Below, in pieces: positions 1 through 28,406 of a stretch of DNA of 28,406 bases (positions are counted from its first letter, which is position 1; every line of letters starts with the position of its first letter). The notes under the pieces are model-generated. The model was not told the DNA's origin and ran no database searches. It worked only from the letters and a program-made list of their open reading frames with translations. The stretch is from positions 1 to 28,406 of IMG/VR virus record IMGVR_UViG_3300036886_000446; one strand, 5' to 3'. This stretch comes from a virus. The position numbers were made by a program, and so were the translations under genes.

Positions 1-638
1 CAAGAGACGGTGCGTACTTCGCATCAAGACCGTGTTTTTTTGCAACGGCGGTAGGTGACTGATTGGGGTGCTTTTTCAGATATCCACGAGCCACTGTGAT
101 AATCGAGGAACGAACGGCGTTGTCTGCCGCTTTATAGATGCTAGTTATGCGACCCTGGGGAAGTTTTGAGGCGTAAAATTCAAGAAACTGCTCAAGCGTC
201 CAGTGAGCGTCTCGGATGTTTCGCTCGAAACGGTCTTGAATATCGCCGTATGTTCCAAATCGGCGATATGTTTCCCCCAAATTTGCAATATTCGCAAACG
301 CACCAACTTGAGCCTTTTCGTCGGCGGTCAAGCGACCGAAATAAATTCCGCGATGCACAAGAACGCGAATCGTTTTGGGAGGAAAATGAGTAGTCTTATC
401 CGTCCCTAATTCAATCAACGCATCTACCCCATGTCTGCCGTCCTCCACAACGCCATCCTCTGTCAAACGAGGAAGCAAAGTGAGTGATCCTTGCGCTACT
501 AATTCTTTAACCTCTCGCTGGTCCGTTTCTGCGGCGTGCGCTCGCCCGTCTATTCCGCCCTCGCCCTCTTTTTGCTTAATCTGAGAGACAAGGAAGTCCT
601 TTTCATAATACTGGTCGGGTGTGAATTTGATTTTCATG
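1..638 (-). CDS. Unknown phage protein, C-terminus cut by left window edge
   Basis: An uninterrupted minus-strand frame begins at ATG 638-636 and stays open to base 1, giving about 212 residues with no stop. It is preceded by GGAG 7 nt upstream and by a promoter at 721-750. The protein is soluble-looking, starts MKIKFTPDQYYEKDF, and is rich in charged residues and in Arg/Tyr/Phe. It has no membrane segment and no motif I recognise. The last visible part (KKHPNQSPTAVAKKHGLD) resembles a short helix-turn-helix-like end, but that is a guess. It is the first gene behind its promoter, so it may be early and independently expressed. Codon-level coherence over 212 codons plus promoter and ribosome site make it a real gene. 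Function is unknown. Confidence 0.8.
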
Positions 639-720
639 TCGCTGCTCCAACAGTTAAATTTTATTTCGGCCCGATGCTCCTGGGCTATGTCCAGATTCTA
701 CTTTTTCGCGCCCGACTTCA

Positions 721-750
721 ATAGTACTTTTAGTCCTAGTACTTTGTCAA
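721..750 (-). promoter_or_regulatory. Sigma70-type promoter with AGTAC repeats
   Basis: On the minus strand TTGACA (750-745), an 18-nt spacer and TACTAT (726-721) form a strong promoter-like pair. The -35 box overlaps the TGA stop of the helicase gene (749-747). The spacer holds AAGTACT near its start and runs into AGTACTAT at its end, a repeat also found in the promoter at 7139-7167. It would drive the gene starting at 638, leaving a leader of about 75 nt. Confidence 0.7.
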
Positions 751-2333
751 GTAAAAAGTTTGTGCTGCTCCTGCAGGTGCTCTACCTCGTCCGCGTGCTC
801 GCGCAGCTTGTCCAAAATTTCGCCCGTTAAATACTTCCGTAAGTACGGGCTCGGAGTGCCAGCAAAAGAGATGCGCAGCACGTCAATCGCCCGCGAGATC
901 GCGACAAAGTAAATACGCCGCTCTTCCTGCGGGTCGCCCTTCACATGCGGGAAGCCTTTGGCGTTTGCACCGATCACGTAGACATTGCGCCACTCACCGC
1001 CCTTGGCCTGATGCACAGTTGAAATCGAGACGCCGCGCGGGTCGTTGCGTCGGTGCACCATCCGGTTGGCGTACGCCACAAACTCTTTCGCCATTTTGAA
1101 CCCGCGTTCAAGCCCTATCTTGTGAAGTGTCTTCAAATTTTCCAGCGCGTCGTTATCTCGTTCTGTCCGGTCATCAACCGCATAATGCTTTTCAACTCCG
1201 GGCAGAACTAAGTTCAGCCCAGCCTCGGTCGAAATAAGCGGGTACTGTTTCAAGGCTTCGATGGCTTTGCGAATCTCGTTTTGCTTCCAGAAGCCCGTCT
1301 TGCCCAGCAGGCGATACCCGATGCGGTGATCATTACACAGCCGCTCCAAGAGCCCCACCATGCGGTTCGTGCGGGCAAGGATGATACTGTTGAGCGGGTC
1401 CTTCTGAGCCAGCTTTAGCGCGGACTCGGCCTCGGCGTCGTCTGTCCAGTACATCTTCAAGCCAATCGGTGCGCCGACTACCTTCCGCACGGCGACCATG
1501 CGCGCCAGCAATTCTTTGGGCGTGTCCGGCGGTGCGTTCTCGCGAACGAAACTGACGATGGTCTGCGTGCTGCGATAGTTCTTCCCGAGGTAGAACTTTC
1601 TGCCTTTCGGAAACCACTGCGTAAAATTCGTGATGTTGTCTGGCTTCGCGCCACGAAATCCGTAGATCGCCTGGTTGGGATCACCCACGACCGTGATGTT
1701 GCCGTGTTTCTCCGACATCAACTGCATCATGCGCCACTGGCAATCGTCGGTGTCCTGCGCTTCATCAACGATTAGGTACTTCGGCTGCCACCGCGCGCGT
1801 TTTTGCGCGTTTTCCAATAGTTGCACGGCGTCGGCCAGCATCGAGTCGAAGTCCATCCAGCCTTCACGCGCGCGAGTGTTTTCGTACGTCACATAGGCGC
1901 TCGCGTAAGCGTAATCGTATTCGCCGCTCTCCATGCACACGGTCGGACTGATATTTTCTCGACGCATGCGGGCAATGAATCGATCCAACTCTTTGTAGTC
2001 GAGCCCCCACTTGCGAACCAGCGCGCACATGAGCCGATGCCGCAGTTCAGGTTCGACGGGCTTGCGTTCGGTCTCCGAACAGATCAGATACCCCAGGCTG
2101 TGAAACGTGGACGCGACGCCCTTCACCCCTATCCGCTTCTCTAGTACGTTTGCCATCTCCTTGCTGAAAGTCACTGCGCGAATCTCGGACGGCGAGACGC
2201 CATGCTTTTCGATCAGTTCATGAATCAACTCCACCATCGTGGTGGTTTTTCCTGAACCCGGACCCGCCACGACCGAGCGCGCCCCGAGGTATTCGCAGAT
2301 AACCTCTTGTTGGTCGCGGTTCATGTCAAACAT
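747..2333 (-). CDS. UvrD/Rep-like superfamily 1 DNA helicase
   Basis: This is a 528-residue ATP-dependent DNA helicase of superfamily 1 that would unwind DNA in phage replication or recombination. Visible motifs in order: Q-motif region NRDQQEV (5-11), Walker A GPGSGKTT (24-31, Lys29), motif Ia-like TFSKEMA, Walker B with DEAQD (Asp190-Glu191), motif III GDPNQAIYGFRGA, motif IV KNYRST, motif V STVHQAKGGEW and motif VI YFVAISRA. At 528 residues it is shorter than bacterial UvrD/Rep (about 670-720), as is common in phages. ATG 2333 is preceded by GAGG, which overlaps the TGA stop of the small gene upstream. It follows an HNH gene and a small membrane protein gene in one transcription unit. Family assignment is firm; the exact role is inferred. 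Confidence 0.93.
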   Translation of the reverse strand: MFDMNRDQQEVICEYLGARSVVAGPGSGKTTTMVELIHELIEKHGVSPSEIRAVTFSKEMANVLEKRIGVKGVASTFHSLGYLICSETERKPVEPELRHRLMCALVRKWGLDYKELDRFIARMRRENISPTVCMESGEYDYAYASAYVTYENTRAREGWMDFDSMLADAVQLLENAQKRARWQPKYLIVDEAQDTDDCQWRMMQLMSEKHGNITVVGDPNQAIYGFRGAKPDNITNFTQWFPKGRKFYLGKNYRSTQTIVSFVRENAPPDTPKELLARMVAVRKVVGAPIGLKMYWTDDAEAESALKLAQKDPLNSIILARTNRMVGLLERLCNDHRIGYRLLGKTGFWKQNEIRKAIEALKQYPLISTEAGLNLVLPGVEKHYAVDDRTERDNDALENLKTLHKIGLERGFKMAKEFVAYANRMVHRRNDPRGVSISTVHQAKGGEWRNVYVIGANAKGFPHVKGDPQEERRIYFVAISRAIDVLRISFAGTPSPYLRKYLTGEILDKLREHADEVEHLQEQHKLFT

Positions 2334-2340
2334 AGAAACC

Positions 2341-2511
2341 TCAATTTACGAAGTAGTCATGGATTTTATGAAACCAATGTTCCGGGTCAAACTTGTGCGC
2401 TGTCTTCCCATACAGGAGGTGCCAGCCGACATAGAGCAGGAGAAAAGACAACTCAAAGCCAAAGCCTTGCCAGAGCCCCATCCAGAGAAGTCGACCGATG
2501 CTGCGAATCAT
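2341..2511 (-). CDS. Small aromatic-rich membrane protein, 56 aa
   Basis: A short frame, ATG 2511 to TGA 2341, starts inside the last codons of the HNH gene in another frame and continues through what would otherwise be a 110-nt gap before the helicase. The protein begins MIRSIGRLLWMGLWQGFGF, has one hydrophobic stretch (about residues 9-33, rich in Leu, Trp, Phe and Tyr) and ends with a polar His-rich tail (WFHKIHDYFVN). Its TGA stop overlaps the helicase ribosome site, the packing expected of a real gene. The ribosome site before ATG 2511 is weak. A single-pass membrane protein is likely; its role is unknown. Confidence 0.55.
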   Translation of the reverse strand: MIRSIGRLLWMGLWQGFGFELSFLLLYVGWHLLYGKTAHKFDPEHWFHKIHDYFVN

Positions 2512-2968
2512 ACGCTTGCCGCTCTTTATCCGCCGCTTTGTGGTGGGAATTGCACAGCCACCGCACTTCTAACGGCTTAGTGTAATCGTCGTGATGCGCT
2601 TCTACTTTGGTGGCCCCGCATACTTCGCAAGGTTTCTTCGTCAGGCGACCATCCCGCACGGCATTGCTGACCGCATTCGCTGCCTTTTTGCGTTCGGGAT
2701 GTTTCTCGGTCCATCGAATCAAAGCCTTTTTATGAGGCTCTGGGTTGACCCGCTGCCTATCGCGGTTTGCTTTGAGTCGATGTGGGAGTTTTCCTCGTTC
2801 ACGGTCGTACGCTTGGACCGCGTCAAGATTGGTGTCTCGATGGCGACGAACATCTTTTTTGGTACATTCGATGCACTTATTGAGATGCCCGTCAGCCATC
2901 CGAGAATGTTTGTAAAACTCAGCTAATTCTTTGGGTGTGCCGCATTTAAAGCAGATTTTGGTGTCCAT
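2453..2968 (-). CDS. HNH endonuclease (probable free-standing homing nuclease)
   Basis: A 171-residue protein with an N-terminal zinc-finger-like CFKCG...KCIEC (residues 6-34), a basic linker, and a C-terminal HNH core: CEVCG, then VEAHHDDYTKPLEVRWLCNSHH. The paired histidines in EAHHDDY and the final CxxHH are the expected metal-binding residues. Such proteins nick or cut DNA and in phages are mostly selfish homing endonucleases inserted between essential genes; here it sits between ssb and the helicase. The promoter -10 box (2980-2975) is only 6 nt before the ATG, so its transcript probably starts at or next to the start codon. An alternative is a restriction-type HNH nuclease, which is less likely given the phage context. 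Confidence 0.88.
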   Translation of the reverse strand: MDTKICFKCGTPKELAEFYKHSRMADGHLNKCIECTKKDVRRHRDTNLDAVQAYDRERGKLPHRLKANRDRQRVNPEPHKKALIRWTEKHPERKKAANAVSNAVRDGRLTKKPCEVCGATKVEAHHDDYTKPLEVRWLCNSHHKAADKERQAYDSQHRSTSLDGALARLWL

Positions 2969-2974
2969 TCACCC

Positions 2975-3003
2975 AGCATACCTGTTTTGCTCGGGCATGT
3001 CAA
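2975..3003 (-). promoter_or_regulatory. Promoter for HNH-helicase unit
   Basis: Minus-strand TTGACA (3003-2998), a 17-nt spacer and TATGCT (2980-2975) form a promoter-like pair starting directly after the ssb stop codon. The predicted start of transcription is at about 2968, the A of the HNH start codon, which implies a leaderless or near-leaderless transcript. Confidence 0.6.
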
Positions 3004-3444
3004 TCAAAAAGGTATGTCGCTTGAATCATCCTCAGGCTCTGCGGCCCGCGTCGCCGGTTTGTTTGTGGTGGTTTTCTTGCTGCTCGTCGCAGGTTGGTCG
3101 TCCGACTTGGCCGTTATGAGCCCTTTGATGTCGAAGACGTTGATTTCAGTCGTGTACTTTTTGTTGCCGTCTTTGTCGTCCCACGACCGAGTTTGCAGTT
3201 TGCCCTCGATGTACACCATGTCGCCCTTGTGGAGATACTTCTGAACGAAAGCCTCCACGGAGTTCCCCCACACGACGATGTTGTGCCATTCAGTTTTCTT
3301 CTGCTTCTCGCCGTCGTTATCCTTGTACGACTCGTCGGTCGCAATACTGAAATTCGCCACCGCTTTGCCGCCCTGTGTGTACCGGACTTCCGGGTCTTTG
3401 CCCAGACGACCGACCAGAATTACTTTGTTGACCGATGAAGACAT
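3004..3444 (-). CDS. ssb: Single-stranded DNA-binding protein
   Basis: 146 residues. The OB-fold domain (about 1-108) starts [21 protein letters not shown] and carries the family signatures [20 protein letters not shown] and [12 protein letters not shown] Thr/Lys/Ala-rich linker follows and the protein ends in the acidic tip DDSSDIPF, the tail by which bacterial-type SSB recruits partner enzymes. It coats single-stranded DNA during phage replication and recombination, working with Erf, RecA and the polymerase encoded upstream. ATG 3444 is preceded by AGAGGTGAACT, a good ribosome site. The length fits bacterial and phage SSB, and the identity is secure. Confidence 0.97.
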
Positions 3445-3489
3445 AGTTCACCTCTACCTTTTTTGAGTTTGCCCTTTCGGGCCGAAAAT

Positions 3490-3789
3490 TTACCGCAAAC
3501 CGGCGTTTAGCAAAGCCTCGCTACCGCCTGCAGTTTCAAGAATGTGCACGGCGATGGCTGCGATTTTAGCGATTTGCTGAAGAGCCGCCAGATCACTTCC
3601 TTTGCGGTTCACCCAGGCATCTTCCGCCTTACGTACATACGCAGAAAGAAGCGTGAGTCCCGGCGTCACGTCCAGATCGCGCTCGGCGCGGGTTTGACCG
3701 CTGCTTAGCATTTCCTTCGGGCTGTACGTTTCATCTTGATATGCTCGCTCGTCCGCGAGAATTTGTGACACTTGCGCGCTGCTCAACAT
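3490..3789 (-). CDS. Unknown small phage protein, 99 aa
   Basis: The start is ATG 3789, preceded by AGGAGG at 7 nt; the longer upstream reading of the frame has no ribosome site and runs into the transposon end. The sequence (MLSSAQVSQILADERAYQDE...) is mostly helical, with a C-terminal helix LAALQQIAKIAAIAVHILE. Proteins with this look (Q-ILADERAYQDE then AVHILE) are common phage hypotheticals, sometimes likened to MazG-type all-alpha folds, but I cannot name a family. It lies just downstream of an IS element whose insertion separated it from erf. Function unknown. Confidence 0.78.
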   Translation of the reverse strand: MLSSAQVSQILADERAYQDETYSPKEMLSSGQTRAERDLDVTPGLTLLSAYVRKAEDAWVNRKGSDLAALQQIAKIAAIAVHILETAGGSEALLNAGLR

Positions 3790-3846
3790 GGCGGTTCCTC
3801 CTGTGATATTTTGTAACATATCCCCTTGAATCAGAGGGTATTGATG

Positions 3847-3875
3847 AAAAGTATGGGAATTATATACGTCACAAT
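3847..3875. repeat. Left transposon end: 8-bp target duplication plus 21-bp inverted repeat
   Basis: AAAAGTAT at 3847-3854 is an exact copy of 5741-5748. It is followed at 3855 by GGGAATTATATACGTCACA and AT (3855-3875), which matches the reverse complement of 5720-5740 at 19 of 21 positions (mismatches at repeat positions 14 and 16). The stop codon of the methyltransferase (3871-3869) lies inside this repeat. Confidence 0.95.
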
Positions 3876-4720
3876 GCCGCTTCCTCTGAAAATAATCCAA
3901 CATTCTTTTCCCCATCAAGACGTTTCTGCGCTAAAGCCTCATCAATCCTAGACTTAGCGATTTGAAAATATTTAGGGTCTTGCTCTATGCCGATGAAATC
4001 CCGACTCAGGTTAGCACAGGCGACTCCGGTGCTGCCAGACCCCATCGTATTGTCGAGCACGGTATTGCCCTCATTCGTGTACGTGCGAATCAAATATTCC
4101 AAAAGGGCGACAGGTTTTTGTGTTGGGTGAACTTTGCCACGCTGCTCGCGAGAGAAATAAATCAACTGCTTGGGCAACAACTTATCAGGCTCGTAGTTCG
4201 CGCCATGATAGTTTTCTGTCTCATCTAGCGGCGTCTCTTTCCACGATTTGCCCATGACTTCGCGCACGTTGTTGGTTATCTTGGATGGATTTTTGCTAAG
4301 ATGTCTTTTGGATGGCCCCTTGGGATTGACCTCTTTCTGTGGATTATATGTTGGCTGTTTTTCATAGAACACGCTCACAATCTCTATAACTTTAAGCGGC
4401 ATCTTGTTGCCGAAAAGAAAATTAGCCGCCTTGTCCTTTTGCCAATACCAATCGTAGCGGAATTTAGACACATTGCTGGTTCGTAATAAGCTAGAAAAAG
4501 GTTCGTTTCCGAACAGCAAAATTGCGCCAGATTCTTTGATTACCCGATTGTATTGCTCCCACAGCGGCGCAAAGGGAATTACCGTATCCCACTTACATTT
4601 TGTGGACCCATACGGCAGGTCGCACAACACCAAATCTATGGAGGCGTTGGGTATCTGTTTCATCATTTCTAGGCAATCTCCTTCAAATAGGAGATTTTTC
4701 GTTCGTTGTTCGGGTTTCAT
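3869..4720 (-). CDS. DNA methyltransferase (N6-adenine/N4-cytosine type), transposon passenger
   Basis: A 283-residue enzyme that would transfer a methyl group from S-adenosylmethionine to an exocyclic amino group in DNA. The catalytic motif IV is DLPYG (34-38), a (D/N)PPY variant with Leu in the second position. The cofactor-binding motif follows late, at NTMGSGSTGVACA near residue 225, so the order catalytic-then-cofactor makes it a beta-class enzyme. HPTQKP and GIEQDPKYF are further typical motifs. No restriction enzyme is adjacent. Its ATG overlaps the transposase TGA (ATGA), implying translational coupling, and its stop lies inside the element's terminal repeat, so it belongs to the IS rather than the phage. 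Base specificity cannot be read from sequence alone. Confidence 0.92.
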   Translation of the reverse strand: MKPEQRTKNLLFEGDCLEMMKQIPNASIDLVLCDLPYGSTKCKWDTVIPFAPLWEQYNRVIKESGAILLFGNEPFSSLLRTSNVSKFRYDWYWQKDKAANFLFGNKMPLKVIEIVSVFYEKQPTYNPQKEVNPKGPSKRHLSKNPSKITNNVREVMGKSWKETPLDETENYHGANYEPDKLLPKQLIYFSREQRGKVHPTQKPVALLEYLIRTYTNEGNTVLDNTMGSGSTGVACANLSRDFIGIEQDPKYFQIAKSRIDEALAQKRLDGEKNVGLFSEEAAL

Positions 4721-5676
4721 GCTGTTTCCTCCATGTCAAACCAAGTTTTGCCCTTCGTAAGTTGGGCATAAGTAATCCGCTTCCCCGCAATCGCGTCAAC
4801 AAAACTATCAAGCCGTTCCGTGGTATGGCGAGAAACCTTGCCCGCATTTAAGCGAAAAGTAAATTCATCAACGTATCGGTCAAGATGTTTCTTGCTTACA
4901 TGGTGAAATGTGCCGTGTACCCCGCGCTTTAGGACAGCCCAAACAGATTCAATGCTGTTTGTATTCGCTTCGCCTCGGGCATACTCCCCGCCACTGTGAT
5001 TCACGGATTCGTGCTTGAACTCCATGTTGGCTAGTCCTGAATAGCTCCGATGGTCGTCAGTCATAACTCGCGAACCTTTGGAAACTGCCTTGTTGATTTC
5101 TCCAAGAATTGTATCGCCATTGTTCCGAGCAATCGGCATAGCAACCGTGTCGCCACCACGTTGACGCATTCCGATAACCGCCGTCTTGCCTACTGCGCCT
5201 CGGCCTTCGTTCAGTTTCTTGTTGGCGTGCTTGTTTCGTTCCAACCCGCCTATGAATGTTTCGTCAACTTCCACAATGCCTCGCAAGACCGCTTTACTCT
5301 GCCCGCAAGCCGTCCTGAGACGCTGTAGGACGAACCAAGCCGATTTCTGTGTGATTCCTATCTCTTTCGCCAATTGAAGCGAACTGACGCCTTTGCGTGC
5401 GGTCACAACGATGTACATAGCGTATATCCATTTATGAAGTGGCACCTTGGAATCTTCAAAAATCGTCCCAATCTTCACCGTAAACTCCCGTTAGCGAACG
5501 TTGCAACAATACAAGCCGGGTCTACCCTTCTCCCGCTTGGATATGCGCTCCACAGCCTTGCAACGTGGGCAGACAGGGCCATTAGGCCACAGTCGCTTCT
5601 CGACATAGGCGTATGCCGAGGCTTCGTTCGGGAACTTCTCGAATAGTTGAAAGGTGCTGATTGTACTTCGGGACAT
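4717..5676 (-). pseudogene. IS1595-family (ISXO2-like) transposase interrupted by in-frame TAA
   Basis: One frame runs from ATG 5676 (GAGG 5 nt upstream) to TGA 4717, about 319 residues, but codon 62 (5493-5491) is TAA. Before it lies the N-terminal zinc-ribbon region with CPRC; after it comes REFTVKIGTIFEDS, a typical IS1595 continuation, then a DDE-type core with VEVDETFIGG, VMTDDHRSY and SIESVWAVLKRG. Family members have Lys or Gln at the stop position and a Cys where this copy has Arg just before it, so the second zinc-ribbon pair also looks damaged. Restart at GTG 5478 would give 253 residues lacking the zinc ribbon. It is most likely inactive in cis, unless the stop is read through or is an assembly error. 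Confidence 0.9.
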
Positions 5677-5727
5677 TGTAGCCTCACTTTCTGGCTACAG
5701 TGTATCCCGCCTCCGATAAATTGTCAA
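5677..5727 (-). promoter_or_regulatory. Transposase promoter and leader hairpin
   Basis: Minus-strand TTGACA (5727-5722) inside the right inverted repeat, a 17-nt spacer and TACACT (5704-5699) form a promoter. An inverted repeat TGTAGCC (5699-5693) / GGCTACA (5683-5677) lies directly before the transposase ATG and contains its GAGG ribosome site. A transcript from this promoter should start near 5692 and miss the first arm, whereas read-through from erf would include both arms and hide the ribosome site. Confidence 0.65.
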
Positions 5728-5748
5728 GTATATAATTCCCAAAAGTAT
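5720..5748. repeat. Right transposon end: 21-bp inverted repeat plus 8-bp target duplication
   Basis: The inverted repeat occupies 5740 down to 5720 and begins GGGAATTATATACTTGACA on the minus strand, matching the left end at 19 of 21 positions. The adjacent AAAAGTAT (5741-5748) is identical to 3847-3854. The repeat includes the transposase promoter's -35 box. Confidence 0.95.
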
Positions 5749-5752
5749 TGCG

Positions 5753-6772
5753 TTACTTCTTTGGTTTGTCTTCAACCCCGTTGGCCTTGTTGACCAACTT
5801 GGCGAGACCGACCAAGCCATCTTCCAACCCCTTCACCGCTGCGACGCGGGCAAAGAAATCATCCCATTGCGCCACCGTGATATTTTTCGCGTCCGCAGCT
5901 TTGGTGATGCTGAGCAAGAAGACGAGAAGTTTGCGATTGATCGGCAATCCCTTGCTGGACTTCAGTTTTCCGTCCGTTGAAAGTTCGTCGCCGAGTTTGC
6001 TAAATTGGGCTCGATAGCCTGTCAGTTCTTCCTCGGTCGGGTTCCTGTCATCGCTTTCATCCCCAGGTTCACGAGCCGCAGCCGGTGCAGCCGATGGTGT
6101 CGATGGGGCAGCCGCAGGTGCCGCACCAGACGATGGTTGGGTCTCCGTGGATGGGGCAGGCCGGGAAGAGCCAGTTTTGGCTGCAGAAACATCCTCGGCT
6201 TTGGCCGCCGGGGCCGCTGTAGGGCGTTCCGTTTCTGGCTTAGCCTTCTGGGCTGCCGCAGGTTTCGGAGCCGCGTGGCGGGCTTCCTGAAAGTCAGGCT
6301 GTTCATCCTGACCGCGATTGGAGCCTTCGGCGACCGCCTTATCGACCGTTTCGTCGGCTTCGGGGTCCGCTTCGTCGGGCAGGAGAGTGCCGTTGCGGAG
6401 CGCATTCTTCGTCGCGCCCGTCTGCGCCTTGAAAATTCCTTTATCCCCGCCGTCCGCGCCGTCGCCCAGGCCGCTGATGGTTTTGGTTTCGTCGGAGTCG
6501 GCGTCGAACAACACAATCGTGGCCTTCACGGTCGCGGTGTGCATGATGCCGCCGGAATTGGTCTTGATGTCGTAGGTGCCCAGCAGTTCGTAGTTGGTCT
6601 GCGCGTAAATTCCCAACTTGGCGAACACTTCGCGGATGGGGCGCATGACATCGGCGGCACGAACAAACTTGTACCCCTGTTTCTTGTTATCGCCAGCCTT
6701 TTCGACGTGGTCGAGTTCGGCGTACACCTGGATCAGCTTCTGGCGCAAATTCAATTTCGGGGTGTCGGTCAT
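5753..6772 (-). CDS. erf: Erf-family single-strand annealing protein
   Basis: 339 residues. The N-terminal domain (about 1-135) matches the ERF superfamily: KLIQVYAELDHVEKAGDN, GYKFVRAADVMRPIREVFAKLGI, then GLGDGADGGDKGIFKAQTGATKNALRN. A long Ala/Pro/Glu-rich linker (about 140-245) follows, then a small C-terminal domain ending in a Lys-rich tail. Erf proteins of P22-type phages anneal complementary single strands and promote recombination or genome circularisation. It acts with SSB downstream and coexists with a full RecA, so the phage carries two recombination routes. ATG 6772 overlaps the previous stop (ATGA). The transposon sits only a few bases after its stop codon at 5753. Confidence 0.92.
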   Translation of the reverse strand: MTDTPKLNLRQKLIQVYAELDHVEKAGDNKKQGYKFVRAADVMRPIREVFAKLGIYAQTNYELLGTYDIKTNSGGIMHTATVKATIVLFDADSDETKTISGLGDGADGGDKGIFKAQTGATKNALRNGTLLPDEADPEADETVDKAVAEGSNRGQDEQPDFQEARHAAPKPAAAQKAKPETERPTAAPAAKAEDVSAAKTGSSRPAPSTETQPSSGAAPAAAPSTPSAAPAAAREPGDESDDRNPTEEELTGYRAQFSKLGDELSTDGKLKSSKGLPINRKLLVFLLSITKAADAKNITVAQWDDFFARVAAVKGLEDGLVGLAKLVNKANGVEDKPKK

Positions 6773-7119
6773 GATTTTGTCCTTTCAATCAGTGCGGTGA
6801 GTTCCGCTTGAAGTTCCTCAAGGTTTTTGGAAATTTGTTGCAGAGCCGCGAGCGTGATAGAGACACACGGCTCTTTTACCGCTGAAGATTCTCCCTGAAT
6901 CAGCCTGAACACATGTTCAGATATCTCGTTTGTATCTAGGTTCATCGGGTTGAACGACAGGAGGATGGTTTTTCTCGTGCGCGGGTGACGGAATACGATT
7001 TGCGGTAGCATGTCGAGGCCGCCGATACCTAGCGCGCTCTGAACGCCGATCCACTCGCCCCCCGCATCAGTGACCGCGCGCTGAATGCTCCACATTGTCT
7101 TGTCGAAGTTCAAGTTCAT
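6769..7119 (-). CDS. Unknown protein, 116 aa, upstream of erf
   Basis: ATG 7119 is preceded by GAGAG at a normal distance and lies about 20 nt after the -10 box of the 7139-7167 promoter, so this is the first gene of that transcript; the longer reading of the frame starts inside the promoter. The protein (MNLNFDKTMWSIQRAV...) has a mixed alpha/beta first half and a C-terminal amphipathic helix (AALQQISKNLEELQAELTAL) with coiled-coil character. Its TGA overlaps the erf ATG, so the two are probably co-translated and may work together. I recognise no family. Confidence 0.8.
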   Translation of the reverse strand: MNLNFDKTMWSIQRAVTDAGGEWIGVQSALGIGGLDMLPQIVFRHPRTRKTILLSFNPMNLDTNEISEHVFRLIQGESSAVKEPCVSITLAALQQISKNLEELQAELTALIERTKS

Positions 7120-7138
7120 GGCTGCTCTCACTTTGTAC

Positions 7139-7167
7139 ATAGTACTTTGGTACTGGTACTTTGTCAA
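7139..7167 (-). promoter_or_regulatory. Promoter of the erf-ssb unit with GTACC/GTACT repeats
   Basis: Minus-strand TTGACA (7167-7162), a 17-nt spacer and TACTAT (7144-7139). The spacer carries AGTACCAGTACCAAAGTACT, three copies of AGTACY. The promoter at 721-750 has nearly the same layout and the one at 14818-14877 has related palindromes, which suggests a shared repressor or activator. The -35 box begins 4 nt after the stop codon of the upstream gene. Confidence 0.72.
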
Positions 7168-7170
7168 GAG

Positions 7171-7500
7171 TTATTTTGGAAGTATATCGTCTGGACAGCC
7201 GCCCGCTTCGTTTCGCTGTTTTTGATAATCCTTGGCCGACACAAATCCGATCTGTTTCGTCTTGCTATTCGTGACGAAGACCCAGGCGAGTTGCTCCATA
7301 TCGTAAAGGGACGGCAGTCGTTTATCTTCGTACTGCCCGCATTCGTACGCTTCAAAAGTCAGCGGGTCCCGCACCCGGTCGCAGTGCAGCATGAGTTGCG
7401 AAAGCGACGAGCCTTGAATGTATTGCGAGTGACTGCAGGTGCGGCACAAAGGATCGCCCGAGATAGTTCCACCGCTCACGCCCTTGTATTTTATAGCCAC
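7171..7500 (-). CDS. Small cysteine-containing protein, possible zinc-binding, 109 aa
   Basis: GTG 7500 is the start: AAGGGG, overlapping the polymerase stop codon, is its ribosome site. The protein carries CRTC (about residues 19-22), then single cysteines near 40 and 54 (LHCDRVRDP, YECGQYED), a spacing that could bind one zinc ion in a small rubredoxin-like or ribbon fold, and one more cysteine near the C-terminus. It lies right behind the polymerase, so a replication-accessory role is possible but unproven. I recognise no family with certainty. Confidence 0.78.
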   Translation of the reverse strand: MAIKYKGVSGGTISGDPLCRTCSHSQYIQGSSLSQLMLHCDRVRDPLTFEAYECGQYEDKRLPSLYDMEQLAWVFVTNSKTKQIGFVSAKDYQKQRNEAGGCPDDILPK

Positions 7501-7503
7501 GGT

Positions 7504-9900
7504 TTACCCCTTTTTGTAAACTTGCGACGTATAGCCTTCAGCGCCCAGCAGTAGCCCAGGAGCCCACCACGGAATTTGCACCATGCACCATATCAAATCA
7601 TCAAGCCGCAAACCGAACGGGTCGTCTTCGTCTTCTGTGGCGATTTCATCGTGGAAGAGCCCCCAGATTCCAAAACCCATTTCGTCGGCCAGGAACATGC
7701 TGTTGAGCAAGTCGTCGCGCGACATCGCCTGAATCACATTCTCGCAGATTTTGCCGCCGTAGGTTTTAACTCGGCCCCACTTGTGTTTCTTCTTGGCGGT
7801 CTTCCCGTCTGCCCCCTGGGTCGCGCTGTGTTCAATGCCGTCGTAGTGAATGGTGTAAGCAGTGTACGGGAGCCCCGTTTTCTGACTGGTGCGCGTTTCC
7901 TCGTCAATCGAGACGTTCAGGTAATGCAGCGCGCGCCCCGATGGCAGTTCCAAGCGGATAGTATAGCAGCCGTCGCCCATCGCGATGCGCCGAAAGGTGA
8001 GCACGCACTGCTTGCCGTGTGTCGGGTGCTCCACCCACTCTTTCGCTTGTTTGTCCCAGGTGACTTCACCGACTTTGATGACACCGCCGCGTTTGTACAC
8101 CTGTTTGAATGCTTCCTCCAGGTCGCTCCAGAAAATTACGACTTCCGGCCAAGCGTCTCGGAGAATCTTCACGGCTTTGTGGGCAAGGTCCTTCGGCATG
8201 TCGACGCCGCAGACACTCAGAGCGTAACCCCACAAGCCGCCACGCACGACATCCCCATCGGAATTGGTGTACATCTCCCCGCCGCCGAGACCGTAGCCCC
8301 CACCAAGCACAGGCGGTTTTGAGTTCTGACGTTCCTCTTCATTGCCTGCGCTATATCGAGCCCACAATTCCTGGTACGGTTTGGAGTAAAGATGAACGCC
8401 AAACGAAATATAAGGACAGCGCGCTTTTTTGCCGCTGCATTTCGGACAGAGAAACGCGCCGTCAAGGTCTTCGACCAGGTAGCCGCATTCGTTACATGTT
8501 CGAAATACATCCAGAATTGCTTTGCAGCCCGCTGCCCAGCCGAGCATGCGATTTTCAATCGCGTTCTTGTCGGCGACGTGGAAGACTTTCCCGGGCTTCG
8601 CTTGAAATAGAGACCGCAACAATGTGATGACAAAATCCACGACGGTGAGTGAGTCTTTCGGATTCGGCGCAGGCTGGCAAAACTCACGGATAATCCCGTC
8701 GTAATCCTCGGAGGCAAGCAACCGCAGTGCCAGTTCCAGTTTCTTCTTGACCGCTTTCACGCCCCGAGGGAGATTCTGAACCTGCATAGATGCTTCTTCC
8801 CCGCCGCCGCTGGCCCAACGTCCGGTGCGCGGGGCTCCCATATATCGCAACTGATACCGCAGCCTGTCGTCAGAAGCCAGCAGCGCCAGGAATTTTTCAA
8901 TTTTTGTATACGAAGACTTCCGAGCAGAAGCCCGCGCCTGAAGAGCCTTGCGGCATTCGGGAGTGACTTTCGAGTTTGGGTCTGCGAGTTCCGCCGCTAC
9001 TCTCGGCGCACCCAAGGAATTCCAGGTATACCCGCTCCAGTTCGTTGTTATGGTCGGGTCTGCGGCGGTCTTCAGCCAGTTTTTCAACTTCACCAACGGC
9101 CCGCGAGGCCCTAGTTTCAGCCACGCTTTCATTTGCACATCGGAGTTAGGATTATCGAGCCCCGTCAGGTCTTTGCAAATTTGTTTCTGGTCTTTGATGA
9201 ATCGCAGCGCGAGACGCCACCCTTTTTCCGCTAGGTCGCGCCGACCGGGGATGCCGAATTCGTTAATCTTCTGGTCAAGCAGCCAGCCCTGCCAATCGCT
9301 CTCGGTGAACCCAATCTTGCGCAGCCGGTGCCAGAGTGCCCGTTCGGCGCGCACGTCCTGTTTGCAATATTCAATGTACTCAGCAAATTCCTTTGGATGG
9401 CTGACGTGATCGCGGAAAAGCGGCGGCGCAATACCGAACAGCGTCGTTTCCCCGCCATGACTGACAGGTTCACAGAACATGAATTTTAATTCGTCGCCGC
9501 GCGGGTCTTTCTGTTCGGCCATCTTCAAAATGATGGCGACTTTCTCCAGCTTCCCCGGAAGCGACAGGTTGTGCGCAAGCACCATCGGGTCGCGCCATTC
9601 GGACATAGGCACGAAGAGGCCGCCGTCGATCAACTTCGTTGTAACATACTTCGTGACGTTGTACTCGAAGGATGCGTTCCAGGCGATCTTAAGAATCTTG
9701 GGATTTCGCAACGCACTGAGAAGTTTCGGCGGAAAGCGTTCGCAATGGGGCAACCACACTTCAACGTCTTCCTCGTCGAGTGCCCACGCAAGCATGCTGA
9801 TGCCCGTGGACGGGTGCTTGACGTAGTTGTCCAGGCCAACCACTGTCAAGTCGGCCAAGGAGAATGTCTCGTAATCGACGAATAGGAACTGATGGATCAT
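7504..9900 (-). CDS. Family A DNA polymerase with 3'-5' exonuclease domain and zinc-ribbon insertion
   Basis: 798 residues from ATG 9900, chosen because it overlaps the previous stop (ATGA); a longer reading adds an unlikely extension. The N-terminal DEDDy exonuclease domain shows DYE (9-11), NASFEYN and YCKQD. The polymerase domain has motif A in VADKNAIENR (Asp444), a fingers region KPPVLGGGYGLGGGEM, and motif C HDEI (750-753, Asp751). Between the motif A helix and the PYISFG segment sits an extra zinc ribbon, Cys469-Cys472...Cys485-Cys488, replacing a short turn in usual members. It would replicate the phage genome; both active sites look complete. Genes before it encode nucleotide-editing enzymes. 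Confidence 0.93.
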   Translation of the reverse strand: MIHQFLFVDYETFSLADLTVVGLDNYVKHPSTGISMLAWALDEEDVEVWLPHCERFPPKLLSALRNPKILKIAWNASFEYNVTKYVTTKLIDGGLFVPMSEWRDPMVLAHNLSLPGKLEKVAIILKMAEQKDPRGDELKFMFCEPVSHGGETTLFGIAPPLFRDHVSHPKEFAEYIEYCKQDVRAERALWHRLRKIGFTESDWQGWLLDQKINEFGIPGRRDLAEKGWRLALRFIKDQKQICKDLTGLDNPNSDVQMKAWLKLGPRGPLVKLKNWLKTAADPTITTNWSGYTWNSLGAPRVAAELADPNSKVTPECRKALQARASARKSSYTKIEKFLALLASDDRLRYQLRYMGAPRTGRWASGGGEEASMQVQNLPRGVKAVKKKLELALRLLASEDYDGIIREFCQPAPNPKDSLTVVDFVITLLRSLFQAKPGKVFHVADKNAIENRMLGWAAGCKAILDVFRTCNECGYLVEDLDGAFLCPKCSGKKARCPYISFGVHLYSKPYQELWARYSAGNEEERQNSKPPVLGGGYGLGGGEMYTNSDGDVVRGGLWGYALSVCGVDMPKDLAHKAVKILRDAWPEVVIFWSDLEEAFKQVYKRGGVIKVGEVTWDKQAKEWVEHPTHGKQCVLTFRRIAMGDGCYTIRLELPSGRALHYLNVSIDEETRTSQKTGLPYTAYTIHYDGIEHSATQGADGKTAKKKHKWGRVKTYGGKICENVIQAMSRDDLLNSMFLADEMGFGIWGLFHDEIATEDEDDPFGLRLDDLIWCMVQIPWWAPGLLLGAEGYTSQVYKKG

Positions 9901-10331
9901 TCTTGATTGGCCGTTGTCAACTCGCACAGAAGTTCTTTGACGCTCTCCCACGAATAGAAATGCGTCACTTGCGGCAGATAGTGAAAGATGTTCTCACGCT
10001 CGTCGCCCACCACAAAGATGGGCAGGGCTCGGGAGAGCCCGAGACCGACGGCGATGCCAAATTCCACGTGCCGCCCGGCGCGGATGAGAGTCTTGGTGGG
10101 GTCCGTGTGAAACACGACGACATTGGCCGCTGCTACGTCTTTTACATCCTGCAGCGCGTATTGTCGATGCTCTGCGGGCGTCACTTCATGCATTTGAGTA
10201 TTTGGCGCGTGCGGCTCATCCAACCAACTCGATGTCACCTCGACGCCTGCCGCGCGAAGTTCTTCCGCCCGCGCCTTGATGACATCCTTCATGCTGTACG
10301 GCGCTGCGAGATACACTTTCAGTTTGCTCAT
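9897..10331 (-). CDS. Nucleoside 2-deoxyribosyltransferase-like protein
   Basis: 144 residues with the pattern of the nucleoside 2-deoxyribosyltransferase family: KVYLAAPYS at the N-terminus, GVEVTSSWL, a DV..VAAANVVVFHTDP strand, GRHVEFGIAVGLG containing the likely catalytic Glu, and PIFVVGDERENIFHYLP. Family members swap bases between deoxynucleosides or hydrolyse deoxynucleotides. Phage versions are found among nucleotide-pool genes, and here it lies between a MazG-like gene and the polymerase. GGAGG precedes ATG 10331, and its TGA overlaps the polymerase ATG. The substrate cannot be told from sequence. Confidence 0.85.
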   Translation of the reverse strand: MSKLKVYLAAPYSMKDVIKARAEELRAAGVEVTSSWLDEPHAPNTQMHEVTPAEHRQYALQDVKDVAAANVVVFHTDPTKTLIRAGRHVEFGIAVGLGLSRALPIFVVGDERENIFHYLPQVTHFYSWESVKELLCELTTANQE

Positions 10332-10343
10332 GGTGTTCCTCCG

Positions 10344-10808
10344 TTAGAATTGTTTGCCGTGTTCGACGGCTCGACCCTCTTTACTGTGGTCATGACGAGT
10401 ACGGTTGAATTCGTTTTTCGCGACAATCGCTTCCGCAAGACGCAAATTCCGATCTGAGGCGTAATTCATCAAGCGGATCACGGCGTCAGCAGTCTCGGCC
10501 TCTTCCGCCGAAAAATCAGGAATATGGTCGTCCGGTCCTACGTTTTTCCTGACCGCTTCCAGAGTTTCGCTCAGTTCACTTGTAGCGAGCATCAGTTTCA
10601 GGCCGATACGAGCATTGCGAAAGGAAGCCAACAGAGGCTTGAATGTGGCGAGAGCATCCGAGCCAAATAGAAATTTTTCAAGTTGGTCCGCAAGAGCATC
10701 CTCGTTGATGAAACCTGAGTTTTTGTTGATGGACGCCGCGTCCCACTGTAGGTTTTTGAACGCGATAATAAAAGTCGATTCTTGGAACTGTTTTCGGGTT
10801 GGCAGCAT
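10344..10808 (-). CDS. MazG-like nucleotide pyrophosphohydrolase
   Basis: 154 residues, predominantly helical. The central region RIGLKLMLATSELSETLEAVRKN followed by EEAETADAVIRLMNYASD carries the ExxE...ExxD acidic pattern by which MazG-type all-alpha NTP pyrophosphatases hold magnesium. The end (KNEFNRTRHDHSKEGR) is also typical. The enzyme would cleave an NTP or dNTP to NMP and pyrophosphate. Its start overlaps the stop of the preceding dATP/dGTP-diphosphohydrolase-like gene (TGATG), so the two are coupled and may act on the same pool. Confidence 0.85.
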   Translation of the reverse strand: MLPTRKQFQESTFIIAFKNLQWDAASINKNSGFINEDALADQLEKFLFGSDALATFKPLLASFRNARIGLKLMLATSELSETLEAVRKNVGPDDHIPDFSAEEAETADAVIRLMNYASDRNLRLAEAIVAKNEFNRTRHDHSKEGRAVEHGKQF

Positions 10809-11158
10809 CAGTTGCTCGCTCCCCGCGCGAGCGGCGCGCCTTCGGCTTCGAGTTCCAACTGCAGCAGTGCGAGAGCCCGCCAGGCCAGCTTCGCCGAATG
10901 GCGCATGCCGTCCGTGTCGATCTTGCCGCGCTCCAGGAAGTGCCGAATAATCGTGTCGGCTTGGTCCGTGGACTTACCGCGCGCCCAATGCAGCGGCTCC
11001 CCCGGGTTGTGCTGCTGGTTCCCTACAAATGAAACCTGAGCGACTGCCGCCAAAGCGGCTGGGAAATAGTCCAGCACCCCTGTGCCCAGCGGAATGTTCT
11101 TTCGTTCCTTTGCATCCGCAGGCAGCGTCTCTTGCTTTACTGTTATTGTGTGGGTCAT
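10808..11158 (-). CDS. dATP/dGTP diphosphohydrolase N-terminal-like protein
   Basis: 116 residues. The signatures [53 protein letters not shown] and [15 protein letters not shown] match the small phage family annotated as dATP/dGTP diphosphohydrolase N-terminal domain (PF18909), which I recall from general knowledge and could not search. Such proteins adjust purine deoxynucleotide pools and occur in some phages with modified purines, though they are not restricted to them. Both ends are coupled: ATG overlaps the recA stop and the stop overlaps the MazG-like start. Family call fairly sure, substrate uncertain. Confidence 0.8.
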
Positions 11159-12159
11159 GGCTTGTCCTTTTTGAAGAGTAGATTTCGCAATTCTAAGTCA
11201 ATCTGGGTGGCAATGTCAACATGATTCACAAGAAAAATGCGCGCATTCTCTGCACCCTGACCAATTTTCTCGCCTTTGTAGTTGAACCAGTTGCCTGTTT
11301 TGGTGATGGTATTGTTGGCTTCGCCAAGCTGCAGCAGGTCCCACTCACGGGATATGCCGTGCCCGTAGAGCAGGTGCACTTCCGCCTGGGTGTGCGGGGT
11401 GGCGACTTTGTTTTTCACGACCTTAATACGAGTCTCGGCTCCGATGGTCACTTCCCCATCTTTGAGCCAACCGAATTTGCGAATATCGAGGCGAATCGAG
11501 GAATAAAACTTCAGCGCGCGACCGCCCGTGGTGGTTTCGGGATTGCCAAACATCACGCCGATCTTTTCGCGAATCTGGTTGATGAAAATCAGAATAGTCT
11601 GGGTCTTCTGGGTCTTGCCGGTGAGTTTACGCAGGGCTTGCGACATCAGGCGCGCCTGCAGACCCATCTGTGGGTCACCCATGTCACCTTCCAGTTCCGC
11701 CTTCGGCACCAGCGCCGCGACTGAATCCACCACGATAATCGCAATCTTGCCCGACTCAATCAAGGCGTCCGCGATTTCCAGAGCCTGTTCTCCGTTGTCC
11801 GGCTGGGAAACGAGCAAATGATCTACGTCCACACCCAGCTTGCGGGCATAGATGGGATCAAGCGCGTGCTCTGCGTCGATGAATGCAGCTTTGCCGCCGA
11901 GTTTTTGGGCTTCCGCAATGGCGTGGAGGGCCAGCGTGGTCTTACCGCCCGACTCGGGGCCGTAGATTTCAATTACGCGCCCGCGCGGGAGACCGCCGAC
12001 GCCCAGCGCAACGTCCAATGCAAGAGATGATGTGGAAATCACGTCAACAGGCACGAACGTCTTGCTCCCGAGCATCATGATAGAGCCCTTGCCGTGCTGT
12101 TTTTCAATCCCAGCGACCACATCGGAGAGATTTGTGGAAACTTCGTCGTCTTTTTTCAT
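11155..12159 (-). CDS. recA: RecA recombinase
   Basis: 334 residues, close to bacterial RecA (about 350). Walker A is GPESGGKTT (67-75), where most RecA have GPESSGKTT; the catalytic Lys and Thr remain. Walker B is [11 protein letters not shown], followed by [12 protein letters not shown], the [12 protein letters not shown] segment, and loop L2 with [30 protein letters not shown]. It would form filaments on single-stranded DNA and drive strand exchange for phage repair or recombination. It sits in a coupled string: ATG overlaps the exonuclease stop and the TGA overlaps the next ATG. Phage-encoded full-length RecA is uncommon but known. The conserved core leaves no doubt about identity. Confidence 0.96.
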
Positions 12160-12698
12160 GTCCGCATTCCTTTCAGACGACGCAGGATCGCAAGTTCATA
12201 CTCTGCGCCCGTAATGCCGCGATGGGGCTTTGGTTCTGGGGGTAAGTGCAGGTTTTCTGCTACTGCATCCATGCTGAATTTTGCCTGCCCAGGAATCAAC
12301 ATCCATGCGATACTGGGGATGTCGATGCGATGATAATCCAAGTAGTCGATCAGATGAGCGTTGTGAAACATCTGTTTCAAGAAGGTATACTCGAATGTGA
12401 TGTTCCAAGCAGCTAGAATCCCTGCGGCAGAAAATAGACGAAATTGGGCGGCGGCATCATATTGGGATAGAGCGTTTTCCCAATCCTTCTCGTTATACCC
12501 GTTAATTTCTAACGCTACGGGGTCGGCGGTGTCGACGTGGTCGGGCTTAACCTTCACATCGAATCGGGCGAGTTCTTCCAGATTGTGATTGACCGCGATA
12601 GCTCCGATCTCAATGATCTCGTGGTGAATCGGGTCAAGGCCCGTCGTCTCGACATCGGTGATGATGATGGGTCTAGTTCTGAAGTCTCTGCTGCTCAT
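12156..12698 (-). CDS. DEDD-type 3'-5' exonuclease-like protein (DnaQ fold), altered active site
   Basis: 180 residues with the RNase-H-like exonuclease fold of DnaQ/RNase T. Motif I is DVETTG (Asp15, Glu17). Motif II reads NITFEYTFL where NxxFDxxFL is usual, so Asp is Glu. Motif III reads HRGITGAEY where HxxxxD is expected; the catalytic His remains but the last Asp is missing. GGAGG precedes ATG 12698, and the stop overlaps recA. It may proofread, trim recombination ends, or have lost activity while keeping nucleic-acid binding. Fold confident, activity uncertain. Confidence 0.85.
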
Positions 12699-12712
12699 AG
12701 ATTGCCTCCGAA

Positions 12713-13765
12713 TTACTCAAGATAAATTGGGGCCGTCATCGTTTTCTCCATGAACTTTTTGTTCACGAGGAAGATCGTCTGACTAGGCTTCTCGAACGAT
12801 GCCTTGATAGACACCGCATACGCCGAGTATCCGATCAGACTACCATTGCAAATGAAATTTCCACCATCAAACTTTGTATGAAAGTGGCCGAAGACATCTA
12901 GGTTCGCGACGCGCGCCTTGTTCCACTGCGCGATGGCTTTGTTGACGGGAATCGTGATCCCGCCGACGCCGCCCTGGTAATTGATCTGGTGCCCGTGATG
13001 GAACCTCACCACGTACTTATCAAAAAACGTGACATACGAATGGTAGCCTGTGGCGATCTGAAATTTCACGCGCGGGTTCTTCGCGTAGTGATCGCGCATC
13101 ACGTAGTACATGTAATGCTCCAGCGAGTTTCCCACTTCAGTCGCAATGCGCTGTTTCTTCGTTGTCCGCGCATGGTTTCCGCTATGACAGACAATGAGAA
13201 GGTCCAGGCTCTTCGGGGTGTGCTCCAAGATATAATCGATGCCGCCGATCAGATGACTCTGCGCGAGGTACGCCGCGTCCATCGGGGGGAGAAGATTGGC
13301 TTCGGCCAAATCCTCGTGGATGTTATTGCTGAAGTAATCGCCGAGCAGCGCGATCACCAGCGTCTTGATGCTGGTTTTTTGCTGTTCGATATCCAGCCAC
13401 GCCAGAGTGCCATGAACCAACTGAGAGAATCGGCGGTCATAGATTTCAAGATTGAATTCGTTCTTGCCGCTGACTTGCCCAGGGGTCACTTCCTCTTCGC
13501 AGTGATGATCGGACCAAACCACTACCGCCGCCGACTCGCTCGTACCCGCAGACAACTTGGGATGAATATCCGAGGCTTGCACGGTTAGCTGACGATAACT
13601 ACACAGCGCATCTAGCTCGGCTTCCAGGCTAACGACTTTCTCCCGTAGCGCAGAGATTTGTACTTCCTTGCCTTCGCGTTTATCCCGCAGTTGCTGCAGG
13701 GCGATGTCAACTTTGGCCTTTTCGGAGATCGGTTTACTTTTCTTTATGACTTCGCTGACTTTCAT
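12713..13765 (-). CDS. Calcineurin-like metallophosphoesterase
   Basis: 350 residues. An N-terminal coiled coil (about 15-60) precedes a metallophosphoesterase domain with the ordered metal motifs VVWSDHHCEE, LGDYFSNNIHED, HSGNHAR, FHHGH and GHFHT. These bind two metal ions and hydrolyse phosphodiesters or monoesters. Close relatives are common, little-characterised phage proteins beside recombination genes and could act on DNA ends or nucleotides; it is not an SbcD with an SbcC partner, since no SbcC is nearby. Its ATG overlaps the preceding stop (ATGA), and the exonuclease gene follows. Confidence 0.88.
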   Translation of the reverse strand: MKVSEVIKKSKPISEKAKVDIALQQLRDKREGKEVQISALREKVVSLEAELDALCSYRQLTVQASDIHPKLSAGTSESAAVVVWSDHHCEEEVTPGQVSGKNEFNLEIYDRRFSQLVHGTLAWLDIEQQKTSIKTLVIALLGDYFSNNIHEDLAEANLLPPMDAAYLAQSHLIGGIDYILEHTPKSLDLLIVCHSGNHARTTKKQRIATEVGNSLEHYMYYVMRDHYAKNPRVKFQIATGYHSYVTFFDKYVVRFHHGHQINYQGGVGGITIPVNKAIAQWNKARVANLDVFGHFHTKFDGGNFICNGSLIGYSAYAVSIKASFEKPSQTIFLVNKKFMEKTMTAPIYLE

Positions 13766-14043
13766 GCGTTCTCCTCGGACTCGGCTAACGTCTTGCGCAA
13801 TAGTGCAATGCTTTTACGACTCCCCCACAGTATCTTGCTATCGACCTTCTCGTGGTAATCTCGAAGTGCGAATTCTTGTGTGATCCCTCCGTTCATAGGA
13901 TGCGCGGCAAGTGTGGCTAAATTTGCTGACGTAAGCAGTTCATCCGCCGGAAGGCGGTCCAGAACCACGATAACCCTCCGCACGCGCGGCGAGAATCTTG
14001 CGACTTTCTCGCCGTTAACTTTGAAACCAACAGGTATGCGCAT
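13762..14043 (-). CDS. Unknown small basic protein, 93 aa
   Basis: The start is ATG 14043, preceded by AAGGGG; the longer reading upstream overlaps the previous gene and has no ribosome site. Sequence begins MRIPVGFKVNGEKVARFSPR and contains an Arg-rich strand RVRRVIVVLDRL and a helical second half. It has no Cys cluster or membrane segment. Its stop overlaps the metallophosphoesterase start, so the two are co-translated. I do not recognise it. Confidence 0.78.
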   Translation of the reverse strand: MRIPVGFKVNGEKVARFSPRVRRVIVVLDRLPADELLTSANLATLAAHPMNGGITQEFALRDYHEKVDSKILWGSRKSIALLRKTLAESEENA

Positions 14044-14066
14044 GTGGCCCCTTAAGTGAATTTTAT

Positions 14067-14807
14067 TTACAGACGGCGACCGAGAAAAATTCCGACTACC
14101 GTGCTCGCGATGGAAGCCCAGACGCCGCGCTTCAGGTCCTTGATGCCCTGCTTGTCGACGCGCACATCGCATGCGGCATTGTCAGCTTTGATTGTGGAAA
14201 TGAGTTCGACTTTGTCTGCAGAAATCACTTGATTTGCCGTTTCTAGCTCTACTTTAGCATCAGAAGTCAAAATCTTTTGCGAGCCGAGTTGGCCCTGAAG
14301 ATTGGTAACATCGCGCTGCGACTGATCAAATAAATCCAAGTCGGCGACGACGATTCGCGTGAGCGGCAACGTCATGCTGACGGTGTCATTAACCACGGTT
14401 ACGTCGCTCGGACTCGCTTTGGTCTGTGTCACCAGGCGCGCTGCAGCCGCCTTGGCATCGAGTGTAGCGTCGGTGGAAACTTGCTTTGCGGTGGCCGCGC
14501 GTTGCTGGGCCATCTGTGAAACGAGGGAGTTGATTAGTGTCGTTTGCGCAGCGTCGCGGACAAGATTATCCGCATGTTCCTGCTGCAATTGCGCCATGAA
14601 CGCGGCCTGGGTGGCAGTGTTGACGCCTTCCTTGGCGAGCGTGGCGGCAGCAGTGCGTTCGTCGTGCTTCAGGTTCAAGTACTCGACAAGGCTAATGCCG
14701 CCAAAAATGGTTCCCGCGAGCACGACAATCGCCAACAGGGCGACGAGGATGTTACCACGAATCCAAGCTATATCTTTCTCAACGGTGACGAGCGGTGTGT
14801 CTGCCAT
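14067..14807 (-). CDS. Membrane-anchored coiled-coil protein, 246 aa
   Basis: ATG 14807 is chosen over ATG 14819 because TGGAGA lies 6 nt before it. After 17 polar residues there is a strong hydrophobic segment (about 18-40, NILVALLAIVVLAGTIFGGI). A long Ala/Gln/Lys-rich region (about 50-215) with heptad-like spacing follows, then a second hydrophobic stretch at the end (ASIASTVVGIFLG) closed by RRL. The topology suggests a bitopic or hairpin inner-membrane protein with a coiled coil between the anchors. It is the first gene after the 14818-14877 promoter. A spanin-, holin- or replication-anchor role is possible; none is shown. Confidence 0.78.
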   Translation of the reverse strand: MADTPLVTVEKDIAWIRGNILVALLAIVVLAGTIFGGISLVEYLNLKHDERTAAATLAKEGVNTATQAAFMAQLQQEHADNLVRDAAQTTLINSLVSQMAQQRAATAKQVSTDATLDAKAAAARLVTQTKASPSDVTVVNDTVSMTLPLTRIVVADLDLFDQSQRDVTNLQGQLGSQKILTSDAKVELETANQVISADKVELISTIKADNAACDVRVDKQGIKDLKRGVWASIASTVVGIFLGRRL

Positions 14808-14817
14808 ATTTATCTCC

Positions 14818-14877
14818 ATGTACCAAGGTCTTGGTACATACCACGACCATGGTACTAAAGTGCCGGCACGTTGTCAA
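14818..14877 (-). promoter_or_regulatory. Promoter with three palindromic operators for the replication operon
   Basis: Minus-strand TTGACA (14877-14872), a 17-nt spacer and TACCAT (14854-14849). Three palindromes overlap it: GTGCCGGCAC in the spacer, ACCATGGT over the -10 box, and TGTACCAAGGTCTTGGTACA (14818-14837, 9-bp arms) near the start of transcription. The GTACCA half-site recurs in the 7139-7167 promoter. The -35 box and spacer lie within the last codons of the upstream endonuclease gene. Confidence 0.7.
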
Positions 14878-15355
14878 GCCTTTTTAGTCGGGCAGAGAGA
14901 TATTCGATGACCGGAAGTAGATTTTCTGGATGGCGTGCGGCGTCGAAGAATCGTTCGATGCACCCGAGTCCGTAGTTACACTTGCCGCACAGCACGCCGC
15001 GAATTGACCACGGCATCATCGCTTGTTTGACACTCGCGATAGCCGCCGTTTTTGTTTTGGCGTGCCGGGTGAAAACGACTTTTCGTTCTTCGTCAAACCC
15101 TTGAGCAAACCACTTCAAACCCAACGCAAGTACTAACGCGTCGGATTGGCGCGTCGCAATCACTTTGAAATGGAAATGATCTAAACAGGGGTATCCATGG
15201 GCGTCAAGGGCTCCACCACAGATTTTGCAGAGATTGTTTTGTTCGTAGACGCGGCGGTCTCGGTCTTGGATATTGATGCCGAACTTGCGTTGGAGGCGCT
15301 TGTCTTTGGCGTTTCGCTTTTCTTCATCTGTTGCGATCTTTTTTGCTCCCGCCAT
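14855..15355 (-). CDS. Recombination endonuclease VII family protein
   Basis: 166 residues from ATG 15355 (GGAGAG ribosome site). The N-terminus is Lys/Arg-rich; the nuclease core follows: CKICGG, GYPCLDHFHF, IRGVLCGKCNYGLGCIERFFD and ENLLPVIEYLSARL. The CxxC...DH...CxxCNxGLG pattern is the T4 gp49 (endonuclease VII) zinc-binding His-Me-finger nuclease. T4 endonuclease VII resolves branched DNA before packaging, but many short phage relatives act as homing nucleases. An insertion of about 45 residues (ATRQSDALVLALG...) separates the DH motif from the second CxxC. Either role fits its place at the border of the structural and replication modules. Confidence 0.9.
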   Translation of the reverse strand: MAGAKKIATDEEKRNAKDKRLQRKFGINIQDRDRRVYEQNNLCKICGGALDAHGYPCLDHFHFKVIATRQSDALVLALGLKWFAQGFDEERKVVFTRHAKTKTAAIASVKQAMMPWSIRGVLCGKCNYGLGCIERFFDAARHPENLLPVIEYLSARLKRLDNVPAL

Positions 15356-15486
15356 TGTTTTCTCTCCGCAAACCGCTCCGCGTTCATTCGCCAAACTTCT
15401 CTTTCATAAAATCTCACGTACTCCCCCTGGATGACAATCCAGATGAGCAGGAGAATCTCAAGAACCATGAGAGCTCTATCGAACAT
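15181..15486 (-). CDS. Small single-pass membrane protein overlapping endonuclease VII gene, 101 aa
   Basis: ATG 15486 opens a frame whose first 44 codons lie in the gap before the endonuclease gene and whose remaining 58 codons overlap it in another frame. The protein has one N-terminal membrane segment (about 5-22, ALMVLEILLLIWIVIQG) followed by a charged helix (FYEREVWRMNAERFAERKQW) and a Ser/Thr/Lys-rich tail. This is the layout of inner-membrane spanins or small phage anchors, but no partner is visible. The ribosome site is weak. A 175-nt overlap is unusual, so the end of the protein is less certain than its start. Confidence 0.55.
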   Translation of the reverse strand: MFDRALMVLEILLLIWIVIQGEYVRFYEREVWRMNAERFAERKQWREQKRSQQMKKSETPKTSASNASSASISKTETAASTNKTISAKSVVEPLTPMDTPV

Positions 15487-15503
15487 GCGCTAACGATACG
15501 CCT

Positions 15504-18500
15504 TTATTTGGCGGCTGTCAAGGTGGAAGGTTTCATAATCTCGCGGACTTCGTCGCCCGAGAGTTTGCCGCGCGCCGCGATATGGCTGGTCACGTTATCG
15601 ATGTGTTTTTGAACCGCAGGATCGGCCAGAAGTGCTGTGACGCGCGCCTTGGCTTCTGCTGACTGTTGGCCGCCCTGCAGCATTTGATCCGTGCCCCCAG
15701 TGCCGCCCGTTGCGAGCCGTTGGATGCCTTGCCACATTGTGTCCGCCCTGCCGCCGAGAACCTGTTTGCGCGCGGCCAGGTCGCCGCTAGAATGCATCGG
15801 CGTCGTTCCGCCGGGTTCGGAGAGCCCGCCCGCGTATGACGTGGCGATCATGTTGCGCACTTCATCAGGCGATAGCTGGCCGACCGTAGTCTTGCCCGCT
15901 GGTGGCTGAATGTCGGTGACACCGCCGCCTGCGGTCAACCCTGTCGAATTGACGGAGCCTGGGGTCAGCATTTCGCTGATCACCGAGTGCGCGGCTTCGT
16001 GGCGGGCAGCATTGAACCGCGTGTCCGGGTCGTTCATATTGTCCGCAGCAGTTTGTTTGAGTTTTTTCGGAATAGGCGCGATAAAAGATGCGCCGTATGC
16101 AGCAGGCAGGTCCGATACTCCATGTTCATCTACGACCTTTTGCAGATCGGGATGATACGCGGGTTCTACTTTGCGGGTGTCTGCGGTGGTGATTTTTTCG
16201 TCAGTTGCTGGTCCAGTTGCTTGCGAAACTCTGCCTTCTCCTGCGGCGACATCTGTTTCACCTGCTCCAGCAGCAAGGCCCCCAACTGCTCTGTCGTCGG
16301 GTCTTTCGGCAACGCCTTGTTCGTCTCCATGTTCGATTCTCCTCTGTGTCTCCAAATGCATGTTCCGAAGTCGTTCGGGACTGTAGTGATATTGCCGCGA
16401 CAACCCCGCCTCGCGGGTGCCTTCGTTCTCTTTAATCATACCAGAAACTGCAGGCTGCGTCAAATATTCTACTCCCGCATCTATCTGCTTATGCATAAAT
16501 TCGAGCGCATCCTCGTGCGTGTCCCCCAACGCTCGCAATATCTGGTACGCTTGCCCGCCGTCCGATCCACGGGAAGAGATATTGAAGTTATGGTTGGCAG
16601 CGCGATGCAAGTCATTGAACACCTCGTCTGCCGCGATGCCGCCCATGAGCGTGCGCACAACAGCAGAACGCTTCTCTGGCTTAATCGTCTGGGTTCCTGG
16701 TTGAAATATATCCCGACCATCCCAAACCACCGACGCGCGCATATCCGAACTGCTGTCTGGGTGAGTATGCCGCAGCATTCCTTTCTGAACCAAACCTTCA
16801 TTTTGACCGACCATCGCATGACTAAGTTCATGTCGAACTGTGTGTACTGCAGATCGGTCTCCCGAAGCGGGCATAGAAAGATGCTGTTGGGTTCCGACTG
16901 CGTACTTGTCTGACGGGACTCGCTCCCCGAAGGATTTGATGCTCCATTCTTGTGCTTCAGGAAACTGTTTTTTCGCCGCAGCAATCGCGGTTTTGGGCGA
17001 GAACGCTTCGACAGGTTCGGTATGGGTCGTGCCGTCTGGGTCTCTCACTTCGAGTGAATACGGCTCTTTCAGGGGCGTCTGTAGTTCATTCGTGACAAGA
17101 TTATCCTCGGCGTCTTCGGACCCTGGGCGCGGTGCTTGGTTCAAGCCGCTGACGTACCGACCTGTGTCTCCATAAGCCTCAGACATGTTTATGGTCTGAC
17201 CGGGAAGTTGACCACGGCCAGCAAGAGCCTGTTCGAATTGTGGCTCGGGCGGCGCGGGTTCAGCTTGAGGCTTCGTCAAGTCCATCGTGTACCCTGGCGA
17301 TCCAGGTTTTGATGGAATTTTTGTAACGGGGTAACCTTTAGCCGCCAGCGCATCCCACACTCGCGCCGCGTCCATGGTCGTAGTTCCCTGCAGATCGGAA
17401 GTCATTTTGGAAATGCCGCGTGCACGAAGTTCATCCGCCGCGCGCAGATACAACGCCTGCGCATGCTGCTGGCCGCGATAGGTGGGCTCCACATGCGCCG
17501 CCGTAATCGCGGCGGTATCGGGGCGCTCTTCCTGCGGAATGGTGTATCGAACGCGACCCACTTCTTTGCCGCCGTCCATCAGTTTTACCAGCCCAGCGGA
17601 ATCGCCGATAGGCTCGTGTTTGATTGTGGGCGCGATCTTATCTGCTGAGACAAGATCAGGTGCCTTTACTTCTATGCCGCCCACGCTATCGAAAGTGGTG
17701 TGATCGGAAGGAACCGCCGTCGACGAGCCGTCTGCTGCAGGCGCGGCGACTGGTGTTTTTTCGACGGGCGGTATATTTTTTTCGGGCGGGGCCGCAGTTT
17801 TGTTTTTTAAGATATCCCGAATCTCTCCGATACCGGAGAAGTGTTCAATAGCATAATTGGTATAGCCTAAATCCGCCAATGCTTTTGCGGTTTCGCGACT
17901 CATCTCAGGAAGTGGTTCTTCAACGCCGGATTTTTCTGCCGCAGCTTGGGCTGCCGGTTCAGGGGCTTTGAATGTCGAGGCTTCGTCGGGCACCCCGCTC
18001 CGAGTGCTGGCATCAAATGCTTCGCCAACCCCGCCTGCGGCGTGCATACCCGCTGCCGCCGCGCCAGCCCCAGTAAGGGCCATGTCGGTACCGATTCGAA
18101 GTGAGTCCCCAAATGCCTCATCATGCTCTTGTTGGGTTTTAGCGTTCTGGGCTCGGTCTATCGCGGCCTTAAACTCAGGAACTTTTTGATATGCTGAGTG
18201 AAGCATATCCAAAGAGAACGCTCCCGAAATTAGCGGCGCAATCGCGGGAAACAGTTCACCTAGTCCAGCCGAACCTGCTATGACGCCGGGCATCGACGGA
18301 TGTGTCAGCTTCCCTATGAACTTCAGGGCTTCCGTGGCGACAGGGTGCTGTTTTTGTTGCTCGGGGGTGAATATCTCTTCTGGGGCAGCAAACCCCATCT
18401 GCCCATATTCAGGATTCGCCGAAGTACGCGAAGAAAATTGAGGAATATTTTCGGTAAAGATTTTTTTGATCTTCGCGCCGACGCTGGGTTCAGGCGCGGC

Positions 18501-18668
18501 TTCTATAGTTGGGCTGGTCGGCTTGGGGTTGACTTTGTTCCAAAACGGAGTCTTGTCTTTTGCCGGGTCGTACGCAGGCACGTCAGGGTTAACCTGAATC
18601 GGCTGTTCAGATGGCGACGGAACGTCGGGGTTGACCTGAATCGTCGGTGTATTTAGTTCGTCGGCCAC
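15504..18668 (-). CDS. Large virion-type protein with GNAT-like and two HExxH (FtsH-peptidase-like) domains
   Basis: 1054 residues from GTG 18668 (GAGAGG upstream). The start is Pro-rich and contains IQVNPDVP twice (10-17, 24-31). Next come a hydrophobic region (about 105-155) and an Ala/Gly-rich stretch (about 190-215). A GNAT-acetyltransferase-like segment (about 360-455) shows HVEPTYRGQQHAQALYLRA. The first zinc-protease motif is HELSH (613-617), followed by GGIAADEVFND and SDGGQAYQILRALG, resembling the M41 peptidase part of FtsH. The second is HEAAH (890-894), followed by a Gly/Pro-rich loop and SYAGGLSEPGG. No AAA+ ATPase domain is present. Position behind the head genes and size suggest an ejected internal protein, but this is inference. 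Confidence 0.75.
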   Translation of the reverse strand: MADELNTPTIQVNPDVPSPSEQPIQVNPDVPAYDPAKDKTPFWNKVNPKPTSPTIEAAPEPSVGAKIKKIFTENIPQFSSRTSANPEYGQMGFAAPEEIFTPEQQKQHPVATEALKFIGKLTHPSMPGVIAGSAGLGELFPAIAPLISGAFSLDMLHSAYQKVPEFKAAIDRAQNAKTQQEHDEAFGDSLRIGTDMALTGAGAAAAGMHAAGGVGEAFDASTRSGVPDEASTFKAPEPAAQAAAEKSGVEEPLPEMSRETAKALADLGYTNYAIEHFSGIGEIRDILKNKTAAPPEKNIPPVEKTPVAAPAADGSSTAVPSDHTTFDSVGGIEVKAPDLVSADKIAPTIKHEPIGDSAGLVKLMDGGKEVGRVRYTIPQEERPDTAAITAAHVEPTYRGQQHAQALYLRAADELRARGISKMTSDLQGTTTMDAARVWDALAAKGYPVTKIPSKPGSPGYTMDLTKPQAEPAPPEPQFEQALAGRGQLPGQTINMSEAYGDTGRYVSGLNQAPRPGSEDAEDNLVTNELQTPLKEPYSLEVRDPDGTTHTEPVEAFSPKTAIAAAKKQFPEAQEWSIKSFGERVPSDKYAVGTQQHLSMPASGDRSAVHTVRHELSHAMVGQNEGLVQKGMLRHTHPDSSSDMRASVVWDGRDIFQPGTQTIKPEKRSAVVRTLMGGIAADEVFNDLHRAANHNFNISSRGSDGGQAYQILRALGDTHEDALEFMHKQIDAGVEYLTQPAVSGMIKENEGTREAGLSRQYHYSPERLRNMHLETQRRIEHGDEQGVAERPDDRAVGGLAAGAGETDVAAGEGRVSQATGPATDEKITTADTRKVEPAYHPDLQKVVDEHGVSDLPAAYGASFIAPIPKKLKQTAADNMNDPDTRFNAARHEAAHSVISEMLTPGSVNSTGLTAGGGVTDIQPPAGKTTVGQLSPDEVRNMIATSYAGGLSEPGGTTPMHSSGDLAARKQVLGGRADTMWQGIQRLATGGTGGTDQMLQGGQQSAEAKARVTALLADPAVQKHIDNVTSHIAARGKLSGDEVREIMKPSTLTAAK

Positions 18669-18682
18669 AAAGCCTCTCGGAA

Positions 18683-19276
18683 TTACGGGTTCATTACGTG
18701 CAGGCGCGGGTCAATCGCCCGGGCTTTCTCGATATTCTCTTTCGGTAAATCGTGAATTCCGCCGTCACTGGCCAAGACCCGAAAATGGGCCGGATCAATA
18801 GGGGGGAGGTGAGGTAACCCGTCGGGTCTGTCGGGCTGCACCAATGGCGCAGATTGGGTATCCTTGCCGCCTGCAGGCGATTTTGGCGAGGTTTTAGCTC
18901 CGTTTGATGGTTCCGCACCACCAGCCCCTTTTTCAGCGGCTGTAGCCGCCGATGTAAACGCCTTCAAGACATTTGGGTGTGCCTCGGCCAATTCCAAAGC
19001 GTGGGAGTCAAGTTGAGTCATCCGTTGAATAGCGGCAGCAGTCTTCTCCACGGGTTCGGCGGGCGCGGCGGACGCGACCGCGTTCTTTTTAGCATCCCAA
19101 AGCCGTTTCTTGAAATCCTCGGGCAGGACGAGAGGCTGCAGGTGCTGCACCAGTTCGTCCGCATTTTTGGTGTGGAAGGCATCCCACAGGTCGGCGCGCT
19201 GTTGGTCGTTAATCGTTGGCTCTCCCGCTAAAACGGGTGCCGCGTGGTCGGTGAATGGCGATGCCGATGCGGACAT
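18683..19276 (-). CDS. Unknown Ala/Pro-rich protein, 197 aa
   Basis: ATG 19276 overlaps the phosphatase stop (TAATG). The N-terminal half is helical and charged (INDQQRADLWDAFHTKNADELVQHLQPLVLPEDFKKRLWDAKKNA), the middle is a low-complexity Ala/Ser/Lys/Pro linker (about 105-145), and a short ordered end contains FRVLASDGGIHDLPKENIEKARAIDP. That end resembles short sequences in some phage internal proteins, but I cannot assign it. It precedes the 1054-residue protein by 14 nt and is probably a structural or ejected partner. Function unknown. Confidence 0.78.
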   Translation of the reverse strand: MSASASPFTDHAAPVLAGEPTINDQQRADLWDAFHTKNADELVQHLQPLVLPEDFKKRLWDAKKNAVASAAPAEPVEKTAAAIQRMTQLDSHALELAEAHPNVLKAFTSAATAAEKGAGGAEPSNGAKTSPKSPAGGKDTQSAPLVQPDRPDGLPHLPPIDPAHFRVLASDGGIHDLPKENIEKARAIDPRLHVMNP

Positions 19277-19893
19277 TATGAAACTCCGATCTCGGGCGCT
19301 ACATGACCCAGTAACACTTCAAAACTGACTTCGCCTTTTTCGTCCATATAGACGCCGATAATGCCCCCAGGCAAAACGGATTCCTTCACAGCTTCGAGAC
19401 CCATCAGGGCTTTGATCACGGAATTGTGTATGAATATGGCGGTCGGCAGTGCTTTGTACGGAGACGCCAGATACTGAAAGATCACTTGCACGCGCAGCTT
19501 GACTTGGTTGCGGCTCTCGCCGCCGGGGATAACCAAATCAGGGTCATCCAGATATTTCTGAAACGCAGCAAGACGCTCCGGTGTTTTTTCCTTGCCCGTA
19601 AATTCGTCGGACACAAACCACGGTCGCAAATTCGGGTCACAGGCCATGAATGGACATTCGACGCAGCCGGTGTCCATCAGATATTGCGCCGTGTGCGTGG
19701 CGCGCGGAAGGTCTGAAGCAACTACTCGACCGATGCGCTCAAACGAGAGCCATTGCGCAGCTTTTTCGGCTTGCTGGCAGCCTTCTTCACTCAAATTCAG
19801 GTCACCCCAAGAGTCCCAAACGTGCATGTTTGTTAACTCACCATGCCGAATAAGGTAGCCGATTAGTTGGTGAGATGGGTCCATGTTGAACAT
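19276..19893 (-). CDS. Histidine phosphatase superfamily protein (phosphoglycerate mutase-like)
   Basis: 205 residues from ATG 19893 (AAGGGAA 6 nt upstream). The catalytic RHG motif is in GYLIRHGELTN (His17 region), then LSEEGCQQAEKAAQWL, VVASDLPRATHTAQYL with the second phosphate-binding Arg, GGESRNQVKLRV, and IFIHNSVIKAL, where the second catalytic His normally sits in a HGG-type motif (here HNS). These enzymes remove phosphate from sugars, nucleotides or proteins via phosphohistidine. The gene lies 18 nt downstream of tRNA-Thr. Its role in a phage is unclear; nucleotide scavenging is one idea. Confidence 0.88.
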   Translation of the reverse strand: MFNMDPSHQLIGYLIRHGELTNMHVWDSWGDLNLSEEGCQQAEKAAQWLSFERIGRVVASDLPRATHTAQYLMDTGCVECPFMACDPNLRPWFVSDEFTGKEKTPERLAAFQKYLDDPDLVIPGGESRNQVKLRVQVIFQYLASPYKALPTAIFIHNSVIKALMGLEAVKESVLPGGIIGVYMDEKGEVSFEVLLGHVAPEIGVS

Positions 19894-19911
19894 TTCATTC
19901 CCTTCAAAGAG

Positions 19912-19984
19912 AGCCCGAAGATGGAGTCGAACCACCGACATGTCGAGTACAGATCGACGGCTCTGGCCGCTGAGCTACTCGGGC
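19912..19984 (-). tRNA. tRNA-Thr(UGU), unusual C33
   Basis: A full cloverleaf folds on the minus strand: acceptor GCCCGAG/TTCGGGC (one G-U), D stem GCTC/GAGC, anticodon stem GTCGA/TCGAC with loop TCTGTAC, 5-nt variable loop, T stem GGTGG/CCATC with loop TTCGACT, discriminator T. The anticodon by position is TGT. Position 33, nearly always T, is C. CCA is not encoded. A Tyr(GUA) reading would need a shifted loop that breaks the stem. Confidence 0.88.
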
Positions 19985-20198
19985 AAAAATAGGCGGCTAG
20001 TGGGAATCACCCACAAACTTAGACCTCCCGAGACCCCGGAGGTGACCGCGAAATTACTGGTGCCTGCGGGGACCTTATCTCCTCATGGGAGGACTTATAT
20101 CCGCCGCGACCTTCGTACGGTACTCACGCGCTTTCCCGCGCTTTCCCGCGCTTTCCCGTACGCTGTTCCCTCATGGTTGAACTCAGGCACCGAACTAT
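19985..20198. other. Noncoding stretch with 10-bp tandem repeats and hairpins
   Basis: No supported gene lies here. It contains three exact tandem copies of CGCGCTTTCC (20127-20156), flanked by CGTACGG (20115-20121 region) and CCGTACG (20156-20162 region) as an inverted pair. It also has a 6-bp hairpin ACCTCC/GGAGGT (around 20027-20046), a CTCC/GGAG hairpin near 20082-20094 and a GTGGG/CCCAC hairpin (around 19999-20013) before tRNA-Thr. It could hold the end of the accessory gene transcript, a protein-binding array, or an RNA. No U-run terminator follows any of the hairpins at the usual distance. Confidence 0.5.
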
Positions 20199-20879
20199 TT
20201 AGTACACGTCTACGTTCTTGGGCCTCGGGAATTCAAACACCACGCCGCCCGTGCTGCCGCCGCTCCACGCCGACGCTCGGGGACACGTCACTGGTCCCGA
20301 GAAAGTGCCGTCGCATTGCGGGTTACTTTGTAATTTCACATGCCCAGCGTCAAACGTGGTGAACAATCGGGAGCATCCATACGAAGAGCACCCGAGTCGC
20401 ACTGTCCACTTGGCTTGCACACCCTGCAGGTAGCTGGATTCTATGCCCGTATCCGCGTGGTACTTGTTGTACACTTGCCGAACGTAATTAAATTCAAAAC
20501 GCATCGGCGCGTCTTTTCCGGGGTTCCCTCGAAAAACAATACCCGCCAATCCATAATACGCGCGCTTGCGAATGACCGTATCGTACTCTGAAAACTGAAG
20601 ACTGGACGTAAGTCCCACGGACTTGGTCCAGTAAATTCCAGAGGCGCGAAACGACCCTGCGGTTCCTGTTCCCAGTCCCGTGTGGGCTTCGTACGGAGAG
20701 AAGATATTCAGGGTGTCGAATTCAAAGTGCTTCCCTGGAATTTCCACTCCCGCCAGGATGCTCGCAGTCGTGTTGCTGTACACCGACCCGCCGCCAGCGC
20801 CGAGAATCTTGCGGACCTGCGCGTGAAGATGCGGGACCATCACAAACAAAATAAATAAAACCAGTGCTCGGAATTTCAT
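20199..20879 (-). CDS. Exported protein with signal peptide, possible outer-membrane beta-barrel (accessory gene)
   Basis: 226 residues. MKFRALVLFILFVMVPHLHAQ is a classic Sec signal peptide with likely cleavage after HAQ or HA. The mature part is Gly/Ser/Tyr-rich with alternating strands (FRASGIYWTKSVGLTSSLQFSEYD, KRAYYGLAGIVF, MRFEFNYVRQVYNKYH) like a small outer-membrane barrel, and contains a Cys-rich loop (LGCSSYGCSRL) and Cys near the end that could form disulfides. It has its own promoter (20900-20928), a GGAGG ribosome site and an upstream terminator, so it is transcribed independently of the head operon. That is the pattern of a phage moron. Surface alteration of the host (for example superinfection exclusion) is a guess. 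Confidence 0.8.
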   Translation of the reverse strand: MKFRALVLFILFVMVPHLHAQVRKILGAGGGSVYSNTTASILAGVEIPGKHFEFDTLNIFSPYEAHTGLGTGTAGSFRASGIYWTKSVGLTSSLQFSEYDTVIRKRAYYGLAGIVFRGNPGKDAPMRFEFNYVRQVYNKYHADTGIESSYLQGVQAKWTVRLGCSSYGCSRLFTTFDAGHVKLQSNPQCDGTFSGPVTCPRASAWSGGSTGGVVFEFPRPKNVDVY

Positions 20880-20899
20880 TGATTTGTTCCTCCGACTGC

Positions 20900-20928
20900 A
20901 CTATACCGCAAATTCCAAGCGCAGTCAA
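20900..20928 (-). promoter_or_regulatory. Promoter of the exported accessory gene
   Basis: Minus-strand TTGACT (20928-20923), a 17-nt spacer and TATAGT (20905-20900), the closest to the sigma70 consensus in the window. It starts 2 nt after the T-run of the upstream terminator and leads into GGAGG and ATG 20879. It lacks the GTAC repeats of the other phage promoters, suggesting host-type, constitutive expression. Confidence 0.75.
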
Positions 20929-20929
20929 G

Positions 20930-21008
20930 AAAAAAAAAAGTGGGTACCGGCCCATGATTGGCCGAACTGACCTGGGATGGTTCTTACGAACGATCACCCT
21001 ACCCACTT
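20930..21008 (-). terminator. Three-way-junction RNA ending in a T-run (terminator or small RNA)
   Basis: On the minus strand AAGTGGGTA (21008-21000) pairs with TACCCACTT (20946-20938), closing about 53 nt, and is followed by a run of 9 T. Inside are a hairpin GTTC-GTAA-GAAC with a GNRA loop and a hairpin CGGCC-AATCATG-GGCCG. The closing stem plus U-run gives intrinsic termination after the tRNA-Gly gene. The internal folds exceed a simple terminator, so a small RNA or attenuator is possible. It does not fit a tRNA. Confidence 0.7.
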
Positions 21009-21094
21009 CCAAAATATGGAGCGATTCGACTGACTTTCACTGAAGAGGCCAGCCTTAACTTAGATATCGCCGTCGCTCGGCGGCGTTTGCAAAA

Positions 21095-21169
21095 TGGAGC
21101 GGACTGCGTGAATCGGACACGCTTGTTCTGGGTGGAAGCCAGATGCCTATGCCATTCGGCCAAGCCCGC
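21095..21169 (-). tRNA. tRNA-Gly(UCC)
   Basis: Cloverleaf on the minus strand: acceptor GCGGGCT/AGTCCGC, T8, a 3-bp D stem GCC/GGC with A14 and GG18-19, anticodon stem TCTGG/CCAGA with loop CTTCCAC (anticodon TCC, T33, A37), 4-nt variable loop, T stem GCGTG/CACGC with loop TCCGATT, discriminator T and encoded CCA (21097-21095). G1-C72, C2-G71 and U73 are the usual bacterial glycine identity elements. Confidence 0.9.
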
Positions 21170-21365
21170 TCAGAAAACTCAATATGCCAGTTTGCGCGCT
21201 GCGGAACTGGTTTGGGACCGCTCGGCTGTGCCCGACTCACATCTGCGCCCGATCCTTACACGATGCACCTCGGTTGATGGTCTGCGCGGCGACCCGACAA
21301 AGTGGGCATGGTGCCCGTCCTTCGCCTGTTAGAATGCCGCCGCGCGCCATCCGTGGGTGTAATCT

Positions 21366-21439
21366 TGGTGGACCGTGAGGGATTCGAACCCCCGTCTCCA
21401 GCGTGCAAAGCTGGCCGTCTCCCGCTGACATAACAGCCC
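21366..21439 (-). tRNA. tRNA-Ala(UGC)
   Basis: Cloverleaf on the minus strand: acceptor GGGCTGT/ACGGTCC including the G3-U70 pair that defines alanine tRNA, D stem TGTC/GACG, anticodon stem CCAGC/GCTGG with loop TTTGCAC (anticodon TGC), 4-nt variable loop, T stem GGGGG/CCCTC with loop TTCGAAT, discriminator A and encoded CCA. The 196 nt between this gene and tRNA-Gly (21170-21365) hold only short GC-rich hairpins such as GGGCA/TGCCC and nothing I can name. Confidence 0.95.
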
Positions 21440-21445
21440 GAATTT

Positions 21446-21652
21446 TTACACTACTCGGCTGGCTTGTTCGCCGACTTGAGCCAGCGAGGCGTCTCGCACT
21501 GCCGAGTCCACGCCGCTCGATTGGGTTTGCTGTTCTTCAGTAGCCGCAATCGGATTCGAATGCGGTACTGAAGCCATTGGATAGCCGGGAGTAATTAAAG
21601 GCGACCTAGACGACACAGTCCCTTTGCCGATGTCTGGTGCAATGATTGCCAT
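21446..21652 (-). CDS. Unknown small protein, 68 aa
   Basis: ATG 21652 has GAAAGGA 8 nt upstream; the TAA lies 7 nt before tRNA-Ala. The protein (MAIIAPDIGKGTVSS...) is rich in Ser, Pro, Gln and Ala, with no membrane segment, and ends in a short helix SLAQVGEQASRVV. It follows the interrupted 68-codon gene and the beta-rich virion protein gene, so a minor head or connector role is possible. I recognise no family. Confidence 0.65.
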   Translation of the reverse strand: MAIIAPDIGKGTVSSRSPLITPGYPMASVPHSNPIAATEEQQTQSSGVDSAVRDASLAQVGEQASRVV

Positions 21653-21667
21653 GGTGTTTTCCTTTCG

Positions 21668-21874
21668 TTATCTCAGGTTGCCCCGTAATGCAAATACGCT
21701 CTGTCCACCGTTCTTTAGCACAAGCGCGATATCCGCCGCGATGCCCGTTCAGGTGTCGCTGGTGCCATTTGGTGCGACGAGAGTGCTGTTATCTGTACGC
21801 ACACCAACACCGAGCCCTTCGGTGCCGCCTGCGTTTGTGACTGGAAATCCGTATGGTACGAGTAGTCCTGACAT
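21668..21874 (-). pseudogene. Small virion-region gene with an in-frame TGA
   Basis: ATG 21874 has an excellent ribosome site (AAAAGGAG, 7 nt). The frame encodes MSGLLVPYGFPVTNAGG...NGTSDT (41 residues), meets TGA at 21751-21749, then continues in the same frame for 26 clearly protein-like codons (TGIAADIALVLKNGGQSVF...) to TAA at 21670-21668. TGG (Trp) to TGA is the simplest change. Other genes here end in TGA, so the code is not altered. Either a nonsense mutation, stop read-through yielding a longer minor form, or a sequencing error. Function unknown; neighbours suggest a small structural protein. Confidence 0.65.
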
Positions 21875-21893
21875 GTTCTTTCTCCTTTTGCAA

Positions 21894-21927
21894 TAAAAAA
21901 AAGCCCAGAGCGTTTTAGCCCTGGGCT
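21894..21927 (-). terminator. Strong intrinsic terminator after the head operon
   Basis: Minus strand: AGCCCAGGG pairs with CTCTGGGCT (9 bp, one G-U) around an 8-nt loop CTAAAACG, followed by a run of 9 T. It lies 40 nt after the stop of the beta-rich virion protein. The small genes downstream therefore depend on read-through or an unseen promoter. Confidence 0.88.
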
Positions 21928-21967
21928 GAAATGGGCTTGCGCCCGAATATGTTGTTCGAGCCGCTTT

Positions 21968-22585
21968 TTACACGAAGTTCAGTGAAAATTCGTTCAGGTT
22001 CGCGATGACGCCGACTTCGGTTCCGCCCAGCGTTGCCGCCAGTACGAAGTTCAGATCAGCCTCACCAACGAGGCCCTTGACCACAGTCGTCGCTGTTTTG
22101 GCTCCGGTCGTGGATTCGAAAACCTGTGATTGAAACCAACCCTGCAGGTCCCCAATCGCGTCCAACTGGACATATGCATCCATGGCGAATGAGCCAGCCG
22201 TCTCAGAAGCGGTTGTGGTTCCTGTTGCCGAGGTGGCGATCAGCGTCGCGCCTGCGGTGACAAGATTGGCCGATGTGACAACTGTCGAAGCCAGCGGCAA
22301 AGACGCTGCGGGCACTTCATACAGGGTTAGGATCAGCGTGGTCGAAGACGCTGTCGCCCCTGTCACAGTTCCGGCGGCGTGAATCCAAATGACCTGACCA
22401 GTTCCCTGATACAAGCCAGTGACGCCAGCGGACAGAGGAATAATTCCCCCGCCAGTCAGAGTCAGGGCGTTGTTGTTCAACGAGAAAGGCGTTGGGGTAG
22501 TGGTGATGACGGTCCCAAGCAGCGGGGCAATCGTCAATTGCTGGGTTCCTGCGATTTGCCGACGAATGGTGGATGCGTTAGACAT
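21968..22585 (-). CDS. Beta-rich virion protein, probable head decoration or fibre-like protein, 205 aa
   Basis: The start is ATG 22585 (AGGAG 7-8 nt upstream); the longer reading overlaps the endonuclease gene end. The protein is rich in Thr, Ala, Gly and Leu with alternating hydrophobic strands (LTLTGGGIIPLSAGVTGLYQ, TLILTLYEVPAA) and very few charged residues until the end (ATLGGTEVGVIANLNEFSLNFV). This composition is common in phage decoration and minor capsid proteins. It lies two genes after the major capsid protein and before a strong terminator, which supports high expression as a particle component. No family is recognised with certainty. Confidence 0.72.
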   Translation of the reverse strand: MSNASTIRRQIAGTQQLTIAPLLGTVITTTPTPFSLNNNALTLTGGGIIPLSAGVTGLYQGTGQVIWIHAAGTVTGATASSTTLILTLYEVPAASLPLASTVVTSANLVTAGATLIATSATGTTTASETAGSFAMDAYVQLDAIGDLQGWFQSQVFESTTGAKTATTVVKGLVGEADLNFVLAATLGGTEVGVIANLNEFSLNFV

Positions 22586-22599
22586 CTGAAATCTCCTGT

Positions 22600-22908
22600 T
22601 CAAACTTTCTTGTACTGCTTCAAATACGCAAGTCCTGATTCCATCTCGGCGATTGAATCATGAAACTGGCCGAGTCCTACATTGTGTTCACGACAGAGAA
22701 CCATGCGATTTTCGTTCGTCTCATGGTCGTGGTCTTGGCAGGGCGACGTTCTCGCTTTGCCTCGTGGCCCAAAGGGATGATTCCCAATAGGACACATACC
22801 ACCTTGCTTCTCAATCTGGGCCTCAAACTCGGCGAGCGTGATTTTATGCACGCACCGATAATACCTGTCGTTCTTTGCCGCCGCAGTTTGACTGGGCCAA
22901 GAAGCCAC
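22600..22908 (-). CDS. Endonuclease VII-like nuclease, 5' end uncertain
   Basis: Only GTG 22908 gives a usual start, yielding 102 residues. The core matches short phage endonuclease VII proteins: ITLAEFEAQIEKQGGMCPIGNHPF, CQDHDHETNENRMVLCREHNVGLGQFHDS, with DHDH and the final CxxHNxGLG metal and catalytic residues. The first zinc CxxC is replaced by CPIGNH. The frame stays open upstream to 23064, past the capsid stop, and reads as normal basic coding sequence (SRRQKKYREEHPDK), typical of this family's N-terminus, but it has no ATG, GTG or TTG. GGAGGT at 23037-23032 could serve TTA or ATC codons. Probably a homing nuclease next to the capsid gene. Confidence 0.75.
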   Translation of the reverse strand: MASWPSQTAAAKNDRYYRCVHKITLAEFEAQIEKQGGMCPIGNHPFGPRGKARTSPCQDHDHETNENRMVLCREHNVGLGQFHDSIAEMESGLAYLKQYKKV

Positions 22909-23018
22909 TTTATCAGGGTGCTCCTCGCGGTACTTCTTTTGTCTGCGACTTGCGCTTGCTTTTGCGACTTCGCTGGTTGGGTCCTTGTAAAATCTTTGTA
23001 GTGTCTGTAAGTGCCTGA

Positions 23019-24011
23019 TTAAACGGCGCTTACCTCCGCCCGGATTCTTCGGAACCCTGGGGTGTTATTGGTATTAGGTCTCGCCACAACCCCGAGGAAC
23101 CAGTTGTAGCTCACGATTGCTCGTGTCTGCAACATCGGGTTCGAAAGGTCGATGTCGTTATCGCCGAAGGTCTTGACGTTCACCTTAAAGCTGGGATTGC
23201 GCGGAACGCGGTTGCCCAGCAATTCGGAAGCCATCATGGCCTCGCGACCCACGACGTGCGTCCCATAACCAGTCTTCCCGGTTGATGGGTAGTTGGTATA
23301 GGTCGGCACGGTCTGAGTGCGGATGATGCGGACGCCGCTCCATTCCAGGACGGTGTAGCCGCGTGTCATGTCCGACTTCAGGACTGCTGCGCCAGCTTCG
23401 CTTCGCTTGAGGGTGTCAACTGCGGACCCTGCGCTGTTGTCCGACATGAAGTCGTACACAACGTACGGATGCATCGCAGCCGTGTAAAGCCCGCCGTCGC
23501 GACCCGGAACAGCGTTTCCCATCAACTGGGATTCGCTCTTGCGAATCGTATTGGAGAGCATGAATTCGTTGTCGAGTAGATCGATTCGGGCCGAGGCTTG
23601 CGCGGTTGCGGCAACTTCAAAGCCGTTAATCGCGATCAAGTTACTCGTGAGCGCGCCGCGATACGACAGGTTGCGGCTCGCGTCCAGCGTGATGTCCGCA
23701 AGGAACATTTGCTGGGCCACGTTCGAAATGCCGACCCAGTCGCCATACTCGTCGGCGAATGCGTCGCTGAAAACCTGGTTCAATTGCAAAGACGGACCCG
23801 GAATTCCTTCCGACAAGTCGTACGTCGCTGCAGCATACGGAGTTTGCCCGTAGAACTGAAGTGTCCGACCTGACCGGCGAGGCAGTGGACGGAAGTCACA
23901 CAATTCCTCAAGATAAGGGGTATTGAATTGCCATTCGAGAATGGCAGTGCGGTCGTACGCAATCTGCGGAAACGCGGCTAGTGTGGTACTTTGAACGCCA
24001 GGCGGTAAAAT
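23019..24011 (-). CDS. Major capsid protein, N4-gp56 type; start codon unresolved
   Basis: The reading frame is open from 24026 to TAA 23019. The encoded protein (ILPPGVQSTTLAAFPQIAYDRTAIL... then LCDFRPLPRRSGRTLQFYGQTP) has the order and motifs of N4-gp56-family capsid proteins: YDR, a helix, RPLPRRSGRT, later AINGFE, AMHPYVVYDF, WSGVRIIRT, YGTHVVGREAMM and a C-terminal IVSYNWFLGVVARPN. It forms the HK97-like shell. The first usual start, TTG 23903, would cut off about 36 conserved-looking residues. ATT 24011-24009, 10 nt after AGAGGG, is the best upstream candidate and gives 330 residues. An intron, an upstream exon, or a base error are alternatives. It lies between two nuclease genes. Confidence 0.82.
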   Translation of the reverse strand: MLPPGVQSTTLAAFPQIAYDRTAILEWQFNTPYLEELCDFRPLPRRSGRTLQFYGQTPYAAATYDLSEGIPGPSLQLNQVFSDAFADEYGDWVGISNVAQQMFLADITLDASRNLSYRGALTSNLIAINGFEVAATAQASARIDLLDNEFMLSNTIRKSESQLMGNAVPGRDGGLYTAAMHPYVVYDFMSDNSAGSAVDTLKRSEAGAAVLKSDMTRGYTVLEWSGVRIIRTQTVPTYTNYPSTGKTGYGTHVVGREAMMASELLGNRVPRNPSFKVNVKTFGDNDIDLSNPMLQTRAIVSYNWFLGVVARPNTNNTPGFRRIRAEVSAV

Positions 24012-24091
24012 CGTATAGGTACCCTCTTAATCCCTGGTTGGGATTTTGCGAAGGTATCTTGCTCAAGGAGTGCCTTCTACCTATGAAAGCG

Positions 24092-24534
24092 TTAGTCTAA
24101 AACTTTATGACGACGGCTTCGTAAAAGTTCTTTCTTGTGATTGTGGTTGCAACAAAGTGTCTGGTATCCTGCCGGATATCCTTCATTTCTCAACCTGCGG
24201 TACAGTTCATGTCCTCGACCATTATTTGGGGCCGCTCTTTTTTCTTGAGCGCCATTGTCCGCTATGTGGTCAAGCACAAGCATATCGATGTCGCGGATAT
24301 GGCAATCAGGCCAAGAACAGCACAACTGCCTAGATGATCCATAGTGAGACAAAACTTCTATCTTGATTGTCGTTCGAGATTTGGTTGTATACTGCGTTGT
24401 TTTAGGGGCTCGACGGATATAGACGCATGAAGTGCAGATTCCGGCATTGCGGCTTTGCGGCTTTGAAATTTTGATTCATCTGTTGCGCCGCAGTTGCGAC
24501 ACAATCTGGGTTGGCGTTCGCCTTTACCTGGCAT
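24092..24534 (-). pseudogene. HNH endonuclease gene broken by an 8-bp tandem duplication
   Basis: ATG 24534 has GAGGAGG upstream. The first frame reads MPGKGERQPRLCRNCGATDESKFQSR and then goes astray, ending at 24358. A second frame carries NAGICTSCVYIRRAP..., VLSHYGSSRQLCCSWPDC, VLDHIADNGAQEK, and NEGYPAGYQTLCCNHNHKKE, the typical end of a phage HNH nuclease. The break is at GCGGCTTT GCGGCTTT (24449-24464, plus strand): deleting one copy joins both parts into a normal protein of about 144 residues with CxxC pairs and the DH/HN catalytic residues. So the gene is a recent frameshift pseudogene, a phase-variable gene or an assembly error. It lies between scaffold and capsid genes. Confidence 0.85.
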
Positions 24535-24594
24535 TTTTTCCTCCTCGAAAGGAACCTGGGTTGGGGTTGTTCGAGGCAACCCCGGTACCCGGCT

Positions 24595-24616
24595 AAAAAG
24601 CGTCTGATCAGGACGC
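24595..24616 (-). terminator. Short intrinsic terminator after the scaffold-like gene
   Basis: Minus strand: GCGTC (24616-24612), loop CTGATCA, GACGC (24604-24600), then TTTTT (24599-24595). The 5-bp stem is short, so termination is probably partial. This suits lowering transcription between scaffold and the endonuclease. A GGGGTTG/CAACCCC hairpin follows at about 24563-24583. Confidence 0.55.
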
Positions 24617-24635
24617 CAAACTCATTATATCACAG

Positions 24636-25685
24636 TTACCCTCGCGGGGCAGCAAAGGTCTCCATGAACGCTGCGTCAGGATTTTTTCCGTTCGCAATTT
24701 GCCCTTTTTTCCAGGCGTCCAGGATTTCTTCAGGAGTCGCGTTTGCTGGGACATCAATTTTGGTTGCAGGTGTTGTACCTGCCGAAATAGGGATTCCGCT
24801 GACGCCAGAACTTGCGCCAAACAATGCAGAAGACGTAGCCGCAACGCGCGGAGGAGCGACAACAGGAGCAAGAGCAGCCGCAGCCGCAGCAGGAGCAGCA
24901 GGAGCAGCAGGAGCCACAACAGGTGCAGGAACCGCATCCACTACGGCTTCTGGAAAAAACGATCCCGTAGCTCTCATCGCAGACCACGCTTGCCCCAAAG
25001 CCGCAACTTTATCTTTCGCGTCGGTCAGACCAAGAACCGCGAGTTTATCACCGATGATCCCAAGATTTTTCTGCCCGCCGGGCCAATCAGCACCAGCAGG
25101 ACTATGCAAAAATTCTTCAGTAGCCTCGGCCCACGACTGGGTTTCTGCTGTCTCTTGATTGTGAGTAACCGCGTCTCGCAAAGCCTCCACGGGAATACCT
25201 TGTTTTGCAAGATAGGCTGTCATGGCTCCCGACTGTTCAATATACGTCGCTGCATCAATCTCGCCGCGTTTGAACTTTAGTTCAAGTTCAACTTTGGCTT
25301 CTGCCGCCTCTTCCGCTGCCTGTTGCGCGACAGTCGGGTCCACGACCGCAGCAACGGCGGACGCTTCTGCAGGCGTCTGCACGGCGTACGCAATTTTAAG
25401 TGCGTTGTTAACCGCACGTTCAAGTTCAAGTTCAGTCGCAGCTTCAAAAGTGAATTCTTTTCCACCAATCACTTCGGTACGAGTAAATCCAGTGGTCTCC
25501 GCATTCGCCTTATCCACCGCAGCCTTGGTAGCTGCCGCAGTTTCCGCAACCACCCGAGCAGCCTCGGCTGCCGCAACAGTCTGCGTATTGATCTCGGCCT
25601 GCACCGCCGCGCGAATGTCATCGGGGTTCAAAGAGTCCTGAATAGCTTTGGTCAAATCGGGAGTAACGGTGATTGGGTCGCTCAT
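24636..25685 (-). CDS. Probable head scaffolding protein, 349 aa
   Basis: ATG 25685 is preceded by AGGAGA. The protein is acidic, Ala/Glu/Val-rich and largely helical: two long helical parts (about 15-65 and 100-155) flank EVIGGKEFTFEAATELELERAVNNAL. A low-complexity Ala/Pro stretch (about 255-290) follows, then a short ordered end (EILDAWKKGQIANGKNPDAAFMETFAAPRG). Composition, size and position two genes after the portal and just before the major capsid protein match phage scaffolds, which guide shell assembly and are then removed. No catalytic motif is seen. The family is not identified by sequence, so the call rests on position and composition. Confidence 0.7.
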   Translation of the reverse strand: MSDPITVTPDLTKAIQDSLNPDDIRAAVQAEINTQTVAAAEAARVVAETAAATKAAVDKANAETTGFTRTEVIGGKEFTFEAATELELERAVNNALKIAYAVQTPAEASAVAAVVDPTVAQQAAEEAAEAKVELELKFKRGEIDAATYIEQSGAMTAYLAKQGIPVEALRDAVTHNQETAETQSWAEATEEFLHSPAGADWPGGQKNLGIIGDKLAVLGLTDAKDKVAALGQAWSAMRATGSFFPEAVVDAVPAPVVAPAAPAAPAAAAAALAPVVAPPRVAATSSALFGASSGVSGIPISAGTTPATKIDVPANATPEEILDAWKKGQIANGKNPDAAFMETFAAPRG

Positions 25686-25748
25686 GTGATTTTCTCCTGT
25701 ACATCTATGGCGTCATTAGTCAACTTTTGTAATAAGATTTCAGCAGAA

Positions 25749-26171
25749 TCAAAAAGACCCGGCGGGACGACTGTCATACTGGTCGAATGTCTCCAATACC
25801 TTTTGCCGAACATAATCCCCTTGATCCACAGCTTCAGCCGCCGTTTTGGCGGACATGGATGCGACTTGGGCTCGGCTCTCCTCGACGCCGTCGCTGATGG
25901 CGTCTTGAATTTTGGAGAACAGCAATTGGTGGTGCTCTTTCGCAGCCTGCATGCGGACTTTGAGGACGACCATAACTTGCGGGTCCCAGCCCGGATAGTC
26001 GGAGCAAGTGTCCACTGCAGATTGAATCAGGTCTTGCGATATTCGCATAAGGTCAAGAAAGCCGGGGTTCGCGCGCAGGCTAATGAGCCGATTGGCACGA
26101 TCAATCGCGAGTGTAGTCGTCTGAACAAACGGCGCGGTCGCCGCAGTTACGGGAATGGGATCGCTGCTCAT
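25749..26171 (-). CDS. Unknown protein between portal and scaffold, 140 aa
   Basis: ATG 26171 has GGAG 7 nt upstream. The protein is helical: a Thr/Val-rich start (DPIPVTAATAPFVQTTTLAIDRAN), a central helix DLMRISQDLIQSAVDTCSDYPGWDPQVMVVLKVRMQAAKEHHQLLFSKIQDAI with a YPGWDP turn, and a polar end. There are no membrane segments. Its conserved place between portal and scaffold in one operon suggests a head-assembly role, for example a portal-associated or minor capsid protein. I do not recognise the family. Confidence 0.78.
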   Translation of the reverse strand: MSSDPIPVTAATAPFVQTTTLAIDRANRLISLRANPGFLDLMRISQDLIQSAVDTCSDYPGWDPQVMVVLKVRMQAAKEHHQLLFSKIQDAISDGVEESRAQVASMSAKTAAEAVDQGDYVRQKVLETFDQYDSRPAGSF

Positions 26172-26193
26172 TTTTACGCTCCTAGCATCTAAT

Positions 26194-28406
26194 TTACTTT
26201 ATTGGAAACGCAGGCTTGTCCATTGTTGCGAATGCGCCTTTTGCTGCCCGATCAAATCCTTGCTGTTCGGGTGTGGCGGCCTGCTCTTTTGCTTTCTGCA
26301 ATTCAAGGGCATGCTGCTGGTCTTGTTCCGCGCCGTGCGTATTCAAAGTGTGTTTGCCTGCCTCAATCAGCATGCGATTTTCGGATTGGTTATCATCAAC
26401 GCCCTTTTTCACTTCGCCCTGGGCTTGGATTTGCGCAATCTTGTTTGCCTGTTGCGCGGCGTTATCCTTCGCGGCTTGGCGTGCCTTATCTTCGTCATTC
26501 ATCGGCACAATAATTTGTTCCTTGTACGGCACTCCGTACGAGTCATACAAAGCCGAGATCATAGCGTTCGCATCAAGTTTCATCGCCTGCGTTGCGAGCA
26601 TTTCAGGCAGACCAGGAGCACTGATCAGTGTCTGCAGAACCGCCATGTACTTGTTCAAGGCTTCGCGGGCCGCGAGTTTCGTTCCGGCGGAGATATCAAC
26701 ACGATAGGTGCCGTTAAGAATATCCAGCGGCGTCGCTTTGAAAGCCGTGCCGAGGGCTTCCGAAAGCATCGCGCGAATTTGAGACGGTTTGAGTTTTTGG
26801 TTCTCGGAAATACAGAATTCCAAGAACGGAATGAACACTTGCTCCGAGATTACATCAACTAGGTCCTGCAATTTCACCGATTCGCCACCCGTGATGGCGT
26901 CAACACCCGCAGGCGTCCGCATATCGCCAGCCGCACCGGGGTTTGAGCCCAAAGTGCCCGGCCCTGCACCCGAAATAGAAGCGCCCCATGCTTTCATCTG
27001 TGCAATGACCGCCAGAGGCTCTTGCGCATCCACCGCGTTCCGCGTCAGCGGTTTGATCTCTCCTGCCGTGTCACTTTTAAAGATTTTTCCGGGAAAAATC
27101 CACTGGGCCTGTGCACTATTGTTCGCGCCAGCGGGAGAAGTGTAAGTTCCCATCAAATTCAGGTTCATGTCATCCAAAAAGGCGTTCATTACGCCTTGGC
27201 AGACACGTTGAAAGTCCGTCAGCCAATAAGCGATGCCGTACCCGTGTGCGGAGTCGGGCGCGTTGCGGAAACAGAAGCCAAGAAACGGCGGACGACCAAA
27301 TTTATGGTCTTCGTTCAGCAATATGTATTCTTTGTTGAGAATGAGGGCGTGCCGCGACCCAGTCCAGTAGTCGAACACCTCAAATTTACGCATCAAGGGG
27401 TCATGCGCAGTGCGTTCGGTGTAATTTTCCGGGTACGCCTTCTGCGGTGTGGTCGTTTGTTGAAAAATTGGGTTCCCCGTGTTCGATCCCAGCGTTTCCA
27501 GCGGGTTAGTTGCCGCCTGACTCTGCATCTGCGGAGCCATGATCGCCACTAACTGTGCGCGCGTCGGAATCTTCCAGCCTGCGGTGTTGCGCAGGGCGTC
27601 TAAGTCATAACCAGTCAGGTAAATGATGCGTCCGAACCATTCCGCGCAACGCGGATCGCCGCGCCGAAGGTCTGGCGCGTATCGCGCGCGACGAATCGGC
27701 ACATGTTCAAGTTTCGGCGCGTTGAATTCGCGAACAGCGACAATTTTATCCTCGGTGTCATCGATATCGACACCGTCATCCACAGGAATGGTCACTAAAT
27801 TCCCATTTATACTTAGGGTGTTCGCGTGAACCTTCTGAACTTTCTTGATGACGTTTTGTTTGGTCTTTTGCCAGCCGTACATGGCGACGCCGAACCCATA
27901 AAACAGCCCGTCATAGGTGATTTCACGAAATTCAGTCTTCGCCGAGACGCCTTTGTACCCGCACGTTTTCAACTGAGCGTTCAAAATCGCCTGTTGGGCT
28001 TCTGCGCACTCCAAAGGGGTACCAGAAGTCGCATCGATTTTGAAAACTTGGTAGCCGCCGAACAAAGTTTGATTGACGACGCTGTGAATGCTGTAAAATT
28101 GCTCAGCAACGAGTGGAATTCCGAGATGAGAACGAAATTGGTCGCTCCCTTTCCACTTGATCGGGTCAACCCAAGCACGCAACATGATTTCAGCCATGTT
28201 CCAGCGCCCGATTAAGCCTCGGGTAGCGATAAAACTCTCAGATTCTTCTCGGTTCAGGTTGGCTTCTTTCATCATCGAGAGATCAGAGCGCGCCTGGTCA
28301 ATGAACGCGACTTCAGTCGCCCCTATTGGAAGCGCAGTTTCACCGTACGGGACCGCTCCAGGCAGGTCCAGAATGCGAATTTGCCCTTTGTCTTCAAAAT
28401 GAGTAG
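26194..28406 (-). CDS. Portal protein, N-terminus cut by right window edge
   Basis: The frame is open through 28406 (THFEDKGQIRILDLPGAVPYG... precedes the internal MMKEANLNREE), so the true start is outside; about 737 residues are visible. Portal-like features include the N-terminal wing (FRSHLGIPLVAEQFYSIHSVV), a GFGVAMYGW segment, the EVFDYWTGSRHALILNKEYILLNEDHKFGRPPFLGFCFR domain, HGYGIAYWLTDFQRVCQGVMNAFLDDMNLN as crown/stem helices, and a long Gln/Ala-rich coiled C-terminus (about the last 100 residues). The portal is the dodecameric ring through which DNA enters the head. Length and gene order (portal, small protein, scaffold, capsid) fit podovirus-like and N4-gp56-capsid phages. Confidence 0.85.
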   Translation of the reverse strand, partial: THFEDKGQIRILDLPGAVPYGETALPIGATEVAFIDQARSDLSMMKEANLNREESESFIATRGLIGRWNMAEIMLRAWVDPIKWKGSDQFRSHLGIPLVAEQFYSIHSVVNQTLFGGYQVFKIDATSGTPLECAEAQQAILNAQLKTCGYKGVSAKTEFREITYDGLFYGFGVAMYGWQKTKQNVIKKVQKVHANTLSINGNLVTIPVDDGVDIDDTEDKIVAVREFNAPKLEHVPIRRARYAPDLRRGDPRCAEWFGRIIYLTGYDLDALRNTAGWKIPTRAQLVAIMAPQMQSQAATNPLETLGSNTGNPIFQQTTTPQKAYPENYTERTAHDPLMRKFEVFDYWTGSRHALILNKEYILLNEDHKFGRPPFLGFCFRNAPDSAHGYGIAYWLTDFQRVCQGVMNAFLDDMNLNLMGTYTSPAGANNSAQAQWIFPGKIFKSDTAGEIKPLTRNAVDAQEPLAVIAQMKAWGASISGAGPGTLGSNPGAAGDMRTPAGVDAITGGESVKLQDLVDVISEQVFIPFLEFCISENQKLKPSQIRAMLSEALGTAFKATPLDILNGTYRVDISAGTKLAAREALNKYMAVLQTLISAPGLPEMLATQAMKLDANAMISALYDSYGVPYKEQIIVPMNDEDKARQAAKDNAAQQANKIAQIQAQGEVKKGVDDNQSENRMLIEAGKHTLNTHGAEQDQQHALELQKAKEQAATPEQQGFDRAAKGAFATMDKPAFPIK

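Follow-up and report, generated by a model that had tools for sequence, protein, structure and literature searches.

The window analysed here, a 28.4-kb virus record taken over its full 28,406 nucleotides, belongs to a soil phage that encodes one large protein with a GNAT domain and two protease domains. It holds genes for an SU10-like portal, a scaffold-like protein, a capsid protein, endonuclease VII, an exonuclease, UvsX, a DNA polymerase and a helicase, the names of the scaffold and capsid resting on position and conservation. The large protein (1054 aa) is encoded on the minus strand by a single open frame running from 18668 to 15504, with a GTG start 14 nt beyond the stop codon of g18683, the 197-aa gene upstream. 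The initial annotation had described one protein at 15504–18668 with HELSH (aa 613–617) and a later GGIAADEVFND, and HEAAH (aa 890–894) and a later AGGLSEPGG; frame and motifs are all in place, GGIAADEVFND at aa 676–686 and AGGLSEPGG at aa 946–954, on the minus strand, which it had left unstated. The gene occupies a hypervariable position, referred to below as the slot, and is laid out as follows.

14855–15394, minus strand: endonuclease VII-like gene (PF02945, PHROG endonuclease VII), the downstream flank, kept after the slot in relatives
15504–18668, minus strand: the multidomain gene (1054 aa), filling the hypervariable slot that g18683 and the endonuclease VII gene enclose; same slot in relatives
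15513–16139, minus strand: second M41-like peptidase domain (M41b), C-terminal, aa 844–1052, with H890-E891-H894, AGGLSE and D963
16299–16898, minus strand: first M41-like peptidase domain (M41a), aa 591–790, with H613-E614-H617, GGIAADE and D703
16899–17066, minus strand: small beta-beta-alpha-beta element in the AlphaFold model, aa 535–590, ahead of the first protease
17265–17633, minus strand: GNAT acetyltransferase-like domain, aa 346–468 (PF00583, E = 4e-6, above cut-off)
17769–18668, minus strand: N-terminal module, aa 1–300, common to part of the slot proteins
18683–19276, minus strand: g18683, 197 aa, the upstream flank, found directly before the slot in relatives at 39–54% identity

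DNA-repair and replication genes lie downstream of the slot. Two genes ahead of it is a histidine-phosphatase-superfamily gene (19276–19941) that is kept in almost all relatives, and three minus-strand tRNA genes (19912–19984, 21098–21169 and 21369–21439) are found between the capsid region and the slot. The capsid ORF itself (23019–23903, TTG start) is without the N-terminal extension that relatives (336–345 aa) have; it is separated from the scaffold gene by an HNH-endonuclease-like ORF (24092–24352), and a second endonuclease-like ORF is present at 22600–22908. The arrangement (22600–24636) suggests a homing element or an intron at the capsid gene. An Rfam scan detected no known intron near the capsid gene, and similar gaps occur in two relatives (L009 and L042).

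The N-terminal module shares 35–50% identity with six slot proteins of relatives (L024, L031, L059, L061, L062 and L064), and the N-termini of 22 slot proteins join in one BLAST cluster. The acetyltransferase-like segment that the initial annotation saw in the chain corresponds to a PF00583 match at aa 354–424 (27.5 bits against a Pfam cut-off of 20.7), and the same domain is present in nine other slot proteins. Its acetyl-CoA loop reads RGQQHA, whereas most relatives have RGxGxG/A or QGxGxG/A, so that the consensus Q/RxxGxG/A is absent from the window GNAT; with the loop altered in this way, the domain may be weakened or inactive. The modelled element at aa 535–590 gives local matches, at a Z of about 6 across 48 residues, to T7 Gp2-like proteins, to YkzG and to small phage proteins of the DpnD/PcfM type. 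T7 Gp2 is an RNA polymerase inhibitor; the predicted likeness is to a common small fold and is only a lead.

At least two HExxH motifs arise in 0.2% of 20,000 shuffles of the 1054-aa protein. By themselves the two motifs are thus suggestive, and what they mean depends on conservation and fold; at the level of sequence, the conservation of HExxH in relatives is far stronger evidence than the shuffle statistic. When the protein alone was compared with Pfam, PHROGs, NCBIfam and PDB sequences, M41 was not found. AlphaFold models were built from alignments of each domain family (A5 for M41a and A6 for M41b).

The M41a model (AF2) has a pLDDT of 85 and a pTM of 0.74. Its best 50 Foldseek rows against the PDB are all FtsH, YME1, AFG3L2, FtsHi or the M41-like 5iqj, and VIA-align superposes it on 3kds with a Z of 14.5 (149 residues, 3.0 Å), the best non-M41 row reaching 6.2. 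The 12 sequences in A5 diverge down to about 20% identity, and all 12 keep the two His, the Glu, a Gly of the GG segment and the Asp. Profile alignment (hhalign) to bacterial FtsH scores 47.6 against a maximum of 25.2 in 100 column shuffles and pairs D703 with the Asp of FtsH GASND. The best score for A5 went to a lysozyme (5i8l); that match, to a short repeat lying away from HExxH, was discarded.

For M41b (pLDDT 73, pTM 0.71, AF2), the best 50 Foldseek rows against the PDB are likewise all M41 (FtsH, YME1, AFG3L2 and FtsHi; best E 7.6e-5), and VIA-align gives Z of 15.8 and 15.2 to FtsH-type structures against 5.1 for the best non-M41 row. HEAxH, AGGxxE and the Asp are kept in all six sequences of A6. 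Here hhalign to bacterial FtsH scores 44.6 (maximum 20.9 in 100 column shuffles) and aligns the HExxH and GG..E motifs, though not the Asp; in an HMM alignment with the FtsH chain 8vw9, D963 pairs with the Asp in SGAANDIE. Pfam PF01434 matches two M41b relatives, the better with an E of 2.8e-4, under the gathering cut-off, and the NCBIfam FtsH model matches one (E 9.4e-4).

Judged by these alignments and predicted models, each of the two regions is a divergent peptidase domain of the M41 (FtsH) type, as the initial annotation had proposed. A fold unrelated to zinc proteases was looked for with Foldseek and VIA-align and is not what the models have; His, Glu, His and the Asp are retained in every aligned sequence of either family, with no loss of HExxH. 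In FtsH, the Asp with which D703 and D963 align serves as the third zinc ligand; each domain would bind zinc through HExxH and Asp. The chain has neither an AAA+ domain nor a P-loop by Pfam and a P-loop check, which bears out the earlier view that no ATPase accompanies the two cores.

Whole-protein and single-domain searches of an annotated phage collection and an exact-pattern search of IMG/VR returned no relatives of the protein; these were reached through the scaffold gene, the C-terminal domain and then the capsid gene (60 loci), together with built-up alignments. Their gene order is fixed: portal, g25749, scaffold, capsid, g21968, histidine phosphatase, g18683, the big gene, endonuclease VII, g14067, exonuclease, UvsX and polymerase. 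The capsid proteins of near relatives are mostly 87–95% identical, down to 73%, and the longest records measure about 96–102 kb. By portal protein, the nearest isolate is Tunturiibacter phage Tunturi_3 (23% identity), a 97.6-kb podovirus infecting an acidobacterium (PMC11924767); an acidobacterial host is therefore possible for the window phage. Gp25 of Tunturi_3 (L087, 26674–29886, 1070 aa), with its HELTH and a Gly/Ala-rich stretch of similar look, was considered as a counterpart and set aside, as BLAST and HMM comparisons show no relation. One further record, filed as 'Acinetobacter phage MD-2021a' (L086, CAKLQH020000021), carries ftsJ–ftsH–folP as on a bacterial chromosome and is probably host DNA filed as phage.

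The slot is the variable point in this otherwise fixed order. Sister proteins range from 291 aa (L023) to about 2080 aa and have only pieces in common with the window protein; across relatives the slot holds GNAT, either M41 domain, ART-PolyVal, radical SAM, DUF7178 or nothing. As called with profiles built in this analysis, GNAT, M41a and M41b occur together in the window and in L036 (the same protein in L010, L020 and L068), and both M41 domains without GNAT in L031. Another ten slot proteins lack M41b but carry M41a, some along with GNAT and some not (L025, L028, L038, L039, L046, L047, L051, L059, L064 and L081). M41b is the sole profiled domain in three (L024, L033 and L012), as GNAT is in another three (L058, L063 and L066), and each of the six proteins with M41b has it at the C-terminus. 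Pfam adds DUF7178 in many sister proteins, radical SAM alongside GNAT, M41a and DUF7178 in L046 and L051, and ART-PolyVal in L028 (E 6.5e-6, just under cut-off). In L042 the slot (14557–15127) is empty, with no ORF of at least 100 aa, intact flanks and conserved capsid genes; L043 is the same over this region. In more distant phages, which the capsid scan missed, three slot-like proteins (L176, L177 and L178; 1983, 1708 and 1504 aa) have two M41a copies each, the first with HDxxH beside an intact HExxH copy. Their sequences suggest that some M41 copies may be inactive.

Among 14 distinct complete slots, the window included, nine carry an M41 domain and the other five are without one, and a profile search of two whole records whose slots are without M41 (97,240 and 99,668 bases) detected neither domain elsewhere. 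The M41 domains are therefore accessory. The free swapping of enzyme domains in the slot suggests cargo sent into the host and not a fixed part of the virus.

We think it likely that the protein is a phage polyvalent protein with a GNAT-like domain and two diverged, ATPase-free M41 domains, an accessory product most likely packaged and delivered with the DNA. Packaging and ejection are what its class and the position of its gene point to: expressed from the side of the genome that holds the structural genes, it would enter the virion and reach the cell with the DNA. That position, only a few genes past portal, scaffold and capsid, also fits a protease that cuts capsid, scaffold or other structural proteins in assembly, as some phage proteases do. 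Such a maturation protease would, however, be expected to be constant among phages with capsid proteins 90–95% identical, and phages whose capsids are almost the same lack the M41 domains: five of the 14 complete slots are without them, profile searches detect neither anywhere in the 97,240- and 99,668-base records, and one phage with conserved capsid genes has an empty slot. We therefore reject this role as very improbable, and the accessory distribution makes the processing of essential virion proteins unlikely in general. Could the protein instead act early in the cytoplasm as a takeover enzyme that is never packaged? DNA-repair and replication genes are next downstream and phage GNATs can act in this way, as Rac does (PMC7552054). 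The gene nevertheless trails the structural genes on the same strand, and the protein resembles packaged polyvalent proteins in size, modular build and partner domains (PMC5512222). Neither argument settles the matter, and we regard this alternative as unlikely.

Whether packaged or not, the two folds might be catalytic. To our knowledge, all M41 peptidases work inside AAA+ hexamers, within an ATP-driven ring, and M41 activity without that ring is an assumption that we make here. Pseudo-enzymes usually lose their catalytic residues, whereas HExxH and the Asp persist in every aligned sequence (12 of 12 and six of six) despite the roughly 20% identity of the first domain. It is thus rather improbable that the role of the M41 folds is confined to binding or structure, as in plant FtsHi, a reading in whose favour are the normal requirement of M41 for an AAA+ ring, the HDxxH of the extra copies in L176–L178 and the inactive M41 domains known in plants (PMC9020784).

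On the preferred reading of a delivered, catalytic polyvalent protein, we infer that the M41 domains would cut exposed, unstructured peptide without ATP. As M41b is C-terminal wherever it occurs, we favour its processing its own chain and freeing the modules, for which P1 DdrB is a published parallel of a protease that processes its own chain (PMC5512222). M41a is internal and travels with varied partners, and would for that reason more probably act on host proteins during takeover. Taking the proteases together, their main role could well be on host proteins, at a chance somewhat short of even; self-processing is also quite possible, and some other role would be improbable. The phage GNAT Rac acts in a way that leads to cleavage of host RNA polymerase (PMC7552054), and a link between the window GNAT and its proteases is speculation. 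We put forward tentatively, and as something we would sooner doubt than assert, that an FtsH-type lineage freed from its ATPase has given rise to virion-delivered, ATP-independent proteases in swappable cargo, where one copy sets the modules free and the second cleaves host proteins upon entry.

If catalytic, a natural ATPase-free tandem M41 that retains all its catalytic residues would show the abilities of the bare core and serve as a soluble model enzyme. The protein adds a protease type to the polyvalent-protein arsenal of phages, and the arrangement of portal, capsid, slot and endonuclease VII gives a definable variable slot for mining phage effectors, applicable to about 100-kb soil phages without a close isolate.

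With FtsH, YME1 and AFG3L2, the window domains share the fold (Z 14.5–15.8), HExxH, the GG(x)AAxE segment, the Asp as putative third ligand and aligned C-terminal helices. They differ in having no AAA+ ATPase or P-loop, in occurring as two copies per chain at about 10–20% identity and in being embedded in a phage multi-enzyme protein. Because the chain lacks an AAA+ domain and a P-loop, the protein is described as carrying M41-like domains and is not filed as FtsH. M41 domains are found in other viruses, in the ATP-dependent FtsH homologue gp107 of phage MIJ3 (PMC6892783) and in giant-virus matches annotated as FtsH/Yme1-type in BFVD, but not there as multi-enzyme cargo. More than one M41 protease domain per polypeptide is described in plant FtsH7 and FtsH9 (PMC9020784); these are chloroplast proteins with an AAA+ domain in an unrelated context, whereas the window tandem is without one. 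A short solved protein of unknown function from Vibrio cholerae, PDB 5iqj, also matches both window domains (Z 8.3 and 9.7). At 125–131 residues it is too short for an AAA+ domain; it is, however, a small single-domain chain and not a phage multi-enzyme protein.

The closest likeness in overall design is to the polyvalent proteins, such as P1 DdrB and the N4 virion RNA polymerase (PMC5512222): a long chain of unrelated enzymes swapped among relatives. Polyvalent proteins occur in phages with portal-type packaging, and the window likewise has an SU10-like portal. The window protein has at least two unrelated enzyme domains, comes from a phage with portal-type packaging and is shuffled with domains typical of the class, its sister in L028 carrying ART-PolyVal. 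GNAT, ART and zincin peptidases are listed hallmarks of the class, about 36% of the set having one to five metallopeptidases and about 8% of those more than one (PMC5512222). The 12 polyvalent metallopeptidase clades are described as having a third-ligand Glu on the following helix and as showing no specific relationship to other zincin clades defined so far, and FtsH and M41 are absent from the main text of Iyer et al. 2017 (PMC5512222). Compared with those clades by their description, both window proteases seem unlike them, as the fold search finds M41 and the conserved third residue is Asp, and the polyvalent MPTase Pfam families give no match in the window protein. The initial annotation knew of no phage protein with this layout. 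This holds only in part: multi-zincin, multi-enzyme phage proteins have been described (PMC5512222), and what is new is the M41 type in a polyvalent protein, without an ATPase and in two copies.
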